Below are positions 1 to 46,765 of a stretch of 46,765 nt of DNA, one piece after another. This DNA is from Okeania sp. SIO1I7. Lineage in GTDB: Bacteria; Cyanobacteriota; Cyanobacteriia; Cyanobacteriales; Microcoleaceae. How positions within the stretch are numbered: the first letter of the stretch is position 1; every line of letters begins with the position of its first letter. The stretch covers positions 1 through 46,765 of the forward strand of contig JAAHGF010000029.1 of the NCBI GenBank assembly GCA_010672585.1, in the 5' to 3' direction. Below the pieces are notes generated by a model. It was not told the DNA's origin. It ran no database searches and was given only the letters and a program-made list of their open reading frames with translations. The position numbers and the translations under genes were made by a program.

Positions 1-1
1 T

Positions 2-361
2 ATCGTTCGCGACCGATTTCAAAAAGAAGCACAGATGTTAGAAAAACTTTCTCAACACGATCGAATTCCTGAACTACTTGCATATTTTGAGCAAGAGCGA
101 GAGTTTTTTTTAGTTCAATCTTTTATTGCTGGTCAATCTTTAGACAATGAAATATTACCTGGTAAACCCCTATCTGAAAAACAAGTAATTTCCATTCTTA
201 GTGAAGTCTTAGAAATTTTAGTAAAGGAAGAAGGAAGAAGGAAGAAGGAAGAAGGAAGAAGGAAGAAAAAAATGAAACAATGTTTCGTCAGTTGTGGTTT
301 GAGTATTCAGCTAGAAAACGATCTATCTAAGGATTTTTATAGTTATTTTGAACTTATTTGA
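2..361 (+). pseudogene. Serine/threonine protein kinase fragment ending in a heptamer repeat
   Basis: The frame is open from the window edge and reads RFQKEAQMLEKLSQHDRIP, then AYFEQEREFFLVQSFI. This is the N-lobe to hinge segment typical of cyanobacterial Ser/Thr kinases (the FxxEAxxLxxL helix and the FxLVQ(E/S)FI hinge). At about nucleotide 226 the protein runs straight into a GGAAGAA repeat that codes for KEEGRRKKEEGRRKK, followed by about 30 unrelated residues to the stop. The catalytic loop (HRDxKxxN), DFG motif and C-lobe are absent from the following DNA, so the product cannot be an active kinase. The left part lies outside the window. The kinase ancestry is well supported; whether the repeat caused the truncation or landed in an already broken gene is inferred. 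Confidence 0.7.
226..266. repeat. GGAAGAA heptamer repeat (STRR) inside kinase remnant
   Basis: About six tandem GGAAGAA units follow each other in phase. The same heptamer (or its complement TTCTTCC) recurs at more than a dozen places in this window, which marks it as the genome's dominant short tandemly repeated repeat. Confidence 0.9.
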
Positions 362-450
362 AAAAACAGGAAATAGTTGAAATTGATCGAATAATTTTTC
401 TTACTTAACTTTCAGAATTTTTTTATCTCTGAAAAAATGTACAAGTATTA

Positions 451-792
451 TTACCCAATAAATTGTAATAGGTCAAACTCCTGACGTATTTCTAGAAGAG
501 GACGGTTAAGTAGAGACTCATAATCTAGAAAAGGGTAATATTTTCTTGTACCACGAGTCTTAAACCAAATTATCAAGACTTCTGGTAGTAACCGTGGCAA
601 TACAAATAAAATTGAACTATACAACCATAAAACTCCATGCTGTTTAATTAAGTCATCATACATAATGTCTATTGCTGGTCTGATTTTGGGGTCTTTGCGG
701 GTATTTATATAATCATCAAACTTAAAATCACTTGTCCAAAAAGATAATGGTAATAACTTGATTTCGTCTGAAAACCAGGCACTTTTTTCGAC
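451..792 (-). pseudogene. Fragment of an unrecognised protein without a start codon
   Basis: Reading on the minus strand, the frame is open from a stop at 793-795 to the stop at 451 and gives about 113 residues with natural composition (for example WFSDEIKLLPLSFWTSDF, then RKDPKIRPAIDIMYDDLIK). The first ATG is at 663, in the middle of this coding-like stretch, so the ATG-initiated 70-residue product would miss half of it. There is one strongly hydrophobic segment (LWLYSSILFVLPRLLPEVLI). I do not recognise the family. The lack of an upstream start and the position next to another broken gene suggest a 5'-truncated remnant. Confidence 0.4.
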
Positions 793-1313
793 CTAAAAAG
801 GCTAAATTTCTTATCTGTCATACTTTTAGATTTAATCAGCAAGCTCTAATTAGATCTAAAAATATTGTCCATCTTCACTATTACCAAATTATTAATAATT
901 AATAATTAAATAATTCTGGTTTAAAGCCTCCCCTTTTAAGGGGAAAAAAGCGGTCGAGAGATGGCGAGGTCTCCTCGCCATATCCAATCGACCAAGAGAA
1001 GAAATAATATTTCCTGATATTCAATCAAGGACGGTTTTAACCAGAGGTAATTATCAATTATCCATTATCAATTATCAATTAATGAACAAATCTTTATAAC
1101 TGTTTTTTCTCCTGTAGGGGCGAACGGCCATTTGCTTCGCATAACTATTGTTAACGCCCCTACTCCTGAATCCTGACTCCTACCTTCAAAAGATTTTATA
1201 TCGATGCTACCGGATTTGATATTAGGAGAGAGGAGGAAATTTTTTCTACTAGAAAACTATATATTTATATATTTATTAAGTCTTTATTCTATTCCCAGCT
1301 CTGATGTTCCCTA
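793..1313. other. Intergenic region with a 135-bp repeat and other repeat scraps
   Basis: No gene is visible. It holds one full copy of the 135-bp repeat (918-1052), ATTATCA/ATTAATT runs, a GTAGGGGCGAA...GCCCCTAC inverted repeat near 1114-1163, and a short piece of the GATGCTACCGGA family near 1203. Confidence 0.7.
918..1052 (+). repeat. 135-bp interspersed repeat, full copy A
   Basis: It begins GGTTTAAAGCCTCC and ends AACCAGAGGTAATT. Inside are two strong hairpins, CCCCTTTTAAGGGG and GGCGAGG-TCT-CCTCGCC, then an ACCAAGAGAAGAAA segment. A copy of exactly the same length and about 90% identity sits at 42290-42424, and diverged or partial copies lie near 1858, 3790, 5345, 8695, 11505, 12388, 23650, 25388 and 44960. 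It carries no ORF, so it is a non-autonomous element or a REP-like family. Confidence 0.8.
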
Positions 1314-1646
1314 TTAAATTGTGGCTGAATTGTTTAGACTAATTTGATACACCATAAGTGCTACAGCAGTAATACCAGTTAAAATCATTAATCCCGCAGG
1401 CATCATTTTACGAGTTTTCACTAAACGGATAATGAATGTAATTACTAGAATAGTTGCAATAACTGTAGAAAATATTAAACCCCAATTCATACCCATTAGT
1501 TGGATAATACCACTAATTATTAGTAGTAGACCACTTACACTACCAGAGATTAAGGAAATTTTGCTGCCTACTTTGGTATATCCGATAATGCCCCCAACAA
1601 TGGCTAAAATACCATAGGCGATCGCTGCTATTATGGCAATATTCAT
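1314..1646 (-). CDS. TMEM14-family small membrane protein
   Basis: The protein has 110 residues and four hydrophobic segments separated by short loops: residues about 4-24 (ending GGIIGY), 30-50, 53-73 and 84-104. The first pair carries the glycine-rich pattern AIVGGIIGYTKVGSKISLISGS, which is characteristic of the TMEM14/UPF0136 family. Plant and animal members sit in plastid envelopes or mitochondria, where some act in fatty-acid or porphyrin export; the role of the cyanobacterial ones is not established. The length is normal for the family. The ATG start is preceded by AT-rich DNA without a strong ribosome site. It stands alone with wide gaps on both sides. Confidence 0.8.
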   Translation of the reverse strand: MNIAIIAAIAYGILAIVGGIIGYTKVGSKISLISGSVSGLLLIISGIIQLMGMNWGLIFSTVIATILVITFIIRLVKTRKMMPAGLMILTGITAVALMVYQISLNNSATI

Positions 1647-2451
1647 AATTATTAGTATTAATTTTCAAGAACTAAAATTAATTTATACAGCTATTGTTAT
1701 AGTCAGCTCTACTAATAGTTATAATTTTTATTAAATCTTAATATTACTTTACGTTTGATTTTCATCAAAACTTGAAAATTAGGAGAAAACTTCCCCATTT
1801 CCCTATTCCCTGTCCCGCAAAACTTAACCAGTAATGGAAGCGAAGTAACGATAATTAAAGTTTAAAGCCTAATCACATCAAGGAGAAAAAAAATCCTTTG
1901 AGTCAATCCTATCCTTTTCAGGAGATGTAATTGTTAATTGTTTAATTATGAACCAAAACCTACTTTTTTCAAATTCAAATAGATAAAACCCTGAAAAATA
2001 TTGTTAAAGATTCTCAGGGTTTATTCCAGATATTAATTTTCCAACAAACTCAATCAAATAATCAAAAATATTGTTAGTAAGTAGAGTAGGCTAAAAAAAA
2101 GACGTTACATTTTTAATCAAAAAACACCTCAAGGCAATGAATATAAACTTTTAAGCTAATTTACAATTTGATACATAGCGCCCAAAATTCACCATTTTCT
2201 ACTTAGTAATGAACCTTAAGTTAGGTTATGCCTATCTATTAAGACTTACTTTCAGCAGCTGATAAAAACATCAGTATTTATTTCCTCTGTCTGAAGTAAT
2301 ATCTGCAATATCTTAAGTTAATCTAAAAAAATAGTTTTCTATAACCATAGAGAGTAGACTTATTTTCAGAGTCACCCATAATTCCTCTTAATAAATAACA
2401 AATATGGCTGAATAATTAGCAGTTATTACGGAGGCAATCAAATTATTAATT
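1647..2451. other. Long intergenic region, no gene seen
   Basis: This gap holds a degenerate copy of the 135-bp repeat (about 1858-1935) and a hairpin with arms AAACCCTGA and TCAGGGTTT. The rest is AT-rich sequence. The unusually long leader before the DUF815 gene (over 400 bp free of repeats) may carry its promoter, but I cannot place one with confidence. Confidence 0.6.
1986..2022 (+). terminator. Inverted repeat, possible hairpin
   Basis: Perfect 9-bp arms AAACCCTGA (1986-1994) and TCAGGGTTT (2014-2022) enclose a 19-nt loop. There is no clear T-run after it and no gene ends close by, so a terminator role is only one possibility. Confidence 0.25.
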
Positions 2452-3759
2452 ATGTCTTCTTTAGATTACAAAACGACCGCTCAAATTCACAACTTACAAA
2501 AGCAAATAGCATCCCTGTTGTTATATCAGTCTGTTCTGAAAAACCCAGTAGGTGAAACTTTTATTCAACTATTACAATCTCTGTCTAAAAATAATGTCAA
2601 TGAAATTGAATGTATTCAAGCTTATAGTAACTGGTTTAGAACTATTGCTAGTAGAAATATTTCCTGGCAAGAATATATAGTTTCTCAGATTATTAAGGAT
2701 GATAATCCCTTTAGCAAACAAGTTCAACAAAGAAAACTGACTGACCTTTCTCCAACATTAATTGCAGCAGCAAAACATGATTTGCAAATTTTACAAAATC
2801 TTTATCAATGTAGTAGTCAAAAAATTAGTCAGTGGATACAAACAATAGCAAAATTAGAGAAGCCTCCTATTGCGTGGGAACTACAATTAAGAAAAGAAGA
2901 AGTTATATATAAAAAGTTAATAAATTTGGAAAATTGGGCAGATGCTATTGAAACCTTAGCAACTCATTATCATCAGAATGGTACGGGTTTATTCGCCGAA
3001 TCAATTGCCTTTGAATGGCGTAACGGTAAACTACTTACTATTACTTACCCCGACCCAGTTGAATTAAAAGAATTAGTAGGATATGAATTTCAAAAAGATA
3101 CCTTAATCAAAAATACAGAATTTCTCATAGCAGGATATTCAGCCCTTAATATATTACTTTATGGTAGTCGCGGTTCTGGCAAATCTTCTTTAATAAAAGC
3201 TTTATTAAATGAGTATAGTCAACGCAATCTTCGTTTAGTCGAAGTAGCTAAATCAAACTTAAAAGATTTACCATTAATTGCAGAAAAATTACGCGATATT
3301 CCACAAAAATTTATTATCTTTGTGGATGACCTTTCTTTTGAAGAAGATGATGATACTTTTAAAGCTCTCAAAGTAGTTTTAGAAGGTAATTTAACTGCTA
3401 GACCAGCAAATGTGGTAGTCTATGCTACATCAAATAGAAGGCATTTAATTAGAGAATTTTTTAACGATCGCCCTCGCCCAAAAGATAGCGATGAGGTTCA
3501 TAATTGGGATACAGTTCAAGAAAAGCTTTCTTTTAGCGATCGCTTTGGCTTAACTTTAACTTTTGAACCTGCTAACCAGGATACTTATTTAACAATTGTT
3601 AGACATCTGGCAAAACAGGCAAAAATTAATCTAAATCCTGAAGATTTAGATTATCAAGCCTTACAATGGGCTACTAGACATAATGGTCGCTCTGGGCGAA
3701 CGGCACGACAATTTATTGATTTTCTCAAAGCTAATTTAGCAGTTTTTGAGAAGTATTGA
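2452..3759 (+). CDS. DUF815-family AAA-like ATPase
   Basis: The 435-residue protein has an N-terminal helical half and a C-terminal P-loop NTPase. The Walker A motif YGSRGSGKSS has its lysine at residue 244, and the Walker B region FIIFVDDLSFEEDD is near residues 288-301. It is followed by the family signature VVLEGNLTARPANVVVYATSNRRHL, with a sensor-1 asparagine and a C-terminal lid rich in RHNGRSGRTARQF. This order is that of DUF815 ATPases, found in many bacteria including cyanobacteria, whose role is unknown. The length and both motifs are complete, so it should bind and hydrolyse ATP. The ATG follows a GGAGG at 2430, but the spacing of about 18 nt is long. A TerB-like gene follows in the same direction after 194 bp. 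Confidence 0.85.
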   Translation: MSSLDYKTTAQIHNLQKQIASLLLYQSVLKNPVGETFIQLLQSLSKNNVNEIECIQAYSNWFRTIASRNISWQEYIVSQIIKDDNPFSKQVQQRKLTDLSPTLIAAAKHDLQILQNLYQCSSQKISQWIQTIAKLEKPPIAWELQLRKEEVIYKKLINLENWADAIETLATHYHQNGTGLFAESIAFEWRNGKLLTITYPDPVELKELVGYEFQKDTLIKNTEFLIAGYSALNILLYGSRGSGKSSLIKALLNEYSQRNLRLVEVAKSNLKDLPLIAEKLRDIPQKFIIFVDDLSFEEDDDTFKALKVVLEGNLTARPANVVVYATSNRRHLIREFFNDRPRPKDSDEVHNWDTVQEKLSFSDRFGLTLTFEPANQDTYLTIVRHLAKQAKINLNPEDLDYQALQWATRHNGRSGRTARQFIDFLKANLAVFEKY

Positions 3760-3953
3760 AGAAAGTAGTAGGTGTTAACAATTAATAATGAATAATGAAT
3801 AATTAATAATTACCTCTCCTTGAAAAGAAGAGGCTTTAAACCTTAATTATTCGGTAAATTTTAAGTTTTAGATTAAATATAAAACTTATTTGATAACACC
3901 TAATATTTTCCCAAAATAGAGATGGTAAAAAAATCATTAACGAGGTAACTAAA
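3760..3953. repeat. Short gap with inverted piece of the 135-bp repeat
   Basis: ATTAATAATG runs are followed by CTCTCCTTGAAAAGAAGAGG-CTTTAAACC, the reverse complement of the start of the 135-bp family, ending near TTCGGTAAA. An AGGTAACT lies before the next ATG. Confidence 0.55.
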
Positions 3954-4400
3954 ATGGGTCTTTTCGATCAAGGAACAACAACAATACAAGCTACTGATAT
4001 TCAATTAGAACCAGCAGAAGCTTTTGCAGCGATCGCCTTAATTGCTGTTGCTGCTGATGGTGTTATTACTAGGAGTGAATCTCAAGGTATTAATAATATT
4101 TTTTCTCGTATGCAACTGTTTAGTGATTATACAAAAGAACGTAAGGCAGAAATGCAAGACCGTCTCCTTGGTATGATTAAAAATAAGGAAATAAAGCCTT
4201 TGTTTGATGCGGCAGTTGCTAAACTTCCAAAGGAGTTAAGAGAAACAGTTTTTGCTGTTAGTACAGACTTGGTTTTAGTAGATGGAGACCTTGCTGAAGA
4301 GGAGGAACAACTTTTGAATGAGTTATATAATGCTTTGGAAATTTCTGAAGCAGTTGCTACTAATATTATTGATGTAATGATGATTAAAAATAAGGGTTAA
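3954..4400 (+). CDS. TerB-like (tellurite-resistance B domain) protein
   Basis: This 148-residue acidic, all-helical protein has the repeated TerB pattern: EAFAAIALIAVAADGVITRSE near residues 23-43 and its structural echo LVLVDGDLAEEEEQLLNELY near 105-124. Both halves carry a helix-(A/V)DG-E motif like the metal-binding acidic turns of TerB/DjlA-type domains. Stand-alone TerB-like proteins are common in cyanobacteria and have no firm function. They are often thought to sense metal or membrane stress, but that is inference. A GAGG lies 11 nt before the ATG. It follows the DUF815 ATPase, so the two may be co-transcribed, although the 194-bp gap contains a repeat. The length is typical. Confidence 0.8.
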   Translation: MGLFDQGTTTIQATDIQLEPAEAFAAIALIAVAADGVITRSESQGINNIFSRMQLFSDYTKERKAEMQDRLLGMIKNKEIKPLFDAAVAKLPKELRETVFAVSTDLVLVDGDLAEEEEQLLNELYNALEISEAVATNIIDVMMIKNKG

Positions 4401-5518
4401 TTTAATTACAAAATTAATTCTGATGAATGTTCAATGAACAATACTCAATTTTATTGTAGTAATTGTTCATTGTTCAGAATATATATCGCGCAAAAACTAT
4501 AACGTTATAGATATGTCTCTAGAACTCAAAAATGCCTAATTCCTAAATACAATATATGATTGATTTTCCCTACCCTTCCTTGAATGGTAGGTGTCAGGCG
4601 ATCGATATTTAGGTCAGACACTATATATATAGAGGAAAAACTATAACGTTACAGATATGTAGCGTTTAGAACTCAAATTAGAACTCAAAAATGCCTAATT
4701 CCTAAATACAATATATGATTGATTTTCCCTACCCTTCCTTGAATGGTAGGTGTCAGGCGATCGATATTTAGGTAAGACACTATATATAGAGAAAAAAACT
4801 ATAACGTTACAAATATGTAGCGTTTAGAACTCAAAAATGCCTAATTCCTAAATACAATATATGATTGATTTTTCCTACCCTTCCTTGAATGGTAGGTGTC
4901 AGGCGATCGATATTTAGGTAAGACACTATATATAGAGAAAAAAACTATAACGTTACAAATATGTAGCGTTTAGAACTCAAAAATGCCTAATTCCTAAATA
5001 CAATATATGATTGATTTTTCCTACCCTTCCTTGAATGGTAGGTGTCAGGCGATCGATATTTAGGTAAGAAACTATATATAGAGAAAAAAACTATAACGTT
5101 ACAGATATGTAGCGTTTAGAACTCAAAAATGCCTAATTCTTAAATATATGATTTATCCTCTCTACCAGGACTTTAGTGCTAGGTGACAGATTATTGGAAT
5201 TTAGGTCATTTCAGTTATCAGTTAGCCTCCTATGGTCGTAACTGCGTTAACAGTTATCAGTTATCAGTTATCAGTACCTCTCTCTGCCTGTTTGCGCAGC
5301 ATGACCTAGGAAAGTCAGAGGCTTGAAATATTGAACTTTATTTTCTCTTGGTCTCATGGATATGGCGCAGCTTTCGGAGGCATCCCACCCTACGGGAAGC
5401 TCCGAAGATCGACCAAGAGAGAAAAAATTTTCCTTTTATTCAATCCTCTTCCTTTTAGGGAGAGGTAATTATCAATTATCCATTATCAATTATTGAATAT
5501 TAAACCTATATCTATAAA
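4401..5518. other. Long intergenic region dominated by a tandem repeat array
   Basis: No protein gene is visible. After a short stretch with a TGTTCA-rich inverted repeat (TGAATGTTCAATGAACAA near 4423), the five-copy array fills 4492 to about 5210. It is followed by CAGTTATCAGTTATCAGT repeats and a copy of the TTTGCGCAGCAT family (about 5290). A rearranged partial copy of the 135-bp family lies at 5341-5471. Confidence 0.8.
4492..5210 (+). repeat. Five tandem ~146-bp repeats, each with a conserved hairpin
   Basis: Each unit starts AAAAACTATAACGTTA and continues through GATATGT, AACTCAAAAATGCCTAATTC, ACAATATATGATTGATTTT and the hairpin CCTACCCTTCCTTGAATGGTAGG. It ends GTGTCAGGCGATCGATATT-TAGGT and a TATATATA tract. 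The shared C of AACTATAACG falls at 4497, 4641, 4799, 4945 and 5091, so the spacings are 144, 158, 146 and 146. The 158-bp unit contains a local duplication of AACTCAAA. Units 3 and 4 are almost identical; unit 5 decays in its second half but keeps weaker complementary arms. No long ORF runs through. It may be a repeated small-RNA or regulatory unit, or a satellite. Confidence 0.9.
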
Positions 5519-5959
5519 ATGTCTTTTTACTATACAAGAATAGTTCATTTTCAAGATACTGATGCTGCTGGAGTGGTTTATTTTGCTAATGTTTTAACAA
5601 TGTGTCATGAAGCTTATGAAGCATCTTTGGTAGAATTTGGTATTAATCTGAAAGTTTTTTTTAGTAATCAGGAAATTGCTATTCCTATTATTCATGCTAA
5701 TGTTGATTTTCGTCGCCCGATGTTTTGTGGAGATAAGTTAACTATTGAATTAATTCCTAAAATTTGGGGAGATGATGGGTTTGAGATTTCCTATCAAGTA
5801 TTTTTAAAAGAGACAGGAGATAAGTGGATTGCGAGAGCTATTACAAAGCACGTTTGTATTCATCCTCAAAGTAGAAATCGGCAAAAATTATCTGATGAAA
5901 TGAGGAGATGGTTATTGAGTTTTTCTAGTTCTTCAAAAATTAACAATGAATATAAGTAG
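5519..5959 (+). CDS. 1,4-dihydroxy-2-naphthoyl-CoA hydrolase (hotdog thioesterase)
   Basis: The 146-residue protein is a single hotdog domain of the 4-hydroxybenzoyl-CoA thioesterase type. Near the N-terminus it has FQDTDAAGVVYFANVLTMCHEAYE, with the catalytic aspartate of DTDAAG and the HEAYE helix. It continues with the strand motif VDFRRPMFCGDKL. This pattern matches the cyanobacterial DHNA-CoA thioesterase (Slr0204 family), which releases 1,4-dihydroxy-2-naphthoate from its CoA ester in phylloquinone synthesis for photosystem I. The enzyme is cytosolic and normally a tetramer. Length and start are right for the family. The ATG has no clear ribosome site. The gene stands alone between repeat-rich gaps. 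A general acyl-CoA thioesterase is the main alternative. Confidence 0.85.
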   Translation: MSFYYTRIVHFQDTDAAGVVYFANVLTMCHEAYEASLVEFGINLKVFFSNQEIAIPIIHANVDFRRPMFCGDKLTIELIPKIWGDDGFEISYQVFLKETGDKWIARAITKHVCIHPQSRNRQKLSDEMRRWLLSFSSSSKINNEYK

Positions 5960-7025
5960 AGGATTATTTTTAGGAATTGGTATATAGCAGAAGGAAGAGG
6001 GAAGAAGGAAAAATATTGCTTTGTCTGAGTTTTAAATTTTTTATCTGTCCTAACCTTTCCTTAGACTGCTATAACTTTTATAAACACTATAACTTTAGTT
6101 TTAGTACTGTTTTTACCTGCTATTTTTTTCTATCTTTCTTTGTTCAGAACATTCTAGAAACTGAAGCTGGAATGATAAATATAAATTACAGTAGATTCCT
6201 GGCATAATACTAATTTGATAAATGTTTGTTACAAATGGTAGGGACGTTGCATAGTCCGTACGAAAGAAGGAAGAGGGAAGAAGGAAGAAGGGATAAATAT
6301 TTTAAAAAATGGAAAAACGATATAAATAACTATCTAAAATGAACTAGACTAGCTATTTTTAAGCATATCCGATCAAGTTCTATCTTTTTGTAGCATTCTT
6401 TTTTCAAATTGGTATAAGAAGTACAGAGATTAACAATGAAATTTTTCCAGTGTGGGCATCTTGCCCGCAACGGGTGTACCTCATTAAATTGGAATCTACT
6501 GTATTATATTTTCCTAGCATTGGCAGGAAGATTTATTTTAGGAAAAATCTCAAAGTGGATAATGGAAATACTATTCATATAGCAAAATTAAAGTTGAAAA
6601 ATTTGAACAGATAAAATAATGATAGAGCTAAGTTTAATACAGCAAAATCCAAGTATATGAAGTACAAAAATTTAATAATTCGCCCTGAATAACAGGGTTT
6701 AAATAAAACTTTTGCGGTGCAGATATTTTCTCCGCTACTGGTGTATCTAATACCGTTTCACTAAAGTCAGAAGTCAAAGACGAGTGCGTAATTCTGAGGT
6801 TTCTTCAGAATGTAAGACGCACTCAAGACAGTCAGAAGTCGGAAGTGATATTTTATGTACTTAAAACCTCTACTCTACAGTAATTTCAGCTTATTATTTG
6901 ACTTCATTAAATACTAACTATTTGTGACATTTTTTTAGTGAATTGGTATAACTTACAGCATAATTATTAGTGTTGCACTAGATATTTTTTTAGTTTTCCA
7001 GTTTTCCAGTTTAGCAGTAATAAGT
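5960..7025. other. Long intergenic region, no convincing gene
   Basis: It contains the TATAGCAG miniature element (5983-6073), scattered GGAAGAA units (about 6266-6290), a GTGGGCATCTTGCCCGCAAC inverted repeat (about 6453), and non-coding AT-rich DNA. An inverted pair GACGAGTGCGTAATTCTGA and TCAGAATGTAAGACGCACTC lies near 6779-6823. Short open frames here have unnatural composition or are repeat translations. Confidence 0.65.
5983..6073 (+). mobile_element. TATAGCAG miniature element copy 1, with internal GGAAGAA units
   Basis: The element runs from TATAGCAG to GACTGCTATA. It contains a GGAAGA-G/GGAAGAA stretch and then the conserved body TTGCTTTGTCTGAGTTTTAA and ATCTGTCCTAACC. Copies lie at 35345-35443, 39984-40062 (inverted) and 28645-28940 (interrupted). 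The ends are inverted repeats, as in a MITE. It sits 24 bp after the thioesterase stop. Confidence 0.75.
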
Positions 7026-7517
7026 TTATTGATTATTTAAAAGTTGTTGATAATTTTCTCTTTGTCGAATATCGTCTAATGGTGATTCTTGTTGTGGTGG
7101 TTCGTCATAGCAAAATTCTAATTTAATAACTCTTACTGAACTGCCTGTAACCATAACATGAATTCTCATTTTGCCTGTTTGCCATTCTGAATTACCTAAT
7201 TTTAAAACCTGACATTCCATACCTTCAGGAGGAAAAATTAATTCTATATTTGGGAGCTTAAATTCTACAGAGTTGTCAACTATTTTAATAATATTTTTGC
7301 TCAAAAGACCAAACATATTATAACTATGTATGTTTTGGTTAAAATTATTATTTGCCCTATGTACTATAAACTGTTCATTAAAATAAATTTGAATTTTTTC
7401 TACTACCAACTCCTTAAATCGTTCAACAGTAAAAGTATCTTTACCAATCATCAAAATATCAGTATCGCACTCTAGAGCTTGAAAAGTATTATCCATAATC
7501 TTCAAGGAGACTTTCAT
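7026..7517 (-). CDS. KGK-domain protein
   Basis: The 163-residue protein has the signature DILMIGKDTFTVERFKELV near residues 19-37 (the I-GKDTF element of the cyanobacterial KGK family). Its second part, CQVLKLGNSEWQTGKMRIHV near 105-124, contains the W-TGK-RI motif that gives the domain its name. The family is nearly restricted to cyanobacteria and its function is unknown; members are small, soluble and often multicopy. There is no signal peptide or membrane segment. The C-terminus is glutamine-rich (NYQQLLNNQ). The ATG is preceded by ATAACG without a strong ribosome site. The gene is divergent from the PanE-like reductase, with about 107 bp between the two starts, so both promoters must lie there. 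Confidence 0.75.
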   Translation of the reverse strand: MKVSLKIMDNTFQALECDTDILMIGKDTFTVERFKELVVEKIQIYFNEQFIVHRANNNFNQNIHSYNMFGLLSKNIIKIVDNSVEFKLPNIELIFPPEGMECQVLKLGNSEWQTGKMRIHVMVTGSSVRVIKLEFCYDEPPQQESPLDDIRQRENYQQLLNNQ

Positions 7518-7624
7518 CGTTATGATAATAACACAATATTTTTACCAGTTAAAAATTGATTTATACAGCTTTTTTCTTCCTGATTCAATAAAATAGAAAC
7601 AAAGTCGAATTTAAGAACAATAAA

Positions 7625-8569
7625 ATGTCAAAAAATACTTACGCTATTATTGGCAGTGGCGCACTAGGAGGTTTTTACGGTGCAAAACTACAAAAAGCAG
7701 GATTAGAAGTTCATTTTTTACTGCGTAGTGATTATCAGCACGTTCTCAAAAATGGCTTAATCATAGAATCCAAAGATGGCAACTTTACCCTCCCTCAAAT
7801 TAACGCCTATAACAATACTAATAAAATGCCAAAATGTGATGTAATTCTCGTAGCATTAAAAACAACCCAAAACCATCTATTACCAGAATTACTTCCACCT
7901 TTATGCCAAGAAAATAATGTTGTCTTACTCTTACAAAATGGATTGGGTGCAGAACCTGAAATAGCCAAAATTATTGGTGAAGAAAGAGTAATTGGAGGAA
8001 TATCTAATATTGCTTCTAATAAAATAGGTTACGGTCATATTCGCCATGTAGATTATGGTCTAATTAGAATCGGAAAATATGCCACAAATTATCAACCTGC
8101 TAATATTACTAATAAAATACGTGAAATTTCCCAGGATTTTGAAAGTGCTGGAATACAAGTTAATTTGAGTGAAGATTTATTCCGAGAAAGATGGAAAAAA
8201 TTAGTTTGGAATATTCCTTATAATAGCTTGTCAGTAATTCTAGATGCTCGAACTGATGAAATGATGGGAGATACTCATACTAGAAACTTAATCACAGAAA
8301 TAATGCAGGAAGTATTGGAGGGTGCAAAAAGTTGTCAGTGCCAAATTTCAGATAGTTATATTCAAAATATGTTAGACCATACTGACAAACTAAAGCCTTA
8401 TTTAACTAGCATGAAAATTGATTATGAGCGACGACAACCTTTAGAAATAGAAAGTATTATTGGCAACCCCTTACGAATGGCAGGTGCAGCAGGTATTCAA
8501 CTAGATAAAATTGGGATGTTGTATCAACAATTAAAATTTTTAGATGCCAGAAATAGACAAGATATTTGA
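7625..8569 (+). CDS. Ketopantoate reductase family (ApbA/PanE-like) oxidoreductase
   Basis: The 314-residue protein begins with a Rossmann NADP(H) site, IIGSGALGGFYGAKLQKAG (residues about 7-25). It has the family motifs LLLQNGLGAEPEI and VIGGISNIASNKIGYGHIRH and a C-terminal helical domain starting WKKLVWNIPYNSLSVIL, in which the lysine and asparagine correspond to the substrate-site residues of PanE. Family members reduce 2-dehydropantoate to pantoate for coenzyme A synthesis, but cyanobacteria carry several paralogs and the substrate of this one cannot be fixed from sequence. The length is normal, with no truncation. It is monocistronic, since the downstream region is repeats and an NRPS remnant. 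Confidence 0.85.
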   Translation: MSKNTYAIIGSGALGGFYGAKLQKAGLEVHFLLRSDYQHVLKNGLIIESKDGNFTLPQINAYNNTNKMPKCDVILVALKTTQNHLLPELLPPLCQENNVVLLLQNGLGAEPEIAKIIGEERVIGGISNIASNKIGYGHIRHVDYGLIRIGKYATNYQPANITNKIREISQDFESAGIQVNLSEDLFRERWKKLVWNIPYNSLSVILDARTDEMMGDTHTRNLITEIMQEVLEGAKSCQCQISDSYIQNMLDHTDKLKPYLTSMKIDYERRQPLEIESIIGNPLRMAGAAGIQLDKIGMLYQQLKFLDARNRQDI

Positions 8570-8694
8570 ATTTTATCTCTCTACTTTATCAACCCAAATG
8601 CTTGAGATTTTTAATTTTTATTTATTCAATTAAAGACACTTTTTTAAGTGGTAAATAATATGAAATACTAAAACTGTTGTTACCGAATAATTAA

Positions 8695-8818
8695 GGTTTA
8701 AAGCCTCTCCTTTAAAGGAGAAACAAGCGCCCGCTCTTCGTAGCTTCCCGAAGGGTGGGATGGCGAGGTCTCCTCGCTGTCCGACCATCGACCAAGAGAG
8801 AAAAAATTTTCCTTGTTG
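8695..8818 (+). repeat. 135-bp family, variant copy with inserted segment
   Basis: Starts GGTTTAAAGCCTCTCC-TTTAAAGGAGA and contains CTTCCCGAAGGGTGGGATGGCGAGG-TCTCCTCG and ACCAAGAGAGAAAAAAT. The right end is lost at the border with the NRPS remnant. Confidence 0.65.
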
Positions 8819-8890
8819 CTAGCTAATGGCCATTTGCTAAGGTAGAGCTGTCGCTTTATATGTCGCGGGGTAGAGATAGAGCATCGGTCT

Positions 8891-9309
8891 TTGAGCAACT
8901 TCGTGCAAGTAGCTCATACTGAGTATGGCATCAATAAGGACGATCGTGTTCTCCAATTTGCCTCAATTAGCTTTGATACAGCAGTGGAAGAAATTTACCC
9001 ATGCTTGGTTTTTGGAGGCACTCTGATTCTCCGAAATGAAGAAATGTTGAGTTCTGTCTCGAAATTTATGCAAACCTGTCAGGAGTGGCGCATAACAGTA
9101 TTGGATTTGCCGACAGCTTACTGGCAAAAAATCATAGCAGAATTAGATACTTCAATCCAATTTGTGCTAGCGATGAAGTTTCACCGCGAGGTTGGAGTTC
9201 TTTGGTTACAGAGGCGATGGAAATTTATACCATTCCTGGAGACCACTATGGGATTCTGCGCGAACCAGGTATTGAGGTTTTGGCCAAGCAGTTAGAAACT
9301 TGCCTCTAA
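8891..9309 (+). pseudogene. NRPS ghost: adenylation-domain core joined to thioesterase tail
   Basis: The first part reads VQVAHTEYGINKDDRVLQFA, SISFDTAVEEIYPCLVFGGT and ITVLDLPTAYWQKIIAEL. These are the A3-A5 region of an amino-acid adenylation domain, including the SFDTAVEEI core. The frame then ends in non-homologous residues. A second frame, open to the stop at 9307-9309, reads GWSSLVTEAMEIYTIPGDHYGILREPGIEV followed by LAKQLETCL, the classic C-terminal end of an NRPS thioesterase (IPGDHY carries the catalytic histidine). Everything between (the rest of A, PCP and most of TE) is missing, and the two parts are in different frames, joining near 9150-9180. This is the scar of a large internal deletion in a former peptide synthetase. 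The left end also lacks the A1-A2 motifs. Confidence 0.8.
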
Positions 9310-9534
9310 TATAGGGTTTGCGCTTCACTAGTCTTTTAGTAGGGGTAGGAGGTAGGAGCGGGCGTTTTGTCCCAAGATTGTTCTGCCCAACTCTTGACCA
9401 AAATCCGCTCCTCAATTGAACCATTACCAGCTAAAACCTCGCACTTTTTGATACTTAAAAATGCGCTCAACCTTTATCTGTAAAGACTTTTAGATTTAAT
9501 CAGCAAGCCCTAATATAGCAATTCCCAATTCCTT

Positions 9535-9569
9535 CTTCCTTCTTCCTTCTTCCTTCTTCCTTCTTCCTT
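9535..9569. repeat. TTCTTCC heptamer repeat at the 3' end of the CPBP gene
   Basis: About five TTCTTCC units end directly before the stop codon of the minus-strand CPBP protease gene. Confidence 0.85.
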
Positions 9570-10514
9570 TCACTTTCGCTGAATAAATAAAGCGATCGCT
9601 CCTAAAAAAAACCACCCCATTACACCCGCCAAAGGATTACCATTTATCCCAACTATCCACTCTCCAACTACAGTAGAATACTTAACTAAACCACCCACAT
9701 TAATAATGTAATAACCCCAAACAAAACCAGCATGAATACCAATAGGCAAACCCAATAATTGTTGTTGATAATAAATCAATTTATCTTTTTCTTTTGAGTT
9801 TAATACCCCCCTATCTACAAGGTCTTTAAAATTAGTCTCCATCCACTTCTTCCTTCTTCCTTCTTCCTCCTTCCTTCTTCCTTCTTCATCACGTTTTGCC
9901 CAAACAAAAATTAAACCCAACAACACCAAACCAGGAAACTGAAACCAAGTCCGCAAAATTTCCTCAACTGGTTTAATAAAGTGTAGTAAGGCATACACAA
10001 TACTACTTACCCACAAAGCTACTTTTGGTTTGTAGTCTCGCTCCAACTCATCCAATAACCACCCTCGAAATAGTAACTCCTCAGCAAAACCAATACCCAG
10101 AGATACCAAGAAACCTTCCAGAATAAATTGAGGTAACTTTGCTGAAGGTGACTGCCATATTACCCATCCCAGAAACCCTTCTAAAATAAAAAAACCAAAT
10201 AAGCTAAATAAACCTATTCCTAAACCTTGAAAAAAATTCTGAAAGTTGCGCCTACTTATTTCTAAACCGTAGTGACGTAGTAGGTGTGGTTGTTGATAAA
10301 CTTTCTTGCCCCAAAACTGGACCAAAATAATAAACTCTATATATAGGAGAGCGATCGCCAATATACTCACCAAATTTGCATCTTGCCCAAAAAAATATAT
10401 TGGTGCTGCCAGTGGTATCCAACTCAGAAGTAATGTTAAAATAAAAATTCCTATTCTTATAGGAACCGGAAACTTTGCAATTTTGCCGAATAATAAATTA
10501 GGCACTACCAACAC
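9570..10514 (-). CDS. CPBP-family intramembrane metalloprotease with repeat-derived loop
   Basis: This is a 314-residue polytopic membrane protein. The CPBP (Abi/CAAX protease) motifs are present: FAEELLFRGWLLDEL (glutamate pair and arginine), then LLHF with the first histidine, then IHAGFVWGYY with the second. The active site is therefore complete. Between the motif helices, residues about 206-240 read RDEEGRRKEEEGRRKKW and METNFKDLVDRGVLNSKEK. The first is a translated GGAAGAA repeat and the second a translated copy of an intergenic hairpin repeat. Both are in frame, and the third active-site motif still follows. A GTG at 10514 is the start used here; no ATG is in frame upstream before the stop. 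It lies 62 bp downstream of clpS on the same strand, suggesting an operon. Confidence 0.85.
   Translation of the reverse strand: MLVVPNLLFGKIAKFPVPIRIGIFILTLLLSWIPLAAPIYFFGQDANLVSILAIALLYIEFIILVQFWGKKVYQQPHLLRHYGLEISRRNFQNFFQGLGIGLFSLFGFFILEGFLGWVIWQSPSAKLPQFILEGFLVSLGIGFAEELLFRGWLLDELERDYKPKVALWVSSIVYALLHFIKPVEEILRTWFQFPGLVLLGLIFVWAKRDEEGRRKEEEGRRKKWMETNFKDLVDRGVLNSKEKDKLIYYQQQLLGLPIGIHAGFVWGYYIINVGGLVKYSTVVGEWIVGINGNPLAGVMGWFFLGAIALFIQRK
9796..9887. repeat. Hairpin repeat plus heptamer repeat inserted in frame in CPBP gene
   Basis: 9796-9846 (GAGTTTAATACCCC, TCTACAAGGT, TTAAAATTAGTCTCC) is a copy of the hairpin repeat seen between genes at 24089 and elsewhere; 9847-9887 is a TTCTTCC run. 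Together they are the same composite found outside genes, yet here both lie in a coding loop without breaking the frame. Confidence 0.75.
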
Positions 10515-10576
10515 CCATAGAAATGAGAAACCGAGCTTCTCTAAGTCGAAACTCAGTTCCTATAATTACAATCAAA

Positions 10577-10864
10577 TCACTCATCAGGTTCTATAGTGCT
10601 AGTTAGTCCCTGATTTTTTAAATTTTCGCAATAAAACTCAGCGTGTTCTAAAGCACAGGTAATCACCAATGCAATACCGTTACTGTGAGCTTCCATCATA
10701 ATATCGACAGCTTGGGGTTGAGTTAGACTCGGCACTGTCTTCATCAATGCTTGCACTACATACTCCATACTATTAAAATCATCATTATGGAGTAAAACAC
10801 GATAACGTGGTGCAGGTTTACGGACTGTGGAAGTGGAACGCTTTTCTATAGTCTCAACAGACAC
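10577..10864 (-). CDS. clpS: ATP-dependent Clp protease adaptor ClpS
   Basis: The 95-residue protein has the complete ClpS fold signature: RYRVLLHNDDFNSMEYVVQA (residues about 21-40), where HNDD forms the N-degron pocket, then AVDIMMEAHSNGIALVITC and ALEHAEFYCENL. The adaptor docks on ClpC and delivers N-end-rule substrates to ClpCP in the cytosol. The N-terminal extension of about 20 residues is normal. Translation starts at GTG (10864), as no ATG fits. It is the first gene of a likely two-gene unit with the CPBP membrane protease. Confidence 0.92.
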   Translation of the reverse strand: MSVETIEKRSTSTVRKPAPRYRVLLHNDDFNSMEYVVQALMKTVPSLTQPQAVDIMMEAHSNGIALVITCALEHAEFYCENLKNQGLTSTIEPDE

Positions 10865-10909
10865 TACTCTATCCTGCTTAAAAAATACTAATACGACATA
10901 ATAGACTTT

Positions 10910-10936
10910 TGTCTAGACAATTGTTCAGTCTAGACA
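10910..10936. promoter_or_regulatory. Inverted repeat upstream of clpS, possible operator
   Basis: TGTCTAGAC and GTCTAGACA repeat around CAATTGTTCA, about 45-70 bp upstream of the clpS start. Each half is itself near-palindromic. The position fits a regulator site, but no known regulator is implied by the sequence. Confidence 0.35.
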
Positions 10937-11504
10937 TAAAGTAGATATACTTGCTCTGTTAAATAATATTTGCCTATTATTTTACTTCTCAGGAACACTA
11001 AATCATTAGATATCGCCCGAAAACAAACATATAGCTAAACATTATTTTATATATATTTTGGCCTACACTCATACATTATGAGCATAAATTAAAATAATTA
11101 TAACATAAAACTTAACATTGCTCAACAAGTTAAATCAAAGAAATCAAAATTATACCATTTTCAAAAAAGAATGTGTTCGAATAATAAGCACCATAAAAAG
11201 ACTTTCAGATAAAGTATGTTTGATAAAAAAGGTAATTTGCAACATCAAAAATGGTATTAAATCTATCCATTCTGCATTCTAAATTCTAAATTCTAGTAAG
11301 TACCCTAACTATTTGTAACAAACATTTATCAATTTGGTATTAGGGGGTTATCTGACTTTTGACTTTTAAATTTTGACTCCAACGCTCTAATTTGCGAATT
11401 ATGATAGTATTAATCAACAAATTTCTAAATTAGCTCGTCCACTATTGCTTATAGCCTAAGAAGCTCGATAACTTAACTTTATTTATAATTTACCGAAAAA
11501 TTGC

Positions 11505-11654
11505 GGTTGAAAGCCTCCTCTTTTAAGAGGATAAAAGCGGTCGTAGCGCAACTTCCCGAAGGGTGGGATGGCGAGGAAACCTTGCCATATCCAATCAAGA
11601 GAAGAACAATTTTCATGATTAGTAAATCCTCTTCGTTTTAAAGGAGAGGTAATT
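11505..11654 (+). repeat. 135-bp family copy with GTAGC...GGGTGGGAT insertion
   Basis: Same ends (GGTTGAAAGCCTCC and GGAGAGGTAATT) and hairpins as the full copies, but longer by a CTTCCCGAAGGGTGGGAT segment also seen in the 8695 and 5341 copies. Confidence 0.7.
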
Positions 11655-11688
11655 CTAAATTCTAAATTCTAAATTCTAAATTCTTGAA

Positions 11689-12198
11689 ATGAAACGTAGA
11701 CCTCAAACTACCACCGAACCATCTAGATTCAACTATGCCACTATAGCAATTTTAGGAGGAGTATTTGTTTTAGGTATTGGCATCGGTATTGCCTTTAGCT
11801 CCACCGCTAATTTTACTCCCCAAAACGTGGCCTCTCGTGAATTTATCGATCGCAGCGTACCAAACCCAGAACTTTGCGTACAGTTTGGGGCTAGTGCTAT
11901 GGTAACGAATATGAGAGTTTTCTTGACTCTCAACCCTTTTAATGTATATGTATCTCAACCAAATATAAAACCAGGGTGTGTCATCCGCAGAAATAACTGG
12001 TCAATTCTGGAGAAAAGAAACTTAGTCAACAACGAGCAAGTACGCGATTGTAAAAACCGGATGAATACTTTTGGTTATACCGGAAATATTAATGACGATC
12101 CAGAGATTAATTGTATCTATCAAAACGATAGTGCTCAAAACCTCTTCTTACCCGATCAATTAGGGCCAGGGGGAAATGCTCCTGAAAATAATTTCTAA
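11689..12198 (+). CDS. DUF3172 protein (cyanobacterial conserved)
   Basis: The 169-residue protein has a single N-terminal membrane helix (residues about 17-38, ATIAILGGVFVLGIGIGIAF) followed by a soluble domain facing the lumen or periplasm. The family core is obvious: NPELCVQFGASAMVTNMRVF, then PGCVIRRNNWSILEKRNLV, then EQVRDCKNRMNTFGYTG. Conserved cysteines occur in the first two segments and in RDC. DUF3172 is nearly universal in cyanobacteria and occurs in some plastid lineages, but its role is unknown. Length is complete. The C-terminus (GPGGNAPENNF) is low complexity. It is preceded by an AAATTCT repeat run ending only about 10 bp before the ATG. Confidence 0.88.
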   Translation: MKRRPQTTTEPSRFNYATIAILGGVFVLGIGIGIAFSSTANFTPQNVASREFIDRSVPNPELCVQFGASAMVTNMRVFLTLNPFNVYVSQPNIKPGCVIRRNNWSILEKRNLVNNEQVRDCKNRMNTFGYTGNINDDPEINCIYQNDSAQNLFLPDQLGPGGNAPENNF

Positions 12199-12746
12199 GG
12201 GAGTAGGGAGTAGGGAGCAGGGAGTAGGGAGTGGGGGAGTAAGGGAGTGGGGGAGAAGTCAATCCAGTAGTAGAGTGGTACACCTAAAACTGTGCAATAG
12301 ATGTTTGTTTCTAAGTGTCTTTTTCACCTCATCACCCCATCACCCAACTAATAATTAATGGCTAATAATTAATAATTGGACAATTCTGGTTTGAAGCCTC
12401 CCCTTTTAAGCTATGCTTTATAAACATCTTTCTTAACATAAAACTTGACAAAAATATCATTTGATGTTTGGAAGTCTGAAAGCTCCTAGTGTCGTTGCGA
12501 TCACAACAACAAAAAACAACTTTTAGAAGTACACAAGTTAGTCAATTTGTCAAATTAGTAAAACCAACAAAATGCTTGTAAGCTTTTGATAATAGGCATT
12601 ATCCACTTTTGTAAAGAATTTTGCTTATAATGGATAGCCTTTTAAGGGGATAAAATCAAAAATTTTCCTTTTAGTCAACCCCCTTGTTTTAAGAAGGAGT
12701 AATTATTAATTATTCATTATTCATTATTAATTGCTGAACCCATCTC
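12199..12746. other. Intergenic region with nested mobile elements
   Basis: GGGAGTAGGGAG repeats follow the DUF3172 stop, then ATTAATA runs, then a degenerate 135-bp-family copy (12388-12707). That copy is split by a 227-bp insertion (12411-12637). No gene is visible. Confidence 0.75.
12411..12637. mobile_element. 227-bp miniature element with 9-bp target duplication
   Basis: The insertion starts CTATGCTTTATAAACA and ends TGCTTATAATGGATAG; 13 of the 16 terminal positions match when one end is inverted. It is flanked by CCTTTTAAG on both sides (12402-12410 and 12638-12646). Removing the insert and one flank restores GCCTCCCC-TTTTAAGGGGA, which is exactly the uninterrupted sequence of the 135-bp repeat elsewhere. 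It carries no ORF, so it needed a transposase in trans. Confidence 0.85.
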
Positions 12747-14219
12747 CTAAAAACTGCCAATATCTTCGTAAAACTTAGAACGAGGTAAATCTTCAACTAC
12801 ACGAACTTCTATAATAATATCGCCTTCTAGGGTCACAGAACGAGGAGAAGTAAGAACAACACTACCAGCACCAAGAGCTGCTCCTGCTAGAAAACCAAAA
12901 CCTGAACCCGTCAGTAGTAATAATCCTAACCCCCCACCAGCGCTACTGGCAGCCAAAACTTTTTCATTTATATTACGATGGCCTCGAAGTAATTCTGATT
13001 CAGCAGAAAAAGGAATTAAGCGCTCATCTACATATATAGCCCTAGCGATAAATTTACTTCCATGAGTGGTAGTATCAAAACCACCAACTACAGGTGTTCT
13101 AGCTGATACTATAACTCTACCAGATTCGTCAACGATCGCCTCTTTTAGCAGCAAAACTTCCTGTATCTCAATATCTCGTGGTAATGTAACATCTTGAGAT
13201 GGATAAATTAAACCTATGACTTCTCCTTCCTCAATTAATATGGCAGAATCATCTTCAGATTGTTTTTGCCCCGATGACCCAGGCAAAGGTTCTCCAAAAG
13301 TAATTACACCTACTGATTCTGTAGTATTGTATTTTGATTTTTCTCTGGACTCTGGAGGAAGTGAAATAGCCGTCTGTTCTTCCTCTCTCGTCTCAAGTGC
13401 AGGTGTTTCTATAATCTGAGAACTTTCTGTTTCCGGCTTTTCATTACCCAGAGCATCTATTACTGGGGACCTAAGTCTACCTGGCCTGTCAGTGGGAATG
13501 ACCAGAAATGGTACGGAAGGCTCCGCAGAAGGGCCTGGGTTTGGTAAAGGAGATTCTTGTTCCGGAGCAGTGTCTAATAAACCTACACTATCTTGCTTTG
13601 GTTGAGTAGAAGTTTGATTATTTTCTTCTTCTTGGGTAGTTTGAGCATTTTCTAATTCTGTATTTTCTGGCTCAGTTAGCTGTTGGTTGGTAGTTTGAGC
13701 ATTTTCTAATTCTGTATTTTCTGGCTCAGTTGGCTGTCGATCTGAAATTATGGCCTCTGGTGGCTCTGAAAATTCCCCTTCAGCTACAAGCAAACTTAAC
13801 TGCCAACTATTTTCCTGTGGTTCGACCTGTTCTAATTGTACTTGTTTGCTAGAGATAACCACTTCTGGAGCAAAATCTATAATAACTTTTGCTTGCTCTG
13901 GTTGCTCTTGAGAAAGACTAACTCGGCGCACCAAACCTGCCGGATATAACTCAGTCACATCTACACTAACCTCTGTATTGGGAATGTATACAATTAGACG
14001 AGCTGGTTTATTTTCTAAAGAAAAACTAGGAGCTGTACCTGATGGGAGAGTAAACTGGAGTTGATTATTGTCTGGGTCAAAAAACCAGTTTGTTAAGAAG
14101 GCGGCAAAAACTGGCCGAGTAAAACTAAAGTGAATTACCAGTGTTCCTACTAATCCAATAAATTTTAATAAAAATTTTGATTTTAACAGATTTTTTGGAG
14201 ATAAATATTGATTGGGCAT
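12747..14219 (-). CDS. AMIN-domain envelope protein with Gly-rich C-terminal segment
   Basis: With the ATG at 14219 the protein has 490 residues; an upstream ATG at 14276 is open, but GAGGA lies 7 nt before 14219, which decides the start. Residues about 10-40 form a signal anchor (FLLKFIGLVGTLVIHFSF, then VFAAF). Residues about 42-150 match an AMIN domain (LTNWFFDPDNNQLQF, ARLIVYIP, GLVRRVSL, KVIIDF), a module that binds peptidoglycan or localises envelope proteins. A Pro/Glu/Gln-rich linker follows, including a tandem 18-residue duplication (TEPENTELENAQTT). The C-terminal domain has a glycine-rich hydrophobic stretch (SSAGGGLGLLLLTGSGFGF) and resembles TrbI/VirB10-like or porin-gating envelope segments only loosely. 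Likely an envelope-spanning structural protein; the exact role is unknown. Confidence 0.75.
   Translation of the reverse strand: MPNQYLSPKNLLKSKFLLKFIGLVGTLVIHFSFTRPVFAAFLTNWFFDPDNNQLQFTLPSGTAPSFSLENKPARLIVYIPNTEVSVDVTELYPAGLVRRVSLSQEQPEQAKVIIDFAPEVVISSKQVQLEQVEPQENSWQLSLLVAEGEFSEPPEAIISDRQPTEPENTELENAQTTNQQLTEPENTELENAQTTQEEENNQTSTQPKQDSVGLLDTAPEQESPLPNPGPSAEPSVPFLVIPTDRPGRLRSPVIDALGNEKPETESSQIIETPALETREEEQTAISLPPESREKSKYNTTESVGVITFGEPLPGSSGQKQSEDDSAILIEEGEVIGLIYPSQDVTLPRDIEIQEVLLLKEAIVDESGRVIVSARTPVVGGFDTTTHGSKFIARAIYVDERLIPFSAESELLRGHRNINEKVLAASSAGGGLGLLLLTGSGFGFLAGAALGAGSVVLTSPRSVTLEGDIIIEVRVVEDLPRSKFYEDIGSF
13636..13743 (-). repeat. 54-bp in-frame tandem duplication in AMIN gene
   Basis: GTAGTTTGAGCATTTTCTAA begins at 13636 and again at 13690. 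The unit is 54 bp (18 codons) and nearly identical, so it is a recent in-frame duplication in the linker. Confidence 0.85.
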
Positions 14220-14663
14220 AGCTAATTCCTCAAATTTTGGGTAGTGGGGGAGTGGGTATGTAGGGGCGAATGGCATTCGCCCTCACTGTATTTAGTGTCC
14301 GTGGGTAAGTCCTGATTATTAGACATCTCCGATAATAAAAAATAAAATCAATTCTTATCCATAAATTATCAATTATTTCTCCCTGTTCCCTGTTCCCTGT
14401 TCCCTCTTTTTGGAGGAGATATCTATTAGGTAATTTATCCCAAATTCCATCAATACCATTACGGTTGCAGGACGCCAAATTTTGGACAAAAATAGCGCAT
14501 CATATAAAATATAGCAAGGAACGAGTTGGTTAGGACTTATGTTTATGTTGATGATGAACCTGAGACAGAGAAAAGCTTTTGTTACTGTTCCCTGTTTCCT
14601 ATTCCCTATTCCCTATTCCCTGTTCCCTGCTATAAATTAGATAAAGTTTAAGACTAACATATA
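14220..14663. other. Divergent promoter region between AMIN and TldD genes
   Basis: No gene is visible. It contains a GTAGGGGCGAATGGCATTCG palindrome (about 14261-14285) and TTCCCTATTCCCTGTTCCC heptamer runs near 14380-14405 and 14585-14630. Confidence 0.6.
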
Positions 14664-16151
14664 ATGGTACAAGCACCAGCAAAAATTCAAACTACAGAAT
14701 TAGCTACCCTCGCAATAGACCTAATTCGTCAGTCCGGATGTGAATATGGAGATATTCGCTTATGTACTTATCATTCTCAAAATTTAACAGCTCGCGATCG
14801 CTCTCTCAACAGATTAGAAGATAAGGTCAATTCTGGTTTTGGGGTAAGAGTTTTGCTCAATGGTTCATGGGGTTTTGCTGCCAGTCATCGCCAAAGTCTA
14901 GAAGAGGTAGGTAGAGTTGTTGCTCTAGCGGTAGATATTGCTAAGGGTAGTCGTCTCTGTCAACAGACACCAGTAAAGTTAGTACCTGTGGAAACTTACC
15001 GCGATAGTTATGTTACTCCGATTGAAATTGACCCTTTTGCAGTACCTATTGGCGAAAAGGCAGAATTACTTTTAAATTTGAATGAGAAGTTATTGAGTTA
15101 TGAGGAGCGGGGAGTGAAAAAAGCTGCTTCTTTTCTCCGCTTTAGTAAAGAAGAGAAAATATTTGCTTCTACAAATGATTCCTTAATTGAGCAAACAATT
15201 TACCGTAGTTATCCTGGGTTTACTTGTACAGCTATTGCTAATAATGATGCTCAAAGTCGCAGTTACGAACGACCTCCTTTGAATATTGGTTATGAGCATA
15301 TTAACCCCACGGATCTATTGAGTCAAGTAGAGCGAGTTGCTGAGGAAGCAATTGAAAAAGTTTATGCTCCCAAAGGTCCTGGGGATATTCGCTCCACTCT
15401 AATTTTAAAGCCAACGAATCTATATTTAACCATCCACGAATCAGTTGGACACCCCACCGAATTAGATCGGGTTTATGGTTATGAATCTAATTTTGCTGGT
15501 ACCAGTTTTGCCACTACCGATAAAATGGGTAAACTTCAATATGCTGCTCCCTGGGTGAATTTTAAATGCGATCGCACTCAACCAGGGGGTCGTAGTACAA
15601 TGGGATATGATGATGAAGGTGTGAAGTCACAAGAATGGTATGTTGTTAAGGATGGGATATTAGTTGATTATCTCACAGACAGAGAGACAGCTTACCGACT
15701 TGGACGTGGTAGTAGTAATGGTTGTGCTTTTGCTGACAGTTGGTCGAGTGTACCGATGGTACGCATTCCGAATTTGGGGTTAGAAGCGGGTCCTGATGGT
15801 GGTAGTCATACTGCTAGTTTAGAGGAAATGATTGCTGATACTGAAGATGGGATTTTAATTGATGGTGTTGGTAGTTTTTCTATTGACCAACAGCGACGGA
15901 ATTTTCAATTTGGTGGAGATGCGTTTTGGCAAGTGAAAAAAGGCAAGGTTGTGGGAATGTTGAAAGATGTGACTTATCACTCGATGACTACAGATTTTTG
16001 GAATAGTGTTGATGCGGTGGGAAGTGCTGCTGAAAGGGAGCAGTGCGGTACTAATATTTGTGGGAAAGGGGAACCGATGCAGATAGCGCAAATGAGTCAT
16101 AGTTGTGTACCTGTGCGGGTGCGCGATATTGTGATTGGTAGTGCTTCGTAG
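14664..16151 (+). CDS. tldD: TldD-type metalloprotease
   Basis: The 495-residue protein is a complete member of the TldD/PmbA family. The zinc site HESVGHPTELD (HExxxH) lies near residues 258-268. It is followed by GGRSTMGYDDEG, TDRETAYRLGRGSSNGCA, RIPNLGLEAG and the C-terminal CGTNICGKGEPMQ motif that supplies the third metal ligand. The HExxxH marks it as the catalytic TldD-like subunit rather than PmbA/TldE, which usually lacks it. TldD/E degrade unfolded or leader peptides and mature some ribosomal peptides such as microcin B17. Its partner is not in the window. The ATG start fits the family. Because cyanobactin proteins lie about 13 kb away, a shared pathway is imaginable but not supported by context. 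Confidence 0.88.
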   Translation: MVQAPAKIQTTELATLAIDLIRQSGCEYGDIRLCTYHSQNLTARDRSLNRLEDKVNSGFGVRVLLNGSWGFAASHRQSLEEVGRVVALAVDIAKGSRLCQQTPVKLVPVETYRDSYVTPIEIDPFAVPIGEKAELLLNLNEKLLSYEERGVKKAASFLRFSKEEKIFASTNDSLIEQTIYRSYPGFTCTAIANNDAQSRSYERPPLNIGYEHINPTDLLSQVERVAEEAIEKVYAPKGPGDIRSTLILKPTNLYLTIHESVGHPTELDRVYGYESNFAGTSFATTDKMGKLQYAAPWVNFKCDRTQPGGRSTMGYDDEGVKSQEWYVVKDGILVDYLTDRETAYRLGRGSSNGCAFADSWSSVPMVRIPNLGLEAGPDGGSHTASLEEMIADTEDGILIDGVGSFSIDQQRRNFQFGGDAFWQVKKGKVVGMLKDVTYHSMTTDFWNSVDAVGSAAEREQCGTNICGKGEPMQIAQMSHSCVPVRVRDIVIGSAS

Positions 16152-16654
16152 CTTGTTTTTCTTCCGTGGCAATTGCACTGTTTTTTTGATTATAGCATTT
16201 CTCATAGAGATGAAGTACATTTAAGATCCCCCTAAATCCCCCTTAAAAAGGGGGACTTTGAAACCTCCCTTTCAGCAGTTCCCCCCTTATTAAGGGGGGT
16301 TAGGGGGGATCTAAAACTGTACTTCATAAATTAGAGAAGTGCTATATAAATAGGTGTAAAAAACAATGTAAGAAAGTTTGATGGTACTTCTCTAAAAGTG
16401 TTTAATCGTTGGAAATATTTTTGTGTTAAATTATTACATACGACCTAACTTTTAGACATACCTAGAGCCAAAACATTTTACAGTGCTTTTCAGACAAGTT
16501 AACCACACAATCAAAATCAAAACTCTTGTAGGGAGGGCGAATACCATTCGCCCCTACAGATGTTGGTTTCAAAGTCAATTTGTGTAAGTCCTGTACTCAT
16601 AAATTGTTAGACTAATACATAAAAAAGAATCACTTCAATCAAACTATTGTTATT
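16152..16654. other. Intergenic region with two miniature elements
   Basis: It holds the 114-bp palindromic element (16212-16325) and a GTAGGGAGGGCGAATACCATTCGCCCCTAC-type repeat (about 16529-16558) attached to TTCAAAGTCAATTTGTGTAA-GTCC. No gene is visible. Confidence 0.65.
16212..16325. mobile_element. 114-bp palindromic miniature element (GATCCCCC family)
   Basis: Ends are GAAGTACATTTAAGATCCCC and, inverted, GAAGTACAGTTTTAGATCCC. Inside are CCCCCTTAAAAAGGGGG and CCCCCCTTATTAAGGGGGG hairpins. No ORF. The strong stems just after tldD could also stop transcription. Confidence 0.75.
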
Positions 16655-18444
16655 ATGCAATCTGATAATAGTAAACAGATAAAAAAAAAATATTGCTAGT
16701 AGAAAATGACCCTGCCATCCGAAGTGAATTTGCTAGTTTTTTAAAAGAATTGGGATATATTCTTGAAGTGGCAGAAGATGGTGATACTTGCCTAAAATTG
16801 CAAGAGATATTTAATCCCGATCTAATTATTTTAGATATAAATTTACCGAATAATAATAGTTATGATTTATCAGTTATTCTTAAAGAAAAGGTTCCAGATT
16901 TAATCATAATTATGGTGGCTACACCCTCAGATAAACTTGATAAAATAAGAGGATTTTGTGCTGGAGTAGATGATTATTTAACCAAACCATTTAATCTTAA
17001 TAAATTGAAAGCCAGTATAGAAGCTTTGTGCCAAATAAAAGAGCCTTTTAATTTCAAATTAAACCGTATTAAAAAACTTAATTCACTATTAGGAATAGAC
17101 TTCTCATACCTCATTAATCAGGGTGAAAAATTAGGCATTTTGAAAAATGAGGTTATTCTATCTGTTGAAGATGACTATGTAAATGCTCGTATGTTTTCAA
17201 AAGCTCTTATTAAGCGGGGTGGATATTGTACGTTGCATACAGAAAATGTGGACGAGTTACTACTTTTAGCCGAGTCAGGTATGATTGATATTATCTTAAT
17301 GGATGTTTCTCTAGCTCGTAGTGTTTACCAGGGTAAAGCTGTTGATGGGATTCAAATTACTCAAATGTTGAAATCTAATCCTAAAACTGCATTAATACCC
17401 GTGGTCTTAGTGACTGCTCATACAATGGTAGGCGATCAAGAATCTTTTTTGTTACAAAGTGGTGCCGATTGTTATATTAGTAAACCAGTAGTAGATTATC
17501 AACAATTTTTGAATGTAGTTAGGAGAGTTATTAATTCAGTTAAAAAAATAAATAATTCTGAGGAAGTTATAAATAATTTTGTAAATCGTCTAGATTATTA
17601 TAGTCAAACAAATGATGAACTTAAAGATGAACTTAAAAAGGCTCGAAATATAATTAAAGAGTTAGAGACAAAGGATGATGAAAATACAAAAAATCGGCTC
17701 CAATCTAGTGAATCAGATGCACTAGATTTAGTAGAAGAAAACTCTTCATCAGTTGAGGTCTCTAACCAACAAGATATTAGCGACCAAACACATGAAATAT
17801 ATAAAATAATTTGTGCTGATGTAGTTCATAGTCTGAAAGGAGAATTTCTAAATATTGGAGGATCTAACCAAGAAATTCGCTACTTATCTAATAACTCACC
17901 GGAAATTTTAGAGGAGTGTGAGCTGATTCAAAGAAGTCTTGAATATAGCCAAATTCGTCTACAAAAGTTGATGGATTATCTTAATATAGGTAAGCCACAG
18001 ATGGAAGCTGTTGAGATTGAGAAACTAATAGTTGAAGTTGAGTCTTTGTCTAGACACAGATTACCTTCAAATATAGATATGGAAGTCAAGATACAAGAAA
18101 ATATTAAGGGTAAAACTATTTTGGGAAATTCGGTTCAAATTAAGAGTATTTTGTTTGAATTAATCGGAAATTCTACAAAGGCATTATATAAACCGGATAG
18201 TAAAATCAAAATATTTGCCAGTTATGAAAATGATGGATTAATTACTTTATCTATTAAAGATAATGGCTCTGGTATCAGCGATGATTTAAAAAATAAACTC
18301 TTTAAAGAAGTTGTAGAAAGTAAAAATGGTTCTGGCATAGGATTATATCTAATTAATCGAATTATACATCAAATGGGAGGTGATTTAAAACTAGAATCTT
18401 CTGAAAAAGGAACTACTATTACTCTTTTATTTAATGAGAATTAA
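16655..18444 (+). CDS. REC-REC-histidine kinase (poly-A frame break at start)
   Basis: From the TTG at 16693 the frame gives 583 residues: a receiver domain (LVEND, phospho-acceptor Asp48 in LIILDINLP, KPF), a second receiver (SVEDD, Asp204 in IILMDVSLA, ISKP), a charged coiled coil, then a kinase core. The kinase has the phospho-acceptor segment DVVHSLKGEFLNIGG (His about 379), an N box (ELIGNSTKAL), and ATP-lid motifs DNGSGISDD and GSGIGLYLI. All key residues are present. The ATG at 16655 would add MQSDNSKQIKKKI, a proper start for a receiver domain, but it is one base out of frame: the run at 16681-16690 has ten A, and eleven would join the frames. The partner is probably the REC-STAND gene 173 bp downstream. 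Confidence 0.8.
16681..16690 (+). other. Homopolymer A10 at frame junction
   Basis: Ten A residues separate the ATG at 16655 from the receiver-domain frame. One extra A gives an uninterrupted reading frame; this is a slippage-prone site or a sequencing error. Confidence 0.75.
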
Positions 18445-18617
18445 ATTGATCGGGACTTACGCAGGGAAACTAAATATAGTAAGGACGAATGCCATTCGCC
18501 CCTACAAATGGTGCTTTAAAAGCCAATTGGCGTAATTCCTGTTGATAAAATATAGACAAATATGTAAATTAAAATCTAACTTTTTGACAAGTTTTTATTT
18601 TATTGGAATTATTAATT
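18445..18617. repeat. Gap with GGACTTACGCA / GGCGAATGCCATTCGCC miniature element
   Basis: GGGACTTACGCAGGG opens and GGCGTAATTCCTG closes an imperfect inverted element around GGACGAATGCCATTCGCCCC. Similar ends occur near 16540-16595 and 43960-44035. Confidence 0.5.
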
Positions 18618-20255
18618 ATGGTATTGAGAATATTAATTGTAGATGATAATAGAGATACCCTCAAAAGATATGTTAAATCTTTAAAACGTGGAATCAGATT
18701 AGAATCTTTGAATTTTGGTACATCACAGGATTTAGACTCTAAATCGCCCATAGAAATAGAGGAATGTGATTCAGTTATCGCAGCACTTAAAAAACTAAGA
18801 AATCAACCATTTGAAATTCTAATTGTTGATTTAAAAATTCCAGGTTCATCTGGGGAAGAAATGGGAGGATTAGAATTAATAGATGAGTCAGTAGACCTCG
18901 ATCCACTTCGTCCTATTATTGTGATAACTGGTTATGGAAATGTAGAATTAGCAAGGCGAACTTTCAACAAAGGTGTGTGTGATTTTATAGAAAAATCTGC
19001 TACAGCAGTTGAAGATTTAGTGTCAGCAGTTCAAAAAGCTATAGATACTCGTAACGAGAAAATCAGGCGAGTGGGAAACCCTTTTACACCAATGACTGGT
19101 TTAGAACCTACTGTTTTTGGCGGCAGAACAACAGAACTCCGATTTTTTGAAGATAAGCTCCATAGAGCAATTTATAGTAAATATCGAGAACACTTCCTGA
19201 TTCTTGGTGATTGGGGAATAGGGAAATCAACATTGCTGAGGGAATATAAAAAAATCTGTCAAAGTCGTGGGTATATTTCATGTATTGTTCCCATCGAACC
19301 TATTCAAGCAGATTCAAATTTACTGGATGTTGCTCGTATCATAGTAGAAGGTATTTTACACGATCTACCTTACCCTGTTGAGCGGTTTCAGAAAGTGCTT
19401 GAATTCTTAAGCGCTCTGGAAATTAATATACTGGGAACTGGTTTCAAAGTTGAGCGCAACAAGAATAACCAGAACATAATATCACCTAAAGCTTTTTTAA
19501 GAGACACTCTCACTAAACTATGGGAAGACATTAAAGATAAAACCGATGTATTTGTTATCCTGCTTGACGACCTAGAAAATTTGGCAGCAGTTCCAGAGAT
19601 TTTGATGACATTAAAATCAGCACTAACAGATTCACTCATGGAAACTAAAATTCTAGTAGGTTTGGCATCAACTTCTACAAATTGGGTAGAAATAACATCT
19701 GTTCAAAAACACCATCCCGTCTCTAGATACTTCTTGTCTAGAGTCGAATTGACTTCGTTAACTGAAAAAGAAGTTAAAGAAACCATCCGAGAATCTCTTG
19801 CTGGAACAGGAGTTTCATTCAGTCAAGAAGTCATGCAGAATATATTAAAATATTCTGGGGGACATCCATTCGAGATGCAATTACTCTGCTATCACCTTTT
19901 CAGTAATCATCTGTCAAGATATGTGAAAATTGACATTTGGGAAAAAGCTTTGCAAGCAACTGTCAGGGACGTGGGAAATGCTATTTTTGAGAAGTGGTGT
20001 TCTGACCTCAGTGTTGATGAGGCAAAAGTTCTGAGAGTGCTTGCTGAAAATGATAATTCTGTAACACTTGAAAAACTAACTGCTACTTTTGAGGTGGAAA
20101 ACCTAATGATTCCTATGAAGTATTCAGTTGAAGAAGTATTGAAAAGTCTTTTGCAACGAAAGCTGATTAGTAGAGACATTTATGGTAATTATGCAGTTAA
20201 GGATCGGATGTTTTGTACCTATTTAATTACTCACCTAAATTACCCGTTAATCTAG
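18618..20255 (+). CDS. Response regulator fused to a STAND/AAA-type NTPase
   Basis: The ATG at 18618 gives 545 residues, preferred over an in-frame TTG at 18603 because MVLRILIVDDNRD starts like other receiver proteins. Residues 1-150 are a receiver with a somewhat long loop: acidic VDD, phospho-acceptor Asp71 in ILIVDLKIPG, then VITGYG and an IEKSA variant of the KP motif. Residues about 175-420 are a P-loop NTPase: FGGRTTELRFFEDKL, Walker A GDWGIGKST (Lys203) and Walker B VFVILLDDLEN. A sensor-like LASTSTNW follows, then the GHPFEMQLLC motif typical of ORC/STAND-type ATPases, and a winged-helix-like C-terminus. There is no recognisable DNA-binding or enzymatic effector domain. It probably switches NTPase state on phosphorylation by the upstream kinase; its output is unknown. 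Confidence 0.8.
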   Translation: MVLRILIVDDNRDTLKRYVKSLKRGIRLESLNFGTSQDLDSKSPIEIEECDSVIAALKKLRNQPFEILIVDLKIPGSSGEEMGGLELIDESVDLDPLRPIIVITGYGNVELARRTFNKGVCDFIEKSATAVEDLVSAVQKAIDTRNEKIRRVGNPFTPMTGLEPTVFGGRTTELRFFEDKLHRAIYSKYREHFLILGDWGIGKSTLLREYKKICQSRGYISCIVPIEPIQADSNLLDVARIIVEGILHDLPYPVERFQKVLEFLSALEINILGTGFKVERNKNNQNIISPKAFLRDTLTKLWEDIKDKTDVFVILLDDLENLAAVPEILMTLKSALTDSLMETKILVGLASTSTNWVEITSVQKHHPVSRYFLSRVELTSLTEKEVKETIRESLAGTGVSFSQEVMQNILKYSGGHPFEMQLLCYHLFSNHLSRYVKIDIWEKALQATVRDVGNAIFEKWCSDLSVDEAKVLRVLAENDNSVTLEKLTATFEVENLMIPMKYSVEEVLKSLLQRKLISRDIYGNYAVKDRMFCTYLITHLNYPLI

Positions 20256-20643
20256 TGGAAGATGGGGGAAATATCTACCGCCATATAAGTAAAATTTTTC
20301 CTTTTCTTAAAGCTTCTTCCTTCTTCCTTCTTCCTTCTTCCTTGCCTTCTCTATACAAGACCGATGCTACCGGACATGATATTACGCACTCGCTTTTAAA
20401 TGCATGACTTTTAACTTCAGCGTAGCGGTGCTAGAGGGTTGTCAAGTTATTTTCAAACAACAGTTGATATCATATCCGTTAGTATAGTCCCGTGTAAACC
20501 TAAGAGTGAATATCTACAGGAAGTTTAGATTTTTCTTGCTCAATAGTCTTCTTCCTTCTTCCCTCTTCCTTCTTCCTTCTTCCTTCTTCCTTCTTCCTTC
20601 TTCCTTACCTTCGCTATACAATACCGATGCTACCGGACATGAT
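20256..20643. other. Intergenic region with duplicated heptamer-plus-GATGCTACCGGA unit
   Basis: Two copies of one composite lie here: TTCTTCC runs (about 20316-20342 and 20539-20606), each followed by CTTCxCTATACAA-ACCGATGCTACCGGACATGATAT. The second ends directly at the permease ATG. Frames open through this region are translations of the repeat (LLPSSFFLLPSS). Confidence 0.75.
20539..20606 (+). repeat. TTCTTCC heptamer run upstream of ABC permease
   Basis: About nine TTCTTCC-like units. They extend the open frame of the permease upstream, but the resulting residues are repeat translation and not part of the protein. Confidence 0.85.
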
Positions 20644-21444
20644 ATGATGATTAAATCCGATAAATTTGATAAAAATATATTCAAACTAATTCAAGTTATT
20701 TTACCTGAATTAATCGGTTTTCTAGGATTTATAACTATATGGCAAATACTAGCAATGCACTATAGTTCAATTATTCTACCTTCTCCTCTAGAAACTCTAG
20801 TTGCTCTGAAAAACTTGGCAACGGCAAATAAATTAACTTTGGCTATTTTAACTACTACTTTAAATGCCATTAGTGGTTTCACAATAGCAACATTAATTGG
20901 CAGTTTCCTCGGAATAATAGCTGGTATAAAACCTTTGATTAGTCGAGCGGTCAGACCTCTAATTACTGCTTTGCAAGGAGTACCACCTATTGCTTGGATT
21001 GTAATTGCATTACTTTGGTTTGGCACTGGTAATTCTACTTCAATATTTACCGTTGCTGTTGCTACTTTACCAATTATTTTTATTGGCGCTGTGGAAGGTG
21101 TGAGAAATATCAATTCACAGCTAATCGAAATGGCTTTTACTTTTAAAATCCCCATCAAAAATTTATTATTAGACTTATATTATCCACATTTATTATCAAG
21201 TTTATTTCCTTCAATAACATCTGGATTAGGATTAGCTTGGCGAGTGGCAATAATGTCTGAATTATTATCATCAGAAACAGGTATTGGTGCAGAAATGAAT
21301 CTAGCTAGAATTAATCTCGATACAGCGGAAGTAATGGCATGGGTGGTTGTAACAGTGGTATTAATTTTGATATCTGAATATTTAGTTATTCGCCCTATCC
21401 GTAGATTTTTAGAACCTTGGAATTATGGTGAAAAAAATAAGTAG
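20644..21444 (+). CDS. ABC transporter permease (NitT/TauT/SsuC type)
   Basis: The protein of about 266 residues starts at one of two adjacent ATGs (20644, 20647); the frame is open further upstream only through heptamer repeat. There are six hydrophobic segments, starting LPELIGFLGFITIWQILAMH. The membrane-permease signature TLPIIFIGAVEGVRNIN and the EAA-like loop (EMAFTFKIPIKNLLLDLYYP) that contacts the ATPase are present. It belongs to the permeases of nitrate, taurine and alkanesulfonate importers; the true substrate is not readable. Its ATPase (24211) and binding protein (25463) lie 2.8 and 4.0 kb downstream, separated by an opposing chromate transporter gene, so the original operon appears to have been split. 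Confidence 0.85.
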   Translation: MMIKSDKFDKNIFKLIQVILPELIGFLGFITIWQILAMHYSSIILPSPLETLVALKNLATANKLTLAILTTTLNAISGFTIATLIGSFLGIIAGIKPLISRAVRPLITALQGVPPIAWIVIALLWFGTGNSTSIFTVAVATLPIIFIGAVEGVRNINSQLIEMAFTFKIPIKNLLLDLYYPHLLSSLFPSITSGLGLAWRVAIMSELLSSETGIGAEMNLARINLDTAEVMAWVVVTVVLILISEYLVIRPIRRFLEPWNYGEKNK

Positions 21445-22174
21445 GGAAGGAGTCAGGAGACAGGAGACAGGAGTCAGGAGGGAATAAAGAAGGAAGAAGG
21501 AAGAAGGAAGAAGGAAGAAGGAAGAAGGAAGAAGGAAGAAACAAAAGTAAAGATAATTTCAGCAGGGAAGAAAGAAGGAAGAAGAAAGAAGGAAGAAGGA
21601 AGAAACAAAAGTAAAGATAATTTCAGTATTTATAAAGGGAATTATTTAAAGAAGGAGTCAGGAGACAGGAGTCAGGAGGGAAGAAAGAAGAAAGAAGGAA
21701 GAAAAAAAGTACAGATAATTTCAGTATTTATAAAGAGAATTATTTTTGACAAAAAACCTATTTTGGCAATTTTATTCAGAGTTTTTTTGTAAGCATTTCC
21801 TGTGGAATGCTGCGCAAACAGCTATGAGCTATAAGCTATCAGCTTTTTAATGAATGAAATAAAAATTCGTTTAACCTATACTACATTTTTCACCTATAAA
21901 TTTAAGCATAAGAAAGACTTGTTTTGAGTTTTTAACTCATACAATTCAAGGGAATGAAGCGTCAGCATTCAGCTATTAGCTGTCAGCTCTCAGCTCTGAT
22001 AAGGGGGTTTAAATGAATATAGACTGTTTCAGCAAGCTTTGATAGTAAGTATGGCTCAATTAGTAAAGCTTTTATCTAAAACTAAAAGCAATAGCTGATG
22101 GCTGATAGCTGACCGCTGAATGCTTACAATGAAGCTGACCGCTGATTGCTGAATTGCTAAACGCTTTTTAACAA
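21445..22174. other. Purine-rich repeat region between convergent genes
   Basis: CAGGAGTCAGGAG and GGAAGAA runs fill 21446-21700 with a directly repeated ACAAAAGTAAAGATAATTTC-AG block (about 21541, 21605 and related 21710). Farther right are GCTATCAGCTTT/GCTGATAGCTGA heptamer runs and a CCTGTGGAATGCTGCGCAAA piece (about 21800). No gene is visible; the genes on both sides end here. Confidence 0.75.
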
Positions 22175-23368
22175 TTAAAATCTGAAGAGTATCCAACCAG
22201 AAATAGCACCTAAAAAAATCATCAAAATAATATTTAGTTTCCAACGAAAATTTATCAGACAAGCACATAGAGCAATCAACAAAGTTTGCCAATTAATAAG
22301 TGTCGATCTAGATAATGTCAGAAAAGCAGATGCCATTAAAGCAATAGAAGTAACATTAATTGCATCAAGTAATTCACAAGTCCAGCGAAAATTACGCATT
22401 TGTGGTAGCAAAGAATTGAGTGCAGCACTAAACAAAAATGCAGGTAATAAAATTGAAATAGTTCCTACTATTGCCCCTGGTAATCCTAATAATAAATAGC
22501 CGATAAAAGTGACGCTGGAAATCAAAGGTCCTGGTGTGATTTGTCCGATAGCAATAGCATCCAACAATTGTTGCTGAGTTAACCAATGAAACTGATCTAC
22601 TAAATCTTGTAGGAAGGCAATTAATACATAACCACTGCCATATAATAAACTGCCTACCTTGAGGCAAAAACTACTGAATTTCCATAGAGAAATCTCGGAT
22701 GTTGTCAGGATATCAATTAATAAAAATACTCCCAGGAGTATCAATAAGATTATCAGTGTTTTTGGTAATCGAATTCTAGAATTTTCCGAAGGTTTATTGA
22801 CCAGAGTTTTAGTAGTAAATTCCCCATAAAAATGAAGCCAAAACATACCCAAAAATCCCCCAAGAAGAATAACAATTATGTTATTTAATCCCAAGATTGA
22901 TGCTGGTATTACAAAGATGACAATTACTGCCAAACTCCAGTGTTTTATTGCTGTTTTGCCCAACTTATAGACAGGCAGTAAAATTAAGGATAGAACAACT
23001 GGTTTAATCCCATCTAGAAAAGGTCTAACTTCAGCAAGTGAGGCAAATTCATTGTAGAGAATAGCCAAAGCAATTGCAATTAGAGCTGATGGGAAAACTA
23101 AACAAAGACCAGCAATAGCAAATCCCCACCATCCACTTTGCAAATAACCAACATGAGTAGCAATTTCCACAGTATTTGGTCCAGGGAGCAGGTTAGTAGC
23201 ACCAAAAAAGTCGATAAATTGGTCTTGAGTAAGCCATTTTCGCTTATCAGTAACTTCAGATTTAATCATAGCAATAATGGCTGGCATACCACCAAAACCG
23301 ATACTACCTACTTTGAGAAAAACACTTGCTAGTTCGAGGAGTCGTTGCAATTTTTCTTTGCTAATCAA
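22175..23368 (-). CDS. Chromate transporter ChrA family
   Basis: The 397-residue membrane protein is built from two homologous CHR halves. The N-terminal half has FLKVGSIGFGGMPAIIAMI and FFGATNLLPGPNTVEIATHVG near residues 17-70. The C-terminal half repeats the pattern as FCLKVGSLLYGSGYVLIAFL and AIAIGQITPGPLISSVTFIG. The (L/I)xPGP motif in both halves and about ten to twelve hydrophobic segments define the long-chain CHR family, which exports chromate in exchange for protons or sulfate-like ions. Length is standard. It lies on the opposite strand between parts of an oxyanion-type ABC importer, which may be chance insertion or a link through sulfate-like substrates. Export of chromate is inferred from family only. 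Confidence 0.88.
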   Translation of the reverse strand: MISKEKLQRLLELASVFLKVGSIGFGGMPAIIAMIKSEVTDKRKWLTQDQFIDFFGATNLLPGPNTVEIATHVGYLQSGWWGFAIAGLCLVFPSALIAIALAILYNEFASLAEVRPFLDGIKPVVLSLILLPVYKLGKTAIKHWSLAVIVIFVIPASILGLNNIIVILLGGFLGMFWLHFYGEFTTKTLVNKPSENSRIRLPKTLIILLILLGVFLLIDILTTSEISLWKFSSFCLKVGSLLYGSGYVLIAFLQDLVDQFHWLTQQQLLDAIAIGQITPGPLISSVTFIGYLLLGLPGAIVGTISILLPAFLFSAALNSLLPQMRNFRWTCELLDAINVTSIALMASAFLTLSRSTLINWQTLLIALCACLINFRWKLNIILMIFLGAISGWILFRF

Positions 23369-24210
23369 TGACTTTTATCCTTAACTAATTTTCTAAGTTA
23401 TTACTATATAAACATCTCTTAAAATAGTTGAATACCTATTATAATTATTTTTTAATGAGCCTTAATTTATAATATATTTTATTTTGATATTTTAAGGAGT
23501 AAATTTTGCAATTAATTACCGTATTTTTAAACTAATTAATAAATTAGTTGCTCAGTTAACCAAGGCGTTTTTAGCTGGATATTTTCAGAGTTATTTTCTA
23601 TTACAACTTGTTTGACTTGTGCCAAATAATTTACTTACTGAAAAATTAAGGTTTAAAGTCTCTGCTGAGTCAATCCTCTTCTTTTCCAGGAAAAGTAATT
23701 ATTAATTATTAATTATTAATTATTAATTATTAATTATTGAACATAGCTATTTTGAGAATGTCTATCGTACATTCATAGATATTTTTTTCAGTGTTATTAG
23801 TAGTAATAATTATATATTTATTTGCATAAGTCAAGTAGTTTTTTGGAAATTTTAAAATAAATGTTAAGAGCTTCCAAATTCACTAAGTGACAGGACTATA
23901 GCAACTTTGACGGCTTGTCTTTTGACAGAGTAAAACCTATTACTTATGATACTAAGCGCCATTATATTAGGAGCTAAAAAAATAATTCATTAGAAAATAA
24001 AATCTAGAAATTTAATAAATAAGCATCCAAAATACCACTAAACCAAGAGTTAAAAATTATTCCTATAGTTAGTAAATATCTTTTCCCTTATAGGCTTAAT
24101 ACCCCACCGTCTACACGGTGCTTAAAATTATTTGGGGTTAGAATCCCCATAGAATTTTCCCTTCTGCCTCCTGCCTTCTGCCTCCTGCCTTCTGCCTTTT
24201 TAAAGCTAAT
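23369..24210. other. Intergenic region, promoter side of two divergent genes
   Basis: It contains a partial 135-bp-family copy ending in ATTAATTATT runs (about 23650-23740) and a hairpin repeat copy (24089-24151). A CTGCCTCCTGCCTT heptamer run (24165-24200) ends 10 bp before the ATPase ATG. The remaining AT-rich DNA shows no gene. Confidence 0.65.
24089..24151 (+). repeat. Hairpin repeat (CACCGTCTACACGGTG family)
   Basis: CTTAATACCCCACCGTCTAC-ACGGTGCTTAAAATT, then GGGGTTAGAATCCCC. Two hairpins: CACCGT-CTAC-ACGGTG and GGGG-TTAGAAT-CCCC. Other copies: 9796 (in CPBP), 26846, 31611 (inverted), 32731 (in PatG-like gene) and 41560 (inverted). It often stands next to a heptamer run. Confidence 0.75.
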
Positions 24211-24960
24211 ATGATTGTCTTAGAAAACATTCACCATAAATACAGCAACCTCACGGTACTTAATAATATTAATATTCACCTAAAACCAGGTAAAATATTA
24301 TGCTTAACCGGACCTTCTGGTTGCGGAAAAACTACTCTTTTACAAATCATAGCAGGCATAATTAAACCAACTTCAGGTAAGGTAAAAAATCAATTTGTAC
24401 AGACAAGTTATGTTTTCCAAGAAGCAAGACTACTTCCCTGGTTTACTACTTTAGAAAACATTGCTTTTGGTTTAAAAGCAAAAAGAATAACAAAAAAACA
24501 ACGTCAAAAAATAGCGATCGCTCTAGCTCAACAATTAGGTATTAACGAAGCAGCTAACCAATACCCACATCAACTTAGTGGTGGAATGCAGCAGCGAGTT
24601 GCTTTGGGGAGAGCATTAGCAGTACAACCCGATCTACTTTTGCTAGATGAGCCTTTTAGTGCTTTAGATATTGGTAGAAAACGCGATTTTCAGAGGCTAT
24701 TGTTAAAGTTTTTGAGCGAACGTAATATGGCAGCTATTTTAGTTTCCCATGACTTAGCAGAAGCAGTCCTAGTAGCAGACAACTTGATTATTTTATCACC
24801 TTCTCCTAGTAAAATTGTCTATGAGTGGCAACCCGATAGACCGTCAACAGCAAGAGATGAAGCATACATTTACAAAACACTTTCTCAACTTTTGATGATT
24901 CCAGAAGTAGCCACTTGTTTCCGACTATCAACTGGGTTATTTGTTGGTTCTAGCAGTTAG
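24211..24960 (+). CDS. ABC transporter ATP-binding protein (NitT/TauT/SsuB type)
   Basis: The 249-residue cytoplasmic subunit has every nucleotide-binding motif: Walker A GPSGCGKTT (residues about 34-42), Q-loop YVFQEARLLPW, signature LSGGMQQRVALGRAL, Walker B LLLLDEPFSALD and H-loop ILVSHDLAEAV. The QEARLLPW element and short length are typical of ATPases for nitrate, sulfonate and taurine importers. It should pair with the permease at 20644 and the binding protein at 25463. The ATG is preceded by a repeat run rather than a clear ribosome site. Confidence 0.9.
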   Translation: MIVLENIHHKYSNLTVLNNINIHLKPGKILCLTGPSGCGKTTLLQIIAGIIKPTSGKVKNQFVQTSYVFQEARLLPWFTTLENIAFGLKAKRITKKQRQKIAIALAQQLGINEAANQYPHQLSGGMQQRVALGRALAVQPDLLLLDEPFSALDIGRKRDFQRLLLKFLSERNMAAILVSHDLAEAVLVADNLIILSPSPSKIVYEWQPDRPSTARDEAYIYKTLSQLLMIPEVATCFRLSTGLFVGSSS

Positions 24961-25462
24961 TTGATAAGCATTCAGCCGTCAGCCATCAGCTATCAGCTAG
25001 TAAGTATCAGCTATGAGTTATTAGCTCATTATCAGCTCAAAAGAGGAATTAGTCTCCGAGGAGAATTAAAACTTATAAAAAAAATGTCTTTAGCTAACCT
25101 TAGTAATTTCTTGAATATGTTCAAAAGCTGATAGCTGTTTGCGCAGCATTCCGTAGGAAATGCTAATAGCTGAATGCTTACATCAGCTATTGCTTTTAGT
25201 TTAGGAGCAAAGCTTTATTAATTGTCTTACTACAAAAGTGACCTCCCTTGCTCTTAAAGTCAGTTATTAATTTAAACACTTTCCTGAAGGAGATATTCTT
25301 GTTGTTGTTAACGCAGTTCCTCTGGAAGAGGCTAGCTGACTGCTTACGTTAGTCGCCTACTTTTTTTGATTCTAATTTTACCGAATAATTAAGGTTTAAA
25401 GCCTCTTCTTTTCAAGGAGAGGAAATTATTAATTATTAATTATTAATTATTAATTATTAAGA
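24961..25462. other. Repeat-filled gap inside the ABC transporter locus
   Basis: TCAGCTATCAGCT heptamers surround a TGTTTGCGCAGCATTCCGTA-GGAAATGC insertion (about 25137-25165). At the right, a partial 135-bp copy (25388-25425) ends in TTATTAATTA repeats that stop at the ATG of the binding-protein gene. No gene is visible. Confidence 0.7.
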
Positions 25463-26479
25463 ATGCTTAATCAAAAACGTCGTCAATTTTTACAATTAAT
25501 ATTAGCTACTACTGGTTTAACATTTACTACTAATTTATCTGAGGGAAAAGCAGAAAAAATTATTGCTCAGTCTGAAGAAAAACTGGCAAACTTAGCCATT
25601 GGTGGCTCTCCAATTATGATTACAATTCTGCTAGCCTATTTAGCAGAACAAAGTTCAATTAAAAACTTAGTAGAAACAGTAGACTTCCGTATTTGGAAAA
25701 CTCACGACCAACTCCGAGCAGATGCTGTTTCTGGAAAGCTACAAGTATCAGCAACTCCCACATCCCTTGCAGCAAATCTATATCAAAGAAAAGTGCCAAT
25801 AAAATTACTTAATGTACTGGTTTGGGGAGTGTTAAATATTTGGTCTAGCCAAAATATCCGCAGTTTTGAAGATTTAAAAAACAAAACATTACTAATAGCT
25901 TTCCGGGGCGGTTTGCCTGCTCAATTATTCTTTTATTTAGCCAAAGAAAATGGATTAGACCCAGAGAAAGATTTAAAAATTCAATACACCACAGACTTTG
26001 CTCAAGCAGTGCAATTATTATTAGCTGGTCGTGGTGATGCAGCTCTTTTATCTGAACCTGCGGGTACTGGTGCTGAACTTCGCGGTCAACAACAAGGATT
26101 AGATATAAAACTGGCGATTAATTTACAAGAAGAATGGGGAAAAGTGACAGGTAGAGCGCCTCGTTTTCCCCAAGCAGGAACTTTAGCTTTAACTTCTTTA
26201 ATTGATAAATATCCCGATATAATTCAGACTATTCAAAATGGATTAGTTGAAGCGGTAAATTGGTCTCAAAAAAATCCTGATGATGCTGCTGCTTTAGGAG
26301 CAAAATATCTAGGTTTGAAAGCTCCTGTTATTAAAAAATCTCTGGGATATACACCATTAGAAATGGTGAGTGCGAAAGATGCAAAAGAGGATTTAGAGTT
26401 TTGGTATTCTCGTTTATTGGAGCAAAATCCTAAACTTTTTGGTGGAAGTTTGCCCGATGATGAATTTTATTATGGATAG
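25463..26479 (+). CDS. ABC transporter substrate-binding protein (SsuA/NMT1-like)
   Basis: The 338-residue protein starts MLNQKRRQFLQLILATTGLTF, a twin-arginine-like basic start followed by a short hydrophobic segment, so it is exported. The mature part has the periplasmic binding-protein pattern of the NMT1/ThiY/SsuA group: LAIGGSPIMITILLAYLAE, IWKTHDQLRADAVSGKLQV, LKNKTLLIAFRGGLPAQLFF and RGDAALLSEPAGTGAELRG. Such proteins bind sulfonates, nitrate, pyrimidine precursors or related small molecules; the ligand is not predictable here. It follows the ATPase by 502 bp of repeats in the same direction and completes an importer with the permease at 20644. Confidence 0.85.
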   Translation: MLNQKRRQFLQLILATTGLTFTTNLSEGKAEKIIAQSEEKLANLAIGGSPIMITILLAYLAEQSSIKNLVETVDFRIWKTHDQLRADAVSGKLQVSATPTSLAANLYQRKVPIKLLNVLVWGVLNIWSSQNIRSFEDLKNKTLLIAFRGGLPAQLFFYLAKENGLDPEKDLKIQYTTDFAQAVQLLLAGRGDAALLSEPAGTGAELRGQQQGLDIKLAINLQEEWGKVTGRAPRFPQAGTLALTSLIDKYPDIIQTIQNGLVEAVNWSQKNPDDAAALGAKYLGLKAPVIKKSLGYTPLEMVSAKDAKEDLEFWYSRLLEQNPKLFGGSLPDDEFYYG

Positions 26480-26969
26480 ATAAAAAGGCAGAAGGCAGGA
26501 GGCAGAAGGCAGAAGGGTATAATACCATTTCTCAAAAACTTTTCTACACTTTATTGAGCAGGGAACCCACCCCTAGCCCCTCCCAGGAGGGGAAGTAGGG
26601 GAGTGGGGGAGTGAGGGAGAAGTAAAAAGTAAGAATAATTAATATTAACTTGGCTATTATTAGCAAAAAAGTAACTCTAACTGTTTTGATTAATTAATAA
26701 CTGAAGTCTTACCCAAGTATAGCGTTACTTTTAGGAATTGGTATAATACCATTTTGAAAAAAGAATGTTACAAAACTCTAGTTATAGGCAAGAGAGAACA
26801 GTCAACAAGCAACAAAGATTCGTAGCAAACATTTATCAAACTGGTATAAAACCCCATCGTCTACACAATGCCTACAATTGGGGTGAGAAATCCTATCCAA
26901 TCGTTCCTTCTGCCCTCAGCCTTCTGCCTTCGTTCATTAATAAATTTAATTTTTTTTAAGGAGTTAAAT
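26480..26969. other. Intergenic region before the porin gene
   Basis: AGGCAGAAGGCAGGAGGCAG heptamers follow the binding-protein stop. Then come GGGGAGTGGGGGAGTGAGGG repeats, a TTGGTATAATACCATTTTGA inverted piece, and a hairpin repeat copy (26846-26902) with its heptamer run. The open frame reading into the porin from 26868 is a repeat translation. Confidence 0.65.
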
Positions 26970-28643
26970 ATGTCAAAAATTTTGTTTAATTGTCTTTTAT
27001 TAATCTTCTGTCAAACCGTAATATTTTGTGCTGTAACTCAAGCAAATGAAATTAAATATACACAAATAAATTCTGAAATAAAAACATTAGAAAAAGAATC
27101 ATCAAAACCAAATATAACTCCAGTTGCTGAAGATGCAATTATCATTAAACCAAATCAACTTCAGCAAAATACAGACTCAATGGGTCAAGTTACTTCTGTC
27201 TCTCAATTATCCGATGTTAAACCCACAGATTGGGCATTTCAAGCATTACAATCATTAGTAGAACGTTACGCTTGTATTGTTGGTTATCCCGATGGTAGTT
27301 ATCGTGGTAATCGTCCTATGACTCGCTATGAATTTGCCGCAGGTTTAAATGCTTGTTTAGATAGAATTACCGAATTAATTGCTGCCTCTACAGCAGACTT
27401 AGTAACTAAAGATGATTTAGCAGTTTTACAACGTTTACAAGAATATTTTGCTGTCGAACTTGCAGAAATTAAAGGCAGAATAGATGCTCTAGAAGCACGG
27501 ACTACAGAATTAGAAGCAAATCAGTTTTCTACCACAACTAAACTAGGTGGAGAAATTGTATTTGCTATTAGTAATGTCTTTGGAGAAGAGAAAGCTGGTG
27601 GTGGAAGTCTAGAAGATAATACCGTTTTAAATAATCGAGTAAGTTTTAATTTTAATACTAGCTTTACAGGACGAGACTTATTTAGAACTCGTTTAGATGC
27701 TCTGGATACTGTTGCCTATGGAGTGCCAATAACTGGAACAAATATGACTCGTTTAGCGTTTCAAAGAAATACTAATAATACTGTTGATATTGGTAAATTA
27801 TTCTATCGTTTTCCCGTTGGCAAAAAATTTAGAGTTCATGTTGATGGCATTGGTGGTAGATTTAATATGAATGTTTCTGATAACTTCAACAGACTTTTTG
27901 CAAATAGAATATCAGGGGCAATTTCTAGGTTTGGACGCTTCAATCCTATCTATGCTCAAGGGGCACGAGGTGCTGGAGTAACAGTTGTTTATAATATTAA
28001 TAAATCCGTAACTTTATCATTAGGATATTTAGCAAGAGACCCCGAAAACCCAAGAGAAAGTAATGGATTTTTTAATGGTAGTAATGCAGGTTTAGCACAA
28101 CTAGATATTCGACCAAGCGATCGCCTCCGTTTTGGCATTACTTATGTACGTTCTTATTATCCAAAAAGGAAGTTATTTGTTTCAGCAGCAACAGGTAGTA
28201 GAAGAGCAAATGCGCCTTTTGGTAATTTAGTTCCCACTTCCGCAGATCATTTAGGTATTCAAGGAAGTTGGCGTGCTTTGAATAATTTCACAGTTTCCGG
28301 TTGGACTGGATGGAGTTTTGCTGATGCTGAAAAATCTGTTGGTATGGTTAAGGAAGGAGATGAAGCAACTATTTTTAATTGGGCGGTTACTTTCGGATTT
28401 ACTGATTTAGGTAAACAGGGAAGTTTGCTTGGTTTTGTAATTGGAAATCCACCTAAAGTAACTGATACTGATAATGGTCCAGATGATGATGATACAGCTT
28501 GGCATTTGGAGGGTTTTTATCGTTATCAAATTAACGACAATATTTCAATTAATCCGGGAGTTTTAGTAGTTATTAATCCCGAACATGATGAGGATAATGA
28601 AACTATTACTGTAGGAATTATTCGGATGATTTTTTTGTTTTAG
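26970..28643 (+). CDS. Iron-uptake porin (SLH-OprB outer-membrane protein)
   Basis: The start at 26970 is set by AAGGAG seven nt upstream and by the signal peptide MSKILFNCLLLIFCQTVIFC with a likely cut after AVTQA; the open frame before it is repeat-derived. The 557-residue product has an SLH domain (residues about 75-135: VKPTDWAFQALQSLVERYAC, then GYPDGSYRGNRPMTRYEFA) that ties the barrel to peptidoglycan. A short coiled coil follows (LAEIKGRIDALEARTTELEA), then an OprB-type beta-barrel from about residue 180 to the terminal IIRMIFLF, ending in phenylalanine. Cyanobacterial SLH porins of this kind carry iron and inorganic ions across the outer membrane. It follows an ABC importer and might serve its substrate. 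Confidence 0.9.
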   Translation: MSKILFNCLLLIFCQTVIFCAVTQANEIKYTQINSEIKTLEKESSKPNITPVAEDAIIIKPNQLQQNTDSMGQVTSVSQLSDVKPTDWAFQALQSLVERYACIVGYPDGSYRGNRPMTRYEFAAGLNACLDRITELIAASTADLVTKDDLAVLQRLQEYFAVELAEIKGRIDALEARTTELEANQFSTTTKLGGEIVFAISNVFGEEKAGGGSLEDNTVLNNRVSFNFNTSFTGRDLFRTRLDALDTVAYGVPITGTNMTRLAFQRNTNNTVDIGKLFYRFPVGKKFRVHVDGIGGRFNMNVSDNFNRLFANRISGAISRFGRFNPIYAQGARGAGVTVVYNINKSVTLSLGYLARDPENPRESNGFFNGSNAGLAQLDIRPSDRLRFGITYVRSYYPKRKLFVSAATGSRRANAPFGNLVPTSADHLGIQGSWRALNNFTVSGWTGWSFADAEKSVGMVKEGDEATIFNWAVTFGFTDLGKQGSLLGFVIGNPPKVTDTDNGPDDDDTAWHLEGFYRYQINDNISINPGVLVVINPEHDEDNETITVGIIRMIFLF

Positions 28644-29087
<444 letters not shown>

Positions 29088-31067
29088 TTAATCAGGAGAA
29101 GACCAAGAACGAACCTCACCCATAGTCACCGGAATTAAATCGCTAACATCAATAGTAAACTGGAATACCTTCTTCGCTCGACGATTATTTTCAGGGTCAA
29201 AAAACTTCAACTTCACATCCCAACAATCACTATCCATCCTACAGAATGGACTCTTAGTCACCGCAATACTATCCAACTCCATGCCAGCATAAACCGCTTG
29301 AGAAAAAGTTAGAGCCGCTTGGAAAGCATTAGTAGCAGCAAAATTCAACGCCCGGTCTTGAGAAGTTTGCCCCAAGTTGCGTAAATCGTAATAAACTCGA
29401 TTGAGGAAACTACTCAAACTCCTCCGCATTTGATCATCGTCAGCTTCTGCTTGTTCTCCACGGACTGCTGTTAAAGCCGAATTCACTAAAGTATTAATCC
29501 GCCAGCCATAAAGACCACGAGGACTAACAGGCTCAACCACAGGCACCACTTGCCCTGAAAATAACCTCACTGTACGCCCAGTTAGTCGTCCGGGAATACT
29601 CACACGCTCAATATACTCCTCAGAATCTTCTGGTTCCACTTCCCCTGATAGCAACTGCTGAAAAGCTTCATAAACATCCCGCGCAAATGACCCCGAAGGT
29701 TCAAGAGCGTAGATGGGAGTTAACTCCATATTCAAAGTCCAAGTCAGAGACTTAGCTTCTGAAAGGTTAGCTGCCAAATAGTCCACCATCTGGCGTGCAT
29801 CATAAGGGTTAGCTGGAATTTGGGTATTTTCAATAGTAACCGCTGGCATCAACTGTTTAAATGAGTCGCGTCTAGCTTCTGTTCCGAAGTCATAACCCAA
29901 TGTACCAATAACGTAAACTATAGAACCCATTTCTTGAGGGGGTTGACTGGCAGTTATTCCATTTGTATGATTATTTGGCATAGAAGAAATTTGACTATCT
30001 GATGTATTAGTTGTTGATAATGGTTGTGAGGCAATGACACTAGCTTCAATGGTACCAGCAGCTACCACGCCAGTGTCCGATGGAATTTCATGATTATTTT
30101 CTGGACTAGCTGAGGCTTGCAGGCTCACTTCTGGAGTTGACCCACAACCACAACCACTAGCTTCAATACTACTATTTTGCTGTTCTGATTCTGACATAGT
30201 TTCTCCGGTTAAATGTGCAACAGCACCTGAAATATTGAGCTGACCTACTAAACAACGACCTGTGTCTTCACTAAGACACGGAATGGCTGTCTCGAGCAAG
30301 GCAGTACGGACTTTTTGTGGGTCCAATTGTTTTTCCCTCTGCAACTGTAGAGCCATCAGTAATGCTGCCACTCCTGATACTACTGGCGTTGCAAAGCTAG
30401 TCCCACTTAATTGTATTGTACCGCCTTCTGGTTGAGCGCCTAAAATATTTTCTCCCAAGGCAAGAATACCCTGAGTTTGATAAGTCTGACCCCAGTTACT
30501 ATAATCTAGAGGTTGTCCGTTTTCTCCCATTGCCCCTACTGCCAATACAGCAGGAAGTGCTGCGGGAATGTGCAAGCATTCACAGCCATCATTACCTACA
30601 GCAGCAATAAGCAAAACGTTATTGTCTCGGCACAAATTTACCGCATGGTTAAGCCAGTCTTCAGCTTCACCATCGTCTGTCAACTCGCCTCCACTTATAT
30701 TAATAATATTTGCTCCTGCATTCACAGCTTGTTCGATCGCCCGTGCCAAGTCTAGTTGAGAAACTCGGTGACGAGAGTCTGAGAAAATAGGAACAATTAA
30801 CCCTCGACAGTGGGGGGCAATACCCGAGACAGAAGATTCTGGCTGGCCGAAAATTATACTAGCAACATGAGTACCATGGACGGACATTTGCTCTGTAGGA
30901 CTAGCTTCGCCCTCCACCAAGGTTAGTAGTTGGGTCAAGTTGGCTCCTGCAAAACAGGGATGCTTGAGGTCAACTAAACCGTCAAGCACTGCCACGCAAA
31001 CCTCAGAGTTACCTTTGGTTTTTGCCCATAGTTGTTTGATTCCTGGAATATTAGCGATTTCGGGCAT
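29088..31067 (-). CDS. Cyanobactin-type maturation protease, PatA-like
   Basis: The 659-residue protein starts at an ATG with a subtilisin-type domain (residues about 1-275). Asp29 sits in VAVLDGLVD, His64 in HGTHVAS, oxyanion Asn159 in AAVGND and Ser224 in LSGTSFATPVVSG, so the triad is complete. A 110-residue linker rich in Ser, Thr and Gly follows (with a CGCG motif near 305). The C-terminal domain (about residue 385 onward) has YVIGTLGYDFGTEARRDSFK, ANPYDARQMVDYLAANL, RVYYDLRNLG and the CWDVKLKFFDPENNRRAKK segment that mark the PatA/PatG family. PatA cleaves the leader from cyanobactin precursors. Asp and His are 35 residues apart, without the PatG insertion, so I call it A-like. It is transcribed with the PatG-like gene. 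Confidence 0.85.
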   Translation of the reverse strand: MPEIANIPGIKQLWAKTKGNSEVCVAVLDGLVDLKHPCFAGANLTQLLTLVEGEASPTEQMSVHGTHVASIIFGQPESSVSGIAPHCRGLIVPIFSDSRHRVSQLDLARAIEQAVNAGANIINISGGELTDDGEAEDWLNHAVNLCRDNNVLLIAAVGNDGCECLHIPAALPAVLAVGAMGENGQPLDYSNWGQTYQTQGILALGENILGAQPEGGTIQLSGTSFATPVVSGVAALLMALQLQREKQLDPQKVRTALLETAIPCLSEDTGRCLVGQLNISGAVAHLTGETMSESEQQNSSIEASGCGCGSTPEVSLQASASPENNHEIPSDTGVVAAGTIEASVIASQPLSTTNTSDSQISSMPNNHTNGITASQPPQEMGSIVYVIGTLGYDFGTEARRDSFKQLMPAVTIENTQIPANPYDARQMVDYLAANLSEAKSLTWTLNMELTPIYALEPSGSFARDVYEAFQQLLSGEVEPEDSEEYIERVSIPGRLTGRTVRLFSGQVVPVVEPVSPRGLYGWRINTLVNSALTAVRGEQAEADDDQMRRSLSSFLNRVYYDLRNLGQTSQDRALNFAATNAFQAALTFSQAVYAGMELDSIAVTKSPFCRMDSDCWDVKLKFFDPENNRRAKKVFQFTIDVSDLIPVTMGEVRSWSSPD

Positions 31068-31142
31068 CTTTAAAAATAAGTCAAAAGTTAAAAGTCAAAA
31101 TTAAACAAGGCAGGAGGCAGAAGGCAGGAGGCAGGAGGAGAT

Positions 31143-31493
31143 TCAGGACTTCAATTTATTAAGGGTAGATACTAAAATGCCTTGTAGACTCTCTACTTCT
31201 GCTAAAACCCCAGTAAATTCTTCTCCTTGAGCTAGTTTAACTTCTTGAGCTATGATTAACAAAGTATCTAATTCTCTGAGAGAACCCAGGGCTATGTGAA
31301 GAAACTGAATATATTCGTTTTTCGTTTTTCTACCATAACCTTCAGCAATATTGGCCGGAACAGAAACTGAAGCTCTTCTAATTTGGTTAGTTAACCCATA
31401 TAATTCTGACTTAGGAAAATTTTCAGTCAACTGATAACAATGAACAGACAGTTGAATTCCTCGTTTCCAAATAAATTGCTCTCGGTAGCTCAT
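31143..31493 (-). CDS. Four-helix-bundle protein (S23/IVP family)
   Basis: The ATG at 31493 (MSYREQFIWKRGIQL) gives 116 residues; the frame is open further upstream only through a heptamer repeat (LLPPASCLLPPS). The sequence matches the small four-helix-bundle family: YGLTNQIRRASVSVPANIAEGYGRK, then EYIQFLHIALGSLRELDTLL. The family includes proteins encoded in 23S rRNA intervening sequences and is related to the Avd accessory protein of diversity-generating retroelements; most members are stand-alone with unknown function. No reverse transcriptase or template/variable repeat is present. A paralog of about 60% identity lies at 36743-37096, and both sit beside heptamer runs. Confidence 0.85.
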   Translation of the reverse strand: MSYREQFIWKRGIQLSVHCYQLTENFPKSELYGLTNQIRRASVSVPANIAEGYGRKTKNEYIQFLHIALGSLRELDTLLIIAQEVKLAQGEEFTGVLAEVESLQGILVSTLNKLKS

Positions 31494-31822
31494 ATCAAAT
31501 CCGGTTGAATATTTACACTTTGGAGGAAGGAAGGCAGAAGGAGGCAGGAGGCAGGAGGCAGGAGGCAGGAGGGAAAATTGCTTATGGATAGTCTTCGACA
31601 AGCCGCTCCGCGTCTACTCACTCCAAACAATTTTGAACACCGTGTAGACGGTGGGGTTTCTTATAACACTCCGAAGCAAGAGGATTTGATATAATATCAT
31701 GTCCAGATAAGAGCGTGATCAAAAAACCTTTTCCCTCCTGCCCCCTGCCCCCTGCCTCCTGCCTCCTGCCCCCTGCCCCCTGCCTCCTGCCTCCTGCCCC
31801 CTGCCTCCTGCCTCCTGCCTTC
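31494..31822. repeat. GGCAGGA/CCTGCCT heptamer region with hairpin repeat
   Basis: GGAGGCAGGAGGCAGGAGG (31530-31572), an inverted hairpin-repeat copy (about 31611-31671, CACCGTGTAGACGGTG), an ATATCATGTCCAGATAAGAG piece (31693), then CCTGCCCCCTGCCTCCTGCC runs (31737-31820) up to the stop of the PatG-like gene. No gene is visible. Confidence 0.8.
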
Positions 31823-33976
31823 TCACTCCGAAACAGACCAAGACCGCACTTTACCCAATGTTACAGGCATCAAATCAGACACATCAATAGTAAAACGATA
31901 TACTTTTTTTGCTCTCCTAGTGTTGTCTGGATTAAAAAACTTGAGCTTCACATCCCAACAGTTGCTATTGTAACGACAGAAAGGACTTTTTTCTACTTCT
32001 ATACTGTGCAACTCCATACCAACTGCTACTGCTTCAGAAATAGAAGCTGTTGCTTGAAAAGCATTTGTCGCAGCAAAGTTAATAGCGCGATCGCGGTCTG
32101 CTCGTCCCAAATTGCGGAGGTCATAATAAACCCGTTGCAGAAAACTTCTGAGAGATTTTCGTATTGCTTCCTCCTCCGCTTCTTCTCGCTCTGCACTTAC
32201 TGATGTGAGGGCACTATCAATCAGCATATTCACTGTCCAACCATACATTCCTCTGGGACTATATATTTTTACCACAGGTAGAGTTTGCCCAGAAAATAAT
32301 TTCACAGTTTCGTCACTCAACCTACCAGTGATGCTGACCCTTTCGATGTAACCTTCATTGTCTTCTGCCTCAACCTGTCCTGATAACATATTTTGCAGAG
32401 TTTCATAAATATCCTCGGCAAATGCGCCTACAGGTTGGAGAACATAAATAGGAGTTAATTCTATATTTAATGTCCAGATTAAAGATTTGGCTTCATATAA
32501 ATTAGTCTCTAGATAATCTACCATTTGGCTGGCATCATAAGGGTTTGCAGGAGCTTGAACTCCTGAAATAACTGTTGCTGGCATCAACTGTTTAAATGAA
32601 TCGCGCCGTGCTTCTGTGCCAAAATCATAACCCACTGTCCCCAAAGCATAAATTTTGTTGGAAGTAGCACTGGGAATAATACCATTAGTAGGTTGAGCGA
32701 TCGTTGTTGGGTCGTTACCTTTTTCTGTTGAGTTTAATACCTTGCCTTCTACAGGGTCATTGGTTGGGGTTTGATTCCCCATCAACTCTTTACTCCTTTC
32801 TTCTTCAATGACTTTTAACCCTGATGAGGCAGTAATATTTGTTTGAGTATTTGTCAGCTTTTCCCCACTGTCTCCCACTTTGAGAGAAAGAGGTGATATA
32901 GTATTTTCCTGTGCAGCAACTACAGATACTTCATCTCTAACATCTTCTGATATTACCTCTGCCGTAGAAACTTCCACTACTGCTAACTGCTTTCCTGTCA
33001 AAAGTTGAAAAGCTCCGGCAACATTTAGTTTACCTAACATACAGCGTTCGACTTCTTCAGTATCTTCCAAAGTACAGGGAATGGCACTATTTGTTAATGC
33101 TGCTCGTATTGCTTCTGCATCTGGAGTTGCTCCTTGCTGCAATTGCAAACTCATTAGAAGTGCTGAAATACCCGTTACCATTGGTGCGGCACAACTGGTA
33201 CCTTTATTGCGAACAGTTTCTTCTGTTCCCGGTTGAGCACCAAGAATATTTTCTCCGGGAGCAATAATACCTTGTTTTTGATACTGCCCACCCCAGTTAC
33301 TAAACTTGAATATTTGACCATTATCTTTCATTGCCCCTACCGACATTACTCCAGGCAAGATAGCGGGAAGACACCAACATTCGCCTTTATTGTTTCCAGT
33401 CGGAGCGACGATTAAAATATTATTTTCTAGAGCTTGACGTACTGCTTTTTCCAATAGTTCGTGAGCAACGCCAGTTTTGCTAGGGCGGCACGCAGCACAG
33501 TGAATAATATTTGCCCCTAAATCTACGGCCAGGTTAATGGCACGAGCTAAGTTTATAGGATCGACGTAGTAGTCATTACCATAACCTATAGGAATATTAA
33601 TGCCCCGACATTTGTAAGCAATACCTTCAACGGGAGTACCTGGTTGTCCGAAAATGTTACTAAAAACATGGGTGGCGTGGAAAGCTGCCCCAAGGACTTC
33701 TCTGGTGAGTTTGTCTGGGATAGCTTCTTTTAGTTTTGTCTCTGTTACCTCATTCTTTTGATCCAAATTTTGGATTTCTCGGAAGATGTCTATATATTTG
33801 GGGTCGAATTCTAGTGGTTGTTGCCAATAAGGGTTGATTTTTGTGACGTTAGCTCCTTGAAAGCAACCTCGGTCTAGATCGGCAGCTCCATCTAGGAGAG
33901 CTACAGTAATGCGAGGGTCGCCTCTGGTGTGTGTCCACAGTTCGTTTAGCCCAGGGATATCTGCAAAATCTGGCAC
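31823..33976 (-). CDS. Cyanobactin-type maturation protease, PatG-like (macrocyclase candidate)
   Basis: The 717-residue protein starts at GTG (33976); a stop lies four codons upstream. Its subtilisin domain has Asp29 (VALLDGAAD), His100 (FHATHVFSN, Ala replacing the usual Gly), Asn195 (VAPTGNN) and Ser261 (KGTSCAAPMVTG). Asp and His are 71 residues apart because of a charged helical insertion at about residues 50-97. Prochloron PatG has about 70 residues between Asp548 and His618 because of its macrocyclisation insertion, and the A-like neighbour has only 35, so this is the G-like partner. PatG's oxidase domain is absent. The tail (YALGTVGYDFGTEARRDSFK onward) is the PatA/PatG domain. Residues about 398-418 of the linker are a translated hairpin repeat. 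Confidence 0.82.
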   Translation of the reverse strand: MPDFADIPGLNELWTHTRGDPRITVALLDGAADLDRGCFQGANVTKINPYWQQPLEFDPKYIDIFREIQNLDQKNEVTETKLKEAIPDKLTREVLGAAFHATHVFSNIFGQPGTPVEGIAYKCRGINIPIGYGNDYYVDPINLARAINLAVDLGANIIHCAACRPSKTGVAHELLEKAVRQALENNILIVAPTGNNKGECWCLPAILPGVMSVGAMKDNGQIFKFSNWGGQYQKQGIIAPGENILGAQPGTEETVRNKGTSCAAPMVTGISALLMSLQLQQGATPDAEAIRAALTNSAIPCTLEDTEEVERCMLGKLNVAGAFQLLTGKQLAVVEVSTAEVISEDVRDEVSVVAAQENTISPLSLKVGDSGEKLTNTQTNITASSGLKVIEEERSKELMGNQTPTNDPVEGKVLNSTEKGNDPTTIAQPTNGIIPSATSNKIYALGTVGYDFGTEARRDSFKQLMPATVISGVQAPANPYDASQMVDYLETNLYEAKSLIWTLNIELTPIYVLQPVGAFAEDIYETLQNMLSGQVEAEDNEGYIERVSITGRLSDETVKLFSGQTLPVVKIYSPRGMYGWTVNMLIDSALTSVSAEREEAEEEAIRKSLRSFLQRVYYDLRNLGRADRDRAINFAATNAFQATASISEAVAVGMELHSIEVEKSPFCRYNSNCWDVKLKFFNPDNTRRAKKVYRFTIDVSDLMPVTLGKVRSWSVSE
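32731..32792 (-). repeat. Hairpin repeat copy inside the PatG-like gene
   Basis: GAGTTTAATACC, TTCTACAGGGT, then GGGGTTTGATTCCCCATC match the intergenic copy at 24089. On the coding strand it reads MGNQTPTNDPVEGKVLNSTE, parallel to METNFKDLVDRGVLNSKE in the CPBP protease. Confidence 0.75.
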
Positions 33977-34637
33977 AATTTCAAGTTAATTTTTAATTAT
34001 ATCTTCAGACTGAGTATACACCTAAATATATACTTGAGAATATTCTTGGGAAAAAAATTTAACAAAAAATAGCGAGAAGTCCCGCGTTCTCTTGCAAGGG
34101 AACGTCGTATGGGAAAGCGACCATGTTATAATATATAAGAACACAGGGGGAGGGCATCACCTCTGTATAAACTGCAACTCCGCGTGCGGGTTGAAGAATC
34201 CCGCGTTGTCGCGCCATGCGCAACGTCGGGAGTATGTCAATAATTGTCGCCCTGATTCTATTGCTGTTAACATTATAATTGTTAAAAAGCATTTCGGTCT
34301 GGAATGCTCCGCTTTCAGTCGATCAACCTTTAGAAGTCAGCGCGAGCGCGTTTGCGGAGTATTCCGGTACGGAAAGGGGATACGCGACCCCTCCTAAAAT
34401 TAAATGACAAGCTAGTGCTGCTACGCGGAAGTCAAAAGTCAAAATTTAAAAGTCAATCATTTTTGATTGGTAAGGCTTTTAGGATTTTGTAACTGGTTAG
34501 TTATTTCTGCTATCCTGCACTAGAAGTCGAGGATTTAAACCCAAGCTTTTAGCACGCTGAAAGCTGTTTGCGGAGCATTCCGGTACGGAAAATGCTGATA
34601 GCTAGTTAAATTGAACCTATAGTAAGGAATCATAAAT
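33977..34637. other. Divergent region between PatG-like and PatB-like genes
   Basis: It contains an IS200/IS605-like end fragment (34071-34240) and an inverted pair TTTCGGTCTGGAATGCTCCG (34288) and GCGGAGTATTCCGGTACGGA (34353). A second TTGCGGAGCATTCCGGTACG copy lies at 34569. No precursor peptide is visible: I looked for an LAELSEE-like leader and an AYDG-type end and saw none. Confidence 0.65.
34071..34240 (+). mobile_element. IS200/IS605-like end pair without transposase (miniature element)
   Basis: About 170 bp bounded by two related hairpins. The left is TCCCGCGTTCTCTTGCAAGG-GAACGTCG; the right is TCCCGCGTTGTC, GCGCCATGC, GCAACGTCGGGA. It ends GTATGTCAA. Between them lies GGGGGAGGGCATCACCTCTG, CCGCGTGCGGGTTGAAGAAT. 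The layout resembles the right-end and omega-RNA region of cyanobacterial IS605-family TnpB elements. No TnpA or TnpB is encoded. It is more GC-rich than its surroundings. Confidence 0.55.
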
Positions 34638-34835
34638 ATGAGATTACCGAAACAAACACCTCCAGTGAAAAGACCCGATCTGATTTCTCCCAGTCTAGCA
34701 GTAGATGTGGTTCATGGTCGCGGTGAAGATCTAGTAAGAATTCGTATGGACTTGATGCATGGGGCTAATTATAACGATCCAGCTCCCTATAATTATCCGA
34801 CTTATAATCAGATCAAGTTCTCTGGTTGGGGCTAA
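34638..34835 (+). CDS. Cyanobactin cluster small protein, PatB-like
   Basis: The 65-residue protein reads MRLPKQTPPVKRPDLISPSL, AVDVVHGRGEDLVRIRMDL, then MHGANYNDPAPYNYPTYNQI. The opening RLPxQxPPVxRPDL, the DVVHG-ED motif and the aromatic-rich end agree with my recollection of the PatB/AcyB/McaB family, a conserved partner in cyanobactin gene clusters whose function is unknown. It is small, soluble and without a signal peptide. AAGGA lies 10 nt before the ATG. It is divergent from the two proteases and followed by the PatC-like gene. Without a database search the family call rests on motif memory and context. Confidence 0.7.
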   Translation: MRLPKQTPPVKRPDLISPSLAVDVVHGRGEDLVRIRMDLMHGANYNDPAPYNYPTYNQIKFSGWG

Positions 34836-35132
34836 TAACTGTTGCCCATAATCTGGTATAATCGTGTGATAATCTCTAATTATCTGTTTGATGATACTAG
34901 GATTTAAGACTGAGTTGCATCCCACAAATCAGCGGTTTCTAAGAACGGTCGTTGAGAGTCATTTGCTCCTGTATAGTTGGGCGATCGCTAATCTTGAAAA
35001 AATTTATAATAGACCTCTTGCAAAAGTGTTAATTAAATTAATTCAAGATCTCAAATAAACAATTTCATTCCCCTATTCCCTATTCCCTGACTTCTGCAAG
35101 AAGTTTAATGTTGTTAAATAATAAGGATAATT
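34836..35132. other. Gap between PatB-like and PatC-like genes
   Basis: No precursor peptide or other gene is visible. It includes a GGTATAATCGTGTGATAAT stretch, one GCGATCGC site, and CCTATTCCCTATTCCCTGA heptamers flanked by CCTCTTGCAAAAG and CTTCTGCAAGAAG. Confidence 0.6.
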
Positions 35133-35321
35133 ATGTCAGAGCAAACATCTCAAGCTTCTCAAAATTTCAGTGACAGCGAAAAACAAGATATATCTGAGCA
35201 AGAACAAAAATCTATGATGCTGGCAACTGGTTTGGAAGACTACGCACGTTGGAAAATTATGTTCAAAGACCATAAGAGGGAAGACAGTCCATCTTTCCGT
35301 CGCGGACGCATTTGGGCTTGA
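35133..35321 (+). CDS. Cyanobactin cluster small protein, PatC-like
   Basis: The 62-residue acidic protein has a low-complexity N-terminal half (SEQTSQASQNFSDSEKQD) and a conserved-looking C-terminal half, MLATGLEDYARWKIMFKDH and SFRRGRIWA. The ATGLEDY-W core and FRRGRIW end fit the PatC/TenC family of small cyanobactin-cluster proteins, whose role is unknown. It has no CAAX, AYDG or LAELSEE-like elements, so it is not a precursor peptide. AAGGA precedes the ATG by 6 nt. Context (two PatA/PatG-type proteases and a PatB-like gene nearby) supports the call. Confidence 0.65.
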   Translation: MSEQTSQASQNFSDSEKQDISEQEQKSMMLATGLEDYARWKIMFKDHKREDSPSFRRGRIWA

Positions 35322-35797
35322 TATTGAACCCAGTAGCATTGGTATATAGCAGAAGGAAGAAGGAAGAAGGAAGAAAGAAAAATCTTCCTTTGTCTGAGTT
35401 TTCAGCTTTCGATCTGTCCGCACCTTTTGCTTCGACTGCTATAATTCAGTATTGAAATTAAAAAATAACAGTCAAAATTGTAGGGGCAAATGGCAGTTTG
35501 CCTCTACTTACGGTAGAAATGATATTGCTCACCAAGCAAACGGATTTGATATTAAGAAATTAAAACTAAAAAATCTTGATACTATACTATTTCCTCGTTT
35601 TCCTCGTTGATAAATAGACATCTCCAGAAATTAAATATTACTATCTTCTTTCCAGTTAATAAATTTGAACTTCCAAATTTACCCATTCTTACTTCTTCCT
35701 ACTTCCCTCTTACTTCTTCCTACTTCCCTCTTACTTCTTCCTACTTCCTTCTTCCTTCTTCCTTCTTGCCTCTTCCTTCTTCAATAAATCAAAAACT
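35322..35797. other. Intergenic region with TATAGCAG element and heptamer runs
   Basis: The TATAGCAG element (35345-35443) is followed by a GTAGGGGCAAATGGCAGTTTG-CCTCTAC palindrome (about 35480) and a run of TTACTTCTTCCTACTTCCCT and TTCTTCC units (35690-35780) that reaches the next gene. No gene is visible. Confidence 0.75.
35345..35443 (+). mobile_element. TATAGCAG miniature element copy 2
   Basis: TATAGCAG, a GGAAGAA run, CTTTGTCTGAGTTTTC, GATCTGTCCGCACC, GACTGCTATA. It begins 23 bp after the PatC-like stop. Confidence 0.75.
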
Positions 35798-36682
35798 ATG
35801 ACAGATATTCGGAATTTATTAAACCAATTAGCCGCTCAAGAAGCACAGTTAAATAATATTCAATTTCTAGCACCTTGTGTGGGAGGTGGGCGAGTCAAAA
35901 CAAGAGTAGCAGGAATGGTTTATACCTTTCAAACTAAACCCAAAAAATTTGAAGGTTGGGGAATTTTTCAACCAATTAATGACAAAATAGCAAAATTTGT
36001 AGAAGAGCCAAGCTTACCTCAATTAGAGGAATATTTCCAACTTTTAAAACCTCTGAGATTATTTCTTGCCTGTCAATTAAAAGGGCAAAAATGGCTAGCA
36101 TATCCAACTAATGAATCTGATGCTAAACAACGTTTTGGTTTTGCTAAACCTATGGTAGTTCATCTAGTAACAGAAGGAGCTATGTTTGAGTCAATAATTG
36201 CTAGATTTGATGGTAGTTCTTGGTGGTTTGAAGATATCGATCGCCGTGCCGATCCTTTTGTTGCGGAACAGTTACGGGAGGCGTTCAAAAATATTACACC
36301 ACCCAAAGAAGTCAGGTTTAAGGGGATAACTCCAGAAATGAAAACAGTTTATGACTTAGTAGCGCGACAAAAAGAAGAATTTATGAAACAAATGCAACAA
36401 CAAAGGGATGAAAAACAACTGCGTGAAGCATTAGAAATGGGAGGAGGTGAATTGCAGAATTTTCGCGATCGCTCTACTTATTGGCAAGTAGAATGGGTGA
36501 CAAGGGATGGAGAACGCCATACTTCTGCTATTGATAAAAATGATTTGACTGTGGTGAGTGCTGGTATTTGTCTGAGTGGGGGCGATCGACATTTTGACTT
36601 GCAGTCTTTAGTGGGTGTTGTTAAAGAAGGAAGAAGGAAGAGGGAAGAGGGAAGAAGGAAGGAAGGAGGAAAGACCGAATAA
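35798..36682 (+). CDS. Conserved-looking protein of unknown function
   Basis: I do not recognise a domain in this 294-residue protein. It is soluble, with no signal or membrane segment. Notable segments are CVGGGRVKTRVAGMVYTF near residue 28, EGWGIFQPINDKIAKFVEEP, GSSWWFEDIDRRADP near 140-154, and a helical charged stretch (RQKEEFMKQMQQQRDEKQL) near 192-210. Then come YWQVEWVTRDGERHTSAI and the small C-terminal pattern LTVVSAGICLSGGDRHFDLQ. The last ~19 residues (KEGRRKREEGRRKEGG) are a translated heptamer repeat, so the original C-terminus probably ended near residue 275. The order with the E1-like gene downstream suggests they may work together, but a four-helix-bundle gene on the other strand now lies between. 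Confidence 0.7.
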   Translation: MTDIRNLLNQLAAQEAQLNNIQFLAPCVGGGRVKTRVAGMVYTFQTKPKKFEGWGIFQPINDKIAKFVEEPSLPQLEEYFQLLKPLRLFLACQLKGQKWLAYPTNESDAKQRFGFAKPMVVHLVTEGAMFESIIARFDGSSWWFEDIDRRADPFVAEQLREAFKNITPPKEVRFKGITPEMKTVYDLVARQKEEFMKQMQQQRDEKQLREALEMGGGELQNFRDRSTYWQVEWVTRDGERHTSAIDKNDLTVVSAGICLSGGDRHFDLQSLVGVVKEGRRKREEGRRKEGGKTE

Positions 36683-36740
36683 GGAAGAAGGAAAGACTGA
36701 AGTTGCAAGAAAGTAGGAAGAAGGAAGTAAGAAGGAGGAA
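36625..36740 (+). repeat. GGAAGAA heptamer run at and after the end of the unknown gene
   Basis: GGAAGAAGGAAGAGGGAAGA and similar units supply the last codons and the downstream DNA up to the convergent four-helix-bundle gene. Confidence 0.85.
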
Positions 36741-36742
36741 AA

Positions 36743-37096
36743 TTATGCTTCTAATTTACGAATAGTAGCTATAATAAGACGTTGTAGTTCATCAACTTCT
36801 TGAATGATAGAATTAAATAGTTCTGGTTTAGCTAAATTTACTGCTTTAGCAATAATTAATTGGGTATCTAACTCTCTGAGAGAACCTAGAGCAATTCTGA
36901 GAAAACGTATATATTCAACTTTACTTGTTCTGCCATATCCTTCAGCAATATTTGAGGGAACTGAAACACAACTACGACGAATTTGACTCGTTAAACCGTA
37001 AAGTTCAGAAGTGGGAAAATGTTGAGTTATTTTGTAGCAGTTAATAGCCATTTTAACACCTCTTTTCCATATATATTGTTCTCGATGACTACCCAT
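36743..37096 (-). CDS. Four-helix-bundle protein (S23/IVP family), second copy
   Basis: The 117-residue protein MGSHREQYIWKRGVKM... is a clear paralog of the one at 31143-31493: YGLTSQIRRSCVSVPSNIAE, then EYIRFLRIALGSLRELDTQL. Four amphipathic helices make up nearly the whole chain. The ATG start is natural here without extension. It is convergent with the unknown 294-residue gene and separated from it by heptamers. No rRNA gene, reverse transcriptase or variable repeat accompanies it, so neither an IVS nor a retroelement role is supported. Confidence 0.85.
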   Translation of the reverse strand: MGSHREQYIWKRGVKMAINCYKITQHFPTSELYGLTSQIRRSCVSVPSNIAEGYGRTSKVEYIRFLRIALGSLRELDTQLIIAKAVNLAKPELFNSIIQEVDELQRLIIATIRKLEA

Positions 37097-37482
37097 AATT
37101 TAAATACCTTTAAGAAGGAAGAAGGAAGAAGTAAGAAGTAAGAAGTAAGAAGGAAAAAGTAGATAGGGGTAGTCTCCAAAAAGCTACTCCAAGTCTATAA
37201 ACTCCAAGCAATCTTTACCCCTTCTTACTTCTTCCTGATAAATTATATCCCTTCTTTCTTCCAATTGATAACTTTTAATTTCCAACTTTACCGATTATTA
37301 CTTCTTCCTTCTTCCTTCCAGTTGATAACTTTTAACTTCCAACTTTACTACTTCCTCTTTCCTTATTTCCTTCCGTCTTCCTTCTTCCTTTTTCCTTCTT
37401 CCGTCTTGCTTCTTACTTCCAACTTTAGTCCTTCTTCCGTCTTCCTTCTTCCCTCTTCCTTCTTCCTTCTTCCTTCAAAACT
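37097..37482. repeat. Heptamer-rich gap upstream of the E1-like gene
   Basis: AAGTAAGAAGTAAGAAGG (37115-37155), a decayed hairpin-repeat relative (GTAGTCTCC...CTCCAAGC, about 37160-37215), TTGATAACTTTTAA(C/T)TTCCA duplicated at 37265 and 37323, and TTCCTTCTTCC runs ending 8 bp before the ATG at 37483. No gene is visible; frames here are repeat translations. Confidence 0.8.
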
Positions 37483-38115
37483 ATGTTTTTTCACGAACAA
37501 CTTTACCGCAGTCCAGAAATTATGACAAAGCTAAAAAATTTGTCAATAACTATTTGTGGTGCAGGTGCTTTAGGAGCAAATATTACTGAAAATTTAGCTC
37601 GTTCTGGGTTTAATAAATTACGGGTTATAGATTGCGATCGCATTGAAGAGTGTAACCTATCTACTCAACCTTATTATCGTTCTGATGTAGGAGCTTTTAA
37701 GGTGAAAATTTTGACTAATAGTCTCTATCGTGCTTTAGGAGTAAAAATTGATGGTCAATCTCAAAAATTAACTGAAGAAAATACAGGTAAACTATTAGGA
37801 AAAAGTGAGTTAGTGATTGACACTTTTGATAATAGTATTAGTCGGAGTGCTGTGAAAGATTATTGTGCCGACGCTAATATTTCTTGTCTTCATGTAGGGT
37901 TAGCTTCTGATTATTCAGAGATAATTTGGAATGAAAATTATCGAGTACCTTCTCCAGTAAATGATGATATTTGTGATTATCCATTAGCGAGAAATTTAGT
38001 AATGTTAACTGTTGCTGTTGCTTGTGAAGTTGTGGTGAATTTTGCAGCGACTAAACAGCAGGATAATTTTACTGTGACTTTAGGAGATTTTGCTGTTAGG
38101 TCTATAGATTTTTAG
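37483..38115 (+). CDS. ThiF/E1-like adenylyltransferase-fold protein
   Basis: The 210-residue protein carries the E1/ThiF/MoeB nucleotide fold: ITICGAGALGANITENLARS (glycine motif at 26-31), then VIDCDRIEECNLSTQPYY with the Asp and the N-LS-Q pattern that bind ATP-Mg, a lysine-containing KVKILTNSLYRALG helix, and VIDTFDNSISRSAVKDYC. These residues support ATP-dependent activation of a carboxyl terminus. It is shorter than MoeB or ThiF, lacks the CxxC zinc pairs, and ends soon after the NFTVTLGDF strand. A possible catalytic cysteine is in NDDICDYP. The ATG at 37483 is preferred over 37522. No ubiquitin-like, E2-like or JAB protein is apparent nearby. It lies 67 bp before the ATPase-TOPRIM gene in the same direction. 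Confidence 0.8.
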   Translation: MFFHEQLYRSPEIMTKLKNLSITICGAGALGANITENLARSGFNKLRVIDCDRIEECNLSTQPYYRSDVGAFKVKILTNSLYRALGVKIDGQSQKLTEENTGKLLGKSELVIDTFDNSISRSAVKDYCADANISCLHVGLASDYSEIIWNENYRVPSPVNDDICDYPLARNLVMLTVAVACEVVVNFAATKQQDNFTVTLGDFAVRSIDF

Positions 38116-38182
38116 AATTAGAAAATTTGCTAACATTTTAATAATTAGGAATTTACCTAACTTTTATATTAATAAAATAGAA

Positions 38183-39811
38183 ATGTTGAACAAAAAGTTA
38201 ATATTTCCACCTAGAAAAGGAAAAAGTGAAAATGAGCCTTTAGAATGCTCTGAAGCAGTTGTAATTATAGGAGCTAATGGTTCTGGTAAGAGTAGACTTG
38301 GTCGTTGGATAGAGGAACATCAAGAAAGTTCTCAAGTGGTTCACAGAATTTCCGCCCAAAAAAATTTAGATTTTTCTGAGTATGTGTCTCTTACAAGTAT
38401 GGAAAAAGCTATCAATGAGGTATTATTTGGTATTAGTACCATACCTCAAGGCTGGGGAGAATTGCAAACAAAGAGAACACAACGATGGAAAGCTATTAAT
38501 AGACCAGAGTTAAGTGTTGCATCTATGCTTGATGATTATGATAAAGTGCTTTCTCTTCTTTTTGCAAAAGAAAATAATCGAAATAGTGAATATGTCCATC
38601 TAGTAAGAGAAATGCAGAACAAAGGAAATTATCAAACTCCGACAATTTCTGACTCTCCTATTGATGTAATACAGCGTATTTGGAAAGATATTCTACCTCA
38701 TAGAAAACTTGTGATTGAAAATGATAAGGTTACTGCTGCTATTTCAAATAGTGATACTTATCATGGTCGAGAAATGAGTGATGGAGAAAGAGTTGCTTTA
38801 TACTTAATGGCTCAATGTTTATGCGTACCAAATGACTCTATTTTAATTATAGATGAGCCAGAAATTCATCTTCATAAGTCGTTAATGAATAAGCTTTGGT
38901 CAGAAATAGAAGCAGCACAACCTACTTGTCTATTTATTTATATAACCCACGATCTTGACTTTGCTGCCTCTAGAATAGGAGCTAAAAAAATATTAGTTAA
39001 AAGCTATGACGGTCAACAATGGGATTGGGATGAAGTACCAAAAAGTGAAAATTTACCAGAACCAGTACTTCTTGAAATTTTAGGAAGTAGAAAAAAAATT
39101 GTTTTTGTTGAGGGTGATAAAGGCAGCTTAGATTGTAAGATTTATTCGGCAATATATCCAAATTATTTAATAGTGCCTCGTGGAGGTTGTGATAAGGTGA
39201 TTGAGTCAACAAAAGCAATGCGAAAGAATTCAGCATTTCATCACATCAAGGCTTTTGGTGTTATTGATATGGACTATAGAACTGAAGATGAAATAAAAGC
39301 TCTCAAAAAATCTGCCATAGAGCTTTTGAAGGTTGCTGAAGTTGAGAATATTTTATGTGTACCTGAACTACTAGAAATTGTTGCAAATAATCAAGGATTC
39401 GACTATAAGAAAATTTATCAGCAAGTTTTAGATTTTGTCATAAATAAAATTTCAGAAAATTTAGAAGATCAATGCTCGAAGCGTTCATCTGCTGAGATAG
39501 AATTCAAATTAAATATGTTTAATACAAAGGCAAAGGGAAAAGACCAATTATCTGTAGCCTTAAAGGATCTTTGTGATTCCATTGATGTCAGCAAAATCTA
39601 TGATAAAAACTTGGAAATATATAATCAAATAATTCAAGAAAAAGATTATAAAAAAGCATTATTTTATTACAATAACAAAGGATTATCTAAAGAAATTTCA
39701 AAGTTTTTTGATTTGCGTGATTATAGTAATCATATTATTAGGCTTTTATCTACTGAAAATAGGGAAAAAATTATCTCAGCGTTAAAACAATATGCTCCAA
39801 TACTAGATTAG
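38183..39811 (+). CDS. AAA ATPase fused to TOPRIM/DUF4435 domain (PARIS/OLD-like)
   Basis: The 542-residue protein has an ABC/SMC-like ATPase at residues about 1-290. Walker A is GANGSGKSRLGR (Lys36), a signature-like segment is GREMSDGERVALYLMAQ, and Walker B is ILIIDEPEIHLHKS (Asp224, Glu225) followed by the histidine switch ITHDLDFA. The C-terminal part (about 300-540) is a TOPRIM domain of the DUF4435 type: IVFVEGDKGSLDCKIY (Glu310), PRGGCDKVIESTKAM, FGVIDMDYRTEDE (Asp362, Asp364) and VENILCVPELLEIV. The metal-binding residues are all present. This architecture resembles the PARIS anti-phage system (AriA ATPase with AriB DUF4435 nuclease), which also exists as a single fused gene, and more loosely OLD nucleases. 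A defence role is inferred from family. Confidence 0.82.
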   Translation: MLNKKLIFPPRKGKSENEPLECSEAVVIIGANGSGKSRLGRWIEEHQESSQVVHRISAQKNLDFSEYVSLTSMEKAINEVLFGISTIPQGWGELQTKRTQRWKAINRPELSVASMLDDYDKVLSLLFAKENNRNSEYVHLVREMQNKGNYQTPTISDSPIDVIQRIWKDILPHRKLVIENDKVTAAISNSDTYHGREMSDGERVALYLMAQCLCVPNDSILIIDEPEIHLHKSLMNKLWSEIEAAQPTCLFIYITHDLDFAASRIGAKKILVKSYDGQQWDWDEVPKSENLPEPVLLEILGSRKKIVFVEGDKGSLDCKIYSAIYPNYLIVPRGGCDKVIESTKAMRKNSAFHHIKAFGVIDMDYRTEDEIKALKKSAIELLKVAEVENILCVPELLEIVANNQGFDYKKIYQQVLDFVINKISENLEDQCSKRSSAEIEFKLNMFNTKAKGKDQLSVALKDLCDSIDVSKIYDKNLEIYNQIIQEKDYKKALFYYNNKGLSKEISKFFDLRDYSNHIIRLLSTENREKIISALKQYAPILD

Positions 39812-39983
39812 ACATCAAACAGAAGTAAATAATTAGATATCTCCAAAATAAACTCAAAAAAGATATCGTAGTAATTCAGTCCTGTCATCGTAAAATCTAA
39901 TGTAGAAAAGCAATCCCAAAAACTATTGGAGATTACTTTCCTATGGCAGTGATTTTATAGTAAGTTATCAGTCAGATTTGATA

Positions 39984-40062
39984 TATAGCAGTCGAAGGAA
40001 AAGTTAGGACAGATAAAAAGCTTAAAACTCAGACAAAGCAATATTCTTCCTTCTTCCTTCAA
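39984..40062 (-). mobile_element. TATAGCAG miniature element copy 3 (inverted)
   Basis: TATAGCAGTCGAAGGAAAAG, then GGACAGAT, TTAAAACTCAGACAAAGCAA and a TTCTTCC run reaching almost to the rubrerythrin stop codon. It is the reverse complement of the copy at 5983; the distal TATAGCAG end is missing. Confidence 0.7.
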
Positions 40063-40072
40063 AAAGAAACAC

Positions 40073-40786
40073 TTAAGCAGCAACCGCTTCTTCATAAGGA
40101 ACAAAAGATTTCTTCTGCGCTCCACAAATAGGGCAAGACCAATCTTCAGGAATATCTTCAAATGCTGTACCAGGAGCAATACCAGAGTCAGGGTCGCCAA
40201 CAACTGGATCGTAAATCATCGAACACACCCGACAGATCCATTTACGGGTTGCAGCTTCCTTTCCAGCAGCTTTTTGTTTCGGTGCAACACCATTCAAACC
40301 TTCGAGAGCTTCTGTATATTGATCCGCGTGGTGATGCTCAATGCTAGTCAATAAACCAAACTTATGAGTTGCTTGGCGAAACATCGAAGCGTGTTCCCGA
40401 GACTCTTCTTCTTGCTCCTTAAATTCTGCTGCTGCTGCACTATCGCGGTCTACCCGTGCTTGCTCGGCAAATTCTGGGTACATAGTTGTATATTCGTAGG
40501 TCTCTCCTTCAATTGCTAATTCTAAGCAACGAGAAGCGATCGCTTTTTTCTGCTCTTCGGTCAAAGTAGATGGGTCGTCTACCACTAACTCTGGGTGAAG
40601 TAGACGAAAGTGGGAAAAAGCGTGTTGAGTTTCTTGGTTAGCTGTTTCCCGGAAAAGTTTGGCTAAATCTTCCATGCCCAATTTTTTGGTGACTTCGGCA
40701 AAAAAGAGATATTTACGGTTAGCCATTGATTCTCCTCCAAAAGCATCAGACAAGTTTTTGGCGGTGTTAGAGTTGGACAAGTCCAT
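40073..40786 (-). CDS. rbr: Rubrerythrin with C-terminal rubredoxin domain
   Basis: The 237-residue protein has an N-terminal ferritin-like diiron domain with the helix motifs [26 protein letters not shown] and [17 protein letters not shown] helical middle follows, then a rubredoxin domain with two Cys pairs, [17 protein letters not shown] and [14 protein letters not shown]. Rubrerythrins reduce hydrogen peroxide in the cytosol with electrons passed through the rubredoxin iron. All ligands appear intact. AGGAG lies 8 nt before the ATG. It is divergent from the Fur-family regulator at 40948, with a palindrome between them, which points to PerR-type peroxide control. Confidence 0.92.
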
Positions 40787-40878
40787 GGTGTTCTCCTGAA
40801 TTATTTCTTTTACTCTGTTATATATAAGAATAATTCTGATTTAAGAAAATGTCAAGGAAAAGATTTATTTTAAATTAA

Positions 40879-40908
40879 CAACTAATATTTGTTGAGATGT
40901 GTTATAAT
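40879..40908 (+). promoter_or_regulatory. Palindrome and -10 box between rubrerythrin and PerR genes
   Basis: CAACTAATATTTGTTG (40879-40894) matches its own complement at 14 of 16 positions. TATAAT at 40903-40908 is 39 bp before the regulator's ATG and fits a -10 box. The palindrome overlaps where its -35 would be, so an autoregulatory operator is plausible. It does not closely match the Bacillus PerR box. Confidence 0.4.
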
Positions 40909-40947
40909 CTGAAGCTGGCATAAAATGTATATAATAAGCTTAAGTTA

Positions 40948-41382
40948 ATGAACAGTAACTATACTGCAACAAATATTAAGAAAGAAATGCAATCTAAAGG
41001 ACTGAGAATCACTCCTCAGCGGTTTGCGGTTTACGCTAATCTTTTATCTCGTTCAGACCATCCCACAGTTGAGGAGATACTGAGTGAAGTCAACCGTGAG
41101 TTACCAATTTCTTCCAAGGCAACTATTTATAGCGCCCTAACTGTGTTACGAGAAGTAGGGTTAGTTAAAGAAGTATTGTTGGAAGAGGGAGTAACTCGTT
41201 ATGATGCTAACGTTAAACCTCATCATCATTTTTGCTGTCAAAACTGTGGCGCGATCGTTGACTTAGACTGGGAAATTTTTAGTAATTTACAAGTAGATCG
41301 CTTACCACCAGGAATTTATCCTGAAAGTTATGAGGTTATTGTTAAGGGTACATGCAGTCGTGAAAGTTGTAATAAATTATAG
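40948..41382 (+). CDS. perR: Fur-family transcriptional regulator, PerR type
   Basis: The 144-residue protein has the winged-helix N-terminus LRITPQRFAVYANLLSRSDH and the recognition helix region SSKATIYSALTVLREVGLV. The metal-sensing domain follows: PHHHFCCQNCGAIVDLDW (HHHF plus CxxC) and the second pair GTCSRESCNK near the C-terminus. The two CxxC pairs form the structural zinc site of the Fur/PerR family. Divergence from a rubrerythrin gene favours PerR (peroxide sensing) over Fur or Zur, but the sensing residues alone do not settle it. ATG start; length normal. Confidence 0.85.
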   Translation: MNSNYTATNIKKEMQSKGLRITPQRFAVYANLLSRSDHPTVEEILSEVNRELPISSKATIYSALTVLREVGLVKEVLLEEGVTRYDANVKPHHHFCCQNCGAIVDLDWEIFSNLQVDRLPPGIYPESYEVIVKGTCSRESCNKL

Positions 41383-41799
41383 ACATTGAAGAAGGAAGAA
41401 GGAAGAAGAAAGAAGAAGGAAGAAGAAGAAAGAATAAGAGAAAAATAGTGCGAGCATCTTGCTCGCGAATATTTTAGTATCGCTAAAAAAGAAGAAAGAA
41501 GTAAGAAGGAAGAAGTAAGAAAGAAGGGATACTAAAAAGTTGCCACGACCCTCGAATGATACCCAACCAATTCTGGGCACCGCGGGTGACATTGGGGTAT
41601 TAAACCCATCAGGGAAAAGATAAATTTGATAGTGCGAGCATCTTGCTCGCGTTTAGTATCACTAAGAAATAAGAAGGAAGAAGGAAGGAAGAAAAAATCG
41701 ATGGGAGACTCAAACTCCAACCAATTTTTCCTTCTGCTCTCTACCTTCGTTTACAATATTCTTTTTGTTAATTACTATTGCCAATTACAGGATTACCCT
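41383..41799. repeat. Heptamer and hairpin-repeat region after PerR gene
   Basis: GGAAGAAGGAAGAAGAAAG runs (41389-41430). Two copies of AGTGCGAGCATCTTGCTCGC (41448 and 41630), each followed by TTTAGTATC. An inverted hairpin-repeat copy (41560-41616). Frames open here are repeat translations, including the apparent upstream extension of the VOC gene. Confidence 0.75.
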
Positions 41800-42186
41800 A
41801 TGAAAATCAAAAGCTTTAATCACGTTGCAATTATTTGCTCTGATTATGAAAAATCAAAACATTTTTATGTGCATATTTTAGGGTTTGAAATTATTCAAGA
41901 AACTTGGAGAAAAGCACGCAATTCTTATAAATTAGATTTACTTGTAGGAAGTGGCGATCGCATAGAGTTATTTTCATTTCCCAACCCTCCAAAAAGATTA
42001 ACTCGTCCAGAAGCTTGTGGTTTGAGACATTTAGCTTTAGAAGTAGATAATATTGATGAATCTGTCGATTATTTGAAATCCCACAATATAGAAGTAGAAA
42101 ATATTAGAATTGATGAAATAACTGGCAAACGTTTTACTTTCTTTCCCGACCCAGATGGGTTGCCTCTGGAAATTTATGAAACTTGA
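41800..42186 (+). CDS. VOC-family (glyoxalase-like) metalloprotein
   Basis: The ATG at 41800 gives 128 residues; the frame is open upstream through repeats, but MKIKSFNHVAIICSDYEKSK is the usual start of the family. It is a single vicinal-oxygen-chelate unit with metal-site candidates His8 (NHVAI), Glu in DRIELFSF, His in GLRHLALEVDN and the terminal Glu in PDGLPLEIYE. The pattern resembles the YaeR/GloA2-like group of lactoylglutathione lyase relatives, but the substrate is unknown. There is no partner gene. Confidence 0.85.
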   Translation: MKIKSFNHVAIICSDYEKSKHFYVHILGFEIIQETWRKARNSYKLDLLVGSGDRIELFSFPNPPKRLTRPEACGLRHLALEVDNIDESVDYLKSHNIEVENIRIDEITGKRFTFFPDPDGLPLEIYET

Positions 42187-42612
42187 AAAAGGCGATTAAT
42201 AATTAACAATTAATAATTAATAATTAATAATTAATAATTGCCTCTTCTTTTCAAGGAGAGATAATTATTAATTGTGTAGCAAAAAATAAGGTCTAAAGCC
42301 TTCCTTTTCAAGGGGAAAAAAGCGGTTGAGGGATGGCGAGGTCCCCTCGCCATATCCAATCAACCAAGAGAAGAAATAATATTTCCTTATATTCAATCAA
42401 GAGCGGTTTTAACCAGAGGTAATTATCCATTATCAATTAATGAATTCCCCTCCTGGGAGGGGTTAGGGGTGGGTTATCTCCCTGTACGGATGTTGCATGC
42501 AATGTCCCTAGCTACTCAAGAAGGGGTTTGAGTACCCATCCACTTCTTCCTTCTTTCTTCTTCCTTCAAATAAATGCTAGGATTATTTATAAAACAATTA
42601 ATTTAGAATTTA
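42187..42612. other. Intergenic region with a full 135-bp repeat
   Basis: ATTAATAATTAATAATTAAT heptamers, the 135-bp copy (42290-42424), CCCCTCCTGGGAGGGG hairpin (about 42447), and a short TTCTTCC run. No gene is visible. Confidence 0.7.
42290..42424 (+). repeat. 135-bp interspersed repeat, full copy B
   Basis: Same length and order as copy A at 918: GGTCTAAAGCCTTCC, hairpin GGCGAGG-TCC-CCTCGCC, ACCAAGAGAAGAAATAATAT and AACCAGAGGTAATT. Confidence 0.8.
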
Positions 42613-43878
42613 ATGGAACAAGAAATCTATAAGCAAGCAGTAGCAAAATCTCGTGCTAAAGACTATCAGGCAGCAATTCAATATTTTAGTCGAGTTATAG
42701 AAATTAATCCTAATTTTGCTGAAGCTTATTATGGCCGAGGTTTAGCAAAGTTTGATTTAGGAAATAATAAAGAAGCCATCGCTGATTATACTCAAGCTTT
42801 AGCAATTAATCCTAATTATATAGATGCTTATTTAGCTCGTGGTATTGCTAATTTGACAGTAAAAAATATTTCGGCAACTATAACAGATGCTAATCAAATA
42901 ATTGCTATTAATAATAACTATGCTCCGGCATATAAACTATTAGGTAATGCTTATCGTCAACAACATAATCAAGCAGATGCCATAGATAATTTTAAGCGAG
43001 GAGCAGAATTGTATTTAGAACAGAAAGATGCAGTTAATTGTCGGAAATGTTTGGATAATATTAAACAAATACAATCAGTATCTACTGCTGCTGTAAAAAT
43101 TGAAAATAATCTCCAAAAAAGTGATAGTAAAACATTTTTAACTAAGATTTTAAGAAAATTTGAAAAAGGCGATCGCCAGGGAGTAATAGCAGATTTAAAC
43201 TGGGCTTTACAAGTAGATTCAGAAGATTCTCAAGCCTATTGTTGTCGAGGAATTATTCGTCATAAACAAGGGGATAATTTAGGGGCAATATCAGATTTTA
43301 ATCAAGCTTTGCAATTTAACGACCGAGATGTTTTAGCTTATCAAAATCGAGGGATAATTCGCAGTAAAATGGGAGATTTTAAAGGGGCGATCGCTGACTT
43401 TGATGCAGCTTTAAAAATTGAACCAAATAATTCACTTATTTATGTAAGTCGGGGAAATACTTATCGGGATATGGGAGCATATCAAGAGGCAATGAAAGAT
43501 TACGAACAAGCATTAAAAATTAACCCTAATGAAGCCAAAGCTTTTTATCATCGAGGCATTGTTTATTCCCGTTTAGAAGAAATGAAAAAAGCCATAGATG
43601 ATTATCAGAATGCTGCTAAATTATTCGGGGATGCTGAAGATTGGAGTAACTATAAAAAAACCTTAGATAACTTGAAGAAAATTCAGGGAACTGTTCCTAG
43701 TCAAAATCAAAATATTAATGAAGATAATCAATATAAACAACTACAACAAAAACTTTTAAAAATGGTTGGTGGGCATTGGGAAATGGCAGAAAGATTAATC
43801 GCAAAAGTTCGAGAAAAATATCCTGGAAGAGATAGGATTTGGTATTTGGAAAAAGTTATATCTGATTATCAACAATAG
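42613..43878 (+). CDS. Tetratricopeptide repeat protein
   Basis: This 421-residue soluble protein is made almost wholly of TPR units. At least three lie in the first half (AIQYFSRVIEINPNFAEAYY, AIADYTQALAINPNYIDAYL, NQADAIDNFKRGAELYLEQK). Five follow in the second (GVIADLNWALQVDSEDSQAY, AISDFNQALQFNDRDVLAYQ, AIADFDAALKIEPNNSLIYV, AMKDYEQALKINPNEAKAFY, KAIDDYQNAAKLF). The two blocks each end in CRKCLDNIKQIQ / YKKTLDNLKKIQ, so the protein looks like an internal duplication of a TPR array plus a cap. The last 40 residues (KMVGGHWEMAERLIAKVREK) form a separate helical tail. It is a scaffold for protein contacts; the partner is unknown. Confidence 0.85.
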   Translation: MEQEIYKQAVAKSRAKDYQAAIQYFSRVIEINPNFAEAYYGRGLAKFDLGNNKEAIADYTQALAINPNYIDAYLARGIANLTVKNISATITDANQIIAINNNYAPAYKLLGNAYRQQHNQADAIDNFKRGAELYLEQKDAVNCRKCLDNIKQIQSVSTAAVKIENNLQKSDSKTFLTKILRKFEKGDRQGVIADLNWALQVDSEDSQAYCCRGIIRHKQGDNLGAISDFNQALQFNDRDVLAYQNRGIIRSKMGDFKGAIADFDAALKIEPNNSLIYVSRGNTYRDMGAYQEAMKDYEQALKINPNEAKAFYHRGIVYSRLEEMKKAIDDYQNAAKLFGDAEDWSNYKKTLDNLKKIQGTVPSQNQNINEDNQYKQLQQKLLKMVGGHWEMAERLIAKVREKYPGRDRIWYLEKVISDYQQ

Positions 43879-44371
43879 TAGGGGAGTAGGGGAGTAGGGG
43901 AGTAGGGGAGTAGGGGAGTGGGGGAGTAATTATAGAATTTGAAACATATACACAGTAGTTACGCAAATTGACTTTTAAACCATCATCTGTAGAGACGTTA
44001 GCGGCAGCTCTGCGGAGCGCAAATGCCATTCGCCCTCAATCCCAACGCTGGAATTAGCTGTATTAAATAAGCAAATTTTTAGGCTAATAGCTGATAGCTA
44101 GTTAACCCCTATAAAGCGATCGCTAGAATAACAAAAATTATCTTTTTTAAGAAGAAATTATCAGTAAATTGACTGAAATAACCTCTATCTATAATTTTAC
44201 TAAAATCTTTAAAATTTTTTTCCTGATAAGTAATAACTAAATAAGTAATATGTTAACAAAACTAAAAATTAAACTATAGGAAATTAGATCGTTAAATAAC
44301 AATATACTTCTTATTGATAGAAAACCAGGGAAACTACCCAAATGTGTTGTCTTGAATAAAAACTTAAAATC
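43879..44371. other. Intergenic region, no gene seen
   Basis: GTAGGGGAGTAGGGGAGTAG heptamers follow the TPR stop. A GTTACGCAAATTGACTTTTA element with a GCGCAAATGCCATTCGCCCT part follows (about 43958-44035), then a GCTAATAGCTGATAGCTAG piece and AT-rich DNA. Confidence 0.65.
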
Positions 44372-44947
44372 TTGGATAGACACAAAAGGACTGCAGATAT
44401 TGATTCGGTATTTTGGCAACAATGGCAAGAGCATCAAGACTATCTCTACCATTGCTGTATCAAATGGATGGGAGGCAACCCCACACAAGCAGAAGATGCT
44501 CTGAGTATGGCCATGCTCAAGGCTAGGGAAAAAATACAACAGTCCACCAAAGCAATTGAGAATTTTAAAGCTTGGTTGCTTAAACTAACTTATAACCTTT
44601 GCATGGATCTATTTAAGCAGCGTACTCTGTACGATCTAGAGGTTGAAGATGTAGACTCGGTTATTTCTAATGGGGTTTCTCAAGAAGAAAGTCCAATTCT
44701 TGCTGCTACATAACAAGAACTAGAAAAATTTTTTTGCCTGGCCATTGACGATCTACCAAAGAGACTACGGGAAACTTTTGTTCTCTATTTTGAGAAACAA
44801 TACTCTTATCAAGAGATAGCTACAGAGCTGAATATTTCTTACCCTAATGTCCGCAAGCTAATTTCTCAAGCACGAGCTATTTTGCGAAAAAGGTACGAGG
44901 AATATCAAAGGCAAGAAGAAGTAGTTATTGTTGAGTCTCACAAATAA
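44372..44947 (+). pseudogene. Sigma-70 family (ECF-like) factor interrupted by an in-frame TAA
   Basis: The first 113 codons read from TTG (44372): region 2 is seen in YHCCIKWMGGNPTQAEDALS and NFKAWLLKLTYNLCMDLFKQ. A TAA at 44711-44713 stops the frame. The same frame then continues for 77 codons as region 4: LAIDDLPKRLRETFVLYFEK, QYSYQEIATELNISYPNVRK and LISQARAILRKRYEEY, up to TAA at 44945-44947. No shift is needed, only one sense codon in place of TAA (CAA would do). Either the gene is broken by a point mutation, or the stop is read through, or the base is an error. The TTG start is the only candidate after an upstream stop at 44357. It precedes the DUF4347 gene. Confidence 0.8.
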
Positions 44948-45217
44948 TGAAAATTTTTCTTTATTATCCCCGATCAAGGGGAGGCTTTAAACCACAATTT
45001 TTCGGTAACCGAATAAGTAGATACATAAATATAGTGCAGAATGGCGGAAATAACTGACCAGTTATAAAACCCTAAAAGCCTTACCAATTAATACTTCTGA
45101 CTTCTGACTTCTGACTTCTGACTTGCGCGTAGCGGCAATAGTGCCTACCTTGGACAACAACAAGGTAGAAGTCATTTCAGCGATCAATTTAACCAATAAA
45201 TTTTCCCAAGGAATAAA
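44948..45217. repeat. Gap with inverted 135-bp-family start and CTTCTGA heptamers
   Basis: GGGGAGGCTTTAAACC is the inverted start of the 135-bp family; CTTCTGACTTCTGACTTCTG (45095-45124) is a heptamer run. An AAGGAA lies 5 nt before the ATG at 45218. Confidence 0.65.
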
Positions 45218-46765
45218 ATGAACAATACTACTAAAACTTTCAATCAAACCACTACTCTAGTTTTTATCGACGCCGGAGTTGACAACTATCAACAATTATT
45301 TGATGGTGTAGTTGCCGGAACTCAACCTTTTATTCTGGATACTGCCACTGATGGTATCCAACAAATAGACCAAATATTACAACAATATCCAGGACAAAAA
45401 ACTGTTCATATTATCTCCCACGGTGCTCCTGGATGTTTGTACCTGGGAAATACTCAACTGAGTTTAGATACTCTCAAACAGTATGCACCTCAACTGCAAC
45501 AGTGGGATATTGATAACCTCCTGCTTTATGGTTGTCATGTAGCTGCTGGGGATGCGGGAGAAGAGTTTGTCAGTAAATTGCAGGGTTTGACAAGAGCCAA
45601 TATTGCTGCTTCTGTGACCTTGACAGGAAATGCAACTAAAGGTGCTAACTGGGAGTTAGAGGTAAATATAGGTAAAGCTAACCTAACCACAGCACTACAA
45701 ACAGAAGTAATGGGAACCTATAGTGGTGTCCTCAACTTGCAACTGGAATTTGCCCAAAATATCGGCGGTAGCGATCGTGACCTGGGCTTCGGTATAGCCA
45801 CCGACAGCGATGGTAATGTCTGGGCTACTGGATCTTTCCGGGGCACTATCGATATCGACTCTGATGGCAACAATGATTTGACCAGTAATGGCAGTGATGA
45901 TAGCTATGTAGCCAAATTCGACAGTGATGGCAATTTGCAGTTTGCTCAAAATATCGGCGGTAGCGGTTTTGACCTGGGCAATGGCATAGCCACGGACAGC
46001 AATGGTAATGTCTGGGCTACAGGATATTTCGAGGGCAGCATCGACATCGACTCTGATGGCACGGATGATTTGACCAGTAATGGAATTCTTGATAGCTATG
46101 TAGCCAAATTCGACAGTGATGGCAATTTGCTGTTTGCTCAAAATATCGGCGGTAGCGGTTTTGACCTGGGCTTAGGCATAGCCACGGACAGCAATGGTAA
46201 TGTCTGGGCTACAGGATTTTTCAATGGCAGCATCGACATCGACTCTGATGGCACGGATGATTTGACCAGTAATGGTTTGAATGATAGCTATGTAGCCAAA
46301 TTCGACAGTGATGGCAATTTGCAGTTTGCTCAAAATATCGGCGGTAGCAGTGGTGACCTGGGCTTAGGCATAGCCACGGACAGCAATGGTAATGTCTGGG
46401 CTACAGGATATTTCGAGGGCAGCATCGACATTGACTCTGATGGCAACAATGATTTGACCAATAATGGTTTTTTTGATAGCTATGTAGCCAAATTCGACAG
46501 TGATGGCAATTTGCAGTTTGCTCAAAATATCGGCGGTAGCACTGGTGACGCGGGCAATGCCATAGCCACAGACAGCGATGGTAATGTCTGGGCTACTGGA
46601 TTTTTCAATGGCAGCATCGACATCGACTCTGATGGCAACAATGATTTGACCAGTAATGGCAGTAGAGATAGCTATCTAGCCAAATTCGATAGTGATGGCA
46701 ATTTGCAGTTTGCTCAAAATATCGGCGGTAGCAGTAGTGACGGGGGCAGAGGCATAGCCACGGAC
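45218..46765 (+). CDS. DUF4347 protein with SBBP beta-propeller repeats (truncated by window end)
   Basis: The ATG at 45218, five nt after AAGGAA, opens a frame that is still open at the window edge (516 codons seen). Residues about 12-170 form a DUF4347 domain, with VHIISHGAPGCLYLGNTQL and LLLYGCHVAAGDAGEEFV. The His and Cys spacing recalls clan-CD (caspase-like) peptidases, but activity is unproven. From about residue 175 follow SBBP repeats of 64 residues (192 nt), each with FAQNIGGS, IATDSNGNVWATG, IDIDSDG, DLTSNG and YVAKFDSDGNL. Five repeats are complete and a sixth is begun. DUF4347 often heads very large secreted or surface proteins of filamentous cyanobacteria. The acidic DSDG loops suggest calcium binding (inferred). 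Confidence 0.88.
   Translation, partial: MNNTTKTFNQTTTLVFIDAGVDNYQQLFDGVVAGTQPFILDTATDGIQQIDQILQQYPGQKTVHIISHGAPGCLYLGNTQLSLDTLKQYAPQLQQWDIDNLLLYGCHVAAGDAGEEFVSKLQGLTRANIAASVTLTGNATKGANWELEVNIGKANLTTALQTEVMGTYSGVLNLQLEFAQNIGGSDRDLGFGIATDSDGNVWATGSFRGTIDIDSDGNNDLTSNGSDDSYVAKFDSDGNLQFAQNIGGSGFDLGNGIATDSNGNVWATGYFEGSIDIDSDGTDDLTSNGILDSYVAKFDSDGNLLFAQNIGGSGFDLGLGIATDSNGNVWATGFFNGSIDIDSDGTDDLTSNGLNDSYVAKFDSDGNLQFAQNIGGSSGDLGLGIATDSNGNVWATGYFEGSIDIDSDGNNDLTNNGFFDSYVAKFDSDGNLQFAQNIGGSTGDAGNAIATDSDGNVWATGFFNGSIDIDSDGNNDLTSNGSRDSYLAKFDSDGNLQFAQNIGGSSSDGGRGIATD
45761..46765 (+). repeat. 192-nt tandem repeats in the DUF4347 gene
   Basis: ATCGGCGGTAGC starts at 45761, 45953, 46145, 46337, 46529 and 46721, exactly 192 nt apart each time. 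Differences between units are concentrated around the GGTAGC and TTGACCAGTAATGG segments. Confidence 0.95.

Follow-up and report, generated by a model that had tools for sequence, protein, structure and literature searches.

A pathway that is normally encoded in one gene cluster appears, in Okeania sp. SIO1I7, to be run from separate parts of the genome. We put at roughly 0.7 the probability that this is a working trichamide-type cyanobactin pathway whose genes act from loci that are not linked. In the window, meaning the whole 46,765 nt stretch of DNA that was analysed, would be its protease half (A, G, B and C), with the other half, D and E, at an unlinked locus on contig C23. This reading is supported because D and E are neighbours on C23, with neither found on C32, the contig of the window, and this dispersal is repeated in two related genomes, G250 and G292. 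It is also supported by the low dN/dS of A, G and the C23 genes (D23 and E23), and by the joint decay of all four in genome G291.

A search for complete clusters would score the window locus as broken, with no E or D, and its product would be overlooked. If the pathway works, linkage of cyanobactin enzymes to their substrates is unnecessary, and incomplete A/G loci should be matched to orphan precursors across the whole genome. It would also be a natural case of the two halves of one RiPP pathway evolving at separate sites. No description of a scattered cyanobactin pathway or of solo PatA-like systems was found in the titles and abstract openings surveyed, which had limited reach into subscription journals.

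Genes of the window locus

The A, G, B and C genes are all together at 29088–35321. A (29088–31067, minus strand) is an open ORF for a PatA-type N-terminal protease of 659 aa with the triad D29, H64 and S224. G (31823–33976, minus strand) is an open ORF for a PatG-type macrocyclase of 717 aa, without the N-terminal oxidase domain and with the triad D29, H100 and S261. Peptidase_S8, PatG_D and PatG_C domains are present in both, as anticipated by the sequence-only reading of this DNA, which had described two tandem subtilisin-type proteases with complete triads and PatA/PatG tails and had proposed a profile search and a structure alignment. In the profile search of the window ORFs both fall within TIGR03895 (954 bits for A and 891 bits for G, cut-off 421). 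The top structure match of A is PDB 4h6w, 'N-terminal cyanobactin protease' (443 bits), and those of G are the PatG macrocyclase entries 4h6x (350 bits) and 4aks (347 bits). The Asp–His spacing is 35 in A and 71 in G, the same values as given before. The long interval of G (residues 30–99; 33680–33889, minus strand), defined by structure alignment and triad spacing, aligns with the macrocyclisation insert of 4h6x and 4aks, which upholds the earlier view that one protease only has a long insertion and that this one is PatG macrocyclase-like. In a tree made by a quick method, A is in the PatA clade and G in the PatG clade, each with its counterparts from Okeania and Trichodesmium. The pair belong to the PatA/PatG cyanobactin maturation proteases: A is of the first type, and G, which has the insert, is of the second.

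The small B-like and C-like genes that had been noted are PatB (34638–34835, plus strand, 65 aa; TIGR04220, 118.5 bits, cut-off 55) and PatC (35133–35321, plus strand, 62 aa; TIGR04447, 45 bits, cut-off 30). A four-helix-bundle gene between G and A (31143–31601, minus strand) is also present as had been described, matching TIGR02436, but its membership in the cassette did not stand. In G250, G285 and G153 the stretch that separates A from G has no four-helix ORF, and the interval 31073–31831 has no alignment to G250. Judged by this comparison, the gene is an insertion outside the cyanobactin system.

D and E genes on other contigs

No YcaO, precursor or prenyltransferase gene was found on C32 (104.6 kb), so the earlier description of a cassette lacking these genes holds beyond the window too. 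PatB was the sole match in the window to the leader-pattern scan for precursors, with no match in the C32 pieces beyond the window, and the tail-pattern scan gave a single short unrelated frame on C32, at 21159. As a cyanobactin gene cluster, the locus has A, G, B and C together, with no E, D or F recognised in it.

The genome-wide search for YcaO and precursor genes that had been suggested gave two YcaO matches and two TIGR03678 matches, all off C32. On C23 a PatD-like cyclodehydratase (D23) adjoins the precursor E23, which has the segments GIAPQ, GARRNRPYRC and SYDGDAD. The single Cys of the core GARRNRPYRC is its C-terminal residue, directly before SYDG, and by analogy would be the kind of site used by D and G of known systems. 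A second precursor, E28, which is of piricyclamide type with the end FAGDDAE, stands alone on C28 (TIGR04446, the PirE model, 46.1 bits, cut-off 35). At least 29 kb of flank on C32 and 65 kb on C23 are between the two halves. TIGR04445 (LynF/TruF-type prenyltransferase F) has no match in G000, G250, G153 or G285. The other YcaO, D17 on C17, was rejected as the partner of A and G, being 43% identical to D23 and whole in G291; its three neighbours are without an NCBIfam match.

In the proposed pathway, D, bound to the E leader, would convert the C-terminal Cys of the core to a thiazoline. A would then cleave after GIAPQ, and G would cleave ahead of SYDGDAD and macrocyclise the core; prenylation by a LynF/TruF-type enzyme is not expected. 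A and G may additionally process the C28 precursor. The order of steps, the cut sites, the product and the expression are as we infer them.

The sequence-only reading was therefore right in its observation, and its interpretation is partly supported. Of the options that it gave, precursor genes acting from elsewhere fits D and E on C23 and the second E on C28, while decay is opposed by open ORFs and dN/dS of 0.06–0.28. A substrate that needs no heterocycles is unnecessary for E23, because its core has a C-terminal Cys and a D gene lies next to it, and is possible for E28.

Conservation and decay in Okeania

The dispersed layout is shared within the genus and is clear in three Okeania genomes, that of the window, G250 and G292. 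In both relatives, D23 with E23, and E28, are on long contigs other than those with the proteases, and in G292 A is separated from G, B and C by 72 kb. The fourth genome, G293, has short contigs that cut A, G and D23 at their ends; it is compatible with dispersal but does not show separation alone. Dispersal across several species suggests that the layout has lasted.

The frames of the pathway genes are open in the window genome, G250 and G292. The dN/dS is 0.06–0.20 for A, 0.10–0.28 for G, 0.16–0.19 for D23 and 0.14–0.25 for E23, and D23 is under purifying selection. Against the main reading, PatC is under little constraint (dN/dS 0.6–1.6, three pairs computable), and the E23 core is nearly fixed across four genomes, cyanobactin cores usually being variable.

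In G291, a draft of 720 contigs, TIGR03895 finds no A and matches only a G remnant (residues 141–715, with two stops). D23 is a fragment (residues 230–399) and E23 matches 44 of 61 residues; B was sought within 12 kb around G only. The unlinked A, G, D23 and E23 have thus decayed together in this one draft genome. The unrelated D17 is whole there, and so is E28, as in the other four Okeania g1 genomes. Because E28 is intact in a genome where no A was found, it may not depend on the A/G pair.

Comparison with known systems

The closest likeness is to the trichamide system (tri) of Trichodesmium erythraeum (G153; L035, L070), in which A, G, B, C and D are 82, 78, 86, 50 and 81% identical to those of this genome. 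Its E has a leader and YDG-type tail similar to E23, a likeness of leader, tail and TIGR03678 score only, with no tblastn match of E23 to the Trichodesmium locus above 40 bits. By sequence, A, G, B, C and D of tri all have orthologues in the genome as a whole, which also carries an E that ends in a YDG-type tail. In both systems no LynF/TruF-type prenyltransferase was found and G lacks the oxidase domain. The Trichodesmium genes A, G, B, C, D and E are in one locus with a separate oxidase, whereas here they are split over C32, C23 and C28; the SagB-type oxidase has no match in the Okeania g1 loci compared. L035 has an 11-residue core with two Cys, GDGLHPRLCSC, in contrast to the single Cys of GARRNRPYRC, and we take it to be that of published trichamide. 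L035 also has the separate SagB-type oxidase and an adjoining tRNA synthetase gene. These features and the two Cys fit the description of tri given in a review (PMC4663559).

Anacyclamide and piricyclamide (acy, pir) clusters have A, G, B and C as here, and E28 passes the PirE model. According to the review, acy is without D, and E and F of acy and pir are inside the cluster (PMC4663559), unlike E28, which is alone; no F was found in this genome. The A genes of tri and pir are reported to be in one clade (PMC3877893). The patellamide system (pat) shares the protease/macrocyclase logic, PatB, PatC and a YDG-type tail, but is described as a single operon with F and an oxidase domain in PatG (PMC4259220, PMC4663559).

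Survey of other genomes

A protease match was present in 86 genomes, of which 80 were kept. The six left out (G150, G151, G178, G263, G272 and G280) were picked among the less complete, although G151 (89%) was left out while G225 (88%) and G258 (89%) were kept. With G071 having no listed coordinate and 37 lacking two listed matches at most 20 kb apart, 42 remain. The apparent near-copies G037 and G060 were each counted. No TIGR03604 (D) match at E 1e-20 was found in 13 of these 42 pair genomes, a pair being two TIGR03895 matches within 20 kb, mostly untyped as A versus G. D is reported solely from heterocycle-forming pathways (PMC4663559), so the expectation that clusters usually keep D is not general. 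The expectation that F is often close by fails for trichamide, described as lacking F (PMC4663559), with none found in G153 or G285. A requirement for D or F nearby was rejected on these grounds. Searched in 54 of the 80 genomes, F (TIGR04445) was positive in 31 at E 1e-5, 28 of them above the cut-off.

E is near the proteases in 35 of the 42 (TIGR03678 and motif scans). A count by TIGR03678 only overstates dispersal, because this model misses divergent leaders; motif scans found a nearby E in 7 of the 14 TIGR03678-negative genomes (G091, G104, G166, G170, G253, G269 and G279). Among the remaining seven, an E was recognised elsewhere in G000 and G250 only, with none recognised by either method in G093, G110, G229, G241 or G262. 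In G279, one E adjoins A/G and further E genes are 1.2 Mb off on the same contig. Of the 54 A-clade loci, 23 with at least 8 kb each side were judged (17 were not centred, 7 had short flanks and 7 were outside the hmmsearch set). No D and no E was seen in 2 of the 23, and 9 have no E by a pattern that misses some precursors.

Alternative explanations

It is unlikely that the A/G pair mainly matures the C28 precursor, or unseen ones, to a heterocycle-free ring, with D and E of C23 used otherwise or unused. The PirE match of E28, its presence whole in all five genomes, the resemblance of its FAGDDAE tail to precursors of D-less loci and the 13 pair genomes without D are consistent with this. However, G291 has kept E28 despite a broken G and no A found, and it is D23 and E23 that have decayed along with the pair; purifying selection on D23 also argues against it.

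The advanced decay in G291, and an A–G interval that is unlike between the window strain and G250, would agree with a relic, in which rearrangement split the cluster and genes are being lost. The same conclusion is reported for a precursor-less cluster of Nodularia spumigena (PMC3610870). This is improbable here given the open frames in three genomes, dN/dS far under 1 for A, G, D23 and E23, and a layout common to several species, which suggests persistence. A contiguous cluster misassembled into separate contigs is very improbable; the genomes are drafts, and A and G of G293 are at contig ends, but the long flanks on C32 and C23 hold the halves apart and the G250 and G292 assemblies agree.

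The LPxQxxPVxR motif

This motif is a handle on two questions, the role of PatB and that of the PatA/PatG C-terminal domain. The PatB N-terminus, MRLPKQTPPVKRP, has LPxQxxPVxR as in cyanobactin precursor leaders (motif scans; alignment of 47 sequences), and the structure prediction of PatB is poor, with a single notable helix (pLDDT 67, pTM 0.33). Tentatively, and with considerable doubt, A, G, B and C might be a trans-acting service for two unlinked precursor families, bound by an LPxQxxPVxR address that is read by the PatA-family protease or C-terminal domain; PatB would be a leader-bearing peptide and no enzyme. The C-terminal domain of PatG is reported not to bind PatE (PMC4259220).

The LPxQxxPVxR N-terminus is common to precursors, PatB and peptides beside solo PatA-like proteases. 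These solo proteases form a clade, each adjoining peptides with an LPxQxxPVxR leader.

Cassette and its probable dispersed partners

The assembly of Okeania sp. SIO1I7 comprises 9.48 Mb in 109 contigs at 99.99% completeness, and the cassette is on a contig (C32) of 104,580 bases. The reverse strand carries a PatA-type protease gene (A, 29088–31067), a four-helix bundle gene (31143–31601) and a PatG-type gene (G, 31823–33976); patB (34638–34835) and patC (35133–35321) are on the forward strand. Family models, PDB matches, catalytic triads and Asp-His spacing all bear out the sequence-only reading of two PatA/PatG-type proteases. In the domain search G starts at its subtilase domain and an oxidase domain is absent. 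The A protein is 99.5% identical to that of a genome of the same genus, G250. The cassette is real, intact and unusual, and the pathway is of a known kind in a dispersed form.

The YcaO cyclodehydratase (D), precursor (E) and prenyltransferase had also been reported missing near the cassette. This holds for C32, where PatB is the sole match to the leader pattern, but YcaO genes and precursors are present on C23, C17 and C28. A genome profile search matched YcaO on C17 and C23, each gene (D17 and D23) being a fusion of leader-binding and cyclodehydratase parts (TIGR03882 and TIGR03604); the two are only 43% identical. A 61-residue precursor, E23, adjoins D23 (MAKKNLMPQQKEPVIR...GIAPQ GARRNRPYRC SYDGDAD), and a second, E28, on C28, ends ...FAGDDAE. 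Against TIGR03678 they score 31.4 and 26.6 bits, respectively, under its cut-off of 39.6, and E28 is over the threshold of the anacyclamide/piricyclamide model. A LynF/TruF-type prenyltransferase was found nowhere in this genome by profile search; among 54 genomes that have PatA-family proteases the same model matches 31, and in 28 the score is over the cut-off.

Upstream of D23 is a long simple-repeat array (L005:18163–20000 and L006:1–835), the open frames of which read YLEWQNIWNGK or RYFPFQIF, and which makes the reading frame of D23 longer at the start. D17 (C17:5840–11482, locus L004) is present in all five Okeania genomes of this group, and adjoins two unnamed divergent genes with the ends PPYPYLPMSCC and PPYPYLPLSTCT.

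Layout in related genomes

All five genomes of the genus examined have TIGR03895 matches. A and G are in tandem in SIO1I7 and G250, and 72 kb separates A from G, B and C in G292. In these three genomes D23 with E23, and E28, are on contigs other than those of the proteases. A fourth, G293, is compatible with this layout, but its contigs are short, with A, G and D23 reaching contig ends. In Okeania SIO3I5, a separate genus in the taxonomy used, A, G and B share a contig with an oxidase and precursors, and D, C and further precursors are on a second.

All of the genes are at one locus in Trichodesmium (G153), including a SagB-type oxidase, which has no counterpart in any fetched locus of the Okeania group, and a lysyl-tRNA synthetase gene. 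The predicted Okeania product may be either a thiazoline or a thiazole. The precursor core there, GDGLHPRLCSC, is presumably the published trichamide sequence. It matches what a review says of trichamide, 11 residues with two Cys (PMC4663559). E23 has no tblastn match above 40 bits in this locus, therefore the two precursors have frame and motifs in common, not the core.

Function or relic

The dN/dS values of A, G, D23 and E23 are 0.06–0.28, and B is 95–100% identical across four Okeania genomes; C is under weak constraint. Based on sequence, it is likely that the split pathway functions in trans. In G291, the fifth genome of the genus, A was not found in the whole genome, G retains residues 141–715 with two stops, and a 12 kb stretch fetched around G shows no B. 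Of D23 only residues 230–399 are left, and of E23 only 44 of its 61 residues; D17 and E28 are complete. Joint decay of two unlinked halves is expected if both serve one product; this is a single instance, from a fragmented draft genome.

The interval between A and G differs in sequence in G250 and lacks the four-helix ORF, with approximately 99% alignment on both sides. No four-helix gene is present in the fetched loci of SIO3I5 or Trichodesmium. A second TIGR02436 gene (36743–37096), 61% identical to the copy between G and A, is found in the window and in G250. Beyond it, at 37483–39811, are a ThiF-family protein (210 aa) and a 542 aa ORF that by eye is ATPase-like.

Frequency of the arrangement

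TIGR03895 matched 86 of 291 genomes of the order, and D and E were searched for in 80 of these. Two proteases are no more than 20 kb apart in 42. Since D is within 25 kb in only 16 of the 42 (elsewhere in 13, nowhere in 13), the lack of a nearby D is common. TIGR03678 places E within 25 kb in 28, a number that motif scans raise to 35; only SIO1I7 and G250 lack a nearby E and have a recognised one elsewhere. Among 23 loci of named genomes with good flanks, two have neither D nor E, and nine have no E by leader pattern.

On seven Actinomycetota contigs (L124, L126, L127, L129, L131, L135 and L139), two proteases of the PatA/PatG family are accompanied by a PatB-like ORF, a D homologue and an oxidase-like stretch. 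Two are titled Bifidobacterium breve yet cluster with Nanopelagicales, and are therefore perhaps misnamed bins. Such clusters were known from cyanobacteria only, according to a 2015 review (PMC4663559).

Solo PatA-like proteases

A third PatA-like protease of SIO1I7 (C33:431711–433864; L019:9711–11864) is followed by four small LPxQxxPVxR ORFs, one PatB-like (L019:7897–9658). It falls in a clade (SH-aLRT 99) whose 14 rows come from 13 loci, including Duganella (L141) and Thiotrichaceae (L142), and which sits next to the PatA clade (support 86) in a tree made by a quick method with long branches flagged. In each of these loci the stretch fetched contains just one protease ORF of this family, together with at least one small LPxQxxPVxR ORF within 5 kb. 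In six (L111, L114, L120, L141, L162 and L166) a peptide contains G[VI]EAS followed by a hydrophobic, amphipathic-looking core. By its sequence this motif fits the published consensus for PatA cleavage, G(L/V)E(A/P)S (PMC10885120). The C33 peptides have GIGAS or GVDPS instead.

LPxQxxPVxR, which the PatB of the window also bears, was counted in 86 loci: the 1.016 Mb lying at most 5 kb from PatA-family proteases hold 128 occurrences, and the more distant 0.544 Mb hold 6. As this set was picked around proteases and the counts include precursors and PatB, this is enrichment rather than proof of recognition. A published NMR study, in which PatE was not bound by the PatG domain, speaks against direct reading of the motif by the C-terminal domain (PMC4259220). 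Beside a solo PatA-like protease in Okeania SIO3I5 lie four precursor-like ORFs in tandem, MNLPIQSQPINR...GILASCCPGGKQCYGLCIFGTCTGVCA, of which one is partly masked (L128:11976–12893; L033).
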